Positions 1 to 64,000 of a stretch of 64,000 nucleotides of DNA are shown here, one piece after another. Numbering within the stretch: the first letter of the stretch is position 1; every line of letters begins with the position of its first letter. Source of the stretch: Desulfomicrobium baculatum DSM 4028 (GTDB taxonomy: Bacteria; Desulfobacterota; Desulfovibrionia; Desulfovibrionales; Desulfomicrobiaceae). The notes beneath the pieces are model-generated. The model was not told where the DNA came from. It saw only the letters and a list, made by a program, of their open reading frames with translations, and did not search any database. The stretch covers positions 2,606,501 through 2,670,500 of the forward strand of contig NC_013173.1 in the NCBI RefSeq assembly GCF_000023225.1. Reading direction: 5' to 3'. Made by a program: the position numbers and the translations under genes.

Positions 1-156
1 CTCATGGCCATACCCTCCATCGTGGGCCTGATGATGGGCTCTTTCGTGGGTGTGCGTCTGCTGGCCATCGCCAAGCCCACATTCATCCGCTACATGGTCA
101 TCGGCGTGCTGCTCTTCGCAGGTGGAAAGGCACTGGCCAAGGGCCTGGGCTTCTAA
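1..156 (+). CDS. Sulfite exporter TauE/SafE-type permease, C-terminal end (partial)
   Basis: Only the last 51 residues are inside the window; the reading frame runs in from the left edge and stops at 154-156. The visible piece is two hydrophobic stretches separated by a short polar loop (residues around RLLAIAKPTFIRY) and ends in a small basic tail, as the last helices of TauE/SafE (DUF81) permeases do. These inner-membrane proteins export sulfite or sulfonates, or move related anions. The 27-bp gap to the next gene, which has its own Shine-Dalgarno, suggests co-transcription with the signalling genes that follow. The family call rests on a short fragment and on the context. Confidence 0.55.
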   Translation, partial: LMAIPSIVGLMMGSFVGVRLLAIAKPTFIRYMVIGVLLFAGGKALAKGLGF

Positions 157-183
157 CATATTCCAGAATCAAGGAGAAAAGAC

Positions 184-603
184 ATGAATAAACCCGATAC
201 CAACGCGCCTGCCGAACAGATCGCCTACGCAAACATCCTCTTCTACGGATGTTGGGGCGGCCTTGCGCTCATGCTTGTCACATACGTGCTCTACGTCACC
301 GGCATCATGGATCCCTACGTGTCCATGGACAACGTGATCAAATACTGGGCGCTGCCCGTAGGCCAGTACCTCGCCGACAACAACGTGCCCAACGGCTGGG
401 GCTGGGCAACTCTGCTGTCCAATGGCGACTTCCTGAACTTCCTTGGAATCGCGCTCCTGGGCGGCCTGACCATCGTGGCCTATATCCCGGTCACCCTCGC
501 CTACTTCAAGAAAAAGGACTTCGCGTTCGCCATTATCGCGCTCCTTGAGGTCCTTGTCCTCTGCTTCGCGGCATCCGGAATCGTCGGAGGCGGCGCGCAC
601 TAA
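184..603 (+). CDS. Small inner-membrane protein of unknown function, partner of the upstream permease
   Basis: 139 residues with a clear AAGGAG Shine-Dalgarno 8 bp before ATG. Three hydrophobic segments can be seen: about residues 20-42, 85-105 and 113-133. A polar, Trp-containing loop lies between the first two and would sit on one face of the membrane. The layout is like the small DUF1634-type membrane proteins that often accompany TauE/SafE permeases, but no catalytic motif is visible, so I give no activity. Its position between the permease and the regulator gene makes an accessory subunit of the transporter, or a link between transport and the signalling proteins downstream, the most likely job. 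This is inference. Confidence 0.6.
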   Translation: MNKPDTNAPAEQIAYANILFYGCWGGLALMLVTYVLYVTGIMDPYVSMDNVIKYWALPVGQYLADNNVPNGWGWATLLSNGDFLNFLGIALLGGLTIVAYIPVTLAYFKKKDFAFAIIALLEVLVLCFAASGIVGGGAH

Positions 604-614
604 AGGAGAGGCTC

Positions 615-1847
615 GTGCTCAAACGGATTGAAGAATTGATCGGCACCAATTGCCCGGACCTGCCCTCCCTGCTGGACGGGCTGCCCGTTGGGGTGGCCCT
701 CCTGGACGAAGAGGGACATGTCCTCATGCTCAACAAGGCCCTCGAAGCTTTGACCGGCTACAACCGGGAAGAAGTGCGCGGACTGCCTTGCCGGCACGTC
801 CTGCGCAGCCGGGCCTGCCTGCAGGACTGCCCTCACGGGCGCGAGGCCGCTGCAGGAGTCGGAATTGAGACCGATTGCATCAACCGTCACCACCGCAAGA
901 TTCCCATCCGCATCACTCCGGTGCGCGTTCTGGACGGCAACAACCGCCCGATCTGCGTGCTCGATGTGGTTGAAGAATTGACGGCCTTGCGGGAAATTGA
1001 GGCGCGCCTGTCCCAAGCTGCGGATCATGGCCAGATTGTCGGACGCAGTCCGGCCATGAAAAAGATTCTCGGCCTTGTGCCGGTCATCGCCCAGCACGAC
1101 ACTGCGGTGCTGATCACCGGCGAGACAGGCACGGGCAAGGATCTTTTGGCCGAATCCGTGCACAAGGCTTCGCCCAGATCACGCGAACCCTTCGTGCGCT
1201 TCAGTTGCGGGCCTATGCCCTCCGAACTGCTCGACGCCGAACTGTTCGGACGCATGCAGGGACCCGACGGAGAGTTCAAGCCGGGCCGATTTCAGCAGGC
1301 TCAGGGCGGAACCCTGTACTTGTCGGAGATCGCGGATCTGCCGCTCTCCCAGCAAAGCAGTCTGGTCAGGTTTCTGGATGAAGGAACCATTCTGCCTGTC
1401 GGCGCGGGCAAACCCCTGCGCGCGAGCGCCCGGCTCATGGCTTCCACCGCCGAGTCACCGGAAAAACTGGTTCAGGACGGCCGTCTGCGGGAAGATCTTT
1501 TTCATCGCATTTCAGCCATCCGCCTGCACCTGCCCAGGCTCAAGGACCGCGCGGAAGACCTTGGATTTCTGTTGCACCATTTCATGGGCCATTATGCGGC
1601 GCGTTTCAAAAAGGATATCAGCGCCATCAGCCCAAGAGCCCAGCGCCATGTCTACGCCCACGATTTTCCGGGCAACGTGCGGGAACTCAAAAACATCATG
1701 GAATTTGCCGCCATGGTCTGCAACGGCGATACCATTCGGACCGAACACCTGCCCATGCATTTGACCGACGACGTCGAGCCTGAATCGGTTGTCCGACCGG
1801 TGGAGAAAGGCCGCAAAGCCGGCCGCAAGAACACAGAGGAGCGATAG
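615..1847 (+). CDS. PAS-AAA protein related to sigma-54 activators but lacking GAFTGA and the DNA-binding domain
   Basis: 410 residues starting at GTG with AGGAGAG just upstream. An N-terminal PAS domain (about 15-120) carries C59, C68, C72 and C88. An AAA+ domain follows (about 135-370) with an intact Walker A (GETGTGKD) and a normal RxDLFHR region. Where sigma-54 activators have GAFTGA after ELFG, this protein reads RMQGPDGEFKPG. The Walker B Asp-Glu is changed to Ser-Glu (LYLSEI). After the NVREL region the protein ends in a basic tail (GRKAGRKNTEER) with no Fis-type helix-turn-helix. It therefore should not open sigma-54 promoters by the usual mechanism and may instead act as a sensor or as a partner of another activator. 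The next gene starts 3 bp downstream. Confidence 0.8.
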   Translation: MLKRIEELIGTNCPDLPSLLDGLPVGVALLDEEGHVLMLNKALEALTGYNREEVRGLPCRHVLRSRACLQDCPHGREAAAGVGIETDCINRHHRKIPIRITPVRVLDGNNRPICVLDVVEELTALREIEARLSQAADHGQIVGRSPAMKKILGLVPVIAQHDTAVLITGETGTGKDLLAESVHKASPRSREPFVRFSCGPMPSELLDAELFGRMQGPDGEFKPGRFQQAQGGTLYLSEIADLPLSQQSSLVRFLDEGTILPVGAGKPLRASARLMASTAESPEKLVQDGRLREDLFHRISAIRLHLPRLKDRAEDLGFLLHHFMGHYAARFKKDISAISPRAQRHVYAHDFPGNVRELKNIMEFAAMVCNGDTIRTEHLPMHLTDDVEPESVVRPVEKGRKAGRKNTEER

Positions 1848-1849
1848 CA

Positions 1850-2203
1850 ATGGAACGCCGCGTGCTGATCACCGTCGCCAAGGACGAAATCGCCCCTCGC
1901 TTCGATCTGACGACCGAAGCGCTGTTGCTGACCATTTCCGATGGTGGAGAAATCGTCTTGCGCAAGTCCTTTCTTCTGGCTTACGCTTCCGGAGACGAAC
2001 TGTGCGACCTGGCCCTTTCCCGGGACATCGGGACCATCGTCTGCGGAGGCATTGAGGACGAGTATTACCACTATCTGCGCTGGAAGCGCATCGACGTCAT
2101 CGACTCGGTCATGGGTCCGGTGGAACGCGTTGTCTCCCGCCTGACGGAAGGAGCACTCAAAGCCGGAGACATTCTCTACGACCGGGCAATGGAAACGACA
2201 TGA
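1850..2203 (+). CDS. NifX/NifB-fold (dinitrogenase Fe-Mo cofactor-like) small protein
   Basis: 117 residues. The N-terminus (RRVLITVAKDEIAPRFDL) has the alternating hydrophobic pattern and the (I/V)APRFD motif of the NifX/NafY superfamily, whose members bind or carry iron-sulfur or iron-molybdenum clusters. The C-terminal half (GTIVCGGIEDEYYHYL, then a helix ending near VSRLTEGAL) fits the ribonuclease-H-like fold. One Cys lies in the GTIVCGGI strand and could serve in ligand binding. It sits 3 bp after the degenerate activator and overlaps the kinase gene by 4 bp (ATGA), so translation is probably coupled. In ORP loci similar proteins accompany sigma-54 regulators; its exact ligand is unknown. 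Confidence 0.75.
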   Translation: MERRVLITVAKDEIAPRFDLTTEALLLTISDGGEIVLRKSFLLAYASGDELCDLALSRDIGTIVCGGIEDEYYHYLRWKRIDVIDSVMGPVERVVSRLTEGALKAGDILYDRAMETT

Positions 2204-3915
2204 AAAAAATCCTGTCCGGCCCCATGGAAGCCATCAAGGCCGATCTGGCCACGGTGATCAATTCTCCCGACCGCTATAAGCTGCTGCGGCGCAAGATCGT
2301 CTCGCTCATGGCCCTGGTCACGCTGCTCCCGCTGCTCTCGCTGGCCGCAATAAACTATTACGAACACCAGAACTCCATGTCGGCCGAAATCCAGGCCCCG
2401 TTGCGCTCGCTGGTGGGCAAGGCCAAGCATTCTTTCGAGCTGTTCCTGGCCGAACGAACCTCGGCCATCAGCTTTATCGCCTCGGCCTACTCTTTCGACG
2501 AGCTCTCAAATGACGCCAATCTGCAGCGCATCTTTCAGGTCATGCGCCGCGAATTCACCGGGTTTGTGGATCTCGGACTCATCGATGTGGCCGGCAACCA
2601 GGTCAGCTATGCGGGTCCGTACGATCTCAAAGACCGCAATTACACGTCCCAGGACTGGTTCCACCAGGTCCAGTTCAAGGGCACGTATATCAGTGACGTG
2701 TTCCTGGGTTTCCGCAAATTTCCCCATGTGGTCATCGCGGTGCGACACACCACAGAAAGCGGCCAGTCGTGGATTCTGCGCGCCACCCTCGACACCATGC
2801 ATTTCGACCGCATCATCTCGGCCATGGGCCTGGAACCAGGCAGCGACGCTTTTCTGGTCAACCGCAACGGAATCCTGCAAACCGAATCTCGTCGTTACGG
2901 CAAGGTGCTGGACATGTTGCCCTTCGACCTGCCCCCAACAAATTTTGAATCCAACGTGCAGGGCATCCGCGACCCCGATCAAAACGACATCTTCATCGCC
3001 TCGGCTTTCATCGCCGACTCGGATTTCGCCCTCGTGGCCGTCAAGCTCAAGCCGACGGCCTTCAGCACCTGGTACACGGTGCGCCTGGACCTGCTCGTCA
3101 TATTTGTCACCGGCGTCATTTTCATCTTCATGGCCGTCTACCGCTTGACCAGCGTGCTGATCAACCGTCTGCAGGAGAGCGACGAGCAACGCCTGGGCGC
3201 CATCCACCAGATGGAACATTCCCAAAAGCTGTCCTCCATCGGTCGCCTGGCCGCGGGCGTCGCGCATGAAATCAACAACCCCCTGGCCATCATCAACGAA
3301 AAGGCCGGACTCATGCGCGATATCATGGAACTCAGGCCCGATTTTCCGGAAAAAGATAAATTCTCCAAACAAATCGAGTCCATCCTCAGATCCGTGGACC
3401 GTTGCCGGGGCATCACCCATCGCATGCTCGGCTTTGCCAAGCGCATGGATGTAAAGATCGAAATTCTGGACCTGAACGCCGTGCTGGAGGAGACCCTCGG
3501 TTTTCTGGAACGCGAGGCCCAATACCGCAACGTGGAACTAAAGCGTGAACTGTCCAAGAACCTGCCAAGCATCGCCACCGATCACGGCCAGATCCAGCAG
3601 GTCTTCCTGAACATTTTGAACAACGCCCTGGCCGCCGTGCCCGACGGAGGACGAATCGTGCTCTCGAGCTGGAACGTGGACGATCATTACGTCGCCATTT
3701 CCATCGAGGACAACGGTTGCGGCATGTCCGAGGAAACGGCCAAAAACATGTTTGAACCGTTTTTCACCACCAAAAAAGAAAAAGGCACCGGGCTCGGCAT
3801 GTCCATCACGTACGGCATCGTCAAACGCCTGGGCGGAGAGATCAAGGTCAAGAGCAAACTGAACGAGGGCACCACAATGACCATCCTGCTGCCCAAACAC
3901 CCCGTGGAAGGTTAA
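2200..3915 (+). CDS. Membrane sensor histidine kinase with a periplasmic Cache-type domain
   Basis: 571 residues. A first membrane helix lies at about 33-53 and a second at about 295-318. They enclose a 240-residue periplasmic region of double-Cache (dCache) character (YTSQDWFHQV, SQSWILRATLD-like strands) that would bind a small ligand. The cytoplasmic part has a HisKA helix with His356 in GVAHEINNPL and a HATPase_c domain with the N box (LNILNNALAAV), DNGCGM and the GTGLGMSI G2 box. It should autophosphorylate and pass phosphate to one or more of the four receivers in the same operon. The gene overlaps the upstream stop by 4 bp and is followed after 2 bp by a receiver gene. Confidence 0.92.
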   Translation: MKKILSGPMEAIKADLATVINSPDRYKLLRRKIVSLMALVTLLPLLSLAAINYYEHQNSMSAEIQAPLRSLVGKAKHSFELFLAERTSAISFIASAYSFDELSNDANLQRIFQVMRREFTGFVDLGLIDVAGNQVSYAGPYDLKDRNYTSQDWFHQVQFKGTYISDVFLGFRKFPHVVIAVRHTTESGQSWILRATLDTMHFDRIISAMGLEPGSDAFLVNRNGILQTESRRYGKVLDMLPFDLPPTNFESNVQGIRDPDQNDIFIASAFIADSDFALVAVKLKPTAFSTWYTVRLDLLVIFVTGVIFIFMAVYRLTSVLINRLQESDEQRLGAIHQMEHSQKLSSIGRLAAGVAHEINNPLAIINEKAGLMRDIMELRPDFPEKDKFSKQIESILRSVDRCRGITHRMLGFAKRMDVKIEILDLNAVLEETLGFLEREAQYRNVELKRELSKNLPSIATDHGQIQQVFLNILNNALAAVPDGGRIVLSSWNVDDHYVAISIEDNGCGMSEETAKNMFEPFFTTKKEKGTGLGMSITYGIVKRLGGEIKVKSKLNEGTTMTILLPKHPVEG

Positions 3916-3917
3916 TC

Positions 3918-4310
3918 ATGGATATGAATACATGGAACATCCTCTTGGTGGACGATGAAGTCGATTTCATCGTCACCCTGGCCGAACGTCTGGAACTCAG
4001 AGGAGTCAACGCCCGGGTTGTCCATGACGGAGAAGCGGCGCTGAAGGCCGTGGCCGACAATGTGCCGCAGGTGATTGTTTTGGACGTCATGATGCCGGGA
4101 ATGAAAGGAATCGAAGTCCTGCAGAAGGTCAAAAGCGAACACCCCAAGGTCAAGGTCATCCTGCTCACCGGACAGGGCAAGACGCGCGACGGGATAGAAG
4201 GCATGCACCACGGCGCCTTCGCCTATCTGACGAAACCCCTTGACCTTGAAGAACTTATCCGAACCATCGACGAGGCCATAAGCGAACCCGAAGGAACTCC
4301 ACATGCCTGA
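3918..4310 (+). CDS. Single-domain response regulator (CheY-like)
   Basis: 130 residues making up only a receiver domain. The acidic pocket VDDE (11-14), the phosphoacceptor Asp56 in VLDVMMPG, the Thr of LLTGQG and the Lys of LTKPLD are all in place. There is no output domain, so it must work through a partner or as a phosphate shuttle. It lies between the Cache kinase and the half-kinase protein, overlapping the latter by 8 bp, an arrangement expected of a phosphorelay intermediate. ATG is placed after GGAAGG; a second in-frame ATG lies two codons later. Confidence 0.93.
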   Translation: MDMNTWNILLVDDEVDFIVTLAERLELRGVNARVVHDGEAALKAVADNVPQVIVLDVMMPGMKGIEVLQKVKSEHPKVKVILLTGQGKTRDGIEGMHHGAFAYLTKPLDLEELIRTIDEAISEPEGTPHA

Positions 4311-4929
4311 AATCCCGAAAGAAGCGCGTTTCATGGGCACTGTCACGGCTCAGACCATGCATGAAATGCAAAACATCCTGGCCATTATCCGCGAATCGGC
4401 GGGACTCATGGGCGACATCCTCAAAGTCAACTCCAGGGTTGATTTCAAGCACAAGCCCAACATGGAACGGACCCTTGAGAACATCACCTTCCAGGTGGAC
4501 CGGGGCAAAGGGTTGCTCGACGCCACCAGCCGTCTGGCCCACACGCCGGACGCGGACCTGCTCGAAGGCTGCGACCTGACCGCCTACTCCAAAACCCTGG
4601 TCCAGTTGGCGGATCGTTACGTACGCTTGAAGGGCACGGCCTTGAACTTCAGCGCCCCGTCCACGGCACTGCCTGTTTCCATGGGCGCCCTGCAGGTGCT
4701 CATGAGCGGTTACAGGGCCCTGCAATGGGCGGTGGGTGCGGGCATGAAAGACGGCGTGATGCGTGTCGACCTCGAAGGCGGAACAGACTTTCATGTCCTG
4801 ACCATCTGTCCCCCGGAAGGGGTCACTCCCGACCGGGAGGGAATCGCCGCTTTGGGGACGATGCTTGAACCGGGACGCGTGGAATGGGACGGCAGTCGGC
4901 TGCAACTCTTTTTCCCCGTTCAGCGCTAA
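4303..4929 (+). CDS. Histidine-kinase-like dimerisation/phosphotransfer protein without a working ATPase domain
   Basis: 208 residues. The first 60 residues match a HisKA helix pair: His20 sits in MHEMQNILAIIRESAGL, which parallels the HEINNPLAIINEKAGL box of the neighbouring kinase. The rest is the size of a HATPase domain but has no recognisable N box Asn, no DxGxG and no G2 glycine loop. Features like these are known in ChpT and Spo0B, which are phosphotransferases that evolved from kinases and dimerise through the HisKA helices. I infer that this protein shuttles phosphate between the receivers on either side of it (3918-4310 and 4953-5336). It has no membrane segment. An inactive kinase acting as a scaffold is the alternative. 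Confidence 0.7.
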   Translation: MPEIPKEARFMGTVTAQTMHEMQNILAIIRESAGLMGDILKVNSRVDFKHKPNMERTLENITFQVDRGKGLLDATSRLAHTPDADLLEGCDLTAYSKTLVQLADRYVRLKGTALNFSAPSTALPVSMGALQVLMSGYRALQWAVGAGMKDGVMRVDLEGGTDFHVLTICPPEGVTPDREGIAALGTMLEPGRVEWDGSRLQLFFPVQR

Positions 4930-4952
4930 GAACACAATCGCGGCAGGAGCAC

Positions 4953-5336
4953 ATGGACGAACCCAGCATTTTACTCATCGATGATGAAGAGGCATTCGTG
5001 ACCACGCTGCAAGAGCGGCTAGAGATGCGCGGATTCTCCGCCGCTGTTGCGTTTGACGGCCAAAGCGGGCTGGACATGATCGCCACGAACCCACCCGATG
5101 TGGTCGTGCTTGACCTGCGCATGCCGGGGATCAGCGGGGTGGAAGTATTGCGCCGCATTCGCAAGCAGTGGCCCGGTCTCCCCGTGATCATGCTCAGCGG
5201 CCATGGTTCGGACCTGGATTTTGAGACCTGCATTCATCTCGGGGCGGCGATGTACCACAAAAAACCCTTGGACATCAGTACGCTGATCGACAGCGTCCAC
5301 GCCGTGACCCAAGGCAAACAACAGCCTTTGCGGTAG
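4953..5336 (+). CDS. Single-domain response regulator (CheY-like)
   Basis: 127 residues from the ATG that follows AGGAGC; a longer frame upstream (from 4884) lies inside the preceding gene and is not needed. The receiver signature is complete: IDDEE (9-13), phosphoacceptor Asp54 in VLDLRMPG, LSGHGS, and Lys in YHKKPLD. There is no output domain. It follows the half-kinase gene by 23 bp and precedes the receiver-kinase hybrid by 6 bp. It could be the acceptor of the half-kinase or a phosphate sink; the sequence does not say which. Confidence 0.92.
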   Translation: MDEPSILLIDDEEAFVTTLQERLEMRGFSAAVAFDGQSGLDMIATNPPDVVVLDLRMPGISGVEVLRRIRKQWPGLPVIMLSGHGSDLDFETCIHLGAAMYHKKPLDISTLIDSVHAVTQGKQQPLR

Positions 5337-5342
5337 AACGAT

Positions 5343-6491
5343 ATGGTACGAGTCCTGGTCGTTGATGACGAACGCGATTTCACGGATCTGCTCTCCGAGC
5401 GGCTGCGCACGCGCGGCATGGAGGTCAGGACAGCGTACAACGGGCAGGAGGCATTGGACGTCGCGCGGATCTTTGCACCGGAGGTCGTGGTGCTCGACAT
5501 CACCATGCCGGGCATGAGCGGGATTGAAACCATGTACGCGCTGCGAGCCGAAAAGCCCGCGCCGGAAGTGATTCTGCTCACGGCAGACACCACCCTGGGC
5601 ACGGCTGTCGCCGGAATGAAAGGCGGCGCGCGGGATTACCTGACCAAGCCGACCGACATAGACACCCTTGTGTCGGCCATCGGGGAGGCCGAAGGGCGAC
5701 GGATGGAAAACATGTCCAGGCAGCGCATGGCGGAAACGGCCAAGCTTGCCGCCCTGGGAGAACTGGCTACCGGCGTGGCCCACGAGATCAACAACCCGTT
5801 GCAGGTGATACTCAATGAAGCGGGCTGGATCGAAGAAATCCTGGGCGAAACGGCCCTTGAGGGCAACAGCCGGGAACAGATTCTTGAATCCATCGCCCTG
5901 ATCCGGCGTCAGGGCCTGCGCTGCAAGGCCATCACCTCCAAGCTGCTGACTTTGCGGTGCGCCCTGGACGCAAAAGGAGCGACCACGAATTTGCCCGATC
6001 TGGTGCACGAAGTTCTCATTGCGCGCCGGGCGCAAATCGAAAAGATGGGCATCCGGGTCGAAAAGCACTGGCCGGAGCAGTTGCGCGAAGTGAAGCTGCC
6101 GGATTCGGAATGGAGCCAGATCCTTGGCAACCTTGTCGACAATGCCATGGACGCCCTCGAATCGACGCCCGCCGAAGAACGTCTGCTGACGATTCAGGCC
6201 GACGTCGACGATGCGGAGCTCATTATTTCGGTTCAGGATTCGGGCTGCGGTATCGAAGAGCATCTCTTGACGCGAATTTTCGAACCCTTTTTCTCCACCA
6301 AGGAGGTGGGCAAGGGAATTGGACTGGGGCTGGCTATTTGTCACGGCATCATCGAGGCCATGGGAGGGAGCATCTCCGTGCGCAGCACCCCTGGGCATGG
6401 ATCGACCTTCACCATAAAGGTGCCCATGGCCGTGCATGCGCACAACGAACATAACGGGCCGGAAAACCCGGCATCTGCCAAGGAGGAATGA
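5343..6491 (+). CDS. Hybrid receiver-histidine kinase, soluble
   Basis: 382 residues. An N-terminal receiver domain (1-120) has VDDE and phosphoacceptor Asp52 in VLDITMPG. It is joined to a HisKA domain with His147 in GVAHEINNPLQVIL and a complete HATPase_c (NLVDNAMDAL, DSGCGI, GIGLGLAI). There are no membrane helices, so its input is phosphorylation of the N-terminal receiver rather than an outside ligand. This REC-kinase order is typical of second-tier kinases that integrate upstream phosphorelay output. The Shine-Dalgarno is weak. The stop codon overlaps the first possible ATG of the next gene. Confidence 0.92.
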   Translation: MVRVLVVDDERDFTDLLSERLRTRGMEVRTAYNGQEALDVARIFAPEVVVLDITMPGMSGIETMYALRAEKPAPEVILLTADTTLGTAVAGMKGGARDYLTKPTDIDTLVSAIGEAEGRRMENMSRQRMAETAKLAALGELATGVAHEINNPLQVILNEAGWIEEILGETALEGNSREQILESIALIRRQGLRCKAITSKLLTLRCALDAKGATTNLPDLVHEVLIARRAQIEKMGIRVEKHWPEQLREVKLPDSEWSQILGNLVDNAMDALESTPAEERLLTIQADVDDAELIISVQDSGCGIEEHLLTRIFEPFFSTKEVGKGIGLGLAICHGIIEAMGGSISVRSTPGHGSTFTIKVPMAVHAHNEHNGPENPASAKEE

Positions 6492-6493
6492 AC

Positions 6494-6913
6494 ATGAACA
6501 AGATGAAGCTTCTGATCGTGGACGACGAGAAGGATCTGTGCCGCATTCTCGCCGACCGCCTCAATATTCTTTACGGTGTGTCCCCGGATGTGGCCCATAC
6601 CGGCGACGACGCCCTGGAGATGGTCAAGAAAAAGAGCTATGATGTCGTGGTCCTCGACATCGAAATGCCCGGCATCGACGGCATCGAGACCCTGAAACAG
6701 ATCAAGGCCATCAACTCCAAGATCCAGGTCGTGCTCTTCACCGGACACGGCAGCGAGGAGACCCGCCGCCTGGCCGAGGTCATGGGCGCGTTCAGCTATG
6801 TCGACAAGATCGACGGTCTGCCGAAACTCGCCCCCATGATCGAGGGCGCCTTCCGTCTGCGCAAGGTGCTTGAAGACACCTACGCCGACGCGGCCATGAA
6901 CGAGTACAACTAA
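6494..6913 (+). CDS. Single-domain response regulator, last gene of the signalling operon
   Basis: 139 residues. I start it at 6494 because AGGAGG (6481-6486) sits 7 bp from that ATG; an ATG at 6488 lies only 1 bp from the same site. Receiver motifs: VDDE (9-12), phosphoacceptor Asp55 in VVLDIEMPG, FTGHGS, and Lys in VDKIDG where the usual Lys-Pro is Lys-Ile. The C-terminal tail (residues 120-139) is acidic and ends AMNEYN. No output domain is present. It is probably the final acceptor of the hybrid kinase encoded immediately upstream. A strong hairpin follows within 3 bp of the stop. Confidence 0.9.
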   Translation: MNKMKLLIVDDEKDLCRILADRLNILYGVSPDVAHTGDDALEMVKKKSYDVVVLDIEMPGIDGIETLKQIKAINSKIQVVLFTGHGSEETRRLAEVMGAFSYVDKIDGLPKLAPMIEGAFRLRKVLEDTYADAAMNEYN

Positions 6914-6915
6914 CA

Positions 6916-6957
6916 ACAAGGGGGAAGGCGATCTCGACCGCCTTCCCCCTTGTTTCT
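6916..6957. terminator. Hairpin terminator between convergent operons
   Basis: A perfect 15-bp inverted repeat (6916-6930 and 6939-6953, ACAAGGGGGAAGGCG and its complement) with an 8-nt loop is followed by a short T-rich run. It separates the + strand signalling operon from the - strand ORP-like operon and may work in both directions. Confidence 0.8.
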
Positions 6958-6971
6958 CGTCCAGCCTTGTT

Positions 6972-7331
6972 TCAACCCATTCCGTACAGCACGCACAAAA
7001 GGTTCATGGCTTTGGCACCGTCATCCCACTTCGGGTTTGCCGGCACGGCACAAAGCACCCCGAGCCCCTCGCTGTCCTCGTGAAACGCTTCCTCGCCCAT
7101 GTCCGTGATGACCACGGTGTTCAGCATGGCGTTCACGCGAAGCAAATCCATCACAAATTTTTTGTAGTCCATCCCGGGGGTCATCGCGTCGACCACGACA
7201 AGCTGCCAGGGCGGGGTTGTTGCACGACCGAGAACATCTTCCGCGCTCTTCGCCCACTCGACATCGCCCCCCAGTCCCTGCGCGAATTCGTGCAGTGCCT
7301 CATTCCGTTCGGTGACAATGACCACCTGCAT
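6972..7331 (-). CDS. Receiver-like orphan protein at the end of the ORP-like operon
   Basis: 119 residues from the ATG preceded by GAAGGAG; a TTG five codons upstream is less likely. The fold pattern is that of a response-regulator receiver: MQVVIVTERNE at the start, VVVDAMTPGMD holding an Asp at the phosphoacceptor strand, then VVITDMG. The usual N-terminal acidic pair is replaced by TERNE, and the conserved Lys near the C-terminus is not obvious (AVPANPKW). It may therefore not be phosphorylated normally. It lies beyond a terminator-like hairpin that follows the NifX gene, so it is expressed either by read-through or separately. Function unknown; cross-talk with the converging phosphorelay is possible. 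Confidence 0.65.
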   Translation of the reverse strand: MQVVIVTERNEALHEFAQGLGGDVEWAKSAEDVLGRATTPPWQLVVVDAMTPGMDYKKFVMDLLRVNAMLNTVVITDMGEEAFHEDSEGLGVLCAVPANPKWDDGAKAMNLLCVLYGMG

Positions 7332-7353
7332 GTCGTTCTCCTTCAAGGAAGCT

Positions 7354-7398
7354 TAAAAAAATGGCCGGGCGATCTCCAGAGGCGAAATCGTCCGGCCG
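7354..7398 (-). terminator. Rho-independent terminator after the NifX-type gene
   Basis: Read on the - strand, GGCCGGACGAT pairs with ATCGCCCGGCC around a 13-nt loop and is followed by seven T residues (7361-7355). It sits between the NifX-type gene (ends 7408) and the receiver-like gene (starts 7331), so it may attenuate rather than fully stop transcription. Confidence 0.75.
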
Positions 7399-7407
7399 GG
7401 AGGATGG

Positions 7408-7785
7408 CTATTGACCACCGCCGCAGGTGTATTCCTGGGTGAAAGGCACCAACGCGCCCTTCAGAAGCGCGTCCACGGCTGTTCCGACACTCGGCGCGCC
7501 GGCGCCATAAAAAACCTGGATGCCGACCTGATTGAATCCCATCAGCGGACGCATGCCCATGCCGCCGGCGATGAGCAGGTTGACCCCGTTGCTGGCCAAA
7601 TGCTGGACCGGGGCCATGCATCCGCCCTGGGCGTGAGGGACGTTGGGCAGGGTGCTGACCTGGGCCACGGAACCGGCCTCGACGTCAATGATGGTGTACA
7701 GGTCGCAATGCCCGAAATGGGCGCCGACTTCCGCTTCAAGTCCGCCCGGAAGCGCCGAGGGGACTGCAATTCTGACTTTTTCCAT
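7408..7785 (-). CDS. NifX/ORP-type cluster-binding protein
   Basis: 125 residues from the ATG at 7785 (AAGGAG upstream). An upstream GTG at 7812 would add a segment that does not look conserved. The protein shows the NifB/NifX-family pattern: RIAVPSALPGGL at the start, AHFGHCDLYTII, a cysteine in GGCMAPVQHL, LIAGGMGMRPL, and a C-terminal tail EYTCGGGQ. The HFGHC motif and the last Cys resemble metal-binding positions in the orange protein of Desulfovibrio, which carries a Mo-Cu-sulfide cluster. It is the downstream partner of two ferredoxin-MinD ATPases, as in ORP operons. The actual cofactor cannot be told from sequence. Confidence 0.78.
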   Translation of the reverse strand: MEKVRIAVPSALPGGLEAEVGAHFGHCDLYTIIDVEAGSVAQVSTLPNVPHAQGGCMAPVQHLASNGVNLLIAGGMGMRPLMGFNQVGIQVFYGAGAPSVGTAVDALLKGALVPFTQEYTCGGGQ

Positions 7786-7812
7786 AAACGTGTTTCTCCT
7801 TGTTCGATACAC

Positions 7813-8685
7813 TTATGATTGCAAAAGATTCGTGATCGTCTGCCACGCCTGCCGAACCTGCGTGGCGATGGCGCTGTCTTCACCTTCGGTAATGGCCTGC
7901 CGCCGGACCATGGCTTCGGTGACCGCCGTGTCATGAGGCAGCAAAGCAGCCAGTGTGTACCCCTTTTCCTTGCACAGCGCACCAATTCGACTTGTTTGCT
8001 CGGGATTGAGGTCATGCTTGTTGACCACGACGGCGACTCTGGTGCGAAAATGATCGCACAGGCTGGCCACCCGTTCCAGATCGTGCACGCCCGACGGAGT
8101 GGGTTCGGTCACGACCACGGCCAGATCCGTCTGCGAAAGGGAGGCGATGACCGGGCAGCCGATGCCCGGCGCGCCGTCACACAAAATAAGCTCCAGGCCG
8201 CGCTCTTCGGCGAGTACCCGGGCTTCCTTCTTCAGGCGCGAAACCAGAAGGCCCGAGTTTTCCTGTCCGGGGAAAAGCTGCGCATGCACCATCGGGCCGA
8301 ACCGGGTCTCGCTCATGTAATGCTGCCCGCAATGCCTTGCGGGAAAATCTATGGCCTGTTCAGGGCAGAACGCCACGCAGACCTTGCACCCTTCGCAGCG
8401 CAGCGGGGCGACGCTGAAAACACCGTCCTTCTCGTCGATGGCGTCGTACCGGCACATGGATGCGCAGAGGCCGCAGCCCGTGCATTTTTCAGGATCGATG
8501 ACCGCTTCATGTCCGGAAATGAACCTCTCATCGCGGATGATGGTGGGGTCCAGCAAAAGATGCAGATCCGGCGCGTCCACATCCAGGTCGCAGATCACCT
8601 TGCTCTCGGCCAAGTGGGCGAACGCCGCCGTCAGGGAGGTTTTCCCGGTGCCGCCCTTGCCGCTGATCACAACTACCTCACGCAT
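7813..8685 (-). CDS. MinD/ParA-type P-loop ATPase with a two-cluster ferredoxin insert
   Basis: 290 residues. The deviant Walker A (SGKGGTGKTS, residues 8-17) with its signature Lys places it in the MinD/Mrp ATPase family. Residues 63-115 are a ferredoxin insert with two full four-Cys motifs (CTGCGLCASMC and CEGCKVCVAFC) for two [4Fe-4S] clusters. A switch region follows (DGAPGIGCPV). It pairs with the adjacent homologue (8678-9547), with which it overlaps by 8 bp, as the DVU2103/DVU2104 pair of the D. vulgaris ORP complex does. There such ATPases are tied to the orange protein and to septum placement. A role in cluster assembly or division here is inferred. Confidence 0.88.
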   Translation of the reverse strand: MREVVVISGKGGTGKTSLTAAFAHLAESKVICDLDVDAPDLHLLLDPTIIRDERFISGHEAVIDPEKCTGCGLCASMCRYDAIDEKDGVFSVAPLRCEGCKVCVAFCPEQAIDFPARHCGQHYMSETRFGPMVHAQLFPGQENSGLLVSRLKKEARVLAEERGLELILCDGAPGIGCPVIASLSQTDLAVVVTEPTPSGVHDLERVASLCDHFRTRVAVVVNKHDLNPEQTSRIGALCKEKGYTLAALLPHDTAVTEAMVRRQAITEGEDSAIATQVRQAWQTITNLLQS

Positions 8686-9547
8686 GGCGGACCTCCTTGG
8701 CTAGCTGACGCAAGTCCCGGCCCAGCTTGGAAAACAGCTCGCCCAGATCCGCATCCAGTTCGGCCAGGATAAATCCCTTGGAATAATGCTCCGCGATGTC
8801 GCGGCGATAGGGGATTTCCGCCAGGATCGGCAGGTTCTGGACCGCGCAGAATTCGTAGACACGATGGTCACCCAGGCCGGCCCGATTGATGACCACGGCG
8901 ATGGGCTTCTCGTAAGGGGAGAAGGCTTCCCAGGCCAGTTTGAAATCATGAAATCCGAACGGAGTGGGCTCGGTGACAAGCACGATGACATCGCTGTCGG
9001 CCACCGCGCTCATGGCCGGGCAGCTCACCCCGGGAGGGGCATCGACCAGCACGTCCATGGACTTGGCGGCACTTTCCGCGCGCATGCACGAACGCACGTA
9101 GCGCATGAGCGGCGGGCTCATGGCCTCGCCGACTCGCAGCCGTCCGGTCAGGCACGGCAGCGTGCCGCGGACAACGCCGCGCTCCATGACGCCAAGCTCA
9201 CGCATGCCCACGCCGATGGCGCCTTCGGGACAGATGGCCATGCACCCGCCGCAGCCGTGACACATCTCCGGAAAGGTCATGATGGCCTTGCCCATGACCG
9301 CGATGGCCTTGAACTGGCACAGTTCCGCGCACTTGCGGCAGTATGTGCATTTGCTCTCGTCCACTTCGGGGACTTCTATGGTCACGACTTCGGTGTCCGT
9401 GACCTCAGGTTTCAAAAAAAGATGAAGATTTGGCTCTTCCACATCCAGATCAACGGCCATCACAGGCCGTGACCACGACACGGCCAGCGAGGCCGTGACC
9501 GTGGTCTTGCCCGTGCCGCCCTTTCCGCTGGCAACCGATACGATCAT
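8678..9547 (-). CDS. MinD/ParA-type P-loop ATPase with a two-cluster ferredoxin insert (second copy)
   Basis: 289 residues and the same architecture as its neighbour: Walker A SGKGGTGKTT near the N-terminus, then a ferredoxin insert with CTYCRKCAELC and CHGCGGCMAIC, then VDAPPGVSCPA. The two proteins are clearly paralogous but diverged, which suggests a heterodimer. The start ATG follows GGATG. The stop overlaps the start of the next gene (ATG at 8685), indicating translational coupling. In the family, ATP binding drives dimerisation and hand-over of a cluster or movement on a surface; which applies here is unknown. Confidence 0.88.
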   Translation of the reverse strand: MIVSVASGKGGTGKTTVTASLAVSWSRPVMAVDLDVEEPNLHLFLKPEVTDTEVVTIEVPEVDESKCTYCRKCAELCQFKAIAVMGKAIMTFPEMCHGCGGCMAICPEGAIGVGMRELGVMERGVVRGTLPCLTGRLRVGEAMSPPLMRYVRSCMRAESAAKSMDVLVDAPPGVSCPAMSAVADSDVIVLVTEPTPFGFHDFKLAWEAFSPYEKPIAVVINRAGLGDHRVYEFCAVQNLPILAEIPYRRDIAEHYSKGFILAELDADLGELFSKLGRDLRQLAKEVRHA

Positions 9548-9556
9548 GGTGACATC

Positions 9557-10249
9557 CTATCTGTTTGGAGAGTCCGTGAATTCAACCTTGCCGGCCTTGA
9601 ACGCTTCCACCGCATCGGCCACGGTGCCGCCGTTCATGTTGTGGCCGATCTTCACGCCTCCACCCTTGAGGGCTGTAAACGCCTTGGGCCCGACGCTGCC
9701 GGTCAGAAGCACCGAGGCTCCGGCATTGATGATGTTTTCGGCGGCCTGAATGCCGGCCCCGTGCGACAGGGTCTGGGAGCCGCCGTTGTCGATGTACGTA
9801 GATTCCATGGTCTCAAGGTCGACGACGACAAATCCCGCGGCCCGCCCAAAACGCGGATCAACGCGATCAGTCATGCTCGGGCCTTCACTAGTTATGGCTA
9901 TCTTGGTCATGCTAAGCTCCTTGCTGCGGGCCGCCACACGGTCCGGATACAGTTGTAGACACGGCATCTTGGCATCATGGGCGATGTGCAGAGCAAGCCC
10001 CTCCACCAGCGCCTTGGTCACGACGCGACGGGCATCGCCAAGGATACGGCCGAAGGTGTGCCGGGAGACGTGCATGCGCTCGGCACCCTCTTCCATGCTC
10101 AGGCCCTCGTAGTCGGCCAGGCGCAGGGCTTCAAAACCGTCCATGGTCAGATATACTTCCGTCAGTTCGCGCAGGGGAATTCCCTGCGGCTTGAAAAACG
10201 ACGCCTTGGGACATCCTTCGATGCGGCGACATTTCCTGGGTCGTGGCAT
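9557..10249 (-). CDS. DUF134 DNA-binding domain fused to a NifX-type domain
   Basis: 230 residues with GGAGG before ATG. Residues 1-105 are a DUF134 domain (MPRPRKCRRIEGCP, then a helix-turn-helix SMEEGAERMHVSRHTFGRIL). Residues 114-230 are a NifX-type domain (MTKIAITSEG, DPRFGRAAGFVVVD, NAGASVLLTGSVG). The join is unusual: ATG at 9910 (residue 114) has its own AAGGAG 6 bp upstream, so a separate NifX protein could be made from the same message. Fusing the two links a possible cluster sensor to a DNA-binding domain. It lies 9 bp before the MinD pair in the same operon. Confidence 0.85.
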   Translation of the reverse strand: MPRPRKCRRIEGCPKASFFKPQGIPLRELTEVYLTMDGFEALRLADYEGLSMEEGAERMHVSRHTFGRILGDARRVVTKALVEGLALHIAHDAKMPCLQLYPDRVAARSKELSMTKIAITSEGPSMTDRVDPRFGRAAGFVVVDLETMESTYIDNGGSQTLSHGAGIQAAENIINAGASVLLTGSVGPKAFTALKGGGVKIGHNMNGGTVADAVEAFKAGKVEFTDSPNR

Positions 10250-10262
10250 GGCACCTCCATTT

Positions 10263-10276
10263 TGCTCAAACGAGCA
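10263..10276. promoter_or_regulatory. Short inverted repeat upstream of the DUF134-NifX gene
   Basis: TGCTC-AAAC-GAGCA forms a perfect 5-bp inverted repeat just before the Shine-Dalgarno of the fusion gene (start 10249) and 1 bp from the stop of the Gly-rich gene. It could be an operator for one of the DUF134 regulators. It is short, so chance is not excluded. Confidence 0.3.
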
Positions 10277-10277
10277 T

Positions 10278-10532
10278 TTATTCCTCCGTTTTCACGGTGT
10301 CAATCCCCGGGGACTGCGGAGCCTGTCCATCCGTCAAGCAGGATCCGTCGCGACGCACGCGCCCCTGCCCGGCTCCTCCCTTGGCGCCAGCACCGGCTCC
10401 GGCTCCTCCCTGGACACCGGCTCCGGTTCCGCAACCCGGACGCCTCCCGCGGCATCCGCCGCCCTGACCGCCCTGTCCGCGTCCACCCTGGCCTCGTCCT
10501 CCGCCACCGCCTTGTCCTGTTCGTCCCGGCAT
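10278..10532 (-). CDS. Gly-rich small protein, out of frame inside the end of the DUF134 gene
   Basis: 84 residues from an ATG with AAGGAG 7 bp upstream. The protein begins MPGRTGQGG and is dominated by Gly/Gln/Arg repeats with three spaced cysteines, ending CLTDGQAPQSPG and an acidic tail. Small proteins starting MPGGDGTGP (DUF5320 type) regularly sit beside DUF134 and NifX genes, and this looks like a diverged member. It overlaps the reading frame of the upstream DUF134 gene by 199 bp in another frame. The strong ribosome-binding site and the family-like start favour it being real; low complexity leaves some doubt. Confidence 0.6.
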   Translation of the reverse strand: MPGRTGQGGGGGRGQGGRGQGGQGGGCRGRRPGCGTGAGVQGGAGAGAGAKGGAGQGRVRRDGSCLTDGQAPQSPGIDTVKTEE

Positions 10533-10912
10533 GACCTTTCTCCTTGCGTTTGCTCCGTACCCCTGGCGCAGCTCTTGCCGCGCAGGCAACACGGAGTCAT
10601 TTCCTCAAAGTCCGCACCCGTCACGGTGTGCTCTCCATCAACATCGATGCGCAAAGCCCAGCCGCGCGAGAGCGCACGCGCCACCTGGGTCCTGGCCTCT
10701 CCCAGAATACGGCACAGGGTCGGCCGGGAAACCCGCATGCGGGAGGCGGCCTCTTCCTGGCTCATCCCTTCGCCGTCCACCAGCCGCATGGCCTCGAAAC
10801 CATCGAGCCCCAGCACCACGCCGTGCAACCGCCCCATGGGCACTCCCACCGGCTTGAAAACCGTCACGGCAGGCACATCGGCCACAAATCTGCATTTTCT
10901 CCTGCGCCCCAT
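10334..10912 (-). CDS. DUF134 family DNA-binding regulator
   Basis: 192 residues from ATG 10912, which follows GAGGAGGGG; an earlier start at 10963 lacks support. Residues 1-110 are the DUF134 domain: MGRRRKCRFV, a helix-turn-helix SQEEAASRMRVSRPTLCRIL, then a beta region. CCLRGKSC after residue 120 could bind metal. Beyond about residue 140 the frame reads through the gene of the Gly-rich protein and is an alternating Arg/Glu/Pro tail unlike the family, which normally ends earlier. Either the genes truly overlap or an indel removed the old stop. First gene of the operon, so probably an autoregulator. Confidence 0.75.
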   Translation of the reverse strand: MGRRRKCRFVADVPAVTVFKPVGVPMGRLHGVVLGLDGFEAMRLVDGEGMSQEEAASRMRVSRPTLCRILGEARTQVARALSRGWALRIDVDGEHTVTGADFEEMTPCCLRGKSCARGTEQTQGERSCRDEQDKAVAEDEARVDADRAVRAADAAGGVRVAEPEPVSREEPEPVLAPREEPGRGACVATDPA

Positions 10913-10928
10913 TCGCCCCTCCTCTATA

Positions 10929-10944
10929 TTGAAACTATGTTCAA
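10929..10944. promoter_or_regulatory. Inverted repeat upstream of the DUF134 operon
   Basis: TTGAA-ACTATG-TTCAA lies 17 bp before the start codon of the DUF134 gene at 10912. Its position in the promoter or leader and its dyad symmetry suit an autoregulatory operator; no other support. Confidence 0.3.
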
Positions 10945-11244
10945 AATAATCCCGCCATGCCAACCTGTCAAGGACCCTTCTGAAAAACAGGCGGCAACTT
11001 TTTTTTCATGAGCAATTTTAATTGCAGAATGACATGCCCACCATGCGGACTCTTTCCGCCGAAACCGATCTTCATTTGTCAATTTTTATTGCAAAAGCCC
11101 GACTACAAACACTCTCGTTTCGCTTGGCCGTACCCAAACCTGAAACGCGCGCCGGTTCTTTATCATACATAACATTCTGAATTTAATATATTTTTAAAAA
11201 CGGTATTAAAAAAACAAGATTATTCGACCCGCCACGATGCGTTC
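10945..11244. other. Intergenic region between divergent operons, AT-rich
   Basis: About 300 bp with no convincing reading frame. The middle and right parts are AT-rich (runs such as TTTAATATATTTTTAAAAAC near 11180-11200) and would bend easily, as upstream regions of sigma-54 promoters often do. Promoters for both the - strand DUF134 operon and the + strand transporter operon must lie here or at its edges. I found no clear -35/-10 pair. Confidence 0.5.
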
Positions 11245-11259
11245 TGGCACGAACCTTTC
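11245..11259 (+). promoter_or_regulatory. Candidate sigma-54 (-24/-12) promoter of the transporter operon
   Basis: TGGCAC-GAACC-TTTC matches the -24 element perfectly and three of four bases of the -12 element (consensus TTGC). It is 43 bp from the ATG of the first gene. The operon ends with a sigma-54 activator/kinase pair, which fits. The missing G at -12 is a real weakness. Confidence 0.4.
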
Positions 11260-11302
11260 TTAATGCACTCCGACACCCACACCCCGAGAAAAAGGAGCAA
11301 CC

Positions 11303-11956
11303 ATGTTTGTCGGGCTCAAAATGCTAAAGAATTTCATAGCGATGCCGCCGGAAGCACTGGTCGAGGACGCGCAGCGGCTCATGGACGAGCAGCAACTCTG
11401 GATGCTGTTCGTGGTCAAGGGCGGAAAACTGGTCGGATACGTTCGCACCGAAGACATCAGCGCGGCCATGCCTTCGCTCGTGACGGGACTGGACAAGCAC
11501 GAGATCAACTACCTCCTGTCCAAACTGACCGTCAGCCGGATCATGCGCACGGACATCACCCCCGTCACCCCCGAAACGGAAATCGAGACCGCCGCCATGC
11601 TCATGCACGCCAAGAACCTGGCCGGACTCGCCGTGGTCAACCCGGACGGCGATCTCATCGGCTACATCAACCGCACGGTCATGCTCGAAGTGCTGGCCGA
11701 GGAGATGGGCTTCGGCCAGGGCGGTTCGCGTATCGTCTTCGAGGTCGTGGACAGGCCCGGCGTGCTCAAGGAAGTCTCGGGCATCATCGACGCCATGGGC
11801 TACTCCATCATCTCCACCGGGACATTTACCCACAAGGAACGCCGCATGGTCGTCATCCGCGTGGACACGCCCAATCCATCATCCATTGCGGCAGCATTGC
11901 AGAAAACCGGATACGATGTGGTCGGGCCCGAGGATTTCAAGCATGAATGGCAGTAG
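11303..11956 (+). CDS. CBS-CBS-ACT domain ligand-sensing protein
   Basis: 217 residues. Two CBS motifs form a Bateman module (residues about 5-55 and 75-130), followed by an ACT domain (about 142-215; RIVFEVVDRPGVLKEVSGII). This is AcuB-like architecture. CBS pairs bind adenine nucleotides or CoA derivatives, and ACT domains bind amino acids or related acids, so the protein probably reports substrate or energy state to the acyl-CoA ligases and transporter encoded with it. Start follows AAAAGGAG. It overlaps the LivG gene by 14 bp. No enzyme motif is present. Confidence 0.88.
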   Translation: MFVGLKMLKNFIAMPPEALVEDAQRLMDEQQLWMLFVVKGGKLVGYVRTEDISAAMPSLVTGLDKHEINYLLSKLTVSRIMRTDITPVTPETEIETAAMLMHAKNLAGLAVVNPDGDLIGYINRTVMLEVLAEEMGFGQGGSRIVFEVVDRPGVLKEVSGIIDAMGYSIISTGTFTHKERRMVVIRVDTPNPSSIAAALQKTGYDVVGPEDFKHEWQ

Positions 11957-12737
11957 TCCCCTGCTCGCGGTGCAGGAGGTCACCCTGACCTTCAAGAACG
12001 TGGCCGCCCTGTCCCGGGTGTCGTGCAGCGTACAAAAGGGCAGCATCACCTCGCTCATCGGCCCCAACGGCGCGGGCAAGACCAGCATGCTCAACTGCAT
12101 CTCCGGCCGCTACACCCCGACCAAGGGCACGATCCGCATGGGCGACCGCGAACTCTCCGGCGTGCCCGCGCACAAGCGCACCAGCTTCGGCCTGGCCCGC
12201 ACCTTCCAGAACATCGCCTTGTTCCGGGGCCTCTCGGTTCTCGACAACCTCATGGTCGGCCGCCATTCCCGCCTTGATTACGGACTGCTGGCCTCCATCT
12301 TCTACCTCGGCAAGGCCAGGGCCGAAGAGGATCGCCATCGGCTGCGGGTGGAGGAGATCATCGATTTTCTGAACCTCTCCCCCTACCGCCATCAAATCGC
12401 CGGACACCTGCCCTACGGCGTGCAGAAGAAGGTCGAGCTGGGCCGCGCCCTGGCCGCCGAACCGGAACTGCTGCTGCTCGACGAACCCATGGCGGGCATG
12501 AACCTGGAAGAGACCGAGGACATGGCCCGCTCCATCCTCGACATCAACGAGGAGTGGGGCGTGACCGTCTTTCTGGTCGAGCACGACATGGGCGTGGTCA
12601 TGGACCTCTCGGACCATGTCATCGTGCTCGACTTCGGCCGGGTGCTGGCCAGCGGAACGCCGGAAGCCATCCAGAACAATCCCAAGGTCATCAGCGCCTA
12701 TCTCGGCGATGATGACGCGCTCTATAAGGGACGCTAA
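11943..12737 (+). CDS. livG: Branched-chain-type ABC transporter ATPase (LivG-like)
   Basis: 264 residues; the ATG at 11943 lies inside the end of the CBS-ACT gene. Walker A is GPNGAGKTSM, the Q loop is in TFQNIALF, the signature reads LPYGVQKKVELGRALA (LPYG in place of LSGG), and Walker B is LLLLDEPMAGMN, with the switch His in VEHDMGVVMDL. The long insert after the Q loop (residues 100-140) is typical of LivG. It should pair with LivF (17876-18673) to energise import through LivH and LivM. Confidence 0.93.
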   Translation: MNGSSPLLAVQEVTLTFKNVAALSRVSCSVQKGSITSLIGPNGAGKTSMLNCISGRYTPTKGTIRMGDRELSGVPAHKRTSFGLARTFQNIALFRGLSVLDNLMVGRHSRLDYGLLASIFYLGKARAEEDRHRLRVEEIIDFLNLSPYRHQIAGHLPYGVQKKVELGRALAAEPELLLLDEPMAGMNLEETEDMARSILDINEEWGVTVFLVEHDMGVVMDLSDHVIVLDFGRVLASGTPEAIQNNPKVISAYLGDDDALYKGR

Positions 12738-14633
12738 ATGACCGCTCCGTACGAAACCACCCTCCCGAGGCTGCTCCTCGAAAACAGCCGCAACCGTCCC
12801 GGCCGCACGGCCCTGCGCGAAAAAAGCTTCGGCATCTGGCAGCCCTTTTCCTATGCCCAGTACTGGACCATCACCGCCGAATTCGCGGCGGGCATGAAGG
12901 CCCTGGGCCTGGGCCGGGGCGACATCATCGTCATCATCGGCGACAACCGCCCCGAGTGGCTCTGGGCGCAGCTGGCCATCCAGGGTCTGGGCGGCGTGTC
13001 TCTCGGGCTGTATCAGGATTCGCCGGGAGAAGAGATCGGCTACGTGTTCGAACTCTCGAAGGCCCGCCTGGTGGTGGCCGAGGATCAGGAACAGGTCGAC
13101 AAAATCCTGTCCATCAAAGACTCCCTGCCGCTCCTCGAATACATCGTCTATCACGACTCCAAGGGCCTGATCGGGTACGACAGGTCGGGGCTCAAATCCT
13201 TCGACGAAATCCGCGCTCTGGGCAAAGAGCGGGCGCACGAATTCGAGAGCTGGATAAAGGGCGTCTCCCCGGACGACACGGCGCTCATCGCCACCACCTC
13301 AGGCTCCACCGGTCGGCCCAAGCTGGCCATGCTCTCGCACAAAAACCTCCTCTCCATGGCCTGGAACCTCGGCCAGTCCGATCCAAAGCGCGATTCCGAC
13401 GAGTTCGTGTCCTTCCTGCCCCTGGCCTGGATGGGCGAACAGATGATGGCCGTGTCCTCAGCCCTGTTGTTCGGATTCTGCGTCAATTTCCCCGAAGAGC
13501 CGGACACCGTGCAGGAGAACATCCGCGAGATAGGGCCGCACCTCATCTTCTCGCCGCCACGGGTCTGGGAGAACATGGCCGCCAAGGTCCGGGTGCGCAT
13601 CATGGAGACCACCCGCTTCAAGCGTTTTCTCTTCAATACGTTCATGCCCATCGGCCTGAAATACGCAGACGCGGTGCTACGCGGCGAGACGCCTTCGGCG
13701 GGACTGCGCATGGCCAACAAGCTGGCCGACTGGGGCCTCTTCCGGGCGCTGCGGGACCGGCTCGGCTTTTCACGGGTGCGCTCAGCCTCCACGGGCGGAG
13801 CACCGCTCGGCCCTGACACCTTCACCTTTTTTCACGCCATGGGCGTGAACCTGAAGCAGATTTACGGCCAGACCGAGATCGCGGGCATCTCCTGCATCCA
13901 CCGCGACGGCGCGGTCAGCTTCGAGTCCGTGGGAGAGCCCATTGCCGGAACCGAGATCCGCATCTCCGAGGACGGCGAGATCCTGTCCAGAAGCGCCGCC
14001 GTATTCAAAGGCTATCTCGGCAACGACGCCGCCACCGCCGAGACCATCACGGACGGCTGGCTGCGTTCGGGCGATGCCGGGTTCTTCAAGGACAACGGTC
14101 AGCTCGTCATCATCGACCGCCTCTCCGACGTCATGACCACGGGCAAGGGCGTGCGTTTCTCGCCGCAGTTCATCGAGAACAAGCTCAAGTTCTCGACCTA
14201 TGTGCAGGAAGCCGTGGTCCTCGGACACGAACGCGAGTTCATCACCGCCATCATCTGCCTAGACGGGGACATCGCCGGCCGCTGGGCCGAGTCCAAGGGC
14301 CTGACCTACACCACCTACCAGGATCTGGCGGCCAAGCCCGAGCTCTACGACCTGATCGAGTCCGAAATCCGGAGCATCAACCCGTCCCTGCAACCCGGCA
14401 CCGAGGTGACGCGCTTCGCCCTGCTCTTCAAGGAACTCGACGCCGACGACGGCGAACTGACCCGCACGAGGAAGATCCGGCGCAAAGTCATCAATGAGCG
14501 CTACGTGGAGCTGATCGCCGCGCTGTACGACGGCACGGACAACACGGACCTGTGCATCGCCATCACCTACCAGGACGGCTCGCACCGCGAGATGACGGGC
14601 GCGATCTGCATCCGCGACATCCGGCAACAGTAA
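12738..14633 (+). CDS. AMP-dependent acyl-CoA synthetase, long-chain type
   Basis: 631 residues, starting directly after the livG stop. Adenylation motifs are intact: P-loop TSGSTGRPK (about 190), YGQTE (about 380), WLRSGDAG (about 442), the hinge near DRLSDV and the catalytic Lys in LTRTRKIRRKVI. Length and layout match long-chain fatty acyl-CoA ligases (FAA1/FadD15 type). The C-terminal 45 residues after that Lys (GTDNTDLCIAITYQDG) are an extra small beta segment. Placed inside a liv-type operon, it probably activates the acid that the transporter brings in; an aromatic or branched acid is more likely than a long fatty acid, by context. Confidence 0.88.
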   Translation: MTAPYETTLPRLLLENSRNRPGRTALREKSFGIWQPFSYAQYWTITAEFAAGMKALGLGRGDIIVIIGDNRPEWLWAQLAIQGLGGVSLGLYQDSPGEEIGYVFELSKARLVVAEDQEQVDKILSIKDSLPLLEYIVYHDSKGLIGYDRSGLKSFDEIRALGKERAHEFESWIKGVSPDDTALIATTSGSTGRPKLAMLSHKNLLSMAWNLGQSDPKRDSDEFVSFLPLAWMGEQMMAVSSALLFGFCVNFPEEPDTVQENIREIGPHLIFSPPRVWENMAAKVRVRIMETTRFKRFLFNTFMPIGLKYADAVLRGETPSAGLRMANKLADWGLFRALRDRLGFSRVRSASTGGAPLGPDTFTFFHAMGVNLKQIYGQTEIAGISCIHRDGAVSFESVGEPIAGTEIRISEDGEILSRSAAVFKGYLGNDAATAETITDGWLRSGDAGFFKDNGQLVIIDRLSDVMTTGKGVRFSPQFIENKLKFSTYVQEAVVLGHEREFITAIICLDGDIAGRWAESKGLTYTTYQDLAAKPELYDLIESEIRSINPSLQPGTEVTRFALLFKELDADDGELTRTRKIRRKVINERYVELIAALYDGTDNTDLCIAITYQDGSHREMTGAICIRDIRQQ

Positions 14634-14643
14634 GGAACACCGC

Positions 14644-15531
14644 ATGGAATATTATCTCCAACTCATCATCAACGGCCTGGTGGTCGGCTCCATCTACAGC
14701 CTGGTGGCGCTGGGCTTTGTCATCATTTTCAAGGCGACCAAGGTCGTCAACTTCGCCCAAGGCGAGCTGGTCATGGTCGGGGCCTATGTCTGCTTCTCCC
14801 TGACCGTGCAGTACCAGCTGCCGTTTCTGGTCTCGTTCCTCCTGACGCTGGTCTTTTCCATCGCCCTGGCCATCCTCGTGGAGCGCCTCATACTGCGGCC
14901 GCTCATCGGAGAACCCATCATCTCCGTGATCATGGTCACCATCGGGCTCTCGTCCATGCTCAAATCCTTCGTGCAAATGACCTGGGGCACCCAGATCCAG
15001 GTCTTTCCGCCCATCCTGCCCCAGGAACCCTACATGCTCTTGGGGCTGCCCATCGCCCCGGTCTATGTGGCGGCCTTCGGCCTCTCGATCCTGCTCTTCG
15101 GGGTCTTCACCCTCTTCTTCAAGTATTCGTCCCTTGGCATCGCCATGCGGGCCACGGCCTTCGACCAGCAGGCGGCGCAGTCCATGGGCATCGGCATCAA
15201 ATCCATCTTCGCCCTGTCGTGGTGCATCGCGGCCGTGGTTTCAAGCATCGGCGGCATCATCCTCGGCAACATCAACGGCATCAACGCGCAGCTCGGGCAC
15301 CTTGGTCTCAAGGTCTTCCCGGCCGTGATCCTGGGAGGTCTCGACAGCCTGCTCGGCGCGGCGCTGGGGGGGCTCATCATCGGGGTGCTGGAGAACATCT
15401 GCGAAGGCGCGGCCAAGGATCTTTTTGGTCTGGGCGGCTTCAAGGAGGTAGCCTCCTTTGCGATCCTGGTGATCATCCTCATGATCAAACCCTACGGACT
15501 GTTCGGAACCAAGGAGATTGAACGGGTATGA
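14644..15531 (+). CDS. livH: Branched-chain-type ABC transporter permease LivH
   Basis: 295 residues with about eight hydrophobic segments. The N-terminus (LQLIINGLVVGSIYSLVALG) and NFAQGELVMVGAY are classic LivH sequence, as is the GLDSLLGAALGGLIIG segment near the C-terminus that contacts the ATPase. It forms the membrane channel with LivM. Ten bp separate it from the ligase gene, and its stop overlaps the livM start by 4 bp (ATGA). Confidence 0.94.
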   Translation: MEYYLQLIINGLVVGSIYSLVALGFVIIFKATKVVNFAQGELVMVGAYVCFSLTVQYQLPFLVSFLLTLVFSIALAILVERLILRPLIGEPIISVIMVTIGLSSMLKSFVQMTWGTQIQVFPPILPQEPYMLLGLPIAPVYVAAFGLSILLFGVFTLFFKYSSLGIAMRATAFDQQAAQSMGIGIKSIFALSWCIAAVVSSIGGIILGNINGINAQLGHLGLKVFPAVILGGLDSLLGAALGGLIIGVLENICEGAAKDLFGLGGFKEVASFAILVIILMIKPYGLFGTKEIERV

Positions 15532-16577
15532 GCATGCACAAATGCGGTCTCTTCTACACGACCTACGCCCGCGAGGACGGACTATTCCCCTCGAAGTTCC
15601 AGAAGACATGTCTGGCCCTATTTTTCGCGGCGCTGCTGGCCTGCCCGCAGTTTCTGGACTCCTACGTCATGTCCATCCTGAACCTGATCCTCATCGCGGT
15701 CATCGGGGCGGTCTCCCTGAACCTGTTGACCGGCGTCTGCGGCCAGATGTCGCTCGGGCACGGAGCCTTCGTCGGCGTGGGCGCCTACGGCGCGGCGGTG
15801 CTGTCCAACCTGGGCGTGCCCTTTTTCCTGGCCCTGCTCGGCGGGGGGGCGGTGGCGGCCATGGTCGGCATGATCTTCGGCATCCCGTCGCTGCGCCTGA
15901 AGGGCATCTATCTTGCCATCTCCACCCTGGCCGCCCAGCTCATCCTCGAATACGTCTTCCTGCACGCAGGCAGCCTGACCGGCGGAGCCAACGGCCTGCC
16001 CGTCAATGCGCCGGAAATCATGGGCTATTCCTTTGATACCGACTCCAAGATCTTCTACCTCATCCTGCTCGTGACCGTGCTGTGCGTCCTGGTCGTGACC
16101 AACGTGATCCGCACCCGGCCGGGACGGGCCTTCGTGGCCATCCGCGACTACCACCAGTCCGCCGAGAACGTTGGGGTCAACCTGTTCGCCTTCAAGCTGC
16201 AGGCCTTCGGGCTGAGCTCCTTTCTGGCCGGCATCGCCGGGGGGCTCTGGGCGCACTACACCATGTACATCACCCCGGAGCAGTTCTCCATGGGGCTGTC
16301 CATCAGCTATCTGGCCATGATCATCATCGGCGGCATGGGCTCGGTGCTGGGGTCCATCTTCGGGGCCATCTTCATCACCCTGCTCCCTGAAATGCTGAAT
16401 CTCCTGACCACGTCCCTGGGGGGCATCGCCCCGGACTTAAGCGCCATCATCGTGCCCATGAAGGAAGGGGTCTTCGGGCTCATGCTGGTGCTTTTTCTCA
16501 TCTTCGAACCAGAAGGCCTGGCCCGCAAATGGAGGCTGACCAAGGCCTATTGGAAGCTGTTCCCCTTTGCATATTAA
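15528..16577 (+). CDS. livM: Branched-chain-type ABC transporter permease LivM
   Basis: 349 residues with about ten hydrophobic segments. LNLLTGVCGQMSLGHGAFVGVGAY is broken by family-typical residues Gly-Gln and His (SLGHGAF). The cytoplasmic loop FVAIRDYHQSAENVGVN is the ATPase-coupling region of LivM. The N-terminal 30 residues (KCGLFYTTYAREDGL) form a soluble extension. The C-terminus ends in FEPEGLARKWR, also common in the family. It is translationally coupled to livH. Confidence 0.94.
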   Translation: MSMHKCGLFYTTYAREDGLFPSKFQKTCLALFFAALLACPQFLDSYVMSILNLILIAVIGAVSLNLLTGVCGQMSLGHGAFVGVGAYGAAVLSNLGVPFFLALLGGGAVAAMVGMIFGIPSLRLKGIYLAISTLAAQLILEYVFLHAGSLTGGANGLPVNAPEIMGYSFDTDSKIFYLILLVTVLCVLVVTNVIRTRPGRAFVAIRDYHQSAENVGVNLFAFKLQAFGLSSFLAGIAGGLWAHYTMYITPEQFSMGLSISYLAMIIIGGMGSVLGSIFGAIFITLLPEMLNLLTTSLGGIAPDLSAIIVPMKEGVFGLMLVLFLIFEPEGLARKWRLTKAYWKLFPFAY

Positions 16578-16626
16578 CGCCTCGGCCTTCGCGCCGGGAA
16601 AACCTTTCGCCGCATCCGGAGACACC

Positions 16627-17784
16627 ATGAAAAAGCTTCTTGTTCTGACCGTCCTGGCTCTCGTCGCCAGCATCAGCACGGCATCGGCCGCCTACAAGGT
16701 GGGCCTTCTGTCCGACCTGACCGGCCCCACGTCCAGCGTGGGCGCACCCTACGCCGACGGCATCAAGGCCTATGTCGCCTGGCTGAACGACAACGGCGGC
16801 ATCGCGGGCGAGCCCGTTGAACTGATCCAGGTTGACTACGCCTACAACGTGCAGCAGGCCCTGGCCGCCTACAAGCGCTTCACTTCCAGCGGCATCGTGG
16901 CCATGCAGGGCTGGGGCACGGGCGACACCGAGGCGCTGGTCAAATTCGTGGCCAAGGACAAGATCCCGGTCTTCTCGGCCTCCTACTCCGCACACCTGAT
17001 GGACCCGGCCAAGGCGCCCTACAACTTCACCGCGGCTCCCGACTATTCGACCCAGGGCCGAGCCGGTCTCAAATATCTGCGCGAGTCCTGGAAGGAAGAA
17101 CGCGCCCCCAAGCTGGCCTTCGTTTTTCCGGACAACCCATACGGCTCCGTGCCCATCCCGGCCATGAAAGAATATGCCGCCGAACTCGGCTTTGAGATCG
17201 TGGGCCAGGAAAACGTGGATTTGAAAGCCATCGACGCCACGCCGCAGCTCTTGAGCCTCAAGAAGGTCGAACCGGACTTCGTCTGGACCGGCGGCACCAC
17301 CCCGTCCACGGCCGTGATCATGAAGGACGCGCAGAAGCTCGGCATGACCTGCACCTTTTTGACCAACATCTGGAGCAGCGACGAGAACATCTTCAAGCTG
17401 GCCGGCGACGCCGCCAACGGGCACTTCGGCCTGCAGGGCGGCGTCATCTACGGTCAAGACGTGCCCGGCATGAAAATCATCCGCGAACTGACCAAGGAAG
17501 AGCCGCAGATGACCCACTACGTGCGCGGCTTCGTGTCCGCCATGGTCATGTGCGAGGGCATGAAAATGGCCAAGGCGACGGGTGAAGTTACGGGCGAAAG
17601 CATCAAGGCAGCCCTTGAGACCATGCGCGATTTCGATCCGCAGGGGCTCGCCCCGGCCATCAGCTACTTTGCCGATGACCACCGCCCGAACCTGTCCGTG
17701 AACATCACCGCCTTTACGGGCGGCAAGCTTGAATTCGTCAAGACCGAGACCCTGGAACGCAAAAAGGAATGGCTGGGACATTAA
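16627..17784 (+). CDS. Periplasmic substrate-binding protein of the liv-type transporter
   Basis: 385 residues from the ATG at 16627 (GGAG upstream), beginning with a signal peptide (MKKLLVLTVLALVASISTAS, cut near SAA-YK). The mature protein has the type-I periplasmic-binding fold of the LivJ/LivK group: VGLLSDLTGPTSSVG, ADGIKAYVAWLNDNGGIAG, and a GWGTGDTEAL ligand-side loop. The ligand is not readable. Ligases in the operon hint at an aromatic or short-chain acid rather than an amino acid. A gap of 49 bp separates it from livM. Confidence 0.92.
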   Translation: MKKLLVLTVLALVASISTASAAYKVGLLSDLTGPTSSVGAPYADGIKAYVAWLNDNGGIAGEPVELIQVDYAYNVQQALAAYKRFTSSGIVAMQGWGTGDTEALVKFVAKDKIPVFSASYSAHLMDPAKAPYNFTAAPDYSTQGRAGLKYLRESWKEERAPKLAFVFPDNPYGSVPIPAMKEYAAELGFEIVGQENVDLKAIDATPQLLSLKKVEPDFVWTGGTTPSTAVIMKDAQKLGMTCTFLTNIWSSDENIFKLAGDAANGHFGLQGGVIYGQDVPGMKIIRELTKEEPQMTHYVRGFVSAMVMCEGMKMAKATGEVTGESIKAALETMRDFDPQGLAPAISYFADDHRPNLSVNITAFTGGKLEFVKTETLERKKEWLGH

Positions 17785-17875
17785 TTCCCCGGCGAAGGGG
17801 CGCGGCGCGCCGCACAGCCACGCCGTGTCCCTCCACCGCAACACAATTTTGAATACCATCTCTGAGAAAAAACCG

Positions 17876-18673
17876 ATGAATATCCTCCAAGTCATGAACC
17901 TGGAAGTGGTCTACAATGATGTGGTCCTGGTTTTGAAAGGCCTGTCCCTGGACGTGACCGCAGGCAGCATCACCACGCTCCTCGGCGCCAACGGCGCGGG
18001 CAAGTCCACCACTTTAAAAGCCATCTCCGGGCTCCTGGCCGGGGAGAACGGCAAGGTCACCTCCGGGTCCATCCTCTATGACGGCATGGAGACGGTCCGC
18101 CTTGTCCCGGAAAAGCTGGTCCGGGCCGGGGTTTTTCAGGTCATGGAGGGACGCCGCATCTTCGAGGACCTGACCGTGGAGGAGAATCTGCGCTGCGGAG
18201 GCTACACCCAACCCGCACGCCTTTTTGCGCACAACTCCGAAAAGGTGTACGCGTATTTCCCGAGACTTAAAGAACGGCGCCATCAGCTAGCGGGCTACAT
18301 GTCCGGCGGCGAACAGCAGATGCTGGCCATCGGCCGAGCGGTCATGGCCAACCCCAAACTGCTGCTGCTGGATGAACCGTCCCTGGGCCTTGCGCCTTTG
18401 CTGGTGGAGGAGATCTTCGACATCGTGCGCAGGATCAACACGACCGAAGGGGTCAGCGTGCTGCTGGTGGAGCAGAACGCGCGCATGGCCCTGTCCCTGG
18501 CCGACTTCGGATACATCATGGAGAACGGCCGCATCGTCATGGACGGCAAGGGCGAGGACCTGCTCCGGAATCCCGACGTGCAGGAATTTTATCTCGGGCT
18601 TGGACACGGCGGAGAAAAACGCAGCTATCACGACGTGAAGCACTACAGACGAAGAAAACGCTGGCTCGGCTGA
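17876..18673 (+). CDS. livF: Branched-chain-type ABC transporter ATPase (LivF-like)
   Basis: 265 residues from the ATG at 17876; the longer frame upstream contains no family sequence. Walker A GANGAGKSTT, signature MSGGEQQMLAIGRA, Walker B LLLLDEPSLGLAP and switch region VLLVEQNARMALSLAD are complete. The protein has a C-terminal extension beyond normal LivF (after EFYLGLG) rich in His, Tyr and Arg (SYHDVKHYRRRKRW), which could be regulatory. It is the partner of the LivG-like ATPase at the head of the operon. Confidence 0.93.
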   Translation: MNILQVMNLEVVYNDVVLVLKGLSLDVTAGSITTLLGANGAGKSTTLKAISGLLAGENGKVTSGSILYDGMETVRLVPEKLVRAGVFQVMEGRRIFEDLTVEENLRCGGYTQPARLFAHNSEKVYAYFPRLKERRHQLAGYMSGGEQQMLAIGRAVMANPKLLLLDEPSLGLAPLLVEEIFDIVRRINTTEGVSVLLVEQNARMALSLADFGYIMENGRIVMDGKGEDLLRNPDVQEFYLGLGHGGEKRSYHDVKHYRRRKRWLG

Positions 18674-18776
18674 GGCCTTGCGGCAACCATTCGCATGGCG
18701 ACGCAGCCGGAGCGGTTGGTGAACGTCTCTCACTCATTCGCAAACTTCTTCCAAACAACTCTTGATTGGAGCGTTC

Positions 18777-20033
18777 ATGGACAGAACACAGGGCTTTTAT
18801 CATGACCTTGAGACCGAATCCGAATCCGTAAGGACGAACAGGCAGTGGCAAACCATCCAGGCCGTGGTCGAAAAGGCGTTGTCCTTCGAGGGGGAATTCC
18901 GGGAACGTCTGGCCTCGGTGGGCATCGTGGCGGACGAGATCCGTTCCTTGGACGATTTCACCTCCATCCCCGTGCTGCGCAAGAAGGACCTGTCACGGTT
19001 GCAGCGTGAGAAAGGGTTGTCCTGGTTTCTGTCTCGCGCTCCCGGCCGGCTTTCACGCATTTACCAGTCCCCCGGCCCCATTTACGATCCCGAGGGACGG
19101 GGCGCGGACTACTGGGGCTGGGCCGAAGCCTTCTTTGCTGCGGGCGTCCGCGACGGGGACCTGGCGCAGATGACGTTTAGCTACCACCTCACCCCGGCCG
19201 GGCTGATGCTCGAAGAACCCCTGCGCGCACTGGGTTGCGCGGTGATACCGGCCGGCCCCGGCAACTCGGCCGTGCAGCTGCAGCTCATGCAGGAACTGCC
19301 CGTGACCGTCTTCGTGGGCATGACCAGTTTTCTCAAATCGCTGGGAGAAAAGGCTCGGGAAAAAGGGTCCGATCCCAAAAAAGACTTTGGCCTCAAGGTC
19401 GGATTCGTTGCCGCCGAACGCCTGACCGAGAGCCTGCGCACGGAAGTGCAGGAAATGTTCGGCATGATCATTCGTCAGGGCTACGGCACGGCCGATGTGG
19501 GCTGCATCGCCTACGAATGCCGGGAGCTCGGCGGCATGCATCTCTCGAACCGCTGCTTCGTGGAACTCTGCGACCCGGCCACCGGACGGCCCGTGCCCAC
19601 GGGAGAACTCGGTGAAGTGGTGGTTACGCCGTTCTCCCCGGACTATCCCCTGATTCGTCTGGCCACCGGAGACCTGTCGCGCCTTTCCGACTTTCCCTGC
19701 GCCTGCGGCCGCACAACGCCAAAGCTGCAGGGGATTCTCGGACGGGTGGACGACACCGCCAAGGTCCGCGGGCAATTCATCTATCCCGCCCAGGTCGCGC
19801 AGGCCATGAGCCGGTTCCCGCAGATTCTGCGCCATCAGGTGGTTGTCGGCAATCCCGGCGGCAAGGAGACCCTGACCCTGCGCATCGAAACCAATGGACC
19901 GGCGGACCCCGGCGCCGTTGGCGCGGGTTTTCAGGAGGTGATCAAGCTGCGGCCGGTCGTGGTGACTCTCGGCCTGGGAGAAACCATCCCGGAAGGGGCC
20001 CCGGCTCTTGTTGACGAACGCACATACGACTAG
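18777..20033 (+). CDS. Phenylacetate-CoA ligase-like protein with degenerate adenylation motifs
   Basis: 418 residues from the ATG at 18777. Overall layout and several motifs match PaaK: QGYGTADVG at the YGxTE position, RLATGDLSRL, CACGRTTPKLQGILGRVDD, KVRGQFIYP. However, the P-loop that reads SSGTTGKP in PaaK is replaced by YQSPGPIYDPEG, and the C-terminal catalytic Lys (GKAxRV in PaaK) is absent (EGAPALVDERTYD). CxC near residue 315 may be part of a zinc site found in some PaaK relatives. It may bind an aryl acid or acyl-adenylate without making the CoA thioester, or use another chemistry. It precedes the two-component pair by 9 bp. Confidence 0.75.
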   Translation: MDRTQGFYHDLETESESVRTNRQWQTIQAVVEKALSFEGEFRERLASVGIVADEIRSLDDFTSIPVLRKKDLSRLQREKGLSWFLSRAPGRLSRIYQSPGPIYDPEGRGADYWGWAEAFFAAGVRDGDLAQMTFSYHLTPAGLMLEEPLRALGCAVIPAGPGNSAVQLQLMQELPVTVFVGMTSFLKSLGEKAREKGSDPKKDFGLKVGFVAAERLTESLRTEVQEMFGMIIRQGYGTADVGCIAYECRELGGMHLSNRCFVELCDPATGRPVPTGELGEVVVTPFSPDYPLIRLATGDLSRLSDFPCACGRTTPKLQGILGRVDDTAKVRGQFIYPAQVAQAMSRFPQILRHQVVVGNPGGKETLTLRIETNGPADPGAVGAGFQEVIKLRPVVVTLGLGETIPEGAPALVDERTYD

Positions 20034-20042
20034 GAAGCAGTC

Positions 20043-21455
20043 ATGACAAAATTTCCAACGTATCCTGTCCTGCTCGTCGATGACGAGGACACGTGGCTGC
20101 GGTCCTTTTCCCTGGCGCTCAAATCCCACGGAATCGACAACATCCTCTGCTGCAACGACAGCGCAAAGGTGCCTGAAATCCTGGCCACGACCGAAATCGA
20201 GGTCATGGCCGTGGATCTGGCCATGCCCGGCCTGTCCGGGCAGGAACTCATCGACGCCGTGTCCGCGACCAACCCGGACATCCCTATCCTGGTCATCACC
20301 GGCATGAGCCAGGTGGAGACCGCAGTGCAGTGCATCAAGCGCGGCGCTTTTGATTTCTTCGTCAAGACCAACGACAAGAGCAGCCTGGTTTCCGGCATCC
20401 GACACGCCATCGAAATCCGCGAACTCAAGCGCGAAAACAGCAGCCTGCGCACCCGCTTCCTGCAGGACACCCTGGAACACCCGGAGGCCTTTACGCCCAT
20501 CGTGACCTGCTCCAAGGTCATGCGCTCCATTTTCCAGTATATCGAAGCCATCGCGCGCAGCACCCAGCCCGTGCTCATCACCGGCGAATCCGGGGTCGGC
20601 AAGGAGCTGGTGGCCAAGGTCATCCACGATTTAAGCGGACGGCAGGGCGAATTCGTGCCGGTCAACGTGGCCGGCCTTGATGACAACATCTTTGCCGACA
20701 CCCTGTTCGGGCACAAGAAAGGGGCCTTCACCGGCGCCGACAGGGCCCGCCCCGGCCTGGTCGAAAACGCCAAGGCCGGCACCCTCTTTCTGGACGAGAT
20801 CGGCGATCTCCCGCAGGCCTCGCAGGTCAAGCTGCTGCGCCTGGTGCAGGAACGCGAATACCTGCCCATCGGCTCCGACGTGACCCGCAAGACCGACGCC
20901 CGCATCATCGCGGCCACCAATGTCGATCCGGAGAGCATGGGCGAAACGGAACGCTTCCGCTCCGACCTGTACTACCGCCTGCGCGGCCATCACGTGCACC
21001 TGCCCCCCTTGCGCGAGCGCCTGGAGGACCTGCCTCTTTTGATCGACCACTTCCTGCGTCAGGGCTGCCAGCAGCGCAAGCGCCCCGCAGTGCCGGCGGA
21101 ACTCCTGACCCTGCTCCTCGGCTATGACTTTCCGGGCAACATCCGCGAACTGCAGTTTCTGATCCTGGATGCCCTGAGCTGCTCCGGCGACGAAGAACTG
21201 AACATGGACCGCATCAAGGCGCACGTAAACAAGCACCCCGCCGCAGCCCGCAAGGTCCAGCCCGGTGAAGGCACCAGGCTGCAATTCGGCCCGGAACTGC
21301 CGACCTTGAAGCATGTCTGCGCCGAACTCGTGCGCGAAGCCATGCGCCGCACCGGAAACAATCAGGCTCTGGCCGCGAGCATGCTGGGCGTATCCCGGCA
21401 GGCGCTCAACAAGCGTCTCAACAAGCTCCGCGAAAAAGAGGACGGCCAGGCGTGA
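20043..21455 (+). CDS. Sigma-54-dependent response regulator (NtrC family)
   Basis: 470 residues: receiver domain (1-125; LVDDED, phosphoacceptor Asp58 in AVDLAMPG), AAA+ domain (about 150-390) with GESGVGKE, intact GAFTGAD, FLDEIGDLP and arginine finger RSDLYYR, then a Fis-type helix-turn-helix (NNQALAASMLGVSRQALNKR). All parts required to open sigma-54 promoters are present. The Lys partner of the receiver appears as FFVKTND, without the usual Pro. Its stop overlaps the kinase start by 4 bp, so the two form a pair. The likely target is its own transporter operon. Confidence 0.93.
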   Translation: MTKFPTYPVLLVDDEDTWLRSFSLALKSHGIDNILCCNDSAKVPEILATTEIEVMAVDLAMPGLSGQELIDAVSATNPDIPILVITGMSQVETAVQCIKRGAFDFFVKTNDKSSLVSGIRHAIEIRELKRENSSLRTRFLQDTLEHPEAFTPIVTCSKVMRSIFQYIEAIARSTQPVLITGESGVGKELVAKVIHDLSGRQGEFVPVNVAGLDDNIFADTLFGHKKGAFTGADRARPGLVENAKAGTLFLDEIGDLPQASQVKLLRLVQEREYLPIGSDVTRKTDARIIAATNVDPESMGETERFRSDLYYRLRGHHVHLPPLRERLEDLPLLIDHFLRQGCQQRKRPAVPAELLTLLLGYDFPGNIRELQFLILDALSCSGDEELNMDRIKAHVNKHPAAARKVQPGEGTRLQFGPELPTLKHVCAELVREAMRRTGNNQALAASMLGVSRQALNKRLNKLREKEDGQA

Positions 21456-23062
21456 CCGCCGGACGGGCAGACCTGCTGCAGAGGCTGCGCGACCTGGAAC
21501 GCGCAAACCGCCAACTCTCCCGCGAGTTGCAGGATTTGCACGCCCTCATCGATACGCCGCTCAACGTCATGCTCTTTTCCCTCGACCTGAACTACAACTA
21601 CATCGCCTTCAACCAGGCCCACCGGGAATTCGTCAAACACAACTGGAATCTGGACATTCACCCCGGCATGCACGTTTTCGACGTTCTGAACGAGCCCGAG
21701 GAACGCGCCACCTCCCGCCGCAATTTCGACCGCGTTCTGGCCGGAGAATCCTACATTCTGCGACGCAAGTACCGAAAGCCCAAAGGGGAAATCGGATTCT
21801 ACCAGAACACCTACGTACCATTGCAACGAGGGGGCGAGATTCTCGGGGCCGTGGTCTTTGCCCACGACATCACCGAATGGAGCGAGCGCGAAGAGGAAGG
21901 CAAGAAGTACCGCGCCATTTTTGAAAAGGCCCTGGAAGGCATCTACCGCTCCACGGCCGGGGGACGATTCATCGAGGCCAACCGCGAGATGGCCCGCATC
22001 CTTGGCTACGACTCACCCCAGGACCTCATGTCCACGATCACCGACATCAGCCGCCAGCTGTACTGTGACCCCGACGACAGGGAACTGGTCTTTTCCATTC
22101 TGCGCCGCGACGGCGTGATCAAGGATTTCGAGACCCGCATGCGGCGCAAGGACGGCAACGAGATCTGGGTGGAATTCAACGCCAGAATCGAAAAAGACGA
22201 TCAGGACCGCACGGTGTTCATTGAAGGCAAGCTGACGGACATCACGACCCGCAAGGAGGCCGAACGCAAGGCCCAGCTGCGCGGGCAGAAGATGATCCAG
22301 GCCGACAAGATGGCATCCCTGGGCGTGCTGGTGGCGGGCGTGGCCCACGAAATCAACAACCCCAACAGTTTCCTGACGCTGAACCTGCCTCTGCTGCGCG
22401 ACGTCTGGGCCGACGCCCTCAATGTGCTGGACGAATATCAGGAAGAGCATGGAGATTATGTTCTTGGCGGGCTCGAATATTCAGAACTCCGACAGCAGAT
22501 GCCGCTTTTGCTGCAGGGCATGGTCGACGGGTCGGAGCGAATCAAGGATATCGTCTCACGACTCAAGGACTATTCCCGCCAGCGTCCCGAAGGAGAACGT
22601 GAATCAACCGACGTGAACAGCGTCGTGGCCGGAGCCCTGGCGTTCGTGCGGCAGAAACTCAAAACCGCGGCCCCGGGCTATCTGGTCAGACTGGCCGCGG
22701 AGCCTGTGCTGGTGGAAGCCGACCTGCAGCGCCTCATCCAGGTGCTCATAAACCTGCTGGTCAACGCCTGCGAGGCCGTGCCGGCCACGGGCGGCGAAAT
22801 CACCGTGCAGGTCCTGTCCGGATTCGGGGAAGACAAAGCCTGGGCCGGGGTGGAAGTGCGGGACAACGGCTGCGGCATCTCCCCTCTCGACCTCAAATAC
22901 ATCCAGGACCCGTTCTTCACCACCAAACGGGAGTTGGGCGGAACGGGCCTTGGCCTGTCCATCTCGTCGGCCATCATGCACGACCACGGCGGGCGCCTGG
23001 AATTCTCGTCCCAAGCGGGACAAGGCACCACCGTACGCATGCTCCTGCCGATGACACGGTGA
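21452..23062 (+). CDS. Soluble PAS-PAS sensor histidine kinase
   Basis: 536 residues from a GTG that overlaps the regulator stop. An N-terminal coiled coil (LLQRLRDLERANRQLSREL) leads to two PAS domains (about 30-145 and 150-270). The HisKA segment follows with His299 in GVAHEINNPNSFL, and HATPase_c with NLLVNACEAV, DNGCGI and GTGLGLSI. No membrane helix is present, so the signal is cytosolic, possibly the same acid or redox state sensed through PAS. It should phosphorylate the sigma-54 regulator encoded just upstream. Confidence 0.92.
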   Translation: MTAGRADLLQRLRDLERANRQLSRELQDLHALIDTPLNVMLFSLDLNYNYIAFNQAHREFVKHNWNLDIHPGMHVFDVLNEPEERATSRRNFDRVLAGESYILRRKYRKPKGEIGFYQNTYVPLQRGGEILGAVVFAHDITEWSEREEEGKKYRAIFEKALEGIYRSTAGGRFIEANREMARILGYDSPQDLMSTITDISRQLYCDPDDRELVFSILRRDGVIKDFETRMRRKDGNEIWVEFNARIEKDDQDRTVFIEGKLTDITTRKEAERKAQLRGQKMIQADKMASLGVLVAGVAHEINNPNSFLTLNLPLLRDVWADALNVLDEYQEEHGDYVLGGLEYSELRQQMPLLLQGMVDGSERIKDIVSRLKDYSRQRPEGERESTDVNSVVAGALAFVRQKLKTAAPGYLVRLAAEPVLVEADLQRLIQVLINLLVNACEAVPATGGEITVQVLSGFGEDKAWAGVEVRDNGCGISPLDLKYIQDPFFTTKRELGGTGLGLSISSAIMHDHGGRLEFSSQAGQGTTVRMLLPMTR

Positions 23063-23065
23063 GTG

Positions 23066-23149
23066 GTGAATAGTGAATGGAAAAAACATGCCTAAGACAG
23101 ACGCGTTTGCTTTTTTCCGTCCAATCATCATTCACCGACAACTATTCAC
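23066..23149. terminator. Long interrupted hairpin between convergent genes
   Basis: GTGAATAGT (23066-23074) pairs with ACTATTCAC (23141-23149), and inside it GGAAAAAA (23079-23086) pairs with TTTTTTCC (23111-23118). It separates the kinase gene from the - strand gene ending at 23156. Termination in either direction is plausible. Confidence 0.5.
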
Positions 23150-23155
23150 GACCCG

Positions 23156-23386
23156 CTACGGAGTCTTCTCCATCGCCCTTTCCTTGACCATGGCACTGTT
23201 CATGGCAAAGTCGGCAATTCCCGCAACAAGATAGCCCAGTGCCACGAGCACAAGCAACGCGATCAAGAGCTTCATGGTCTGCCGGGGCTGTTTCCAGAAC
23301 AGGAACACGACAACCGCACCCATACCCAGCCCGATCAGCGGGTTGGACATGATCCAGGACCAAATGCCCATCATGAATGCGTGCAT
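23156..23386 (-). CDS. Small two-helix membrane protein of unknown function
   Basis: 76 residues from the ATG at 23386, five bp after GGAGG (a GTG two codons earlier is less likely). Two hydrophobic helices are visible (about 13-30 and 39-60), joined by a short basic loop with a Trp-Lys-Gln motif, then a charged tail VKERAMEKTP. No motif for a function. It follows the yajQ-like gene by 12 bp and is likely co-transcribed with it. Confidence 0.65.
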   Translation of the reverse strand: MHAFMMGIWSWIMSNPLIGLGMGAVVVFLFWKQPRQTMKLLIALLVLVALGYLVAGIADFAMNSAMVKERAMEKTP

Positions 23387-23398
23387 GCGCACCTCCGG

Positions 23399-23890
23399 TT
23401 ATTTTTTCATATTCACGAACTGCAGTGGCAATTCGAATTGCGACTCCCGCAAGAGCGCCATGACCTCCTGCAGGTCGTCTATTTTCTTCCCCGAAACCCG
23501 CACCTGTTCGTCCTGAATGGCGGCCTGAACTTTCAGCTTGCTGTCCTTGATCAGCTTGACCAGCTTGCGGGCGGCATCCTTGTCGATGCCGTCATGCAGC
23601 TTGATTTCCTGCTTGAGCTGACCACGGGAGGTATTTTCGGGTTCACCGAATTCCAGGGCCTTGGGGTCGACTTTCCGGCGCACAAAATGCGAGATGAGCA
23701 TCTCCCGTATGGCCCGTATTTTCATCTCGTCGCCCGTAGTCAGAGAGAGAACCTTTGTCTTGCGATTGAACTCCATTTCCGTGATCACGCCTTTGAAATC
23801 GTAGCGGGTTTCGACTTCCTTGCGCACGTTATTCACCGCATTATCAACTTCCTGCAGATCGATCTCATTCACAATATCAAAAGATGGCAT
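23399..23890 (-). CDS. yajQ: YajQ family nucleotide-binding protein
   Basis: 163 residues, the normal family length. The start [19 protein letters not shown] and the segment TRYDFKG are diagnostic of YajQ (DUF520). It is made of two similar alpha-beta subdomains that bind nucleotides; in some bacteria homologues bind cyclic di-GMP and act with a transcription factor. AGGAGG precedes ATG. Its role in this organism is not shown by the sequence. Confidence 0.93.
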
Positions 23891-24100
23891 TAGTCCTCCT
23901 TTTCGTCTCGCCGTCCATCACAACATGCACGCATGCTGACCTCAAAACCCCAGCGTCGTCAAGCGTCCCAGGCAAATGTATCCCCCGGAGAAGATAATCA
24001 ATACCTCAAAAATACACATATTTCCCCAACGTATCCAGACACGTCCCGAGCGACCCTCCCGGCAAACAGCAGCATACATAAAAGATTATCAACAAAGCAT
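23891..24100. other. Divergent intergenic region, left part
   Basis: About 210 bp between yajQ and the mucR-type gene with no convincing frame. It must hold the yajQ promoter on the - strand, but I could not pick a clear one. The right side contains the promoter listed separately. Confidence 0.5.
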
Positions 24101-24131
24101 TTGACATTCCATCATTCTCTACTATGTAGTA
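24101..24131 (+). promoter_or_regulatory. Sigma-70-type promoter with overlapping palindrome, mucR-type gene
   Basis: TTGACA (24101-24106), 16-bp spacer, TATGTA (24123-24128). The -10 lies inside a perfect palindrome TACTA-TG-TAGTA (24120-24131), a good position for repression. The start codon is 65 bp downstream. MucR/Ros proteins commonly repress their own gene, so autorepression is plausible. Confidence 0.55.
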
Positions 24132-24192
24132 AGCTACTTTGTCTGACGGGCTACATCGTCATCAATGACCCTATTATAGCTATGGAGTAAAT

Positions 24193-24597
24193 ATGGAAGA
24201 TTATCTGAAACAAGCAATCGAAATCGTCAAGGCCCAGGCCTCTGTCCGCAACATGAACGAAGACGAAATCACCTCGATGATCCGCGCCCTGACGCAGAGC
24301 ATTCGCGGTGTCGCCGAAGGCGTCGCCCCGATTGTCGACACTGAACCCGCCGTAGACCCCAAGAACGCCATCCGCGAAAAGAGCGTCATCTGCTGCGAAT
24401 GCGGCAAGTCCTTCAAGGTGCTGACCAAGCGTCACCTTGCCACCCATGGCCTGACCCCCGAAGAGTACCGCGAAAAGTTCGGCTACAAGAAAGGCACCTC
24501 GCTGGTCGCCAAGTCCCTGGCCCGCGACCGCCGCAAGACCATGCAGGGCATGAAGCTCTGGGAAAAGCGCAAAAAGGCCGTCAAGACTCCGGCATAA
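24193..24597 (+). CDS. MucR/Ros-type zinc-finger transcriptional regulator
   Basis: 134 residues. The N-terminal half is helical and probably oligomerises. The C-terminal half has the MucR finger: CCECGKSF followed by LTKRHLATH, giving C-x2-C and H-x3-H, then LTPEEYREKFGYKKGT, which is near-diagnostic. These proteins bind AT-rich DNA and act widely as H-NS-like repressors. The basic tail (EKRKKAVKT) would aid DNA contact. It is followed closely by a terminator, so it is a single-gene unit. Confidence 0.93.
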   Translation: MEDYLKQAIEIVKAQASVRNMNEDEITSMIRALTQSIRGVAEGVAPIVDTEPAVDPKNAIREKSVICCECGKSFKVLTKRHLATHGLTPEEYREKFGYKKGTSLVAKSLARDRRKTMQGMKLWEKRKKAVKTPA

Positions 24598-24601
24598 ATG
24601 T

Positions 24602-24628
24602 AAAAACCCTCCTCGCGAGGGTTTTTTT
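24602..24628 (+). terminator. Rho-independent terminator of the mucR-type gene
   Basis: AAAAACCCTC and GAGGGTTTTT pair around a 5-nt loop, and seven T residues follow. It is 4 bp after the stop codon. Confidence 0.9.
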
Positions 24629-25078
24629 GCGTCACGGGCCAAAATCCTTAGAACACGACACGCGTGGCTGAGGTAGGCCGCGAGCATGGTTTTGGAGATA
24701 AATAGCACGGAATTCTCTTTCCCAACACTCCCGCCTACGCCTTTGGGTTTCAGACCAAATCACCGCGTCGTGCCCGCCCCGTCCTTGAAATAAACGCCCC
24801 GCGACTTCGTTTTCCGGGAATTTTTCCCAAAAAACGGGAATTTTACCTATCACGCCCTCCCAAAATGACCAGGAAAACGGGATGCGATCCTATCGACACA
24901 GTTCGGGTCGAAACATAGATAATCTATTGAATTTCTCCATGCCCTACCATTGACCGCTTGTTTATGAAAACGCGTGCCGATGCGTTGCGCCACCTTGGAT
25001 TCCTTGACCGGCTCTCTGGTGGCGACGTGCGTTTTGGAGAAACACAATACTCAAATTTCCATACGGGAGACGAAAACG
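24629..25078. other. Long leader or regulatory region before the glutamate-synthase-like gene
   Basis: About 450 bp with no convincing gene; the short frames here show no coding character. Two direct copies of CGGGAATTTT (24815-24824 and 24835-24844) are exactly 20 bp apart, placing them on the same DNA face. A 13-bp palindrome ATAGAT-A-ATCTAT lies at 24915-24927. Both could be operator sites. I could not match any known riboswitch. Confidence 0.45.
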
Positions 25079-26716
25079 ATGATCCAATGGCCCAAAAGCA
25101 ACGATGTTCTCGGCACCACCAACCGCGGCAACCCGGCCGAATCCGGCCTGTGCACGTTATGCCGCTCGGACTGCGCCGGAAAATGCGAAACCTGGATGTC
25201 CTGCCTCAAAGGCCGGCACATGCTCTACCCCAGGGATTTCGGTTCCGTCACCGCCGGCAGCGCCAATACCTGCCACGTTGGCGTGAGCTATAATTCCCTG
25301 CGCATCCAGGGTTTCAGCTATGGCGCCCAGGGCGTTGCTCCCGGACGCACCACCAACCCCGACGACTGCCTGTTCACCAACGTCTCCCTGGAAACCTCTT
25401 TTGGTGCCAAGGAACAGACCAAGGTCCGCATGCCGCTCATGACCGGCGCCCTCGGTTCGACCTTTATCGCCGCCAAGTACTGGGACTCCTTTGCCGCGGG
25501 CTGCGCGCTGATCGGCATTCCCATCGTGGTCGGCGAGAACGTTGTCGGCGTGGACCGGGCCTCCAGCATGGCGAACGGCCGCATCGAGAAATCCCCGGAA
25601 CTGGATCGCCGCATCGAAATCTACAATCGTTATTCCGACGGTTACGGCACCATGATCGTGCAGCTCAATGTCGAGGACGCACGCAACGGCGTGGCCGAAT
25701 ACGTCATTGAAAAATACGGCAACAAGGTCTGCATCGAGCTCAAATGGGGCCAGGGCGCCAAGAACATCGGCGGCGAGATCGAGGTCACCAGCCTTGATTA
25801 CGCCATGTTCCTGAAAAAGCGCGGCTACCTGGTCGATCCGGACCCGGAACTGCCCGAAGTGCAGGAGGCCTTCAAGGCCGGCGCCATCAAGGGCTTCGCC
25901 CGTCACAGCCGCCTGGGCTACACCGACCTGCCTTCCTCCGAGGCCGTGCACCAGAACTTCATGGAAACCGTGGCCTACCTGCGCAGGCTCGGCTACACCA
26001 AGATCTCGCTCAAGACCGGCTCCTACGGCATGGAAGCCCTGGCCATGGCCATCAAATACGCCACCGAGGCCGAACTTGACCTGTTGACCATCGACGGCTC
26101 CGGCGGCGGCACGGGCATGAGCCCCTGGAACATGATGGAGACCTGGGGCGTTCCGTCCATCCTGCTGCACTCCAAGGCGGTGGAATACGGAAATATTCTG
26201 GCCGCGCAGGGCAAAAAGGTCGTGGACATGTCCTTTGCCGGCGGCCTGGCCCGCGAAGACCACATCTTCAAGGCCCTGGCGCTCGGCGCCCCCTTCGTCA
26301 AGCTGATCTGCATGGGCCGCACGCTCATGATCCCCGGCTTCCTGGGTTCCAACATCGAAGGCGCCCTGAACCCCGACCGCAAGGAAAGAATTGCCGGCAA
26401 CTGGGACAGCCTGCCGAAGACCGTCAAGGATATCGGCGAAAGCCCTGAACAGATCTTTGCCGGGTACGAATCCCTCAAAACCAAGATCGGCGCCGACGAG
26501 ATGAAGACCGTGCCTTACGGCGCCATCGCCGCCTGGACCCTGGCCGACAAGCTCGGCGCGGGCCTGCAGCAGCTCCTGGCCGGCGCGCGCAAGTTCTCGG
26601 TCACCGAGATCACCCGCGGCGACATCGTCTCCGGCAACCGCGAAACCGCGCAGGAGACCGGCATCCGTTTCATCACCGACGTACAGGACGAGATCGCCCG
26701 CAAGATCCTGGCCTGA
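25079..26716 (+). CDS. Stand-alone FMN-binding glutamate-synthase-domain protein
   Basis: 545 residues from the ATG at 25079 (GGGAG upstream). Residues about 90-520 match the central FMN domain of GltB: GENVVGVDRAS, ELKWGQGAKNIGGEI, then DGSGGGTGMSPW near the FMN phosphate site. There is no glutaminase domain, so it is not a full GOGAT. The N-terminus has a cysteine cluster, C25, C28, C32, C36 and C42, not found in ordinary GltB, likely binding an iron-sulfur cluster. Archaeal-type and sulfate-reducer genomes carry similar truncated synthases. Ammonia-dependent glutamate synthesis or another FMN reaction is possible. A strong hairpin follows. Confidence 0.82.
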   Translation: MIQWPKSNDVLGTTNRGNPAESGLCTLCRSDCAGKCETWMSCLKGRHMLYPRDFGSVTAGSANTCHVGVSYNSLRIQGFSYGAQGVAPGRTTNPDDCLFTNVSLETSFGAKEQTKVRMPLMTGALGSTFIAAKYWDSFAAGCALIGIPIVVGENVVGVDRASSMANGRIEKSPELDRRIEIYNRYSDGYGTMIVQLNVEDARNGVAEYVIEKYGNKVCIELKWGQGAKNIGGEIEVTSLDYAMFLKKRGYLVDPDPELPEVQEAFKAGAIKGFARHSRLGYTDLPSSEAVHQNFMETVAYLRRLGYTKISLKTGSYGMEALAMAIKYATEAELDLLTIDGSGGGTGMSPWNMMETWGVPSILLHSKAVEYGNILAAQGKKVVDMSFAGGLAREDHIFKALALGAPFVKLICMGRTLMIPGFLGSNIEGALNPDRKERIAGNWDSLPKTVKDIGESPEQIFAGYESLKTKIGADEMKTVPYGAIAAWTLADKLGAGLQQLLAGARKFSVTEITRGDIVSGNRETAQETGIRFITDVQDEIARKILA

Positions 26717-26729
26717 TCCGCATAAATCC

Positions 26730-26767
26730 CCAGGGGCGGACCGGCTGCTTGCCGGTTCCGCCCCTGG
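26730..26767 (+). terminator. Strong GC-rich hairpin after the glutamate-synthase-like gene
   Basis: CCAGGGGCGGACCGGC pairs with GCCGGTTCCGCCCCTGG (one bulged base) around TGCTT. The following CCCCTTGC is not a proper T-tract, so it may be a rho-assisted or stabilising 3-prime end. Confidence 0.65.
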
Positions 26768-26825
26768 CCCCTTGCTCCATCCTGTGCTACACGGCCAACG
26801 CGCCCGTTGCCCAGGAGAAACGCTC

Positions 26826-27971
26826 ATGACCATCCGCCCCGACAACACCGATACTTTTCCCGCTTCGAACGAGGAGTGGCAGAGTTTCGTGGCCCAGAGC
26901 CACAAAACCCAGCACGATCTGCTCGAACGCATAAAAGAGCTCAACTGCCTCTACGGCATCAGCCGGCTGGCTCAACGCCGTGAACAACCTCTGGCCGAAC
27001 TCCTGACAGACATCGCCGGCCTGATCCGCTCCTCCTGGCAATACCCCGACATCGCCTGCGCCTCCATCCGCCTCGGCGAGACACTGCACAACTCCGACAA
27101 CTTCGTGCGCACCCGCTGGTGCCAGTCCAGTCCCATCATCATCGAGGCGGATGAATGCGGCACGGTCGAAGTCTGCTATCTGGAGGAACGTCCGGACAGC
27201 GATGAAGGACCGTTCCTGCGCGAGGAGCGCAGCCTCATCGACGCCGTGGCCGATCAGATCGGACGCATCGTGGCCCAGCGCCGGGCCGAGGAGCAAATGC
27301 GCGCCCTGTCCCAGGAACTGATCATGGCCCAGGAAAACGAGCGCCAGCGCATTGCCCGCGAGCTGCACGACCATCTGGCCCAGGATCTCTCCCTGGCCCG
27401 GGCCGACCTGGAACGCATCGGCTGCGGCCTGCCCGAGGGAGGCCCGTGGCGTGCCCAGGCCGGGGTCATTGCCGAACGCCTCGGCACGGCCATCCGTTCC
27501 ATCCGCGACCTGGCCTACGGCCTGCTCCCGCCGGGACTAACCGAGCTAGGGCTGGTCGAAACCGTGCTCGCACACTGCGAGGACTTTTCCCTGCGTCACG
27601 GCATCGCGGTGGATGTCTTTGCCGACGGTCTTGACGGAGTCAGCTTCGACTTCGATACCCAGATCAATATCTACCGTCTCATCCAGGAAGCACTGAACAA
27701 TGTGCGCAAGCACGCCAAGGCCAGTCGCGTGACCATCCGCCTGCTCGGGTCCTATCCGAGTCTTTTGGTGCGCATCGAAGACGACGGCTGCGGGGCGGAC
27801 ATGGATCGCTGCCTGTCCCAGGCCGGCCGGAACAAACGCATGGGCCTCTGGAGCATGCGCGAAAGGGTAAAGCTTCTGGGCGGCAAGATCAGCTTTCGTT
27901 CCAAGCCCGGACACGGCCTGCACATCCGCATCGAAACCCCGCTCAACAGGAGCAGCCATGAGCGCGCCTAA
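26826..27971 (+). CDS. NarL-type soluble sensor histidine kinase
   Basis: 381 residues from the ATG at 26826 (AGGAG upstream). An N-terminal coiled region leads to a GAF-like domain (about 35-155; LYGISRLAQ, then WQYPDIACASIRL). A HisKA_3 dimerisation helix follows with His in ERQRIARELHDHLAQDL, then HATPase_c with NIYRLIQEALNNVRKHA and DDGCGAD. There are no membrane helices. Its stop lies inside the next gene (14-bp overlap), so the two form a two-component pair. The C-terminal G box is reduced (KRMGLWSM), as is normal in this subfamily. Confidence 0.91.
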   Translation: MTIRPDNTDTFPASNEEWQSFVAQSHKTQHDLLERIKELNCLYGISRLAQRREQPLAELLTDIAGLIRSSWQYPDIACASIRLGETLHNSDNFVRTRWCQSSPIIIEADECGTVEVCYLEERPDSDEGPFLREERSLIDAVADQIGRIVAQRRAEEQMRALSQELIMAQENERQRIARELHDHLAQDLSLARADLERIGCGLPEGGPWRAQAGVIAERLGTAIRSIRDLAYGLLPPGLTELGLVETVLAHCEDFSLRHGIAVDVFADGLDGVSFDFDTQINIYRLIQEALNNVRKHAKASRVTIRLLGSYPSLLVRIEDDGCGADMDRCLSQAGRNKRMGLWSMRERVKLLGGKISFRSKPGHGLHIRIETPLNRSSHERA

Positions 27972-28626
27972 ACGCATCCTCATCATCGACGACCACCCGC
28001 TCTATCGCGACGGCCTGAGGGCCCGCCTCGACACACGACCCGACCTCTGCGTCGTCGGCGAGGCCGGGACCTGCGCCGAAGGACTGCGCCTGACCCAAAC
28101 CCTGGCCCCGGATCTGGCGGTTATCGACATCTCCCTGCCCGACGGCAGCGGAATCGAGCTGACCCGTGAAATCCGACTCGCCAGGCCAGACCTGCCCGTG
28201 CTCATCGTCAGCATGCACGCCAAGCTCGACTTCATCGCCGCCGCCTTTCAAGCCGGAGCCAGCGGCTACATGTCCAAGGAATCAGGCGGGGAAGGCATCC
28301 TGCAAGCCATCGAGACAGTGCTCTCCGGCGGGCAATACCTCGACGGTTCCCTCTCGCCCTCGGTGCTGCGCAGGCTCAGCGACATCTCCGGCCGCAAGGC
28401 CAAGACCGTGGACGCCTCCTACGGCAGCCTCTCCCTGCGCGAACAGCAAGTCATGCGCCTCTTGGCGGAAGGGCTGACTCCGGAGGAGATCGCAGCCAAA
28501 CTTTTCGTGTCCCGCAAGACCGTTCTCAACCACCGCTACGCCATCATGACCAAGCTTGGCATCAAAAGCCCCGTGGCCTTCGTTCGCCATGCCGCACGCC
28601 TCGGGCTGATCGAAATCGACGACTGA
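27958..28626 (+). CDS. NarL/FixJ-family response regulator
   Basis: 222 residues. A receiver domain (1-120; IDDH, phosphoacceptor Asp57 in VIDISLPDG, Lys in GYMSKES) is joined to a LuxR-type helix-turn-helix (about 155-215; LSLREQQVMRLLAEGLTPEEI then RKTVLNHRYAIMTKLG). The cognate kinase is encoded upstream with a 14-bp overlap. Targets are unknown; the CorC/HlyC gene downstream is separated by 145 bp. Confidence 0.93.
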   Translation: MSAPKRILIIDDHPLYRDGLRARLDTRPDLCVVGEAGTCAEGLRLTQTLAPDLAVIDISLPDGSGIELTREIRLARPDLPVLIVSMHAKLDFIAAAFQAGASGYMSKESGGEGILQAIETVLSGGQYLDGSLSPSVLRRLSDISGRKAKTVDASYGSLSLREQQVMRLLAEGLTPEEIAAKLFVSRKTVLNHRYAIMTKLGIKSPVAFVRHAARLGLIEIDD

Positions 28627-28771
28627 TCCCGCCCGCGCGAAATTTCGGCGTCAGCGCCATTTGCGCCTTTACCCTGGCGGCCGATCATGGTTACAGATGA
28701 ATGAGAACGCTGCGGGGATCTGACCACGCTGGCCAAAGTTCAAACAGCCCGTTTTCATCAAGGATTCTTTC

Positions 28772-30073
28772 ATGCTCCGCTCTTTAGCATTTCTGCTGCT
28801 GGTCCTCGCGCTGGTCCTGGCCAACGGTTTTTTTGTAGCCGCGGAATTCGCCCTGGTGGGCGTGCGGCGTTCGCGTATCGTGAGTCTGGCCGAAAGCGGA
28901 AACAGAAAAGCCGTTCTGCTGCTGCGCCTCATCGATCACCTGAACGCCTACATCTCCGCCACCCAGTTGGGCATCACCCTGTCCTCCCTGGCACTGGGCT
29001 GGATCGGCGAACCCGCCATTGCCCGGCTACTGGAACCGTTGCTCGAAGGCCGGGTTCCACCCGCCGTGCTGCACTCCATCTCCTTCGCCATCGCCTTTAG
29101 CCTGATCACCTTCCTGCACATCGTGCTCGGAGAACTCGCGCCCAAGACCATCGCCCTGGAACGGGCCGAGAAGACGGCCCTGGCCATTGCCCTGCCCATG
29201 GAGATCTTCTACCGCCTCTTCTACTGGCCCATCCGCCTGCTGGACTGGTCCGGAACCCGCACGGTCCGCCTGCTCGGCTTCACCCCCAGCGCCACCCACG
29301 GCTCGGTCTACACCGAGGACGAACTGCGCATGCTCATCGACGCCAGCTACTCCAGCGGCCAGATCGAAGAGGAAAAACGCCGCCTCATCCGCCGCGCCTT
29401 CGACTTCAACACCACCGAGGCCTGCGAGGCCATGATCCCGCGTTCGGAGATCGCGGCCCTGCCCGTCACCTCCACCCTGGACGAAGTGCTCGACGCCTTC
29501 CGCATCCACGGCTATTCCCGACTGCCGGTCTACGGAGAAGATCTGGACGACGTGGTCGGCGTGCTCTTTCGCCAGGACATGGAACCGTTCATGGCCCGCG
29601 AACCGGGCCTGGTCTTCTCCATGACGGGGCTCCTGCATCCGCCGACCTTCGTGCCCTCGGGCAAGCGGCTGGGCAGCCTCCTCAAGCAGATGCAGGCCAC
29701 GCGCACCCACCTGATCTTTGTCATGGACGAATACGGCGGCCTGGAAGGGCTGGTCACCCTGGAGGATGTGCTGGAAGAGATCGTGGGCGAGATCAACGAC
29801 GAATACGACGAGGAAGTGCGCTCCCAGATCGTGCGCGACGGCACGGCCTTCATCCTCGACGGGATGCTCGCCGTGCGGGACCTGAACCGCAAACTCGGGC
29901 TCAAGCTGCCCGAAGACGAGGCCTACACCACCGTGGCCGGATTCCTGCTGTCCGAAGCCGGAAGAGTCCTCGAAGCCGGGGATGAAGTGCCGATCAAGGA
30001 AGGCGTATTCAAGGTCGAACGCTTGGAGCGCCGCCGCATCGTACGCATCAGGTTCACGCCCGAGGCGCATTAG
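28772..30073 (+). CDS. CNNM/CBS/CorC_HlyC membrane protein (hemolysin-like, magnesium/cobalt transport family)
   Basis: 433 residues. Residues 1-200 form a CNNM (DUF21) domain with four hydrophobic segments and conserved ATQLGITLSSLALGW. Residues about 215-335 hold two CBS domains (MIPRSEIAALP, then GGLEGLVTLEDVLEEIVGEI), and the last 85 are a CorC_HlyC domain. Such proteins export or regulate divalent cations such as Mg. The hemolysin name is historical. The start follows AAGGATTC. Confidence 0.9.
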   Translation: MLRSLAFLLLVLALVLANGFFVAAEFALVGVRRSRIVSLAESGNRKAVLLLRLIDHLNAYISATQLGITLSSLALGWIGEPAIARLLEPLLEGRVPPAVLHSISFAIAFSLITFLHIVLGELAPKTIALERAEKTALAIALPMEIFYRLFYWPIRLLDWSGTRTVRLLGFTPSATHGSVYTEDELRMLIDASYSSGQIEEEKRRLIRRAFDFNTTEACEAMIPRSEIAALPVTSTLDEVLDAFRIHGYSRLPVYGEDLDDVVGVLFRQDMEPFMAREPGLVFSMTGLLHPPTFVPSGKRLGSLLKQMQATRTHLIFVMDEYGGLEGLVTLEDVLEEIVGEINDEYDEEVRSQIVRDGTAFILDGMLAVRDLNRKLGLKLPEDEAYTTVAGFLLSEAGRVLEAGDEVPIKEGVFKVERLERRRIVRIRFTPEAH

Positions 30074-30100
30074 AAGGAATGAAAAAGATGCCTCCGGCGG

Positions 30101-30120
30101 GCAGGGGGCGCGCCCCCTGC
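30101..30120. repeat. 20-bp perfect palindrome of a dispersed-repeat type
   Basis: GCAGGGGGCGCGCCCCCTGC, preceded by AAGATGCCTCCGGCGG, lies 28 bp after the stop of the CorC/HlyC gene. I recognise this kind of sequence (GCCTCCGGCGGGC followed by a G-run and C-run) as a recurrent intergenic element of Desulfovibrio-type genomes. It may act as a terminator on either strand. Confidence 0.5.
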
Positions 30121-30205
30121 ACCCTTTGCAGGTAAATATTCTATTGCGAAATGACGGCTTGTTCCCCTTACCCCCCAACTCTCGCCCAACTCTCGGACAA
30201 AGCGT

Positions 30206-30372
30206 GCCGGGGTGTTTCGGGCGAGGCTCGGCGACTGTCTGACTGATCCAGGCATCGTTTGTTTGACCATCGCCCCCCGCCCGAAGTGCAAGCCCGTGTT
30301 CGAAGCAGCGATGGTCAAACTCTACGAGGCCGGAGAAGGAGTTTCGGCGGGCCTCGCCCGAAACGCCCCGGC
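30206..30372. repeat. Nested inverted-repeat element, 167 bp
   Basis: Outer arms 30206-30227 and 30351-30372 (22 bp, one mismatch; GCCGGGGTGTTTCGGGCGAGGC) enclose inner arms 30261-30273 and 30308-30320 (13 bp perfect; GTTTGACCATCGC). The stretches between also pair partly, so the whole folds into one long imperfect hairpin. No gene is evident within it. It may be a structured RNA or a small non-autonomous mobile element. Confidence 0.6.
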
Positions 30373-30417
30373 TCGCGGCCGCACTGAAACAACCCCTGAC
30401 ATGTCTCGCCTCTCAAC

Positions 30418-30651
30418 CTAAATATCGATCTTGGTCCCCGAATACGTGAACGCGTTCCGGTTCATCTTGATGAACGTCCCCTTGTCGATGCCCACGGCCT
30501 TGCCGCACTGGCACCAGACCTTGCCGTCCCTTTCCTCCAGAATCCAGACCTTCTCGATCCGCTCCCGGTGGCACCTGAGGACCTCCCCCGGTCCCAGCTT
30601 GCGGTAACGCCACAGTTTCTTGCGGCAGGCGGCGCACTTGATGACCAGCAT
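30418..30651 (-). CDS. Small cysteine-pair protein (zinc-ribbon-like)
   Basis: 77 residues. Its ATG overlaps the stop of the upstream gene by one base (TAATG). CAACRKKLWRY near the N-terminus and CQCGKAV further on give two Cys pairs spaced like a zinc ribbon; CHRERIEKVWILEE holds another Cys. The family is unknown to me. Close coupling to the metallo-beta-lactamase gene suggests it belongs to the same ORP-linked operon. Confidence 0.65.
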   Translation of the reverse strand: MLVIKCAACRKKLWRYRKLGPGEVLRCHRERIEKVWILEERDGKVWCQCGKAVGIDKGTFIKMNRNAFTYSGTKIDI

Positions 30652-31397
30652 TATTCCGGCACGCTCTCCATCCCGGCCCATTTCGGTTCGTGCAGGGGCA
30701 GGATGTGGTCGGCCAGGGTCTTGGCCCGGACCAGGGTCTCGTAGGCCTCGTAGGCGTTCACGTGGGTGCCGGGGGGGATGACCTCCATCTCCATGGCCGT
30801 CACTGCCTTGGGTGGGTAGAGGTTTTCGAGGATGGTGCAGAAGCCGCAAATGAGGACGCTGCCCTTGTCCGTCTCCACGCGCACGGACATGCCGCCCTCA
30901 GTGTGGGCCGGGGTGTGGATCATGGTGATGCCGGGCGCAATTTCCGTGTCGCCCGTCAGGGCCACGACCTGCCCGTTCTCCTCCACTTCCTCAATGTAGT
31001 CTTCCAGATAGCGGAAATCCAGCGGATGCGGATCGTGGATGCGCGAAAGCTCCTTCTCGTGCGCGTAGATCTTCGCGTTGACGCATTTGGCGTCGTTCTC
31101 GCAGTGGTCGTTGTGCAGATGGGTGTGCAGGATGATGTCGATATCCTCCGGCGCAAGGCCGTATTTGGCCAGCCCTTCCTCGAAGCTGTAAATCTTCCCG
31201 CCGATGGCCTTCTCGCGTTCCTCGGAGACGACCGGCCGCATCTCCCCGGTATCGACCAGGATCTTCTTGTCCCCGCCCTCCAGGTACCAGCAGTAGATGG
31301 GGATGGTGTACGGGGTGCCGTAGTCATGCTGATAGGTCATCATGCCCTTGTCGAAGACCTTGGTGCCCATGACAATGGGATGAATGATGTACGTCAT
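30651..31397 (-). CDS. Metallo-beta-lactamase-fold hydrolase (N-acyl-homoserine-lactonase-like group)
   Basis: 248 residues from the ATG at 31397, which has GGAG 8 bp upstream. The metal-binding motif is HTHLHNDHCEND, and later ligands appear in HTPAHTEGGMSV and LPLHEPKW. IYCWYLEGGDKKILVDTG near the start is usual for the AHL-lactonase-like branch. It is a soluble di-metal hydrolase; the substrate cannot be read. It ends where the small cysteine protein begins. Confidence 0.85.
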   Translation of the reverse strand: MTYIIHPIVMGTKVFDKGMMTYQHDYGTPYTIPIYCWYLEGGDKKILVDTGEMRPVVSEEREKAIGGKIYSFEEGLAKYGLAPEDIDIILHTHLHNDHCENDAKCVNAKIYAHEKELSRIHDPHPLDFRYLEDYIEEVEENGQVVALTGDTEIAPGITMIHTPAHTEGGMSVRVETDKGSVLICGFCTILENLYPPKAVTAMEMEVIPPGTHVNAYEAYETLVRAKTLADHILPLHEPKWAGMESVPE

Positions 31398-31454
31398 GCA
31401 ATACTCCGCGGGATTCTGCCCCGTCACGGCCACAAAGCCGCGCACGGATGCGTA

Positions 31455-32294
31455 TCAAAGTTCGGACGTGTCCAGCCGCAAGCCACTGTAACCAGTGTGC
31501 ACGGGACAGTCCAGATGGTCGCGCAGGAAGGCTATAGAACCCTCGCCGGTGCAATGACAGGGAACCAACAGGCCGGGCTTGATGTCGCGCAAGGCCTGCA
31601 CGGTCTTTTGCAGTCGCTCCTGGCTGGCCGCGCCCAGATGCAGTCCGCCGACAACGGCTAAAATTCGGCTCTGGCCGGTGATCTCTTTAAGATGGGTGAG
31701 CGTGTTGATCAGACCCGCATGGCAGCACCCCACGCAGACAATGAGCCCTTTGTCGGTGCTGATCCACAAGGCCTGGTCATCGTTTACGGGGTCGGAGCGC
31801 AAAGCATGCGGGTCGAAGTAGAACGGGCCTCCCGCGTCCTCGAAATCCGTCCACCTCGGAATGAAACCGCTCAGGCCGATCCCGTCGCCGATCAGCTGGG
31901 GACCGCCATTCCAGTGCATGCGTTCCATGGGGAGAGCAGCCAGGGCCCGCATGGAAAAGAGGGGCATGCGAATGTCCCGCGCCTCGCCGCCCGAGATGCT
32001 GTAGCGAGGCTCGGTCACGCCCGAATGGCAATAAACCCGGGACTCCGGCGCGGCCCCCAGAACCATGGGCACCGCACCGGTATGATCATAATGCCCATGA
32101 CTCAAAACAAGTGCGTCGGTGCGGCCGAGGTCCACTCCGAGGGCGCGTACGTTTTCGGCCAGGGCCGAACCCTGGCCGGTATCAAGCAGGAAGCGTTCAT
32201 CGCCATGCTCTATCCACAAGGCAAAGCCATGCTCCGCCAGACATCCGAACCCGGCCTGATTGTCGACCAGCACCGTAAGCACGGTTTTGTGCAT
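31455..32294 (-). CDS. Metallo-beta-lactamase-fold protein of the DHPS-like branch
   Basis: 279 residues. Metal motif LSHGHYDHTG, further ligand His in VGCCHAGLIN, and C-terminal VGGLHLGAAS and VPCHCTGEGS. This pattern (SHGHYDHTG with VPCHCTG) is that of MBL proteins related to 7,8-dihydropterin-6-methyl-4-(beta-D-ribofuranosyl)aminobenzene 5-phosphate synthase. The CHCTG and GCCH cysteines lie near the predicted metal site. It is encoded 16 bp after the Mrp-type ATPase gene. Confidence 0.83.
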   Translation of the reverse strand: MHKTVLTVLVDNQAGFGCLAEHGFALWIEHGDERFLLDTGQGSALAENVRALGVDLGRTDALVLSHGHYDHTGAVPMVLGAAPESRVYCHSGVTEPRYSISGGEARDIRMPLFSMRALAALPMERMHWNGGPQLIGDGIGLSGFIPRWTDFEDAGGPFYFDPHALRSDPVNDDQALWISTDKGLIVCVGCCHAGLINTLTHLKEITGQSRILAVVGGLHLGAASQERLQKTVQALRDIKPGLLVPCHCTGEGSIAFLRDHLDCPVHTGYSGLRLDTSEL

Positions 32295-32310
32295 GTTGCG
32301 TACTCCAAAA

Positions 32311-33222
32311 TCAGAGGTTCTGTTTCACGCTCGGCAGTTCCAGCAAAGGCGCGACCACGCTGCGCATGATTTCAGCCGTGGGGCTTGCGGAGTGATGCAT
32401 GACGAATGCCTGCCCCATGTCGCCCGATTCGGCCACCATCGGATCGATGGGGATGGAGCCGAGAAAGGGAACGCCCATGTCCTCGGCCATGAGCCGCCCG
32501 CCGCCCGAGCGCAGAATGTGGGTCAGTTCCCCACATTTGGGACACACGAATCCGCTCATGTTCTCGACCACGCCCAGCACCTTCATGCCGACCTGAGCGC
32601 AAAAGGTGATGGACTTGCGCACATCCATGGCCGCCACCCGCTGCGGCGTGGTTACCACCACGGCCCCGTCGATGGGATTGATGAGCTGGCAGATGGAAAG
32701 CGGTTCGTCACCGGTGCCGGGAGGTGCGTCGATGATCAGGTAATCCAGATCGCCCCAGGCCACATCCTTCAAAAACTGTTTGATGACATTGCCTTTGACC
32801 GGGCCGCGCCAGATCACGGCATCGTCGGGGTTGCGCAGCAGAAAGCCCATGGATATGACCTTCAAATGCCCGAGCTCCACCGGCATGAGTCCGTCGGGAC
32901 CGGCTTCGATGTTCGCCCCTTCCAGACCGAGCATGGTCGGCACGCTGGGTCCGTGGATGTCGACGTCGAGAAGTCCGACCTTCTTGCCCGCGAGCATCAG
33001 CCCCATGGCCAGATTCACGGCCACGGTGCTCTTGCCCACGCCGCCCTTGCCGGACATGACCATGATCTTGTGTCCGATGTGGCACAGCCGGGATTGCAGA
33101 GCCCGACGGTCTTCAAAATCCTGATCGTTCTCGTTCTGTTCGCGCTTGGCTGCCGAACAGCTGGAATCCTTGCATGAATCGCACGAACCGGCCTTTGGGG
33201 CGTTATTTTCCATATTCTCCAT
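32311..33222 (-). CDS. Mrp/NBP35-family iron-sulfur cluster carrier ATPase
   Basis: 303 residues. An N-terminal tail with CDSCKDSSC is followed by the deviant Walker A MSGKGGVGKST, DVDIHGPSVP, DAPPGTGDEP and a CPKCG pair near residue 240. This is the layout of Mrp/ApbC/NBP35 proteins that carry [4Fe-4S] clusters between dimer halves. In the D. vulgaris ORP complex a protein of this type (DVU2109) works with the orange protein. The upstream stop and this ATG abut directly (TGA-ATG). Confidence 0.92.
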   Translation of the reverse strand: MENMENNAPKAGSCDSCKDSSCSAAKREQNENDQDFEDRRALQSRLCHIGHKIMVMSGKGGVGKSTVAVNLAMGLMLAGKKVGLLDVDIHGPSVPTMLGLEGANIEAGPDGLMPVELGHLKVISMGFLLRNPDDAVIWRGPVKGNVIKQFLKDVAWGDLDYLIIDAPPGTGDEPLSICQLINPIDGAVVVTTPQRVAAMDVRKSITFCAQVGMKVLGVVENMSGFVCPKCGELTHILRSGGGRLMAEDMGVPFLGSIPIDPMVAESGDMGQAFVMHHSASPTAEIMRSVVAPLLELPSVKQNL

Positions 33223-33615
33223 TCACTCTCTCCACGATGCGCGGTTAGTTGTTGTTCGCCGCATGCCTCTTTTGCGGACGTGGCCCCTGCCCCGACAGCC
33301 CGGCATGTCAAAAGTTTCATCCAGATCGCCACGTTCCCAGGCCGCAATGACCTGCTCCACATCCCCTGCCACGAAACCGACAACCTTTATCCCGCCGGCC
33401 GCGAGCGCTTCCTGCATGGGCCGCGAAATGGCCCCGCAGAGAAGCGTTCCGACGTCCAGGCGAAGCAGATCCTCGGCCCTGTGCAAAGGTTCGCCGCGCA
33501 GCAGGACATGTTCTTCCCGCTCGCGGTTCCCTTCTGCCAGCACAAGGATGCGCCCGCCGACGTCAAAGACCGGCGCGATACGACCCTGCCAGTGGTGCAA
33601 AGCGATGCGCGACAT
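33223..33615 (-). CDS. NifX-type protein of the ORP operon
   Basis: 130 residues. It starts MSRIALHHWQGRIAPVFDVGG, cut here by the IAPVFD motif of the family, then a Cys in TLLCGAISRPM and the tail MPGCRGRG followed by Arg/His. The C-terminal Cys and basic stretch are typical of the DVU2107-like members. It is the first gene of the operon behind a -24/-12 promoter and directly abuts the Mrp-type gene. It probably binds a metal-sulfur ligand. Confidence 0.8.
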   Translation of the reverse strand: MSRIALHHWQGRIAPVFDVGGRILVLAEGNREREEHVLLRGEPLHRAEDLLRLDVGTLLCGAISRPMQEALAAGGIKVVGFVAGDVEQVIAAWERGDLDETFDMPGCRGRGHVRKRGMRRTTTNRASWRE

Positions 33616-33640
33616 TCCAGCTCCTCTTTATCCGTTGCCA

Positions 33641-33656
33641 AGCATGAGCCGTGCCG
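33641..33656 (-). promoter_or_regulatory. Sigma-54 (-24/-12) promoter of the second ORP-like operon
   Basis: On the - strand CGGCACGGCTCATGCT matches TGGCACG-N4-TTGCT: GG and GC are 12 bp apart and only two weak positions differ. It lies 26 bp upstream of the NifX start codon. The gene just upstream on the same strand encodes a complete sigma-54 activator, as in D. vulgaris where the orp operons depend on sigma-54. Confidence 0.65.
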
Positions 33657-33756
33657 CCGGACAACCAGTCGCAAAGAAGAAGCAACAAGCTGATAATACT
33701 GAATTTACGCGCAAAGACTAAAAGAATGAGAGGAGCAGGAGCGCACCACAAGCAGA

Positions 33757-33786
33757 CAAAAGAGTAGCGTGCCGGCTACTCTTTTG
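33757..33786 (-). terminator. Terminator overlapping the end of the sigma-54 regulator gene
   Basis: A perfect 12-bp inverted repeat CAAAAGAGTAGC / GCTACTCTTTTG with a 6-nt loop. It covers the last codons and the stop of the regulator gene and would end its message before the sigma-54 promoter of the next operon. Confidence 0.75.
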
Positions 33787-35152
33787 CGGGAGATCGGCCG
33801 TCGCGTTCAGGCAGGGCCATGCCAAGACGCTTCATGCGCCGAAAAAGCGTGGTCTTATGGATGCCGAGCTCCCGCGCTGCGGCCAATCGATTGAAATCAT
33901 TATGTTCCAGGGCCGCGTGGATGGCCTGCCTGTCGAGCATGTCGTGCATGGTGCGGCCTGCGGCGAAATGTCCGCGCGGGGCAAGAAGTGTCAGTTCGTC
34001 CGGCAGATGGTCGATATCGATGCATCCTTCACCGCACAGCACGAAGGCCCGCTCGATGCTGTTCTCAAGCTCCCGGATGTTGCCCGGCCAATCATGGGCC
34101 ATGAGCAAAGACAGTGCCTCGGTGCTGATGCCCGTGACCGTGCGGCCCTGGATGCGATTGAGGCGACGGATGAACTGCTCAACCAAGAGGGGCAGGTCGT
34201 CCTTACGCTCGCGCAAGGGGGGCAGTTCCAGCCGGATGACATTGATGCGATAATAAAGGTCTTCGCGGAATTCACCAGCCCGAATCAGCTCCGTCAGGTT
34301 GCGGTTGGTGGCCACGATGACGCGGGCGTCGGTGGATTCGGTTCCGGAGGAGCCGAGCGGCTCGAAGGTCCGCTCCTGCAATACGCGCAAAAGGCGCACC
34401 TGCAGGGCCGGGCTGATCTCCCCGATCTCGTCCAGAAAAATTGTCCCGCCCCGGGCCTGGGCAAAGCGGCCGAGCCGGTCGCGGGTTGCCCCGGTGTAGG
34501 CCCCGGCCTTGACGCCGAAGAGTTCGGATTCAAGCAGGGTGTCGGGCAGGGCCGCGCAGTTGACGGCAATGAAAGGCCCGCCGGCGTGAGCGCTCAGGGA
34601 ATGGATGGTGCGGGCGAAGAGCTCCTTGCCGGTGCCGGTCTCTCCGGTCAGCAGGACTGTGCTCGGGCTGGCGGCGATGGCGGGCAGCATGGAGAAGAGC
34701 TTGTGCATGCGCGGGCTGCGGCTGAAGAGCTCGCCGACATGGTAGCGGCCTTCGAGCTCGCGCTTGAGCGCGTCGATTTCCGAAAGATCGCGGAATGTCT
34801 CGGCCCCGCCCATGACCTGGCCGCTCTCGTCGCGGAACACCGCCGTGGACACGCTGATGGGGATGCGGTCCCCCTGGGCCGTGATGATGTATCCGCAGGT
34901 GCCGATGCGGGGCTTGCCGCTCTGAAGCGTGCTCTGCAGGGGACAGTTGTCGCCGCACAGGCTGGAGCGGAAAACCTCGGAACACAGCCGCCCGATGGCC
35001 TCGGAGCGCGGCACCCCGGTGATCTCTTCGGCGGCCCGATTGAAGGACGTGATGCGCCACTGGGGATCGACGGTGAATACCCCATCGGAGATGCTCTCAA
35101 GAATGGCGTCCGTGGGCGTGCGTACGGTGGGGTTCTTTGTAGGCGAGGACAT
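33776..35152 (-). CDS. PAS-containing sigma-54-dependent activator linked to the ORP operon
   Basis: 458 residues. A PAS domain (about 14-125) carries C57, C66, C70 and C86. The AAA+ domain (about 145-375) has GETGTGKE, intact GAYTGAT at the GAFTGA position, FLDEIGEIS and arginine finger REDLYYR. A Fis-type helix-turn-helix ends it (NRLAAARELGIHKTTLFRRM). No receiver domain, so the PAS domain itself is the sensor. Position and architecture match the DVU2106-type regulator of D. vulgaris orp operons. Confidence 0.93.
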   Translation of the reverse strand: MSSPTKNPTVRTPTDAILESISDGVFTVDPQWRITSFNRAAEEITGVPRSEAIGRLCSEVFRSSLCGDNCPLQSTLQSGKPRIGTCGYIITAQGDRIPISVSTAVFRDESGQVMGGAETFRDLSEIDALKRELEGRYHVGELFSRSPRMHKLFSMLPAIAASPSTVLLTGETGTGKELFARTIHSLSAHAGGPFIAVNCAALPDTLLESELFGVKAGAYTGATRDRLGRFAQARGGTIFLDEIGEISPALQVRLLRVLQERTFEPLGSSGTESTDARVIVATNRNLTELIRAGEFREDLYYRINVIRLELPPLRERKDDLPLLVEQFIRRLNRIQGRTVTGISTEALSLLMAHDWPGNIRELENSIERAFVLCGEGCIDIDHLPDELTLLAPRGHFAAGRTMHDMLDRQAIHAALEHNDFNRLAAARELGIHKTTLFRRMKRLGMALPERDGRSPAKE

Positions 35153-35197
35153 GGCTTTTCTTGTCCCTCTCGGCCACCTCGGTCAAGAGTGCCGCCA

Positions 35198-35234
35198 ACA
35201 AAAAGGGGCGGAAGAGATGCACTCTCCCGCCCCC
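35198..35234 (-). terminator. Rho-independent terminator of the sahR-ahcY-metK operon
   Basis: On the - strand GGGGCGGGAGAG pairs with CTCTTCCGCCCC and runs into TTTTTGTT. It lies about 20 bp after the metK stop. Confidence 0.85.
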
Positions 35235-35255
35235 GCGCGACAAATCGGCAAAGGC

Positions 35256-36425
35256 CTAGATCTTGGCGGCGGTCTTCAGATCGGCGATGGCGTCGGTCAC
35301 TTCCCAGGGGAAGACGAAATCCTCGCGGCCGAAATGGCCGTAGCAGGCGCTTTTCCTGTAAATGGGCTGAATGAGGTTCAGACGCTTGATGATGTAATAG
35401 GGGCGCAGGTCGAAGACCTCCTTCACGGCCTTGGTCAGCACCTCGTCGGGCACCACTCCCGTGCCTCCGGTGGTGACCAGCACGGAGACCGGCTCGGCCA
35501 CGCCGATGGCGTAGGCGATCTGCACTTCGCAGGTCCCGGCCAGCCCGGCGGCGACCACGTTCTTGGCCACGTAGCGAGCCATGTAGGCACCGGAGCGGTC
35601 GACCTTGGACGGATCCTTGCCGGAGAAGGCGCCGCCGCCGTGGTTGCCCATGCCGCCGTAGGTGTCGTTGATGATCTTTCGCCCGGTCAGGCCGCAGTCG
35701 GCCAAGGGGCCGCCGGCCACGAAACGGCCGGTGGTATTGATGTAGATGCGCGTCTTCTCGTCCATCATGTCCGCAGGCATGACCTTGGCAATGACCTCGC
35801 GCTTGATGCCCTCGAAGATCTCCTCGTAGGTCACCTCGGGAGTGTGCTGGGAGGATACGACCACGTTGTCGATGCGCACGGGCTTGCCCTTGTGGTATTC
35901 AACGGAGACCTGGGTCTTTCCGTCCGGGCGCAGGAAACTCAGGATGCCGCTCTTGCGCACCTCGGCCAGCCTGCGGCTCAGGCCGTGAGCGTAGTAGATG
36001 GGCGCGGGCATGAGCGCGCTGGTCTCGGTGGTCGCGTAGCCGAACATCATGCCCTGGTCGCCCGCGCCCTGATCCTCGGGCTTGGCGCGGTCAACGCCCA
36101 TGGCTATGTCAGGGGACTGTTTATCGATGGAAGAGATCACGGCGCAGGTGTTGGCGTCAAAGCCCATATCGGAGCTGACATAACCGATCTCGCGTACGGT
36201 TGAGCGCACGATCTCGGGCAGGTCGGCGTAGGCCTCGGTGGTGATCTCACCGGCGATGACGGCCATGCCGGTGGTGACCAGGGTTTCGCAGGCCACGCGC
36301 GAGCGGGGGTCCTGGGCCAGAAGGCAATCGAGCACCGCGTCGGAAATCTGGTCGGCGATTTTGTCCGGGTGGCCTTCGGTCACGGATTCGGAAGTAAACA
36401 GATAGTGATCGGCATTGAGAATCAT
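35256..36425 (-). CDS. metK: S-adenosylmethionine synthetase
   Basis: 389 residues, normal family length. Motifs: [16 protein letters not shown] near the start, [12 protein letters not shown] (about 120), [18 protein letters not shown] and [16 protein letters not shown] with its phosphate-binding Lys residues. It makes SAM from methionine and ATP. It sits 30 bp after the adenosylhomocysteinase gene and probably shares its SahR-controlled promoter. AAGGAG precedes ATG. Confidence 0.97.
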
Positions 36426-36455
36426 GAAAAATCTCCTTCTTTGATAGGGAGGCTG

Positions 36456-37877
36456 TTAATAGCGATAATGATCGGACTTGTACGGACCTGTCACGGGTAC
36501 TCCGATATAATCGGCCTGTTCCGTGGACAGGGTCTCAAGCTCCACGCCCAGACGCGCCAGGTGCAGGCGGGCCACTTCCTCGTCCAGAATCTTGGGCAGA
36601 GTCATGACCTGGGGCTCGTAGGTGTTCTTGGCCAGATCGAGCTGGGCCAGAACCTGGTTGGTAAAGGAGTTGGACATGACGAAGCTGGGGTGCCCCGTGG
36701 CGCAGCCCAGGTTCACCAGACGCCCTTCGGCCAGGACGATGAGGCTCTTGCCGGAAGGCAGGATCCATTTGTCCACCTGCGGCTTGACGGTGATCTTGGT
36801 GCAGCCGGGGGTGTTCTCCAGGAAGCCCATGTCGATCTCGTTGTCGAAGTGGCCGATATTGCAGATGATGGCCTCGTCCTTCATGACCTGCATGTGTTCG
36901 GCGCGCACGACGTGGTAGTTGCCCGTGGCCGTGACGAAGATGTCCGCTTCCAGGCAGCCCTTGGCCATGGTCGTGACCTCGTAGCCTTCCATGGCCGCCT
37001 GCAGGGCGCAGATGGGGTCGACTTCGGTGATCAGCACGCGCGCGCCGAAGCCGCGCATGGACTGGGCGCAGCCCTTGCCCACGTCGCCGTAGCCGCAGAC
37101 CAGCACGACCTTGCCCGCGACCATGATGTCCGTGGCGCGCTTGATGCCGTCGGCCAGGGACTCGCGGCAGCCGTAAAGATTGTCGAACTTGGATTTGGTC
37201 ACGGAGTCGTTGACGTTGAAGGCCGGGAAGAGCAGTTCGCCGTTCTTGGCCATCTGGTAGAGGCGATGCACGCCGGTGGTGGTCTCCTCGGACACGCCAC
37301 GGATGCGGGCCGCGATCCTGGTCCACTTCTGGGGATCGGTCTTGGCGCTCAGGATCAGGCGATCGAGCACGCAGCGGAACTCTTTATTATCCGTGGTGCG
37401 GGCAAGAAGGGACTGGTCCTTCTCGACCTTCACGCCTTCGTGCACCAGCAGGGTGGCGTCTCCGCCGTCATCGACGATGAGGTCCGGTCCTGTTCCGTCG
37501 GGCCAGGTCAGAGCCATCTCCGTGCACCACCAGTAATCTTCCAGGGTCTCGCCCTTCCAGGCGAAGACCTTGGCCAGGCCCTCGGCCACCACTGCGGCCG
37601 CGGCATGATCCTGGGTCGAAAAAATGTTGCAGGAGGCCCAGCGCACGTCAGCGCCAAGGGCATGCAGGGTCTTGATGAGCATGGCCGTCTGGATGGTCAT
37701 GTGCAGGCTGCCGGTCACGCGCAGGCCTTGAAGCGGCTTGTCGCTGCCGTACTTGTCGATGAGCGCCATCAGCCCCGGCATCTCGCGCTCGGACAGCTGC
37801 ATTTCCTTGGAGCCCCAGTCAGCCAGACTCATGTCGGCGACCTTGTTATCAAGCTTTGGGTCAATGGGTAATGTCAT
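36456..37877 (-). CDS. ahcY: Adenosylhomocysteinase
   Basis: 473 residues. NAD-binding motif [18 protein letters not shown] (about 270), substrate-side residues in [21 protein letters not shown], and the C-terminal KSDHYRY with its conserved Lys-Tyr. Splits S-adenosylhomocysteine into adenosine and homocysteine, clearing the product of methylation. GGAAAGGAG precedes ATG. It lies 40 bp after sahR; that gap is too short to hold a SAH riboswitch. Confidence 0.97.
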
Positions 37878-37917
37878 GATTTCTCCTTTCCTTGAATGTG
37901 GCCGTGGCCACCTGATG

Positions 37918-38853
37918 TTACATTGAAAATTCTTCGCGGCGGGCGGTGACGACCATGAGCGTCAGCCCCAGGTTGACGGGATGGCGCTCGCAGGCCAGCT
38001 CCTGAAAACCGGCCTTTTCCAGCCACAACTGGAGGTCGTTCTGGGAAAACCCGAGCCAGCGGTCGCCATAGCGTGTGCGCAGGGTCTCGTTGTCGTGCAG
38101 CAGAAAATCCACCAGCACGGCCTGGCCACCGGGCCGGACCACCCGGCCCATCTCGGCGATGCCGTCCTGGGGCGCGGCCAGATGATGCAGCACCAGCGAC
38201 ATGATGGCCGCGTCCGCCTCCCCGTCGCGCAGGGGCAGGTGCTCAAGATCGCCGATGCGCAAGCTGACCTCGAGCCCCTCGGGCAGGAGCTTGGCCGCCG
38301 CGTCAAGCATGCGCGCAGAGTTGTCCACGCCGATGACACAATCTGCCGCGCCGGCCAGATGCCCGAGCAGAAGTCCCGGTCCGCAGCCCAGGTCGACCAC
38401 GGTGCCCTTCTCCATCTCAGAGGCGGCAAGACGCTTCATGATGGCCGGCCCCAGCGCAAAATCACCCAGCATTTCGCGGCTCAGGCGGTTCCAGTCCGAA
38501 GCGATGCCATCAAAAAAGCGGGTCGTTGAAAGCCTGCGATCGTTCAGGACCTGCGCGGCTCGGTCCAGATCCTGCTGATGCTCGGGCAAGCCCTTGAGCC
38601 CTTCCAGCACCGCCGCAAGGAGCGCCCTGGAACCGTTGGCCGCGGAAGACGAATAGAAGGCCCACAAGCCATGGCGCTGACAAACCACCAGCCCGGCGTC
38701 CATGAGAATCTTGAGATGCCTCGAAATGCGCGACTGGCCCATGTCCAGAACCTGCACGATCTCGCCCACGTTGAGTTCGTGCGCGGCCAGCACGCCGATC
38801 AGGCGAAGCCTGGTTTCATCGGCCAGGGCCTTGGTCTGGGTCAGTAGTTTCAT
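37918..38853 (-). CDS. sahR: SahR-type ArsR regulator fused to a SAM-dependent methyltransferase domain
   Basis: 311 residues. Residues 1-95 are an ArsR-type winged helix ([34 protein letters not shown]). Residues 110-300 are a class-I methyltransferase domain with the SAM motif [17 protein letters not shown]. In Desulfovibrio such a protein (SahR) responds to S-adenosylhomocysteine and controls methionine-cycle genes. Here it heads the ahcY-metK operon behind a palindrome, so feedback control by SAH is well supported. No good Shine-Dalgarno is visible before ATG. Confidence 0.9.
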
Positions 38854-38877
38854 GAATGACGCTTGTGGTTATTTTTA

Positions 38878-38899
38878 TATATCAAGATATCCTGATATA
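38878..38899. promoter_or_regulatory. Probable SahR operator
   Basis: TATATCA-AGATATCC-TGATATA is an imperfect 22-bp palindrome (7-bp arms) 24 bp upstream of the sahR start codon. An ATATAAAAAT run next to it can serve as a -10. Position and symmetry fit an ArsR-family operator for autoregulation of sahR-ahcY-metK. Confidence 0.65.
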
Positions 38900-38976
38900 G
38901 GCTCGCCTACATGCCCCCATCTTAAAGGTCAAGAACCAGTCTTGCCGGGCGCAGGCAAGATGGTTAGGCAGGTCAC

Positions 38977-39504
38977 ATGCACAAACGCGAAAAGAAAGTA
39001 CGCTCCGCGTCCGAGGCGCTCGGCATGGTCCTCGGTACGCCCGAGGCCGCGCTGGAGCTGGCCATAGCACGGTTGTGGCGGCACTGGCCCGAAATCCTCG
39101 GGCCTGAGATCGCCGAAATGATCCGTCCCCTGGGGCACCGGAAGACCACCATGCTGCTTGGGGCGACCAACTCCATGGTCATGCAGGAATTTTCCTACTT
39201 TGCGCAAAACATCCTGGACAAGGCCAACAGTTTTCTGGGCAACGCCTATTTTCAAAAAGTGCAGATCGAGCTCATGGCCGGCCGCCCCGCCCTGGACACG
39301 TCTCTGCTGCCAAAATTCCCGCCCCGGCCCGCGGCACCGAAACCAGACATCCTCGGCAACCTTCTCCCCTGCATGGATCCCTCCTCGCCGGTAACGTCCT
39401 GCTACCGGGCCTACGTCAGGCATTTCCGCCCGGAGCTCGATATCCCGGAGCTCGACATCCCAAAACTCGATATCCCCAAACCCGATATCAAAGGAAACGA
39501 ATGA
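38977..39504 (+). CDS. DciA/DUF721-like protein with a repetitive C-terminus
   Basis: 175 residues. The first 110 match the DUF721 fold: LARLW-like helix (LELAIARLWRHWPEILG), HRKTTMLLGATNSMVMQEF and a helix ending in NSFLG. DciA proteins help load the replicative helicase DnaB. The tail (residues 150-172) consists of four tandem pentads ELDIP/ELDIP/KLDIP/KPDIK encoded by 15-bp DNA repeats. It starts at the ATG after a weak upstream site and overlaps the next gene by 4 bp. Confidence 0.7.
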   Translation: MHKREKKVRSASEALGMVLGTPEAALELAIARLWRHWPEILGPEIAEMIRPLGHRKTTMLLGATNSMVMQEFSYFAQNILDKANSFLGNAYFQKVQIELMAGRPALDTSLLPKFPPRPAAPKPDILGNLLPCMDPSSPVTSCYRAYVRHFRPELDIPELDIPKLDIPKPDIKGNE

Positions 39505-40136
39505 GCAAGCACGCCCTCTTTCTTATCGCCCTTTTTCTGCTGTTCACCTCCGCGTCAGCCCGGGCCGACACGGACGCGATCCTGCGCGACTACATCCCGA
39601 GCGGGACAATCACGCGCTTCGAGGAGCCGGTGCTGTTCTGGATCGGAGGCAAGGATCGCCTTGAAGGACAGTATTATATAGATACGGTCGTAAACGAAAT
39701 GCGCCGCATCATCCCCCATCTGTCCTTCAAGCAGGTTTCCTCCATGAACAAGGCCAATGTGCGATTCTACCTGACCGACTCCAGGGAAGAGTGGCAGGAG
39801 GCGGTGACCAAAAGCTCCCAGGGCATGGCAGGCTGGCAGGAGGTTGGTGACCGCATCCGGGGCTTCACCCTGCTGGCCTCAAATGGCGGGATCATCAAAA
39901 AGGCCGACATCGTCCTGCATCTGAACTTTCAGACCTCGGGCGGACAAAAACTCTGGATTGTCCGCCACGAACTCATGCACGCCCTGGGCATCATGACCCA
40001 CCCCAAGGCAACCCTGAGCACGGTTCTCAACTCAAAGCAGGCCCAGGAAGAAAAGAACAGCATCTTTTCGGACGCCGACATCCTCGTGCTCAAGACCATA
40101 TACAGCCCCGATCTCTTGCCCGGAGCCACGTGGTGA
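39501..40136 (+). CDS. Secreted DUF2927-like putative zinc metalloprotease
   Basis: 211 residues with a signal peptide (MSKHALFLIALFLLFTSASA, cut near ARA-DT). The zinc motif HELMHALGIMTH (residues about 156-167) is a full HExxHxxGxxxH, as in metzincin-like proteins. DUF2927-type proteins are known only by sequence, so no substrate is offered. Translation is probably coupled to the DciA-like gene through the 4-bp overlap. The tRNA promoter follows. Confidence 0.8.
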   Translation: MSKHALFLIALFLLFTSASARADTDAILRDYIPSGTITRFEEPVLFWIGGKDRLEGQYYIDTVVNEMRRIIPHLSFKQVSSMNKANVRFYLTDSREEWQEAVTKSSQGMAGWQEVGDRIRGFTLLASNGGIIKKADIVLHLNFQTSGGQKLWIVRHELMHALGIMTHPKATLSTVLNSKQAQEEKNSIFSDADILVLKTIYSPDLLPGATW

Positions 40137-40155
40137 GAGATGCCACTTTGCGATC

Positions 40156-40184
40156 TTGACAGCCAATAACTCTTTCCCTAATGA
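40156..40184 (+). promoter_or_regulatory. Sigma-70 promoter of the tRNA pair
   Basis: TTGACA (40156-40161), 17-bp spacer, TAATGA (40179-40184). The expected start is about 6 bp before tRNA-Gln. The perfect -35 and ideal spacing make this a strong match. Confidence 0.75.
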
Positions 40185-40197
40185 GACTTTTCGCTGC

Positions 40198-40271
40198 TGG
40201 GTGATCGTTCAACGGTAGGACAGCGGACTCTGACTCCGTCAATCTTAGTTCGAATCTAAGTCACCCAGCCA
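40198..40271 (+). tRNA. tRNA-Gln (CTG anticodon)
   Basis: Acceptor arms TGGGTGA and TCACCCA pair, then G and encoded CCA. The anticodon loop is CTCTGAC with anticodon CTG. The T loop is GTTCGAATC. The complete cloverleaf is 74 nt long including CCA. Confidence 0.95.
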
Positions 40272-40277
40272 CCATGC

Positions 40278-40355
40278 GTCCCCATCGTCTAGCTCGGTCC
40301 AGGACACCGGCCTTTCACGCCGATAACAGGGGTTCAAATCCCCTTGGGGACGCCA
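40278..40355 (+). tRNA. tRNA-Glu (TTC anticodon)
   Basis: Acceptor arms GTCCCCA and TGGGGAC pair, then G and encoded CCA. The anticodon loop is CTTTCAC with anticodon TTC. The T loop is GTTCAAATC. The gap to tRNA-Gln is 6 nt, so both come from one precursor. A piece of this tRNA recurs at 41670-41700. Confidence 0.95.
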
Positions 40356-40377
40356 CTTTCGACCATAACGGGATTCA

Positions 40378-40407
40378 TCCCGCCCCCCCGGAGGTTCCGG
40401 GAAACAA
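40378..40407. repeat. Direct repeat copy 1 (30 bp)
   Basis: The sequence TCCCGCCCCCCCGGAGGTTC and the next 10 bases match 45148-45176 except for one missing C and two substitutions. This copy lies 22 bp after tRNA-Glu and partly overlaps the terminator region. Confidence 0.55.
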
Positions 40408-40415
40408 CACCTTAG

Positions 40416-40447
40416 GCCCCGAGCGAACGTTCGGGGCTTTTTCTTTT
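40416..40447 (+). terminator. Terminator of the tRNA operon
   Basis: GCCCCGA and TCGGGGC pair around an 8-nt loop that itself contains CGAACGTTCG symmetry; TTTTTCTTTT follows. Confidence 0.88.
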
Positions 40448-40477
40448 CATCGATTGAAATTGCGTAATCATGGATTT

Positions 40478-41527
40478 TCAGCCGATCCTATACCACACCC
40501 CTCTGCCCTGACCCTGCATGGTCAAATGCCTTATTTCCACCAGCTTGCGAAAATGATCTTTCAAGGTGTTCCGGCTGGCCCCGGTCAGGATGACCATTTC
40601 TTTCAGCGTTACCCGGCCATGTTCACGGGCGTGCTCCAGAATGCGCAGGGAAAGTTCCGGCAATGCGGCCAGCACGAGATGCTCTCTCTCTACCTTCTTT
40701 TCAAGCCGTTTCATCTGTTGATGCAGAGCGCGTAGAAAAAACAACAGCCAGGGCTTCCAGTCAGGGGCATCGGTGCGAATGGTCGCCTGTGTCTGACGCA
40801 GAGCGAGGTAGTAGCCTTCTTTACTGTTCTCGATGACGCTTTCAAGCGAACTGTACGGCGCGTAGGCATAGCCAGAGCGCAGCAGCAGGAGCGAGGTCAG
40901 GATGCGGGACAAACGGCCGTTGCCGTCTTGAAAGGGATGGATCGCGAGGAACGTCACTGTAAAGATCCCCATGACCAGCAGAGGATGCAGGCTTCGAGTT
41001 TCCAGCGCGGCGTTTGTCCACTCGACCAACTCACGCATGAGGCGGGGCGTATCAAAGGGAGCGGCGGTTTCAAAGACGATGCCTATTTGTTGCCCATTCT
41101 CATCAAAGGCGGCGACGTTGTTCGGGGAGGATTTGTAATTGCCTCGGTGGCGTTCGTCTTTATCACTGTGGCGCAGCACGTCCCGATGAAGCTGACGGAT
41201 ATGATTTTCCGTCAGGGGAATGTATTCCCAGGACTGGAAAATTTGCTCCATGGTTTGCGCATATCCGGCCACTTCCTGTTCGTCGCGCGTGGCAAAGGAG
41301 CGGATGGAAAGATTTGCCAGCAACCTCTCCACCTCGCTGTCGGAGAGCCTACTGCCCTCGATGCGGGTGGAAGAGCCGATGCTTTCAATGGACGCAATCC
41401 GTCGCAAGGCGGAAAGCCGCTCCGGGGCCAGCGTACCCAGAGCTTTCCACGCGCCTTTAAATTCGTCGATTTCTGCAACAAGACCAAGGAGTTCCGGCGT
41501 AATATCAAGGGTATCGATGATAAGCAT
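40478..41527 (-). CDS. Fic-domain protein with N-terminal inhibitory helix and C-terminal winged helix
   Basis: 349 residues. The catalytic Fic motif HPFQDGNGRLSR (about 196-207) is complete. The N-terminal inhibition motif SSTRIEG (residues about 52-58, S/T-x3-E-G/N) places it in class II, which is self-inhibited by that Glu. The C-terminal part (GRVTLKEMVILTGASRNTLK) is a winged helix. Such proteins transfer AMP or another phospho-group to target proteins, and many sit alone in accessory DNA. It lies just beyond a tRNA-Glu gene; a tRNA-Glu fragment lies 140 bp upstream of its start, suggesting acquisition. Confidence 0.93.
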   Translation of the reverse strand: MLIIDTLDITPELLGLVAEIDEFKGAWKALGTLAPERLSALRRIASIESIGSSTRIEGSRLSDSEVERLLANLSIRSFATRDEQEVAGYAQTMEQIFQSWEYIPLTENHIRQLHRDVLRHSDKDERHRGNYKSSPNNVAAFDENGQQIGIVFETAAPFDTPRLMRELVEWTNAALETRSLHPLLVMGIFTVTFLAIHPFQDGNGRLSRILTSLLLLRSGYAYAPYSSLESVIENSKEGYYLALRQTQATIRTDAPDWKPWLLFFLRALHQQMKRLEKKVEREHLVLAALPELSLRILEHAREHGRVTLKEMVILTGASRNTLKDHFRKLVEIRHLTMQGQGRGVWYRIG

Positions 41528-41669
41528 ACCCGTTTATACATCCAAAACCATCCATTTTGTCAAGCCGCAAATACATCCGTTTTCACCCGATTTCTGTTTT
41601 CCGGAAGAAAATCATCACATCATCAAATCCTAACCGCATCGCACCCTTTGTGCTTCAGGCGGGACATTC
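41528..41669. other. Intergenic, upstream of the Fic gene
   Basis: Somewhat AT-rich stretch without a convincing frame, presumably holding the Fic promoter on the - strand. Confidence 0.4.
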
Positions 41670-41700
41670 GGACTTTTCACGCCGATAAGAGTGATTCGGT
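41670..41700 (+). pseudogene. tRNA-Glu fragment (possible attachment-site remnant)
   Basis: TTTCACGCCGATAA (41675-41688) repeats exactly the anticodon loop and stem of tRNA-Glu (40313-40326), and similarity continues through xAGxGxTTC. The T arm no longer pairs and no acceptor stem is present. Confidence 0.5.
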
Positions 41701-41856
41701 TCATCGACGCCTGATATGGAATTCATGAAGCATGCTCCGAATTGGGGTCGCGGTCAGGTAGGCCATCGTGATGAAGTCGACCTGCTTTCATGCACGCTGG
41801 ATGCTTGGCCTGGCATCGGGGAAACTGTCCGGCGCCAGGCAAGTGCGCCCGCTTCC
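41701..41856. other. Intergenic, no gene recognised
   Basis: About 155 bp between the tRNA fragment and the end of the hybrid kinase gene. Short frames exist on both strands but none has a ribosome-binding site or family-like sequence. Confidence 0.4.
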
Positions 41857-44800
41857 CTAACGCCGCCGCCCTGCCAGCACTTCATCCATTTTTTGCAGGA
41901 GGTTCTCGATCGTTACGGGTTTGGCCGCATATCCGTTCATGCCGGCGGCCAGGAACTTCTCCTTGTCTCCGTCCATGGCGTAGGCCGTCAGGGCGATGAT
42001 GGGGACGTCCTTCTTGGGGCCGAGGGCGGCGGATTCGCGGATGATGCGGGTCGCTTCGATCCCATCCATGACGGGCATCTGGATGTCCATGAGGATGCAG
42101 TCGATATCGCTTGCGGCCAGCAGTTCAAAAGCCTGCCGGCCGTTTTCGGCCAGAAGCACCTCATGTCCAGCCTTTTCCAGGAGCTTCTGGATCGGGAGGC
42201 GGTTGGACGGGTCGTCCTCGACCAGGAGCACGTGCAGTCTGTCGCCAGACCCGGTGAAAAATGTTTCGGCGGCGCCTGCTGACGAATCTCCCTGTGTCTT
42301 GAAGGGCAGGACGACATGCGCGCTCGTGCCTTGACCCAGGGTGCTCTCGATGGTGATGGTCCCGCCCATGAGGCCAACCAGCCGTTGCACGATGGACAAG
42401 CCCAGTCCGGCGCCCTGGTAATTTCGGGTCAAGGAGTTTTCGACCTGCCGGAACGGCTCGAAGATGTCGCCAAGCCTGTCTTCGGCGATGCCGATGCCTG
42501 TGTCCGTGACGCGAAAATGCACGCGATAGTCGCCGTCATCCTTTGCGGGCAAGGCCGTGATGTCCATGACGACCCTGCCGCGCTCCGTGAATTTGAGGGC
42601 GTTGCCCACCAGGTTGAAGAGCACCTGACGCACCCGCATTTCATCTCCGACCAGGACTTCGGGCATGCCCGGGGCCAAGCGACATTCCAGGGCCACGTTC
42701 TTGTTTCTGGCCGTGACGGCGAAAAGTCCGGAGACGGAATCGATGATGTCCTGAATCTGGAAGGGTGCTTCGCGAATCTCCATCTTGCCGGCCTCCACCC
42801 TGGAGAGGTCGAGAATGTCCGTCAGGAGTCTGGTCAGGCGGTTGGCGGCCTCTGTGGCCATGTGGATGTAGCTGGCCTGTTCGGCGTCAAGCGGGGTGGT
42901 CTCCAGCAGTTGGAGCATACCCATGACGCCGTTGATGGGAGTACGGATCTCATGGCTCATGTTGGCCAGAAATTCGCTTTTTGCCTGGTTGGCGGTCTCT
43001 GCTTGCGTCTTTGCCTGCAGCAGAGCTTCTTCAGCCCGTTTTTGTTCGGTTATGTCCCGAAACTCCGTAACCCGTACATGCTTTGCTTTATATGGGATGT
43101 TACGTGCTTCGAGGCGGACGGGATACTCTTCCCCGTTTTTGCGAAGGCCCAACGCCTCATAGGGGCCGTCGTCTCCAAACAGGATATTGCTCATAACCAT
43201 ATCGCGGGAGTCTTCGGATATGAGCATGAGGCCATTCATCCCGATCAGTTCATCTGCGGAATAGCCGGTTATTTCGGAGAGCCCCTGATTGCAGTCCAGG
43301 ATGATGCCCTGGTCGTGAATGGCGATGCCGCCGAAAGAGGCATTGTGAAGGACTTTGAAACGTTCCTCGCTTTCCTGCAGCTCTCGCGTCCTTTTTTTCA
43401 CCTGCCTACGCAGCATCCAGGACCAAAGAAAAAATCCGAACAAGAGCAGAAGCAGCGGCGCAACGACCATGGCGAGATTGCGCAGGATGGCGGCAAACGA
43501 CGGGGGGTGCTGCTCGTACACGCCCATCCATTTTTCGTGGAGACGACGGTATTCGCCGGAATCCTTGACAACCTGCAGCCCCTCGCTGAACTGCGCCAGA
43601 AGCGCCGCATGCCCATTGGGCACGGCATAGCAGTAATCCAGTGAAAAAAACGAATTTTGGCTCAGTTGCAGATTTGTCCAGGCGCGCGCCTTGATGATGT
43701 GCAGGGCGACGATGCGGGGGACCAGCGCGCAGTCATATTTTCCCTCGGCCAGTTCCTTAAGCATGTCCTCCGGGCTCTCCACGGTGAAAATCTGGGACTC
43801 CAGGCCTCGCTGCAACAGATAGTCGTGACTGACATCTCCTTTCTGAACGACGATGCGCTTGCCTTTGAGATCGCTCAATGAAACCGGCGGAGCGCTTTCT
43901 CCGCGTCGCACCACAACAGCGTAATTGTTCACAGAGTGAGCCTGGGTGAAGTCGAATTTACGGTCCCGCTCCACAGAATAGAACATGCCTTGAACAGCAT
44001 CGATTTCGCCTCGCTCCAGATCGCGCAGCACATCGGCCCAGGGTCCGAGACGGATTTCAACATCAAGCCCCATCTCCCTGGCAATCATCCGGGTGAGCTC
44101 GACATTGAAACCGGCCGGGTTTCCCTTTTCGTCCAGATACTCGAACGGAGGATAACGATGATCACCGCCCACGATGAGGCGGCGCTGTCCCGGCAGTTCC
44201 AGGGCGGCGAACCACCGGGCGTGGAGACGGCGGTGGGTCCCGTCGGCAATGACTATGGCGAGGCCTTCGTTGAGCAAGGCCAGCATGTGGCTGTCGCCAT
44301 TCTTGACGGCGAAGCAGAAATCCTGACGAAAGCCCTCGATGGGCTTGTCGACGATCCGCAGGTTCGCAAGTCCTGTTTTAGAGATGAGGCGCAGCCCCAC
44401 AAGGCGTTGCACGACCACGGCGTCGTGACGTCCCTGGGACAACTCGTGCAGGGCTTGTTCGAAGCTGGGCGTGGTTTGGATCAGTATGCCGCGTTCTTCT
44501 CGACGCAAAAATTCCTCGGCGTTGTCGCCGCGCATGACGGCCACCCGCCGTCCCTTGAGATCGGCCAGGCTCTGGATATCTTCCGTCCCGGAGCGCACCA
44601 CGATGGCCCCGTGCAGGGACATGTAAGGCACGGTGAAATCAAAGAGTTCTTCACGCTCGGGCGTGCGGCCGACCAGGGGCAGGACCTGCACGTCACCCTT
44701 TTCCAGCCAGCCCTTGACTTCGCCCCAGGGCCCCGTGCGGAAGGTGACGTCGCGGCCCATGGCGGCCAGGGCGGCACGCAGAAGTTCCACGGAAAAACCG

Positions 44801-45024
44801 TCTGCGCGGCCCGTTTCATCGACAATGGAAAAAGGCGGGTAATCGATCTCGGCGGCCGAGATGACGGGTGACGATGGTTCGGATGCGACGGCAGTTCGCG
44901 GCGTTTGCAGGATGAAGACGAGCAGCATGAACGCGAGCAACGCCACGACGTGTCGCGACGGTCTGAAGACATGACTGCCCGAATGGTTCGCGTCGCAGCC
45001 CGCAAAGAAAATTTGTTCGCTCAT
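41857..45024 (-). CDS. BvgS-like hybrid sensor kinase with two periplasmic solute-binding domains
   Basis: 1055 residues. A membrane anchor or signal lies at about 25-47. Two tandem periplasmic SBP_bac_3 domains follow (about 50-270 and 275-505; [26 protein letters not shown]), each of the venus-flytrap type. A second membrane helix (about 520-545) leads to a PAS domain, HisKA with His691 in [12 protein letters not shown], HATPase_c ([17 protein letters not shown]) and a C-terminal receiver ([13 protein letters not shown]). No HPt domain is encoded, so a separate one is needed. No partner regulator lies nearby. Confidence 0.93.
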
Positions 45025-45147
45025 GTTTTTTTCCAGAACACCTTGGGTATATTGAGCATCATCGTCTTACGCCCTTGTGGCCTACATCCATGAAAATCTC
45101 AAGGCATGCATAAAGATTGGCTCGAGGTTGCCTCAATTCGACACCTC

Positions 45148-45176
45148 TCCCGCCCCCCGAAGGTTCCGGAAAACAA
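45148..45176. repeat. Direct repeat copy 2 (29 bp)
   Basis: The match to 40378-40407 has one C fewer and two substitutions. The two copies are 4.77 kb apart and enclose the Fic and hybrid-kinase genes. Confidence 0.55.
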
Positions 45177-45229
45177 ATCCCCGTTCAAGACACCGGGTCC
45201 CGTCAGACCTCCTCAGGGTCGCCGGGACA

Positions 45230-48200
45230 TCAAGCCCTGCCTAAGCGAAACTTCACCTCCTCCACCCAACAATACAGCACCGGCACCACGAAGACGGTGA
45301 TAATGGCGAAGACCATGCCGCCAAAAGACGGGATGGCCATGGGGATCATGATGTCCGAACCCCGGCCGGACGAGGTCAGGATGGGCACCAGGGCCAGGAT
45401 GGTCGTGGCCGAGGTCATGACCGCCGGCCGTATGCGGCGCTTCGCGCCTTCCAGAACCATGTTCCGGATAGATGCTATGGAATCGGGCCTGAAACGCGCC
45501 TTGCTCTCGTCCAGAAAGGTGGCCATGAGCACGCCATCGTCGGACGCGATGCCAAAGAGGGCCAGGAAACCGACCCAGATGGCCACGCTCAGGTTGATGG
45601 GGTGCACCTGGAAGAGTTCGCGCATGTCCACGCCGGCCACATGGAAGTTGAGAAACCACTCCTGCCCATAGAGCCAGATCATGGTGAACCCTCCGGACCA
45701 GGCCGTGAAGATGCCCGAGAAGACCATAAGCGTGGTCGCGATGGACCCGAACTGCAGATAGAGGATAATGACGATCAGCATGAGAGCCACGGGCAGAACG
45801 ACCATGAGCTTCTTCTGGGCCCGCACCTGGTTCTCGTAGCTCCCCGCGAATTCAATGGTCACTCCCGCCGGAATGACCAGCTTGCCGTCAACGCGCTGCT
45901 GCTCCAGATACGCCTTGGCCGACTCGACCACGTCCACTTCCGCATAGCCCGGTTTCTTGTCGAAGAGCACATAGCCCAAGAGGAACGTGTCCTCGCTCTT
46001 GATGGCCTGGGGGCCGCGCACGTAGCGGATCTCGGCCAGCTGTCCCAGCGGGATCTGCCTGCCGCTGGCGGCCGGAACCGGGATGCGTTCCAGGCTCTCG
46101 GCAGAGTCGCGCAGATCGCGCATATAGCGCACCCGGATGGGATACACCTCGCGGCCCTCGATGGTCGTGGTCGCCACCATGCCGCCCACGGAGGCCTGGA
46201 TGATCTCCTGCACCGTTGCGAGCATGATGCCGTAACGCGAGATGGCCTCACGGTCCGGCACGATCTCAAGATACGGCTTGCCCACGATACGGTCCGCCAC
46301 CACCGCCGCAGGCTGGACCATGGGCACTTCCTTGAGCAGCCGTTCCACCTCCATGGCTACGGACTCGATAGTCCGCAGGTCCGGCCCCTTGATCTTGACG
46401 CCCATGGGCGCGCGCATGCCGGACTGCAGCATGACGATGCGCGCGGCGATGGGCTGCAGCTTCGGGGCCGAGGTCATGCCCGGCACATCGGCGGCCTTAA
46501 CGATCTCGTCCCAGATATCCTCGGGAGACCTGATCCCGTCCCAGGCCGCGCGCCCGGGATTCAGGTCCGGGTCCAGGGCGGGCCGCCAGAGACGCAAAGG
46601 CTGCCCATCCTCGTCGGGAATGAGCCGGCCCTGATCGTCGCGTTCGAACCAGCCACGCACCAGGTACGGCATCCCGTCGGCCGCGGGAACGGGCTTGCCG
46701 GCCGGGTCGCGGAAATAGTCCTTGGCATCCTCGTGCCAGACAAAGCGCTGGCGTCTGCCATCCCCGTCCAGCAGATACTCGTTTTTATAATTGATGACGG
46801 TCTCGACCATGGACACAGGCGCCGGATCCAGGGGCGAGTCCGCGCGGCCGAGCTTGCCCACGGCGCTGTCCACTTCCGGGATGGCCTGGATGGACATGTC
46901 CTGCAAGGCCAGGAGTTCCTTGACCTCGCCCAGGGAGGCGTGGGGCATGGTGGTGGGCATGTACAGGAAGGAACCTTCGTCCAGCGGCGGCATGAACTCC
47001 TTGCCCAGGCCCGGAAAGGCATGGACGAAGGCCACCATGGGACTGCTGGTGCGCAGGCCCTCGGGCATAAGCGCCAAGAACGGCGCCGCCCCGAGCCAGA
47101 CCACACCGCCAAACAGGGTCAGAAAGACCGGAATGACGAGAAAAAGCGCCTTGTAGTGCAGAAAAACGTTCAGCAACCAGCCGTAGGACCTACTGAAAAG
47201 CTGGAAGAAACCCAGCAAGAGGGCGATGAGTCCGAGCACGAAAACAGTGTTGACCGTCCGTCCTTTCTCAAGCCCGAGCGGCAGCCAGTCCAGGGCCAGA
47301 AACACAGCCACGGCAAGGGCCAATCCGAAGCTCGTGCCCCAACGCAGCCGGGTCTGCCAGGATGTGGACAGGCGGTCGTAAATCAGGCGGTAGAGCCCGG
47401 CCGCAACCAGAGCCGTCCCTATCCAGACGGATTTCCAGACCGCCACGACCAGACCGGCGACCACCAGCGCGGCAACGAACCACAGCGACGGTCGCACCGA
47501 GCGACGGCGAAAAATGAGGGCCGCGCCCGCCGGGAGGATGGTCAGCGCCACGATGATCGAAGCGACGAGGGCGAAGGTCTTGGTATAGGCCAACGGACCG
47601 AACAGTTTCCCCTCGGCCCCGGTCATGAAGAAGACAGGCAGAAATCCGACGATGGTCGTGGACACGGCCGTGAGCACGGCGCTGCCGACCTCGGATGCCC
47701 CCTCGAAGACCACCCGGCTCATGGGCGTGTCCTCAGGGGATGAGTCCATCTTCTGCAGGATGCTCTCACAGATGATGATGCCCATGTCGACCATGGTCCC
47801 AATGGCGATGGCGATGCCCGACAGGGCCACGATGTTGGCGTCCACCTTGAACTGCTTCATGGCGATGAAGCACATCATCACGGCCATGGGCAGAAGCGCC
47901 GAGATGAGAAAGGAACTGCGCAGGTGCATGACCAGCACCAGGACCACGATGATGGTGATCAGAATCTGCTGGTAGAGGGCCGTGCCCAGCGTATCGAGGG
48001 TCTCGTGGATAAGGCCCGCGCGATCGTAAAACGGCACGATGGTCAGTTTGGAACGCGTGCCGTCGGCCAGGATCTTCTCCGGCAAACCGGGCGCGATGCG
48101 GGCGATCTCGGCCTTGACCGCGTCGATGGCCGCCAGGGGGTTTTCTCCGTAGCGCACCGTGACCACGCCGCCGACCGCCTCCACCCCGCCCTTGTCCAGC

Positions 48201-49093
48201 AGGCCGCGACGGTTCGCCGGGCCGAAGCTGACGTGCGCCACGTCGTCCACGGTGATGGGCAGGGAGTCGCGCATCTTGATGACGGAAGTGCGTATCTGAT
48301 CGAGATTTTTGATGAAGCCGATGCCGCGAATGACGTACTCCACGCGGTTGACTTCCATGGTCCCGGCGCCCACCTCCAGATTGGCCATCTTCAGGGCGCC
48401 GACGACTTCAGGCAGGCTGACGCCCGCCGCGCGCATGGCGTCGGGGTCGACCTCGATCTGGTATTCGCGCACGAAGCCGCCCACACTGGCCACCTCGCTC
48501 ACGCCTTCGGCCGAGGTCAGGGCATAGCGGACGTACCAGTCCTGCACGGTGCGGATCTCGTCGGGATCCCATCCGCCCGTCGGACGACCCTCAGGGTCCC
48601 GGCCTTCCAGTGTGTACCAGAAGACCTGGCCCAGAGCCGTGGCGTCGGGGCCCAGGGTCGGGCGCACGTCGGACGGCAGCGTGGATGGGGGCAGGGAGTT
48701 GATCTTCTCCAGCAGCCTGGTGCGGGACCAGTAGAACTCCACGTCCTCGTCGAAGATGACGTAGATAGTCGAAAAACCGAGCATGGAATAGGAGCGCACG
48801 GTCTTCACGCCGGGCATGCCCAGCAGCGACACGGTCAGGGGATAGGTGATCTGGTCCTGCACGTCCTGGGGGGAACGGCCGGCCCAGGACGTGAAGACAA
48901 TCTGCTGATTTTCGCCGATGTCCGGAATGGCGTCCACAGGCACCGGGTCGCGCTCGATGCCGGGCGCGTGCCAGGCGAAGGGGGCGACAAGGAAGCCCCA
49001 GCCGAGCGCCATGCAGACCACGAGAATGACGACAAGCTTCTGATCCAGGCAAAAACGGATAATGCGGTCCATGAAAGACATCTGCGTGCTCAT
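45230..49093 (-). CDS. CusA/CzcA-type heavy-metal RND efflux pump, enlarged
   Basis: 1287 residues, compared with about 1040 for typical CusA. The usual signatures are present: DAIPDIGENQQIV near the start, PADIMGE-class transmembrane Asp/Glu residues in TM4 (GIAIAIGTMVDMGIII), and the CusA-like segment MTSAPKLQPIAARIVM then QSGMRAPMGVKI with methionines of the metal path. Between TM6 and TM7 an extra block of about 130 residues holds three or four more hydrophobic helices (WFVAALVVAGLVVAV and others). A charged insert near residues 830-900 follows. Cu(I)/Ag(I) or a similar soft metal is the likely substrate. Confidence 0.9.
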   Translation of the reverse strand: MSTQMSFMDRIIRFCLDQKLVVILVVCMALGWGFLVAPFAWHAPGIERDPVPVDAIPDIGENQQIVFTSWAGRSPQDVQDQITYPLTVSLLGMPGVKTVRSYSMLGFSTIYVIFDEDVEFYWSRTRLLEKINSLPPSTLPSDVRPTLGPDATALGQVFWYTLEGRDPEGRPTGGWDPDEIRTVQDWYVRYALTSAEGVSEVASVGGFVREYQIEVDPDAMRAAGVSLPEVVGALKMANLEVGAGTMEVNRVEYVIRGIGFIKNLDQIRTSVIKMRDSLPITVDDVAHVSFGPANRRGLLDKGGVEAVGGVVTVRYGENPLAAIDAVKAEIARIAPGLPEKILADGTRSKLTIVPFYDRAGLIHETLDTLGTALYQQILITIIVVLVLVMHLRSSFLISALLPMAVMMCFIAMKQFKVDANIVALSGIAIAIGTMVDMGIIICESILQKMDSSPEDTPMSRVVFEGASEVGSAVLTAVSTTIVGFLPVFFMTGAEGKLFGPLAYTKTFALVASIIVALTILPAGAALIFRRRSVRPSLWFVAALVVAGLVVAVWKSVWIGTALVAAGLYRLIYDRLSTSWQTRLRWGTSFGLALAVAVFLALDWLPLGLEKGRTVNTVFVLGLIALLLGFFQLFSRSYGWLLNVFLHYKALFLVIPVFLTLFGGVVWLGAAPFLALMPEGLRTSSPMVAFVHAFPGLGKEFMPPLDEGSFLYMPTTMPHASLGEVKELLALQDMSIQAIPEVDSAVGKLGRADSPLDPAPVSMVETVINYKNEYLLDGDGRRQRFVWHEDAKDYFRDPAGKPVPAADGMPYLVRGWFERDDQGRLIPDEDGQPLRLWRPALDPDLNPGRAAWDGIRSPEDIWDEIVKAADVPGMTSAPKLQPIAARIVMLQSGMRAPMGVKIKGPDLRTIESVAMEVERLLKEVPMVQPAAVVADRIVGKPYLEIVPDREAISRYGIMLATVQEIIQASVGGMVATTTIEGREVYPIRVRYMRDLRDSAESLERIPVPAASGRQIPLGQLAEIRYVRGPQAIKSEDTFLLGYVLFDKKPGYAEVDVVESAKAYLEQQRVDGKLVIPAGVTIEFAGSYENQVRAQKKLMVVLPVALMLIVIILYLQFGSIATTLMVFSGIFTAWSGGFTMIWLYGQEWFLNFHVAGVDMRELFQVHPINLSVAIWVGFLALFGIASDDGVLMATFLDESKARFRPDSIASIRNMVLEGAKRRIRPAVMTSATTILALVPILTSSGRGSDIMIPMAIPSFGGMVFAIITVFVVPVLYCWVEEVKFRLGRA

Positions 49094-49095
49094 GC

Positions 49096-51213
49096 CTACT
49101 CGTCCTTCAGCTGGCGTTTAACCTCGCCGCAGCGCAGCATGGAGGCCCCGAAATAGGGGTTGTCGACCTGTGGGTCACTCTGCAGCCAGGTCGCGCCCTG
49201 ATTGCCGAAAGCCATGGGACAGTAGAGTTCGTAGACCGGTCCCTGTCCCGCGCCGTAGGCTTCGACCATTCCGATCATAGCCACGGACAGCGGAAAAAAA
49301 CCGGCGCGCAAAGCGTCCATGTCCGCAGCCTGCTCCATCTCGCCAAGACCCGAGGCGATGGCCTCGGAGTAGCGTCCCCATTCGCCGTCGCCGGCAAGGC
49401 GGGCGTTCTCGTCCGCCTGCCCGAGGGCCTGCCGAAAAAGGATGAGCGCCGCGTGGGCCCTGGCCGTATCGTCGCCGGCCAGGGCTTCCTGTACCGGGAC
49501 ATAGGCGGCATAAAGGGCGTCGAGGGCGCTGCGCAACCCGGCCGGAGCCTCGATCTTCGCCGCGAGTTCATGAAGAGGGAACGCGGCCCGGACCCGAGCG
49601 AAATGACCGCGCATGTCGTCCAACACCTGGACGGCGCGGCGCGGGGTGGGCGACTCGTAACCAAGGAGCGCGTCGTTGGACAGGAGCATGGACAGCTCCT
49701 TCCACTCCAGGGCCGCCTCGCCGTCCAGGGCGTCGGCGTCCACGCTGTTCAGGGTTTTGCCGAACTCGTGATACGCGCCGCGCACGGCGTCCAGGCCACC
49801 TGCGGCCACCGCTTCCTCGACGGTCCCGAGGCGCTGGGCCAGGGCCGCCAGGCGGACGCTGAAGGGCTGTGGGACATCCGCGAAGCGCGCCCCGGCAATG
49901 GCCGGGGCCTCGGCCGGATTCATCATGCTCGGCCGGGCCACGATCTGCAGGGCCGCGTCGATGCGGAAATTGCCCTGCACCACCACCAGCTCGCCCTCGG
50001 CTATGCCGCTGCGGACCACGTACCCCTGGTCGGTCCGGGGCCCAAGCACCACCTCCCGTCCCTCGTACACGCCGGGCCTTTCTGCGTCGGCCACGTAGAC
50101 CACGGCGCGCTTCCCGGTGATGAGCGGGGCCGAAGCCGGAACGACCAGCTCGCGCGACCGCGCCTCCTGCCCGTCCGTCTGCACCGCGCTCACGAACATG
50201 CCGGGCTTCAGCGCCAGTCCGGGGTTGGGCACCTCCACGCGCACCTCCACGGTGCGCGTGGCCGGGTTCACGGACGTGCCCACATAAACGACCTTGCCCG
50301 TAAATTCCTGTCCAGGCAGGGCCTGGGCACTAAAGGCGACCTCCTTGCCCGGGGCCATCCAGACCAGGTCCGACTCGTAGGCTTCGAGCACCACCCAAAC
50401 CTTCGAGAGATCCGCCACGGCATAAATGGGCATCCCCGTCTGCACGTACATGCCCTCCACCACCTTCTTCTCGATGACGATACCCGGCTGCGGCGCGGTC
50501 AGGGTAACGTGGTCCGCCGGAGTCCCGCGTTTGACCATGCCGTCGATCTGCGCCTTGCCCATGCCCAGCAGGCGCAATTTCTCGCGGGCGGCGTTCTCCA
50601 TGCGTTGGGCGGCGTCCGCGACGAGGCGGCTGCCGCCGGAGGTGCTCTGGCGGGCTCGCACGGCCTGGATGAGTTCGGCCTGGGCCGCCACCAGCTCGGG
50701 GCTGTAGACGAGGGCCATGGGTTGTCCGGCGCGGACAACCTCGCCGGTCGTATTCACATGGAGCCTGTCGATGCGGCCGCCGATCCAGGCCGTGATGACG
50801 CCGACCCGTGACTCGTCGTAGGCCACCTTGCCGAAAAGATGGGTCTGCACGGAGACATCGGTCAGCCGCGCAGCCTCCACCCGGATGCCGGCCAGTCGCG
50901 CCGCGTCCTCGGAGAGGGTCAGCTGTCGCAGGCTCGTCCTGCGTCCTTCGCCGTCGGGGATGGCCAGAGGTATGAGATCCATGAAACAGATGGGACACTG
51001 TCCGGCCTCGGGCAGCTTGATCTGGGGATGCATGGAGCAGGTCCACAATGACGTGGAGGGGGCGCCTGCCGCGGCCTCCTGCCCGGCATGGTCGTGTCCG
51101 TCATGCCCGGACCCGGAAGGAGCCCACAGGATGTACCCTGTGCCCAGCCCGAAAGCCACGAGCAGCAACCCGGCCACGACCCACACCACGTATTTCCTGA
51201 GTATCGCGTTCAT
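49096..51213 (-). CDS. CusB-type periplasmic adaptor with metal-binding N-terminus and DUF3347-like C-terminus
   Basis: 705 residues. A signal anchor (about 8-30) is followed by His-rich HDGHDHAGQ and a heavy-metal-binding segment WTCSMHPQIKLPEAGQCPIC (a YHS-like motif). Barrel-sandwich and beta-barrel domains of a membrane-fusion protein come next (about 110-440). The last 250 residues form a helical DUF3347-like domain ending ELYCPMAFGNQGATWL, with a second Cys-Pro-Met site. It bridges the RND pump and the outer-membrane channel and may hand over metal. Only 2 bp separate it from the pump gene. Confidence 0.92.
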   Translation of the reverse strand: MNAILRKYVVWVVAGLLLVAFGLGTGYILWAPSGSGHDGHDHAGQEAAAGAPSTSLWTCSMHPQIKLPEAGQCPICFMDLIPLAIPDGEGRRTSLRQLTLSEDAARLAGIRVEAARLTDVSVQTHLFGKVAYDESRVGVITAWIGGRIDRLHVNTTGEVVRAGQPMALVYSPELVAAQAELIQAVRARQSTSGGSRLVADAAQRMENAAREKLRLLGMGKAQIDGMVKRGTPADHVTLTAPQPGIVIEKKVVEGMYVQTGMPIYAVADLSKVWVVLEAYESDLVWMAPGKEVAFSAQALPGQEFTGKVVYVGTSVNPATRTVEVRVEVPNPGLALKPGMFVSAVQTDGQEARSRELVVPASAPLITGKRAVVYVADAERPGVYEGREVVLGPRTDQGYVVRSGIAEGELVVVQGNFRIDAALQIVARPSMMNPAEAPAIAGARFADVPQPFSVRLAALAQRLGTVEEAVAAGGLDAVRGAYHEFGKTLNSVDADALDGEAALEWKELSMLLSNDALLGYESPTPRRAVQVLDDMRGHFARVRAAFPLHELAAKIEAPAGLRSALDALYAAYVPVQEALAGDDTARAHAALILFRQALGQADENARLAGDGEWGRYSEAIASGLGEMEQAADMDALRAGFFPLSVAMIGMVEAYGAGQGPVYELYCPMAFGNQGATWLQSDPQVDNPYFGASMLRCGEVKRQLKDE

Positions 51214-51231
51214 GCACCCCTCGAAGTAGGT

Positions 51232-51513
51232 TTACTGTTTCTTTTCCGTCGGAGCAGCTTCGGCCGGGACCTTTTCCAGCTCCACGCCTTCGTCCCGGAG
51301 CTTCTTCATATACTTTTCAGGGTCCTTCTTAAAGGTCTCAGGGCAGCCCGCGCAGCAGAAATACACCCGCTCGCCCTTGTAATCCACATAGAGTTCCTTG
51401 TTGATGGTCCCGCCCATGACGGGGCATTCGGTCTGAGGCGCGGCCCAGGCCTGGGACAGGGAAAGAAAGGCGAAGGCGGTCACGGCCGCGCAGAGCAGAA
51501 TGAGCTTTTTCAT
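51232..51513 (-). CDS. Periplasmic YHS-domain metal-binding protein
   Basis: 93 residues with a signal peptide (MKKLILLCAAVTAFAFLSLS, cut near AWA-AP). The mature part is a YHS domain: CPVMGGTINKELYVDYKG then VYFCCAGCPETFKKDP, with cysteines for a soft metal. The tail is acidic and Lys-rich. Placed between the adaptor and the outer-membrane gene of a Cus-like operon, it probably acts as a periplasmic metal chaperone, like CusF in role though not in fold. Confidence 0.9.
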   Translation of the reverse strand: MKKLILLCAAVTAFAFLSLSQAWAAPQTECPVMGGTINKELYVDYKGERVYFCCAGCPETFKKDPEKYMKKLRDEGVELEKVPAEAAPTEKKQ

Positions 51514-51529
51514 GATGGTTCTCCTTGCC

Positions 51530-52903
51530 TCACTTGGAGGCTTCGGGGGTTGTCAACGAAACCCGCAGATCACGGGCTTGTTCCTTCCCGGCCGTAGCCG
51601 GGGCCTGCACAAATTTTCGAGGGATCTCCTCCCCGGCCAGCATATCGAGATCCGCCAGGCGCACGGCCTGGTCCGTCAGCACCCGATGATACTGCAGATT
51701 AAGCTCGATGAGCGTCTTCTCGGCCGTAAGCAGGTCCAGCATGGAGGCTTTCCCCGCCTGATACGCGTCCATGGAGGCTTCCAGATTTTGCCGCGCCTTG
51801 GGCACGATGGTATCCAGCAGAAGCCCCAGACGCCTGGACCCGTCGCGGACGCCAAAAAGCAGCCTGCTGGCCTGGGCCTCAAGTCCGGCAACCTTGTCGG
51901 CCCGCTCCAGGCGCGTCGCCCGGGCGGAATTCTTGGCCTGACGCACCGCCGCCTCCCGCGCCTCCTGATCGAAGGGCAGGTTGATGCCGAAGGTGATGGC
52001 CACAGGGTCCTTGCCCTCGTTGACCACTCCGGCCATGCGCGGGGCGTCCGTGTAGATGGACTCCACCCCTACGGTCAGGTCGGGGATGAATTCCTTGCGT
52101 GCCAGGACTGCGGCGGCATCGGCGGCTTCGGCCTTGGCATCAAGGGCGGTCAGCACCAGATTGTGTTCCGTCACGGCCGCCGTGATTTGTTTGTCATCCC
52201 AGCCCGTGTCCATGAGCGGCACGCCGACGGGCATGGGCAGGACCTCGCCGGCGGGCCTACCAAGGAGAGTGCGCAGGCGCTCGGACAAGGGGAGTCGGTA
52301 ATCGTCCAAGGAGGCGATGCGCTCCTCAGCCTTGGCCCGCTCCACCTGGACGCGGGTGAAATCTGCGTAGGTGGCTGTGGACACGGTGTATCTGGCCTCA
52401 ACCAACGCTTCGAAATACTTCAGGATCTCCAGCTCTTCCCGGGCGGATTCGAGCGCCTTGCCAAGATAGGCGTATTCGAAATAGGCGGCCTCTATCTCGC
52501 GAAAAAGAGCCAGCTTGACCCCCTGGGCCTGAGCGAGCAGAGCCGCGGCCTCGCGCTCGGCCACCGTGGCCTTCAGCTCGCGCTTGCCGAACCAGGGCAG
52601 CATCTGGGACACGCCGTAACGCATGCGCTGGGGGCCGGTGCGCGTCTCGACGGGGACGGTGAAGACCCCAAAAGACAGCCTCGGATCGGGCCAGGCCCGC
52701 GCCTGCGGGACCTTGTCCAGGGCGGCGTCGAAGCGGGCGAAGGCGGCCTGCAGGCCCGGATTGGCGCGTGCTCCCTCCTCCAGATACCCGTTCAGCACGC
52801 TTTGCTCCGGCCAGCCTTCATCCCCGGCGTATGCAGCCGTGCCCGCAAAAACCAGCACCGCCGCAAGGCCCCAGATGGCCAAACAAGTCAGGTAAATCCT
52901 CAT
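51530..52903 (-). CDS. CusC/TolC-type outer-membrane efflux channel
   Basis: 457 residues from the second of two adjacent ATG codons, which is 6 bp from GGAGG (the first is only 3 bp away). Signal peptide MRIYLTCLAIWGLAAVLVFA, cut near AYA-GD. Long helices in two repeats with alternating Ala/Glu/Arg (EREAAALLAQAQGVKL, AREELEILKYFEAL) are those of the outer-membrane factor family. It completes the tripartite pump. First gene of the operon. Confidence 0.9.
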   Translation of the reverse strand: MRIYLTCLAIWGLAAVLVFAGTAAYAGDEGWPEQSVLNGYLEEGARANPGLQAAFARFDAALDKVPQARAWPDPRLSFGVFTVPVETRTGPQRMRYGVSQMLPWFGKRELKATVAEREAAALLAQAQGVKLALFREIEAAYFEYAYLGKALESAREELEILKYFEALVEARYTVSTATYADFTRVQVERAKAEERIASLDDYRLPLSERLRTLLGRPAGEVLPMPVGVPLMDTGWDDKQITAAVTEHNLVLTALDAKAEAADAAAVLARKEFIPDLTVGVESIYTDAPRMAGVVNEGKDPVAITFGINLPFDQEAREAAVRQAKNSARATRLERADKVAGLEAQASRLLFGVRDGSRRLGLLLDTIVPKARQNLEASMDAYQAGKASMLDLLTAEKTLIELNLQYHRVLTDQAVRLADLDMLAGEEIPRKFVQAPATAGKEQARDLRVSLTTPEASK

Positions 52904-53011
52904 CATGATCCTCCGGCAAGATAATCTCGGGGCGCTTCATAGCAACTGCCATGCTTGAACCCATAAGTTTCATGATTCCGCGAAAATAGATCTGAGCCTT
53001 CAAATCGGACC

Positions 53012-53025
53012 ATTCTTGTCAGAAT
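53012..53025. promoter_or_regulatory. Inverted repeat upstream of the metal-efflux operon
   Basis: ATTCT-TGTC-AGAAT lies about 110 bp before the channel gene. The 270-bp region around it (52907-53176) has no gene and must hold the operon promoter on the - strand. Possible operator; weak evidence. Confidence 0.3.
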
Positions 53026-53176
53026 AATACACGCAGCATATTGCACAAGGGCCTTTCACAAATTGGCCGCGCCCACGAATTCTGCACAACCGGAACGGAC
53101 CTGCCGCCGGACATGCCCTCATCGCCCTACTGACGCTACCCCTGGTGCCAGGCCTGCTGCTCTGAGAGCACGCGAC

Positions 53177-53746
53177 TCAGTCCCCGCGGAAAAGCCGCAG
53201 GTTAGCCTCAAGCACCACGCCCTTGAGCAGGTCGTCCATGGCCTGTTCGTAATGCTCCGCCGTCACGCCGGGTATGAGCCCTTCCCGGCTGATGACGGAC
53301 AGCACGGCGATGTTCTGCATGCGTGGGTCGGCGATGTCCGGACGAATGACCGCATGGCTCGTGATACCGCGCGCGGATGAGACCCGGGCGACGTCATCGC
53401 CGGAGATTTCCGCCGCCGCGCCGAGACGCACGGGCAGGGGCTGAAGCACGGTGTCGTAATAGACGAGTGCGCCGCCGTCCTTCAGGGCGGACTGCATGGA
53501 GCGCAAGGCTTCGTGACGTTCGAGGCCGACGACCAGGTCCGCCTCGCCCTCGGGAATCATGGGGCTGTGTGCGGCTTTGCCAAGCCGGATCTGGGACACG
53601 ACGATGCCGCCGCGCTGGGCCAGGCCGTGGGTGTCGACGGCCTTGGCCGCGTGGTCGGCGTGGTCGGCCGCACGCAGAATGATCTCGCTCAAAAGGCCGA
53701 TACCCTGCCCGCCGACGCCGCATAGATGGATATTGAATATGTTCAT
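53177..53746 (-). CDS. iorB: Indolepyruvate:ferredoxin oxidoreductase beta subunit
   Basis: 189 residues from the ATG at 53746, preceded by AAGGAG. The start MNIFNIHLCGVGGQGIGLLS is the gamma-type domain of 2-oxoacid:ferredoxin oxidoreductases, and DTHGLAQRGGIV is characteristic of IorB. With IorA it converts aryl pyruvates to aryl-acetyl-CoA using CoA and ferredoxin. It lies 10 bp after iorA. Confidence 0.94.
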   Translation of the reverse strand: MNIFNIHLCGVGGQGIGLLSEIILRAADHADHAAKAVDTHGLAQRGGIVVSQIRLGKAAHSPMIPEGEADLVVGLERHEALRSMQSALKDGGALVYYDTVLQPLPVRLGAAAEISGDDVARVSSARGITSHAVIRPDIADPRMQNIAVLSVISREGLIPGVTAEHYEQAMDDLLKGVVLEANLRLFRGD

Positions 53747-53756
53747 GGAGCGCTCC

Positions 53757-55619
53757 TTAACGGGTGATGGCCGTGTTCGCACAAGTCTGCATGCAGGAGC
53801 CGTCGCCGATGCACAGCTCCGGGTTCACGGTCACGCTTCCGTCGGCGGCCCGGATGAAACTCGGGCAGGCGAAGTCCTGCACGCACGTGTGGATGCGGGT
53901 GCAGCGCTTCTGGTCGATGGTCACGTGCCGGTCCACGTAGCCGCTCTTGCGACGCTGATTGCGGGTGAAGAGCAGCATGCAGGGATGGCGGGCGATGACC
54001 ACGCTGAAGGCGTCCACGGCCAGGGCCTGGCGCATGAGGTCCGTCAACTCGGCCTGCTTGTAGGTGTCGGTCTCGAAGACATGCTTGACCCCGAGCCCCT
54101 CCAGCACCTGCCGCACCGGAATGGCATCGGTCGGCTCGTTGAAATTGTGCCCCGAGGCCGCGTGGTCCTGGTGGCCGGTCATGGCCGTGGTGCCGTTCTC
54201 CATCAGCACCAGGGTCAGGTTGTGCCGGTTGAAGAGCGCGTTGACGATGCCCGGCAACCCGGCGTGGAAGAAGGTCGAGTCGCCCAGGAAGGCCACGACC
54301 TTGCGCGTGTCGTTGAAGAGGGTCAGGCCGGCGCCCATGCTCGTGGACGCGCCCATGCACAGCAGTATCTCGCCCATGCGGTACGGCTCCATGAAACCCA
54401 GAGTGTGGCAACCGATGTCGGCCACGGTGATGGTGCCCTCGGGCAGGGCCTTTTTTATGGCGTGGAAGGCGCTGCGATGGCCGCAGCCAGGACACATCTG
54501 CGCCGGCCGCGCGGGCACTGGGACAAGAGGCTCCATCGCCGCCTTGCGGGGCGGGACCATGTCCGGCCAGGCGCGGTGCAGGATGTCGCGAACCTTGTCC
54601 GCAGTGTACTCGCCGATCCAGTCCCCATCGTCCTGCTTGCCGATGATCCTGGTCGTCAGGCCCCGGTCAAAGGCCATGGCCTTGATGTCTTTCTCCAGGG
54701 TGTCGTCGAGCTCTTCCAGAACCTTCACCTCCTCGTGAGCGGCCAGGAAGTCGGCCACGACCCGGACGGGCATGGGATACGGCATGGCCAGCTTGAGCAC
54801 GTCTGGCCGGTCGGCCAGCCCCTCCAGCACGTCGGCCACAGACAAGGCGACCATGCCCGACAGAATGATCCCCCTCGGGCTGCCGTGATCCGTGACCGTG
54901 TGCAGACCGCGTTCATCCACCCACGCGTCCGCCTTGCGCAGGTTCTCCAGAGCCATGCGCTTCTTGGGGAATACGGCAACGGTCAGCGGGATGTAGGGGC
55001 CGTTGGCGGCGTCGAAGCGCGGGTCGTTATCCGGCTCGGCCGGCGTCCAACCAGCGAAGGACACCTTCGCCTTGGCGTGGCAGACGTGGGTGGTCAGCCG
55101 CAGGATGACGGGTCGGCACAGTTCCCGGGCCAGGGAGGCCGCCTCCTTGTAGTAGGCGTAAACCTCGGCCGGGTTGGCCGGCTCCAGGAGCGGCGTGTAG
55201 CTCATGGCCGCGTAGTGGCGGTTGTCCTGCTCGTTCTGGGAGGAGTTGGCGCCGGGGTCGTCGCCGAGCACGATGACCATGCCGCCGATGAGGTTCAAAA
55301 GCGACAGCTGCACGAAGGAGTCGGCGGCGACGTTCAGCCCCACGCTCTTGAAGAAGACCGTGGACAGATAGCCGTTCAGGGATGCGCCGAGCGCAACCTC
55401 CGTGGCCACCTTCTCGTTGGTGGAGAATTCAAAATGGAAGGGACGCTTTTCGGACGGAATAGCGTGGATGGCCGTGGCGATCTCCGGCGTCGGGGAGCCG
55501 GGGTAGGATGTGACCACGCGCGTTCCGGCCTCGATCATGGCCCGCACCAGGGCCGTGTTGCCCATGACGATCTCGGAAAACGGCGTCCGGGTCAGGAGCA
55601 TTTCACCCATGTACTTCAT
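53757..55619 (-). CDS. iorA: Indolepyruvate:ferredoxin oxidoreductase alpha subunit with altered ferredoxin motifs
   Basis: 620 residues. N-terminal alpha-type domain (NTALVRAMIEAGTRVVTSYPG, with GDDPGANSSQNEQDNR) and a TPP domain (MCPGCGHRSAFHAIKKAL, GDSTFFHAGLPG). The C-terminus carries the ferredoxin region, but both Cys motifs lack the second Cys: CTRIHTC and CIGDGSC, giving three Cys each, and the last motif ends TCANT instead of the usual CP. This may mean [3Fe-4S] or an Asp-ligated cluster. It converts aryl pyruvates to aryl-acetyl-CoA. GAGGA precedes ATG. Confidence 0.92.
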   Translation of the reverse strand: MKYMGEMLLTRTPFSEIVMGNTALVRAMIEAGTRVVTSYPGSPTPEIATAIHAIPSEKRPFHFEFSTNEKVATEVALGASLNGYLSTVFFKSVGLNVAADSFVQLSLLNLIGGMVIVLGDDPGANSSQNEQDNRHYAAMSYTPLLEPANPAEVYAYYKEAASLARELCRPVILRLTTHVCHAKAKVSFAGWTPAEPDNDPRFDAANGPYIPLTVAVFPKKRMALENLRKADAWVDERGLHTVTDHGSPRGIILSGMVALSVADVLEGLADRPDVLKLAMPYPMPVRVVADFLAAHEEVKVLEELDDTLEKDIKAMAFDRGLTTRIIGKQDDGDWIGEYTADKVRDILHRAWPDMVPPRKAAMEPLVPVPARPAQMCPGCGHRSAFHAIKKALPEGTITVADIGCHTLGFMEPYRMGEILLCMGASTSMGAGLTLFNDTRKVVAFLGDSTFFHAGLPGIVNALFNRHNLTLVLMENGTTAMTGHQDHAASGHNFNEPTDAIPVRQVLEGLGVKHVFETDTYKQAELTDLMRQALAVDAFSVVIARHPCMLLFTRNQRRKSGYVDRHVTIDQKRCTRIHTCVQDFACPSFIRAADGSVTVNPELCIGDGSCMQTCANTAITR

Positions 55620-55718
55620 GTGCTTCCTCGCTGTAGGGAAGTTTCGGACCCTGCGAAAACGGAATCCGGTTATTTCTCACGCCTACCCCACACGAAAGCG
55701 GGAAGCAATGACCCTGCG
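55620..55718. other. Intergenic, promoter region of iorA
   Basis: About 100 bp upstream of iorA without a gene. It probably holds the iorAB promoter on the - strand; no clear elements seen. Confidence 0.35.
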
Positions 55719-55952
55719 ATGGAATGGCACACGGACCAGGAAATCTACGAGACCATCGACGTGACCATCGAAATGGGCGGCGGCCAGGCCGTCGGAATCC
55801 GAAACCAAAAAATTTTTCTCCGGAAAGAAAACAAAAATCAACTTTCTCCAACCTTCCAAAAATTTGATACATTAAAATATAGTTATCTTAATTTATTTTC
55901 TTTATATAAAAAAATACATACCAAAGATGACAATTTGACAGACATAAATTAA
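55719..55952 (+). other. Possible gene remnant, GC-rich start running into AT-rich DNA
   Basis: The frame codes for 77 residues beginning MEWHTDQEIYETIDVTIEMG. The first 30 residues have the codon use of neighbouring genes, then composition turns abruptly AT-rich (KENKNQL, LKYSYLNLF). No ribosome-binding site is obvious and I recognise no family. It looks like the 5-prime end of a lost gene joined to foreign DNA. Confidence 0.3.
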
Positions 55953-55996
55953 CAATTGGACGAACGATAAATTGCAATTGGACGGACGATAATCTA
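55931..55996 (+). repeat. Three 22-bp tandem repeats before the DUF4143 ATPase gene
   Basis: Units at 55931, 55953 and 55975 share CAATTxGACxxACxxTAA. The period of 22 bp is close to two helical turns. The array ends 3 bp before the start codon, so it covers the ribosome-binding region as well. Confidence 0.6.
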
Positions 55997-55999
55997 CAC

Positions 56000-57265
56000 A
56001 TGGACGCCATGGAACCGACAGACCTCTACCCGCGCTTCATCCGACCCCGCCTGGTGGAAGCGCTCGCCGATGCTCCGGTCGTGCTGATTCATGGCCCCCG
56101 TCAGTGCGGCAAGACGACCTTGGCCCGTCAGGCGGGCGAGGCTGCTGACTTCGCCTATCTCAGCTTTGACGACGATGTGCAGCGCGCCGCCGCGCAGACC
56201 GATCCAGTGGGCTATGTCGCCGATCTTCCGGCGCGGGTGATCCTGGACGAAATTCAGCGCGTGCCGGAACTGTTCACGGCGCTCAAAGCGGCCGTGGACG
56301 CCCGCCGGGAGCCCGGCCGTTTTATCCTGACCGGCTCGGCCAACGTGCTCCTCATTCCCCGCCTGGCGGATTCGCTGGCCGGGAGAATGGAGATACTCAG
56401 ACTCCATCCGCTGGCCCAGGCGGAACTCGCCGGGAAGAACCCTGAGTTCCTGCCCGCGTTGCTACAAGGACGATTCAAGGCAGGCATCACAGGCCAGCGC
56501 CTGGGCCGGGATCTGGCCGAACGTGTGGCGGCCGGAGGCTACCCGCCCGCCTTGAAGCGGTCCTCTGCCAAACGCAGAGCCGTCTGGTACCGCGATTACG
56601 CCGAAACTCTGGTCCAGCGGGACATCCGCGATCTAGCCCGCATCAGCCAGATGGGCGCCCTCCCGCGCCTGCTGACCCTGGCGGCCGGACAAACGGCCCG
56701 CCTGCTGAACGTGTCCGACCTGGCTGCGCCCTTCCAGGTCACCCGCCCCACCATCCGCGAATATGTGACCTTACTTTCACGGATATTCCTGCTGGAGGAA
56801 CTACCCCCCTGGCACAGCAACCGTCTTAGCCGGCTCATCAAGACCCCGAAGCTGCACCTCGGAGACACGGGCCTAGCCTGCGCCCTGCTCGGCCTGGACG
56901 CAGGCACCCTCTGGAACGATCGCGCCGTGTTCGGCCAGATGCTGGAAACCTTCGTCTATCAGGAACTCAGGCGCCAGGCCGGCTGGCTGGATGACGCGGT
57001 CTCCTTCAGCCATTACCGTGACAAGGACAAGACGGAAGTGGATATCGTGCTGGAATGCGGTGGAAGGATCGCGGGGGTCGAGGTGAAGGCGTCATCGACC
57101 GTGACCGGCGATGATTTCAAAGGACTACGCAAACTCCAGCAGGCCGTGGAAAATCGGTTTGTCGCCGGTATCGTGATGTACGACGGCGAGGCCGTCGTTC
57201 CCTTCGGGAGTCAGCTTTATGCCGTGCCGATATGTAGCTTGTGGGAAGCAACGCGGCCATCGTAG
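56000..57265 (+). CDS. AAA ATPase with DUF4143 domain
   Basis: 421 residues. Walker A GPRQCGKTTL (about 32-41), Walker B VILDEIQRVPEL, sensor LTGSANVLL. The rest matches the DUF4143 family, including the nuclease-like end SHYRDKDKTEVDIVLECG and VEVKASSTV. These proteins are common in accessory islands and are suspected of acting in toxin-antitoxin or defence settings, but no function is proven. No normal Shine-Dalgarno precedes ATG, because the repeats run up to it; ATG three codons later is an alternative. Confidence 0.88.
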   Translation: MDAMEPTDLYPRFIRPRLVEALADAPVVLIHGPRQCGKTTLARQAGEAADFAYLSFDDDVQRAAAQTDPVGYVADLPARVILDEIQRVPELFTALKAAVDARREPGRFILTGSANVLLIPRLADSLAGRMEILRLHPLAQAELAGKNPEFLPALLQGRFKAGITGQRLGRDLAERVAAGGYPPALKRSSAKRRAVWYRDYAETLVQRDIRDLARISQMGALPRLLTLAAGQTARLLNVSDLAAPFQVTRPTIREYVTLLSRIFLLEELPPWHSNRLSRLIKTPKLHLGDTGLACALLGLDAGTLWNDRAVFGQMLETFVYQELRRQAGWLDDAVSFSHYRDKDKTEVDIVLECGGRIAGVEVKASSTVTGDDFKGLRKLQQAVENRFVAGIVMYDGEAVVPFGSQLYAVPICSLWEATRPS

Positions 57266-57389
57266 CAACAAAATATAGGACCACCCGGACTGAATCGATG
57301 CTGTTTTTCACCGATTCTGGTGGATTCGTCACCCGGAAAATGGCTTAATCTTAAGGCTGAAAATCTGAACCCAAATTTCACAGGTGGCA

Positions 57390-57760
57390 ATGGAACAGAG
57401 CAAAATCAAGATTTATCAATCCTCCGACGGTCAGGCCCGGATTGATGTCCGCTTGGAGAGGGATACCGTATGGCTTTCCCAAGCGCAGATGGCCGAATTA
57501 TTCGGGCGTGATCAATCGGTTATTTCACGGCATATTCGCAATGCCTTGACCGAGAGCGAGGTAAACGAAGAAAGCAATATGCAAAAAATGCATACTGCAA
57601 ATTCAGACAGACCTGTCGCAATGTATGATCTGGATGTGGTGATTTCGGTCGGCTACCGCATCAAGTCCGAGCGGGGGTGCAGTTCCGGCGCTGAGCTACG
57701 AACGTCCTGCGCCAGCACCTTGTCCAAGGCTACACATCGGCTTACAACAACTTGATATAA
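57390..57760 (+). pseudogene. RhuM-family protein gene, frameshifted and truncated
   Basis: The start (MEQSKIKIYQSSDGQARIDV, then WLSQAQMAELFGRDQSVISR) is a clear RhuM N-terminus, and VAMYDLDVVISVGYRIKSERG is followed by a frame break at the G-run near 57675. The next frame reads VQFRR, a TGA where RhuM has Trp, then ATNVLRQHLVQGYTSAYNNL and a stop at 57760, matching the RhuM consensus. So at least one frameshift and one nonsense change are present, and the C-terminal half of the gene is gone. Confidence 0.8.
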
Positions 57761-57788
57761 AATATGAAAAAAATTCTTTGTCATTTTC

Positions 57789-57825
57789 ACTCAACGAATT
57801 GAGTAAAAATACTCAGTCATTGAGT
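57789..57825. repeat. Two adjacent ACTCA/TGAGT inverted repeats
   Basis: ACTCA-N6-TGAGT (57789-57804) and ACTCA-N5-TGAGT (57811-57825), separated by 6 A/T bases. They may be paired operator sites or form small hairpins after the rhuM remnant. Confidence 0.45.
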
Positions 57826-57889
57826 AAATCTGCCAGACTGAACGCAGTCCCTTACTTCTTAAGCAGTTACAATTCAAATCGTTCATAAC

Positions 57890-57930
57890 AAAAAGCGGGA
57901 GCCCGAATGATCCGGACTCCCGCTTTTTTT
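57890..57930. terminator. Terminator after the carboxyspermidine decarboxylase gene
   Basis: AAAAAGCGGGAG and CTCCCGCTTTTT pair, with an inner CCG/CGG and a 6-nt loop. T runs on both sides suggest it works in both directions. Confidence 0.85.
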
Positions 57931-57948
57931 ATCGTTTTCCAAAGACTT

Positions 57949-59117
57949 TCAGGACAACCGATTCTTGAAGTCCTCATAGCCGAACTTGCGCACCACCCGC
58001 ATGGAGTCGTCCTCGGGTTCGAAGATGGCGATGCTTGGGAGCTGGATGCCGTTGAAAGTGTTGGTCTTGACCATGGAGTAGTGGGCCATGTCCGTGAAAA
58101 CCAGGCGATCGCCGGGGACCAGCGGCTTGTCGAAGGAGTATTCCCCGGCCACGTCTCCGGCCAGGCAGGACTGGCCGCCCAGGCGGCAGGTCCAGGATTT
58201 TTCGCCCGGAAGGCCCGAATCCACTATGTGCGGGCGGTACGGCATTTCGAGCACGTCGGGCATGTGCGCCGGAACAGAGGTGTCGAGGATGACGATGGGC
58301 ATGTCGGCCTGCGTCACGTCGAGGACGGTGGAGACCAGATAGCCCGTGTTCAGGGCTACGGCCTCGCCGGGCTCCAGGTAGACCTGCACGCCGTGACGGG
58401 CCTTGAACTCGCTAATGAGTCGGCACAACAGGTCCACGTCGTAGTCGGGGCGGGTGATGTGATGGCCGCCGCCGAAATTGACGTACTGCATGCGCGAGAA
58501 GAACTCGCCAAAGCCCTTTTCCGCCGCCGCGATAGTGCGCTCCAGGCAATCGGAGTTCTGCTCGCACAGGTTGTGCCAGTGCAGACCCGTCACCCCTTCC
58601 AGCAGGTCGGGTCGGAAGTCCTTGCGCCGGATGCCCAGACGCGACCCCGGCGAGCACGGGTCGTAGATGGGCACGGCCCCTTCGGAATGCTCAGGATTGA
58701 TGCGCACGCCAAGCTCTATCTCACGCCCCAGACGCCCCGCCTCGGTTGCGATCAGTCCCCGGAATTTCTCCAGCTGACCGAAGGAATTGAAGACGATATG
58801 GTCGGCCGTGGTGCACAGGTCGAAGATGTCGGCCTGGGAATATCCAGCCGCAAAGGCATGCACCTCGCGCTTGAATTCTTCCCGCCCGAGTCTCGCCTCA
58901 TGCGGCGAACTGGCGCAGACCCCGTCGAGCACCTGGCGCAACACCGGAAACAGGCTCCACATGGCAAAACCTTTCAGCGCCAGCAGAATCTTGCATCCGG
59001 TGCGCTCCTTGACCTCCGCCAGCACGTCCAGGTTGCGCCGGAGCAGCCCCAGGTCGATCACGAAGGACGGTGTGGCGACTTGCCTGGGATCAAACCGGTA
59101 CGCGGTGCGTCCATCCA

Positions 59118-59118
<1 letters not shown>
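57949..59118 (-). CDS. nspC: Carboxynorspermidine/carboxyspermidine decarboxylase
   Basis: 389 residues from the ATG at 59118, which overlaps the upstream stop by one base (TGATG). PLP-dependent, fold type III: pyridoxal Lys in ILLALKGFAMW (about 40), YVNFGGGHHITRPDYD, YLEPGEAVAL and the C-terminal DMAHYSMVKTNTFNG. It removes CO2 from carboxyspermidine (or the nor- or agmatine analogue) to give the polyamine. It lies in the same operon as the dehydrogenase that makes its substrate. Confidence 0.93.
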
Positions 59119-60308
<1,190 letters not shown>

Positions 60309-60341
60309 GGCACTCCTCCTTAAAAAAGACTTTTTTTAAGA

Positions 60342-62309
60342 TTACAATCCGCTCGTCAATCCGGTCGCGCAGGCATCGGGATTATCGCAGTCCCGGCCCA
60401 CATTCAGATAGGTGTATCCGCGCATGCCCCGCTCATAGGCGCGCATGATCATGAAGCGCTCCTGGGGGCTGATCTTGCCTGTACGTACGCCCTGTTCCGC
60501 CACCTTGCGGAAATTCTCCAGGACCTGCTTGGGCTCGAATTCGACGTAGGACAGCACGTCGGCCACGCTGTCGCCTTCCAGTTCGCGGATGAAATCATAG
60601 GTGCCATCCTCGTTGATGCGCACGCTGACCACGTTGGTGTCGCCGAAAAGGTTGTGCAGGTCGCCCAGTGTCTCCTGGTAGGCCCCGACCAGAAACGCGC
60701 CCAGGTAGTACGGCTCGCAGGGCTTGACCGAGTGCAGCTCCAGCACGCGCTTGACGCCGTGGATGTCGATGAAGCTGTCCAGCTTGCCGTCGCTGTCGCA
60801 GGTGATGTCGGCCAGGATGGCCTGTTCTTCGGGGCATTCGTCCAAGCGGTGCACGGGCATGATCGGAAAGAGATGGCCGATGGCCCAGGCGTCGGGCAGG
60901 GACTGGAACACGCTCATGTTGCAATAGTAGATGCTGGCCAGGGCCAAATCCACGTCCTTCAGAGCCGAGGGCGGGTTCTTCATCTCGGGCAACTTCTCGG
61001 CGATATTGCGGATCACGGCCCAAAAGATGGTGTCGCTCATGGCGCGCTGACGCAGGCTGCACTGGCCCAGGCGGAAGAGCTGACGCATCTGGTCGCGGTA
61101 ATAGATGGCGTCGTTGTAGCATTCCTGCAGATTTTTAAGCGAGAGCGAATTGTACACTTCCAGCAGGTTGTGGATGGCCTCGGGGTCTTCCTCGTCCAGG
61201 GTCTGCGGTACGGTGCGGTTTTCCAGGCGGCTGACATCGAGGACATTGAAAAGCAGCACCGAATAATAGGCCACCGTGGCCCGGCCGGATTCGGTGATGA
61301 TGTGCGGGTGGGGCAGATCGTGCTCGTCCACCGTGGCCATGACCGACTCGACGATATCCGTGCAGTATTCCTCCAGGGAATAGTTGCGGCTGCTGGCGTA
61401 ATTGGTATGGGAGCCGTCGTAGTCCACGGCCAGACCGCCGCCCAGATCCAGAAAGCCCATGGCGCAGCCTTCCTTGGCCAGCTCCGCGTACATGCGCGTA
61501 GCTTCGTGCACGGCGGTGCGGATGTCGCGGATGTTGGGTATCTGCGAACCAAGATGGAAATGCAGGAGCTGCACGCAATCGAGCATGGACTGGCCGCGCA
61601 GCAGGTCGAGCACGTCCACCACCTCGGCCGTGGACAGGCCGAAAATGGACAGGTCCCCGGCCGATTCGGCCCAATGCCCGCCCGCCTGAGTGGAGACCTT
61701 GATACGCACGCCGATGCGCGGCTTGATGCCCAGCGCCTTGGCCCGGTCCAGAATCAGCGGCAGTTCGCTCGGCATTTCAAGGACCAGAAAACACAAAAAA
61801 CCCATCTTGCAGGCGTAGAGGGCCAGATCGATATAGTCCCGATCCTTGTAGCCGTTGCAGACCAGACAGGCCTTGGGATTCTTCAGGAACGACAGGGCCG
61901 CGATCAGTTCGGCCTTGCTGCCGACCTCGTAACCGTGGTTGTAACGGTCGCCGACTTTGGAGATCTCTTCCAGAACCTGCTGCTGCTGATTGACTTTGAC
62001 GGGATACACGCCGCGAAATTCGCCACTGTATTGCAGAGCCTTGATGGCCGACGCAAAAGAATCATGGAGCAGAGAAATTTGCGCATCGAGCAGATTCTCG
62101 ATCCGAAGCAGCACCGGCAGCCCCAGGCCGCGTTCCTGCAGGCCGCTTATAATGGAAGGAATGGGCACGCAGACACCCTTGCCCGGAAAGGGCGTGATGC
62201 CGAGCTTGCCATCGGGGGTGATCTTAAAATATCCCCCGCCCCAATTGTCCACGCCGTAGAGTTCCACAGAACGTTCCACGGTCCATTTTTCGAGATTCCG
62301 AGATCGCAT
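60342..62309 (-). CDS. speA: Biosynthetic arginine decarboxylase
   Basis: 655 residues from the ATG at 62309, preceded by GGAGG (a TTG one codon upstream is not needed). PLP Lys in GVYPVKVNQQQQVLEEI (about 105), a carboxy-side HFHLGSQIPNIRDIR, DLGGGLAVDYDGS and the C-terminal ITCDSDGKLDSF are hallmarks of SpeA. It makes agmatine from arginine. No agmatinase gene is in the operon or the window. The gap to the dehydrogenase gene is 33 bp. Confidence 0.96.
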   Translation of the reverse strand: MRSRNLEKWTVERSVELYGVDNWGGGYFKITPDGKLGITPFPGKGVCVPIPSIISGLQERGLGLPVLLRIENLLDAQISLLHDSFASAIKALQYSGEFRGVYPVKVNQQQQVLEEISKVGDRYNHGYEVGSKAELIAALSFLKNPKACLVCNGYKDRDYIDLALYACKMGFLCFLVLEMPSELPLILDRAKALGIKPRIGVRIKVSTQAGGHWAESAGDLSIFGLSTAEVVDVLDLLRGQSMLDCVQLLHFHLGSQIPNIRDIRTAVHEATRMYAELAKEGCAMGFLDLGGGLAVDYDGSHTNYASSRNYSLEEYCTDIVESVMATVDEHDLPHPHIITESGRATVAYYSVLLFNVLDVSRLENRTVPQTLDEEDPEAIHNLLEVYNSLSLKNLQECYNDAIYYRDQMRQLFRLGQCSLRQRAMSDTIFWAVIRNIAEKLPEMKNPPSALKDVDLALASIYYCNMSVFQSLPDAWAIGHLFPIMPVHRLDECPEEQAILADITCDSDGKLDSFIDIHGVKRVLELHSVKPCEPYYLGAFLVGAYQETLGDLHNLFGDTNVVSVRINEDGTYDFIRELEGDSVADVLSYVEFEPKQVLENFRKVAEQGVRTGKISPQERFMIMRAYERGMRGYTYLNVGRDCDNPDACATGLTSGL

Positions 62310-62522
62310 CAAAATCCTCCACCATCTTACCTGTAAAATGCAGACCCGGCTACAATCCGGACCAGCGCACCCCTCTAAACAGCAGGGGGCAGCCCGTCAA
62401 TAAAACTTGTGGCCGCCGAGGCATGAGGGGATTCAGGCTTCTGGATCGTCCCAAATTCACCTTTGCCTTGAGAGCCGCCCTGGGCTATCTGCCTTGTGCC
62501 ACTTCACCCGCAGGAGAGCGCA

Positions 62523-63083
62523 ATGCCTTTTGTTGAAATTCTGGCCGTGGCTGTCGCCCTGGCCATGGACGCCTTTGCCGTGGCCATCGCCTCCGGCGCG
62601 GCGCTGAGGATCGTGACCAACCGGCAGACCTTCCGCCTGGCCTGGCATTTCGGCCTTTTCCAGGCCGCGATGCCGATCATCGGCTGGTTCGGGGGCTTCC
62701 TCGTGCGCGACTATTTCCTGCGTTTCGGCCACTGGATCGCTTTCGCCCTGCTCCTCTATATCGGAGGACACATGCTCTGGGAAGGGCTGCACCATGACGA
62801 GGATGATGTCTGCCAGGACCCGACCCTAGGCTCAAGACTGATCATGCTCTCCGTGGCCACCAGCATCGATGCCCTGGCCGTGGGCTTCACCCTGGCCATG
62901 CTGGGACTGTCGATCTGGTTCCCGGCCGCGATCATCGGAGTGGTTGCCCTGCTCTTCACGGCCGCAGGCATGCATCTGGGCAAATTCCTGGGCTGCCAGA
63001 CCCGCCTCGGATACTACGCCGAAGTGCTCGGAGGGCTTGTGCTCATGGGCATCGGCGGCAAGATATTGTGGCAGGGTTTGTAA
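62523..63083 (+). CDS. mntP: Manganese efflux pump MntP
   Basis: 186 residues from the ATG at 62523 (AGGAG upstream). Six hydrophobic segments, with the paired MDAFAVAIASG (about 18) and SIDALAVGFTLA (about 117) motifs whose Asp residues face the pore, as in MntP (DUF204). A central loop with HHDEDDVCQD is acidic. It exports Mn(II). I looked in the 210-bp region upstream (62313-62522) for a yybP-ykoY riboswitch and did not find one. Confidence 0.94.
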   Translation: MPFVEILAVAVALAMDAFAVAIASGAALRIVTNRQTFRLAWHFGLFQAAMPIIGWFGGFLVRDYFLRFGHWIAFALLLYIGGHMLWEGLHHDEDDVCQDPTLGSRLIMLSVATSIDALAVGFTLAMLGLSIWFPAAIIGVVALLFTAAGMHLGKFLGCQTRLGYYAEVLGGLVLMGIGGKILWQGL

Positions 63084-63182
63084 AAAAAATCGTTGGCCCC
63101 ATATGTCCCATGAGTCCCATTCTTTGCATTATTCATCCGAAAGAAATAGTATGCCGTCAAATTCTTTTTGCAGGAGGTCGCC

Positions 63183-64000
63183 ATGCACGCCTGGACCGGA
63201 CGCATCATCGACATCGACCTGACGGCAGGCTTGGTCCATGGCCGGGAATTGTCCCGCGATCTGGCGCTGGCCTTTCTGGGCGGACGCGGCCTCAACTCGA
63301 AAGTCCTTTTCGACCGCATCGCGCCGGGGCTTGATCCTTTAAGTCCGGACAATGTCTACTGCATCGCCCCCGGCCCCCTGTCCGGCACGATACTGGGCAT
63401 GACCAGCCGCATGGAGGTTTCGACCCTCTCCCCCTACTCGGGCATCCTCGGCGACGGCAACGCCGGGGAACGCTTTGCGACAATCATGAAACGGGCCCGC
63501 GCCGACCAGATCATCATCACCGGCCGCGCCCCCAGACCATGCTATCTGCTGGTCACTCCGGAAACGGCTGAACTGCATGACGCAACCGGCCTGTGGGGCA
63601 AGGGCGCATGGGAAACGACCGATCTGCTCCTGGCCAAACACGGCCAAAAAGCGTCCGTGGCCTGCATCGGCCAGGCGGGCGAAAATCTGGTCCGCTTAGC
63701 CTCGACCATTGTCGACAAATACGCCTCGGCCGCACGCGGCAGCGGCGCAGTGCTGGGATCCAAGAACCTGAAAGCCATCGTGGTCGTCGGCAACCATGCC
63801 GTGAGCCTGGCCGACCCCGCCACATTCAAGGAATTGGCCGGACTGGACCGGGAATTCTTCGCCAAGGACGAATTTCAACAGAATGTGGCCAGCAGGTACG
63901 GCTCCCACCACGGAATGAGCGACTGGCGGCCCGGCTTTCGCAATTACGCAAAATACCTGGAACCGGGCGAGGTGCCTCCCGAACTGCGGCCCGAGGCCTG
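63183..64000 (+). CDS. Aldehyde ferredoxin oxidoreductase, N-terminal part (cut by window end)
   Basis: 272 complete codons are inside the window; the frame runs off the right edge. AGGAGG is 6 bp before ATG. MHAWTGRIIDIDLTAG and ALAFLGGRGLNSKVLFD are the N-terminal signature of tungsten-containing AORs, with APGPLSGTILGMTSR (pterin side) and SPYSGILGDGNAGERF. The cysteines of the [4Fe-4S] cluster and the rest of the pterin site lie beyond the window. It likely oxidises aldehydes with ferredoxin; which ones is not known. Confidence 0.92.
   Translation, partial: MHAWTGRIIDIDLTAGLVHGRELSRDLALAFLGGRGLNSKVLFDRIAPGLDPLSPDNVYCIAPGPLSGTILGMTSRMEVSTLSPYSGILGDGNAGERFATIMKRARADQIIITGRAPRPCYLLVTPETAELHDATGLWGKGAWETTDLLLAKHGQKASVACIGQAGENLVRLASTIVDKYASAARGSGAVLGSKNLKAIVVVGNHAVSLADPATFKELAGLDREFFAKDEFQQNVASRYGSHHGMSDWRPGFRNYAKYLEPGEVPPELRPEA

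Follow-up and report, generated by a model that had tools for sequence, protein, structure and literature searches.

The GAFTGA motif (loop 1) is the part of sigma-54 activators that contacts sigma-54. In Desulfovibrio vulgaris Hildenborough, two members of this family are found at one sigma-54 promoter: DVU2956, which carries GAFTGA and has no N-terminal domain, and DVU2960, which carries GAFPGA and whose function was described as unclear (Kazakov et al. 2015, PMC4641369). Purified DVU2956 bound the DNA upstream of the operon in EMSA and DVU2960 did not; the operon from DVU2957 onward was assigned to DVU2956, and the authors proposed that activators without a sensor depend on a partner protein or on a cascade (PMC4641369). 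DVU2958 belongs to the TSUP family and is a candidate sulfate transporter (PMC5840216), and a review links DVU2956 to biofilm formation, citing an original study with H2S in its title (PMC8586430). Elsewhere, HrpR/HrpS, FleQ/FleT and the VnfA paralogues assemble together (PMC4145663, PMC11999139, PMC9542535), and FleT has been described as the only member of the family without both sensor and DNA-binding domains (PMC7175178).

We analysed a window of 64,000 nucleotides of Desulfomicrobium baculatum DSM 4028, in which the protein encoded at 615-1847 occupies a place like that of DVU2960, with a permease and a small membrane protein gene, a NifX-like gene, a divergent sensor-less activator and a sigma-54-like promoter (Table 1). 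The operon runs from a TauE/TSUP permease through the small membrane protein, the degenerate activator-like protein (EBP) and the NifX-like protein to a kinase and receivers, and the gene of the divergent activator is oriented opposite to the permease gene that heads it. Our main reading, to which we assign a probability of roughly 55%, is that the 615-1847 protein is a conserved, non-activating sensing partner of the divergent activator in a sigma-54 circuit confined to one operon.

Table 1. Features of the operon and of the degenerate activator-like protein; positions are those of the window unless a contig is named.
Feature	Position	Strand	Basis or remark
Divergent complete activator, 358 aa; GAFTGA, LFLDEV, HTH_8, no N-terminal domain	G000:C1:2604318-2605391	minus	~1.1 kb upstream of the window
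TSUP/TauE-family permease gene, 3' end, first of the operon, remainder outside the window	1..156	+	PF01925 match of G002 counterpart; DVU2958 literature
Small membrane protein, 139 aa, adjoining the permease	184..603	+	No Pfam family
Degenerate sigma-54-activator-like protein, 410 aa; PAS, AAA+, basic tail	615..1847	+	ORF, Pfam, orthologues, model
PAS sensor domain, residues 16-116; Cys motif C59-x8-C68-x3-C72-P	660..962	+	Pfam PF00989
Walker A GETGTGKD, residues 169-176	1119..1142	+	Lys invariant in 46/46 HTH-less copies
RMQGPDGEFKPG, shortened loop 1 at the GAFTGA place of canonical activators, residues 213-224	1251..1286	+	
Walker B LYLSEI, residues 234-239; Asp to Ser, catalytic Glu retained	1314..1331	+	
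Arg-finger motif RxDxxxR (R292-R298), retained	1488..1508	+	PspF RxDxxxR from PMC3419264
Basic, disordered C-terminal tail replacing the Fis-type HTH, residues 387-410	1773..1844	+	
NifX/ORP-like Nitro_FeMo-Co domain protein	1850..2203	+	PF02579 in 18/18 family members, best E 2.5e-7; fold
Sensor histidine kinase; sub-threshold dCache, HisKA, HATPase	2200..3915	+	Pfam
Single-domain response regulator	3918..4310	+	Pfam
Kinase-like small protein, conserved in the cluster	4303..4929	+	No Pfam match
Single-domain response regulator	4884..5336	+	Pfam
Receiver and histidine kinase hybrid	5343..6491	+	Pfam
Single-domain response regulator, only in some lineages	6488..6913	+	

The reading frame of the degenerate protein opens with GTG behind a ribosome-binding site. 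A first-pass annotation, made from the sequence alone, had reported an intact Walker A, RMQGPDGEFKPG in place of GAFTGA, LYLSEI as Walker B and a basic tail without a helix-turn-helix (HTH), and all of these are present. The Sigma54_activat domain (PF00158) spans residues 141-304 with 159 bits (cut-off 20.2), the lowest score of the 42 PF00158 matches (E <= 1e-20) in the genome, and AAA_lid_14 occupies residues 310-388. The protein has the AAA+ domain and lid of a functional sigma-54 activator (bEBP); the Asp-Glu pair of a bEBP Walker B is Ser-Glu, and the Pfam scan found no HTH family, Fis-type or other, in the protein. Sensor II R356 is retained, and the switch Asn is replaced by Ser. In the AlphaFold model, the AAA+ part is nearest to NtrC1, ZraR and LuxO (Z 28-29 over 245-250 residues), while the Lys/Arg-rich tail is predicted to be disordered (pLDDT below 50). 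The Cys motif of the PAS domain is common to most intact relatives too. One metagenome-bin copy (L020, G075:C53:4519-5715) has an in-frame TGA at the conserved second Cys codon of this motif (CRHVLRSxAC), which may be selenocysteine or a sequence error; it is the single case among 88 copies of the motif.

Searching 199 genomes of the order for orthologues showed the altered features to be ancient and conserved, with no close orthologue keeping GAFTGA and an HTH. All of them are shared by the orthologues in 13 genomes of the genus (own included; 71-100% identity), and this agreement places chance or sequencing error far from an explanation of the motif losses. In 30 aligned copies (71-100% identity within the genus, 50-66% in other genera), GAFTGA is absent throughout, Ser or Ala stands at the Walker B Asp place, every copy ends in a short HTH-less tail, and 29 of the 30 frames are open. 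Counted over the order, a degenerate protein without GAFTGA occurs in 62 genomes, in most of which the HTH is missing too. Within the genus, dN/dS of the gene is ~0.12-0.16 by a simple count (the TAUE row of this run, with its misframed segments, being ignored), similar to that of the adjacent genes and indicative of purifying selection. Among 46 HTH-less copies, the Walker A Lys and the sensor II Arg are invariant and the catalytic Glu position is Glu or Asp in all, while the two Arg fingers are kept in 35 and 39 copies. Since the fingers are not universal and the switch Asn is Ser in the 615-1847 protein, the chemistry of the ring is probably weakened in some lineages. The C-terminal tail is poorly conserved, being Lys/Arg-rich in many copies and nearly missing in some genera (copies L051, L054 and L055).

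Relatives outside the operon indicate the order in which these features were lost. At 19 loci elsewhere (L060, L061, L064, L069-L071, L073, L074, L076, L081-L085, L087-L090, L223), a relative adjoining a NifX-like gene retains both GAFTGA and the HTH in every case, and no common function was seen among the neighbours of these intact pairs. GAFTGA is missing from all 52 in-operon copies: that of genus g24 has GAFPGA and an HTH, and those of the other genera have GAFPWA-type remnants or a shortened loop and invariably no HTH. The HTH-less copies (35 rows) form a single clade with SH-aLRT 100, sister to the row with GAFPGA and HTH and with the intact forms outside, in a tree built by a quick method without loop columns and without bootstrap. 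Judged from the aligned sequences, loss is stepwise, from GAFTGA to GAFPGA with the HTH kept and then to GAFPWA-like remnants or deletion with the HTH lost, and the HTH-less form arose once. From gene order, the combination of GAFPGA and HTH and the published description, the g24 loci are probably of the DVU2956/DVU2960 type.

The same comparison removes one argument for lost activation. The first-pass annotation had read the absence of the Walker B Asp as a sign that activator function was gone, and an Asp-to-Ala change in PspF (D107A) does leave ~0.6% of the wild-type Vmax (PMC3419264). However, all 19 intact relatives, which have both GAFTGA and the HTH, carry Thr at this position, together with GKD in Walker A, so the substitution cannot be used as a sign of lost activation; the Asp was therefore lost first, while the other activator machinery was still kept. 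A compensating swap between the Walker A GKD and Walker B was considered and rejected: among 52 other activators, GKD occurs in two, both with an ordinary Walker B Asp, and the Asp is present in all, and there is therefore no independent covariation of the two motifs. What stands of the proposal that activator function was lost in favour of a sensor or anti-activator role is the conserved, ancient loss of motifs, with a sensing or anti-activator role as the leading class of explanation.

The partner suggested at first, the regulator encoded at 33776-35152, proved to be an ordinary, unlinked PAS-AAA-HTH_8 protein with a sensor of its own; the linked one is the divergent sensor-less activator. 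Among ~140 loci collected around the operon genes, a divergent activator with GAFTGA or GAYTGA, the Walker B DE pair, an HTH and no N-terminal domain adjoins every testable degenerate copy (51 of 51) and no intact EBP-NifX pair (0 of 19), counts that are phylogenetically dependent, as related loci are not independent and the independent events are few (one origin, two co-losses). Two loci were left out of this count, a fragmentary MAG (L249) and L173, the sole degenerate copy without the activator, whose contig begins near the permease. A Fisher value calculated with the spurious L249 hit still included is not to be taken as a probability. With the 30 aligned orthologues added, 62 genomes with the degenerate protein were checked and the activator was found in all (the G339 copy in two pieces). 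It occurs in 65 of the 348 genomes of the order, one per genome, and at the operon cluster wherever the locus could be read. That the degenerate protein is seen only beside a complete sensor-less activator suggests that the two proteins are one divided switch.

The intergenic DNA fits a narrow target for this switch. The palindrome CGGCAANNNNTTGCCG lies upstream of the operon, mostly between activator and permease, at all 51 loci with both proteins (<=1 mismatch), as against 0.13 loci expected from shuffles; no other permease locus has it (0 of 78). Of the 51 loci, 47 also carry a -24/-12-like site (<=2 mismatches), although the site of the present genome, TGGCATGGTCTTTGC, is by itself not above the chance expectation in 14 kb. 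From its position and co-occurrence, the palindrome is a putative binding site of the divergent activator. Exact copies number only three in the genome, all at the operon locus, which suggests a regulon of a single operon.

The operon's other genes raise a different explanation, which we regard as unlikely but the strongest of the alternatives: the degenerate protein would be a PAS/AAA+ sensor or scaffold working with the NifX-like protein and the kinase phosphorelay, never touching the activator, which would only transcribe the operon. The 1850-2203 protein falls below the PF02579 cut-off when taken alone and owes its family assignment to relatives; its model (pLDDT 94) matches PH0822 as well as ORP, NafY and NifX (the last three with Z 11-16). 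The link between this protein and its EBP neighbour, already proposed in the first-pass annotation, is supported, as the two genes stand side by side whether the EBP is intact or degenerate; this adjacency suits a scaffold, as do the tight packing of these genes or their overlap with the kinase gene and a co-evolution signal of the kinase equal to that of the activator. Distance co-evolution gave the degenerate protein partial r values of 0.56-0.58, alike for activator, NifX-like protein and kinase, and was discarded as a means of choosing between these partners.

Against a scaffold for the kinase stands the pattern of loss. In 14 loci of genera g12 and g36 (presumably Desulfovibrio-type, the name being our assignment), none of the trio of activator, degenerate protein and NifX-like protein is left. 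These loci (L175-L183, L196, L215-L218) have lost the palindrome as well, but still have the genes of the permease, the membrane protein, the kinase and the receivers. In the kinase phylogeny they form a clade nested within the trio-bearing clade, next to g24. At least two deletions are needed, because the permease and membrane protein genes, which separate the activator gene from the EBP-NifX pair, persist; L211, on a small contig, is a second, separate loss of the trio. The co-loss links the three proteins to one another and sets them apart from the kinase, so that a scaffolding role for it becomes less likely than first thought: kinase and response regulators persist without EBP, NifX-like protein and activator in 14 or more loci, 14 intact EBP-NifX pairs lack the operon's kinase, and a scaffold leaves unexplained why no degenerate copy occurs without the sensor-less activator. 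The NifX-like protein, which stays with the EBP in both forms and shares the co-loss, is probably part of the signal input.

Several further observations concern these gene families. One locus (L228, G451) has permease, membrane protein, NifX-like gene and kinase with neither an adjoining EBP nor a divergent activator. The 139-aa membrane protein type is found in 131 of 348 genomes of the order, beside a TauE/TSUP permease at nearly all loci read, and this pairing is seen across the phylum too; the protein is possibly a permease subunit. On the minus strand, window positions 7408-10963 hold a second, ORP-cluster-like Nitro_FeMo-Co system with two Nitro_FeMo-Co proteins (one a DUF134 fusion), a second DUF134 protein and two MinD-like ATPases, the scanned one of the 4Fe-4S type. 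A plasmid search gave no match.

Based on these findings, we propose that the non-activating partner had as its ancestor a complete activator of PAS-AAA+-HTH architecture, which was paired with a NifX-like protein. The output of this ancestor would have passed to a second, sensor-less, divergently encoded activator, the counterpart of DVU2956; the ancestral protein would then have lost a working GAFTGA first and, later on, what remained of loop 1 and also the HTH, while its PAS sensing, its ATP binding and (in most copies) its trans-acting Arg fingers would have been retained. In PspF, a subunit with a defective Walker B is rescued in trans by one with a mutated Arg finger (PMC3419264). The signal would be sensed by the PAS domain, alone or together with the NifX-like protein, and the degenerate protein would co-assemble with the divergent activator through nucleotide-dependent AAA+ contacts. 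As some subunits of such mixed rings would have no sigma-54 loop, activation would most likely be tuned or restrained; the degenerate protein would restrain or tune the activation of its own operon, and negative feedback is the most likely sign. We infer the physical contact of the pair, the ligand and the sign of the effect, for which a FleT-like promotion of assembly is the alternative.

We consider that opposite sign, by which the degenerate protein would be a positive co-subunit aiding assembly or promoter choice of the sensor-less activator, somewhat less probable still than the kinase scaffold. FleT does offer a precedent, having no DNA-binding domain, standing under FleQ control and forming hetero-oligomers with FleQ (PMC11999139); the 615-1847 protein likewise has no DNA-binding domain, and its gene lies within an operon whose control has been assigned to the presumed partner (PMC4641369). 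However, it has no loop 1, most of its clade has not even GAFTGA remnants, and without the loop it would be unable to remodel sigma-54 itself. With the palindrome present only three times in the genome, there are also few promoters to choose between.

Action through the basic tail as a DNA-binding regulator at sigma-70 promoters, in the manner of TyrR or VpsR, seems to us very improbable: the GAFTGA-less TyrR, HupR and DhaR do act with sigma-70 (PMC3162934) and the tail is Lys/Arg-rich in many copies, but there is no HTH, the tail is disordered, poorly conserved and nearly missing in the three copies named above, and even the HTH-bearing DVU2960 gave no shift of the operon's upstream DNA (PMC4641369). 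DVU2960-type proteins with an HTH might still bind some other DNA. The least credible reading, a functionless relic in slow pseudogene decay, can point to the several lost motifs and the in-frame TGA of L020, but is contradicted by the breadth of 62 genomes, purifying selection, full-length frames and a Walker A Lys and a sensor II Arg that do not vary.

Returning to the sensing partner of the divergent activator, we suggest, more tentatively than for the partnership itself, that sulfate reducers possess a sigma-54 activator split over two genes, with mixed AAA+ rings and sensed negative feedback on a single anion transport and signalling operon. Part of the same tentative proposal is the division of the halves, one supplying the sensor and a nucleotide-binding ring module but neither a DNA-binding domain nor a sigma-54 loop, and the other, without a sensor, contacting sigma-54 and binding DNA. 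Hetero-oligomeric sigma-54 activators are rare, and if our reading is correct, a family that keeps its sensor and ATP site while shedding both outputs beside a sensor-less activator shows how AAA+ activators can divide their labour. The natural intermediates (GAFTGA, GAFPGA, GAFPWA and deleted) are suited to testing how many subunits of a ring must contact sigma-54. The partner would also be a likely answer to a gap stated in the review (PMC8586430), namely what regulates the sensor-less DVU2956, for which a link with the control of biofilm and H2S is reported in D. vulgaris.

Several described systems are comparable with the 615-1847 protein and its operon. Its 1850-2203 neighbour has the fold of ORP/Nitro_FeMo-Co proteins (PF02579), but is paired with an activator-like protein and scores below the cut-off alone. 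TyrR, HupR, DhaR and VpsR have similarly lost or changed the sigma-54 contact motif; however, TyrR, DhaR and HupR are reported DNA-binding regulators at sigma-70 promoters, while the 615-1847 protein has no HTH. HrpR/HrpS and VnfA1/VnfA3 resemble the present pair in bringing two paralogous activator-family proteins to one promoter, but are described as co-acting activators, whereas one member of the present pair is without both the DNA-binding domain and the sigma-54 loop. FleT of Rhodobacter (Cereibacter) sphaeroides is likewise an activator-family AAA+ protein without a DNA-binding domain, expressed under and acting with FleQ; it differs in having no sensor domain and in a reported activating hetero-oligomer; the 615-1847 protein carries a PAS domain but no sigma-54 loop, and its contact with the activator is putative. 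DVU2960 shares the operon position, being a PAS one-component activator-like gene within a sigma-54 operon with a TSUP permease, under the control of the divergent, sensor-less DVU2956, but DVU2960 keeps the loop, with T changed to P, and the HTH, while the 615-1847 protein and 45 other sampled copies have lost the HTH and most of them loop 1.

Follow-up and report, generated by a model that had tools for sequence, protein, structure and literature searches.

A family of predicted kinase-derived histidine phosphotransferases encoded next to a Cache sensor kinase in Desulfomicrobium baculatum and its relatives

To our knowledge, few phosphotransferases derived from histidine kinases are known, namely Spo0B, ChpT, and PhyT. 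ChpT of Caulobacter crescentus is described as a soluble protein that consists of a DHp hairpin and an atypical Bergerat domain, has no autokinase activity, and shuttles phosphate by means of one histidine (PMC3433190). The Spo0B relay of Bacillus is described as a kinase, the single-domain receiver Spo0F, the phosphotransferase, and a second receiver (PMC11210211). The Spo0B gene adjoins the genes of ObgE, L21, and L27 (PMC6136694). In Sphingomonas melonis, PhyT/PhyP is described as a degenerate kinase that functions as a phosphotransferase between the single-domain receiver SdrG and PhyR (PMC5898713).

In this work we analyzed a 208-aa protein encoded in the genome of Desulfomicrobium baculatum DSM 4028. 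The window, i.e., the whole stretch of DNA under analysis, is 64,000 nucleotides long (NC_013173.1, positions 2,606,501 to 2,670,500 of the forward strand), and all coordinates below refer to it unless a related locus is named. Judging from sequence comparisons and a structural model, the protein is probably a histidine phosphotransferase that carries phosphate between the receiver REC1 and a downstream receiver. The features of the locus are as follows.

615..1847, plus strand: PAS and sigma54-activator AAA+ protein, upstream, without a receiver; possible output side
1850..2203, plus strand: small protein between the activator and the sensor kinase, weakly similar to the dinitrogenase FeMo-cofactor family (Pfam E 0.0014, below the cut-off)
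2200..3915, plus strand: intact membrane-bound sensor histidine kinase of the Cache type; proposed source of phosphate (Pfam, genome search)
3918..4310, plus strand: REC1, single-domain receiver with a canonical active site; proposed intermediate in the role of Spo0F or SdrG (Pfam, catalytic residues)
4303..4929, plus strand: proposed histidine phosphotransferase, 208 aa, DHp hairpin and degenerate CA domain (ORF, alignments, model)
4318..4539, plus strand: DHp helical hairpin, residues 6-42 and 48-79 (AlphaFold2 secondary structure)
4360..4362, plus strand: codon of His20, predicted phosphoacceptor in the HEMQN box (invariant, aligned to the kinase H-box)
4540..4542, plus strand: codon of His80, second invariant histidine, at the junction of DHp and CA
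4555..4926, plus strand: degenerate CA domain of the Bergerat fold (residues 85-208), lacking the N, G1, F, and G2 motifs
4953..5336, plus strand: REC2, single-domain receiver with T replaced by S; proposed second partner
5343..6491, plus strand: REC-HisKA-HATPase protein (REC-kinase), an intact kinase with an N-terminal receiver; accessory
6488..6913, plus strand: REC4, single-domain receiver, 4-bp overlap with the REC-kinase gene

The 208-aa ORF is intact. As originally predicted, it is flanked by two single-domain receivers and overlaps one of them: its start shares 8 bp with the end of REC1, and REC2 starts 23 bp past its end. An alternative in-frame ATG for REC2 at 4884 is less likely to be the start than that at 4953, because the latter is preceded by AGGAG, which resembles a ribosome-binding site. 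The Cache kinase is matched by the Pfam models HisKA, HATPase_c, and dCache_1, the last with E 3e-10 and 40.5 bits, just under the 45-bit cut-off.

In its own genome (a single contig of 3,942,657 bases), the closest other match to the 208-aa protein is the adjacent Cache kinase, with 33% identity over residues 10-116 (E 6.3e-9). The only further match is a paralogous kinase with E 8.8e-4. Pfam gave no match to the window protein, and NCBIfam no meaningful one (a Rid-family match with E 0.094 is due to chance); when this single protein was used as the query for a scan of contigs, no relatives were found. In the family as a whole, the Pfam model HisKA matches 61 of the 75 aligned members up to E 1, the best with E 4.3e-7.

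The family alignment has 75 rows, which are the window protein and the proteins from 74 of 79 related loci. Four short sequences were left out (L065, L076, L106, and L110; the histidine is visible in them too), as well as L111, the one locus of the 79 that has no stand-alone family ORF. Identity to the window protein drops to 14% across the alignment, and seven residues are invariant in all rows: H20, N24, I29, L35, D38, H80, and R105. In the 15 close orthologues, the window protein included, H20, E21, Q23, and N24 are kept without exception. Poor conservation of His20 among orthologues had been set beforehand as evidence against the original prediction; it is invariant in 75/75. The proposed alignment of its HEMQN box with the HEINN box of the neighboring Cache kinase was borne out as well. 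The motif around H80, at the DHp-CA junction, resembles FAHxxD.

The claim that the ATPase boxes are missing also holds, and for the family rather than for one protein. The Asn of the N-box, the Asp and Gly of G1, the F-P-F of the F-box, and the glycines of G2 are present in 68 of 68 Cache kinases from the same loci; in the family, no conserved residue occupies the corresponding positions, and 70 of its 75 rows have gaps in the columns of the F-box. Of the features of a histidine kinase, the phosphoacceptor histidine of the H-box in a DHp hairpin is present, while the ATP-binding N, G1, F, and G2 motifs are absent. The proline at H+5 behaves similarly, being present in 68/68 partner kinases and replaced in 75/75 family members (by V in 30, I in 28, H in 10, T in 3, A in 2, C in 1, and M in 1). 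By comparison, the residue at H+1 is acidic in all 75 rows (E in 73, D in 2), and H+4 is N in all of them. We also considered that the protein might be a kinase whose ATP site is unusual, and rejected this because all four motifs are lost across the family.

The family profile matches the full catalytic core of ThkA (positions 3-173, E 4e-13), whereas a PDB search with the single window sequence gave only chance matches of ubiquitin type and the like. The AlphaFold2 monomer model, built from the 75-row alignment, has pLDDT 92.8 and pTM 0.88; helices 6-42 and 48-79 are followed by an alpha/beta domain that spans residues ~85-208. Foldseek matched the model to histidine kinase cores and to 4fpp, titled 'Bacterial phosphotransferase' (E 7.3e-8, TM 0.51/0.51), which we take to be ChpT. 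For residues 85-208, VIA-align gave the best Z of 16.0 to the CA domain of ThkA (rmsd 2.6, 121 residues aligned); the match to DivL (4q20) has Z 15.2, rmsd 2.4, and 121 aligned residues. Spo0B is not among the 50 Foldseek or 50 VIA-align matches listed, which carries no weight against a likeness to it. According to the model, a DHp hairpin is followed by a dead CA domain, and this layout is the one described for ChpT. The original prediction of a kinase reduced to a HisKA dimer therefore has to be amended. The derivation from a kinase and the retention of the DHp stand, but both the profile and the model have a degenerate ATPase-fold domain in the second half, and the structural comparison that had been proposed as a check speaks for a ChpT-like plan and against a bare HisKA dimer.

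The likeness to ChpT, as far as the monomer model goes, lies in the combination of a DHp hairpin and an atypical Bergerat domain (ChpT is a homodimer, the hairpins of which make up a four-helix bundle). The likeness does not extend to sequence. The Pfam ChpT model PF10090 (HPTransfase) matched 2 of 75 family members with the best E of 0.075, the window protein not being one of them, and there is no ChpT model among the 25 of 85 NCBIfam families listed for family members. Unlike ChpT, the family protein has the adjacent Cache kinase as its closest relative by sequence in the genome. Moreover, ChpT receives phosphate from the hybrid kinase CckA, whereas here a free single-domain receiver stands between. 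The proposed relay has the logic of the Spo0B relay; the gene order of the family fits a place after a single-domain receiver that is fed by sensor kinases. The Spo0B gene, however, lies outside a signaling operon and the family gene within one; no SPOB model is among the 25 of 37 Pfam families listed, and the window protein has none. The SdrG-PhyT relay logic likewise resembles the proposed step from REC1 to His20. PhyT is, however, an alphaproteobacterial membrane protein with an HRxxN box, and the family protein is soluble, has an HExxN box, and is encoded in the operon of a sensor kinase. The features of PhyT (a membrane anchor, HRxxN, and phyR as a neighbor) are absent here, the box being HEMQN and the neighbors different. 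The first modeled helix, which begins at residue 6, is already the DHp helix, so that a membrane or sensor domain could not be accommodated. A canonical HPt domain, a monomeric four-helix bundle, fits no better: the window protein has no Pfam match of this kind, and its model is a hairpin with an alpha/beta domain. Thus of the predicted likeness to ChpT and Spo0B, the likeness in type of function is well supported (an invariant histidine, a lost ATP site and H+5 proline, a ChpT-like plan in a confident model, and near-constant receivers), and kinship with ChpT by sequence is not.

Gene order was compared across the related loci, counting in each case those with enough flanking DNA. A receiver-only ORF ends at most 150 nt before the start of the family gene in 65 of 73 loci (at least 450 nt of upstream DNA); for non-signaling genes in the same signaling-rich loci, the control value is 23/168. 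In 62 of 64 loci (at least 2500 nt of upstream DNA), the end of a Cache kinase lies no more than 700 nt before the family gene, and both the Cache kinase and the adjoining receiver are found in 58/64. In four loci (L083, L092, L095, and L101) the family gene follows the kinase directly, with no receiver between. On the downstream side, 51 of 64 loci have a receiver that begins within 1200 nt, and the other 13 have no same-strand receiver-only ORF starting within 1.2 kb; a REC-kinase is found within 3 kb in 20/58. The order is thus almost always a Cache kinase, a canonical single-domain receiver, and the family protein, usually with more receivers after it. The invariance of H20 and the recurrence of this order in most of the 79 loci are beyond chance.

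The upstream receivers are uniformly canonical, with Asp/Asp/Asp/Lys in 67/67 active sites and Thr or Ser in 67/67. Of 60 first receivers downstream, nine (in L042, L043, L045, L046, L048, L050, L068, L077, and L081) have no phosphoacceptor Asp, and therefore the second partner in these loci must be another receiver. The second downstream receivers that were included are canonical, with the Asp in 31/31. Sixteen of the 79 loci encode a fusion of a receiver with a cytidylate-kinase-like domain (PF13189); examples are L080 6844-8067, L086 6696-8045, L067 951-2192, and L100 5525-6742, and such fusions are a possible enzyme output.

Other genes near the relay recur to different degrees. The sigma54 activator without a receiver and the small FeMo-cofactor-like protein each have relatives in 47/79 loci. 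The activator at 615-1847 has no DNA-binding (Fis/HTH) Pfam match, unlike the nearby activator L112 7316-8722, which has one. Just upstream of the relay genes are a TauE/SafE exporter and a 139-aa membrane protein (184-603 and L112 8641-9654), the latter protein with relatives in 25/79 loci. On the minus strand, 6972-10249 encodes a degenerate 124-aa receiver, FeMo-cofactor-type proteins, two ferredoxin-MinD ATPases, and a DUF134 protein, a cluster that is presumably Orange-protein-like; four of the 79 loci have relatives of all its five genes in the flanking DNA analyzed. A CBS-ACT domain protein is encoded at 11303-11956.

DHp helix 1 is near-identical between the family protein and the adjacent kinase, and the residues that face a receiver are largely common to both. 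Among 63 pairs of a family protein and its own Cache kinase, the residues are identical at H+9 in 62, at H+15 and H+18 in 63 each, at H+7 in 54, at H+8 in 48, and at H+11 in 45, and in none of the pairs at H+3, H+5, H+12, and H+17. Compared with the REC-kinase of the same locus, identity is found in 0/20 at H+15, H+11, and H+7, in 1/20 at H+9, in 10/20 at H+8, and in 13/20 at H+18. H+15 is Leu on both sides in all 63 Cache kinase pairs; in the window genome the family protein and its neighbor kinase have Leu, and three other Cache kinases and the REC-kinase have Trp. We take H+8, H+11, and H+15 to be the positions at which HK853 was rewired (the mutants are named in PDB titles); all three are identical to the partner kinase in only 32/63 pairs. 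These similarities hint that the family protein and the Cache kinase both bind REC1, but inheritance rather than selection may explain part of them. On the receiver side, the alpha-1 specificity positions (V13, L14, I17, and N21 of RR468) of REC1 are identical to those of the first downstream receiver at 3.08 of 4 on average (n=40; 12 of 60 unresolved were dropped), to those of the second at 2.67 (n=30), and to those of the REC-kinase receiver at 2.21 (n=19). This ranking counts as weak support; whole-domain identities (40.7, 44.6, and 44.2%, respectively) do not reproduce it.

In the GTDB family of D. baculatum, the gene is present in 15 of 22 genomes. An orthologous kinase (at least 66% identity) is found in 16 genomes, and 15 of these carry the family gene; in the 16th, the kinase runs to the contig end. 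Two more genomes (G016 and G018) have a more distant kinase, with 45 and 50% identity, and a weak family match beside it, and four have neither gene. With a cut-off of E 1e-37, the family was matched in at least 45 of 297 genomes across the phylum. None of the open frames with these matches exceeds 360 aa, and in two of the 45 a stop codon interrupts the match; the count of 45 is a lower bound, as weaker matches are mixed with full kinases. A tree of 90 sampled rows (36 of 75 family members, 31 of 69 Cache kinases, 19 of 22 REC-kinases, and 4 of 4 other kinases) separates all 36 family rows from the others by a branch with 100/100 support, and another branch (97/100) separates the REC-kinases. 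The conversion appears to be old and widespread in Desulfobacterota, as relatives come from several orders and from some Nitrospirota. Origin by duplication of the very neighbor kinase is not proven, because the 90-row tree has no outgroup that would fix its root.

The same features can be read in other ways. The protein could be a receiver phosphatase, the DHp of which drains REC1~P to inorganic phosphate. This reading retains some weight because the acidic residue at H+1 and the Asn at H+4 remain in all 75 members, and some clostridial orphan kinase-like phosphotransfer proteins are described as phosphatases (PMC11210211). However, in VicK, albeit a distant kinase, the H+5 proline is required for autokinase and phosphatase activity, and P222A abolished the latter (PMC3582566); the family-wide loss of this proline therefore speaks against both activities. 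The further receivers encoded downstream in 51/64 loci do not fit a phosphate drain either. A phosphatase would not strictly require the histidine, which is invariant, and we regard this function as unlikely.

Two other readings are less probable still. As a substrate subunit, the protein would form a heterodimer with the Cache kinase, be phosphorylated in trans by its CA domain, and then feed REC1. The kinase is indeed its closest genome relative with a near-identical DHp helix 1, but this kinase is a complete membrane protein that has a DHp of its own, and neither H+3 nor H+5, next to the phosphoacceptor, is shared in any of the 63 pairs, so that we consider such a role quite improbable. Least probable, and very much so, is a DivL-like pseudokinase scaffold that binds receivers with no phosphate chemistry, despite the absent ATP site and the match to the DivL fold. 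DivL has Tyr in place of the phosphoacceptor His, whereas the family keeps the His while diverging to 14% identity.

For the preferred reading, that of a phosphotransferase, we propose the following scheme. The Cache kinase would autophosphorylate and then phosphorylate REC1. The family protein would be a dimeric histidine phosphotransferase derived from the copied core of a sensor kinase; REC1~P would dock on its DHp bundle, and the phosphate would move to His20. From His20 it would pass to a second receiver, which may be REC2 at this locus and, at others, a different receiver or one fused to an enzyme. The CA domain, being dead, would no longer bind ATP; its probable role is in docking receivers or in stability. 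The receivers that follow the family gene at this locus are single-domain receivers and the REC-kinase only. The likeliest circuit would run from the Cache kinase through REC1 and His20 to REC2, with the logic of Spo0F-Spo0B and SdrG-PhyT. It is thus reasonable to infer, as originally predicted, that the 208-aa protein is the central shuttle of the relay. More tentatively, the locus may represent an unrecognized four-step phosphorelay module that is old in sulfate reducers and their relatives and, in part of its range, ends on an enzyme (the PF13189 fusions) rather than on DNA.

The family has no name in Pfam or NCBIfam, and by sequence it is not a member of the ChpT family. Neither the family nor the operon is described in the published titles and abstracts covered, which are mostly outside the subscription literature, and the passages covered from papers on regulation in Desulfovibrio vulgaris mention no such phosphotransferase. 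We read it as a separate predicted family of kinase-derived histidine phosphotransferases, i.e., a further conversion beside ChpT, Spo0B, and PhyT. Since it adjoins its closest kinase relative, it is a good case of a two-component system growing into a relay. The comparison points to the residues that changed in the conversion of a kinase to a shuttle (H+3, H+5, H+12, and H+17) and to those kept for receiver docking (H+9, H+15, and H+18). It also marks genes unnamed by Pfam and NCBIfam as likely relay parts in bacteria that are relevant to sulfur cycling and corrosion.
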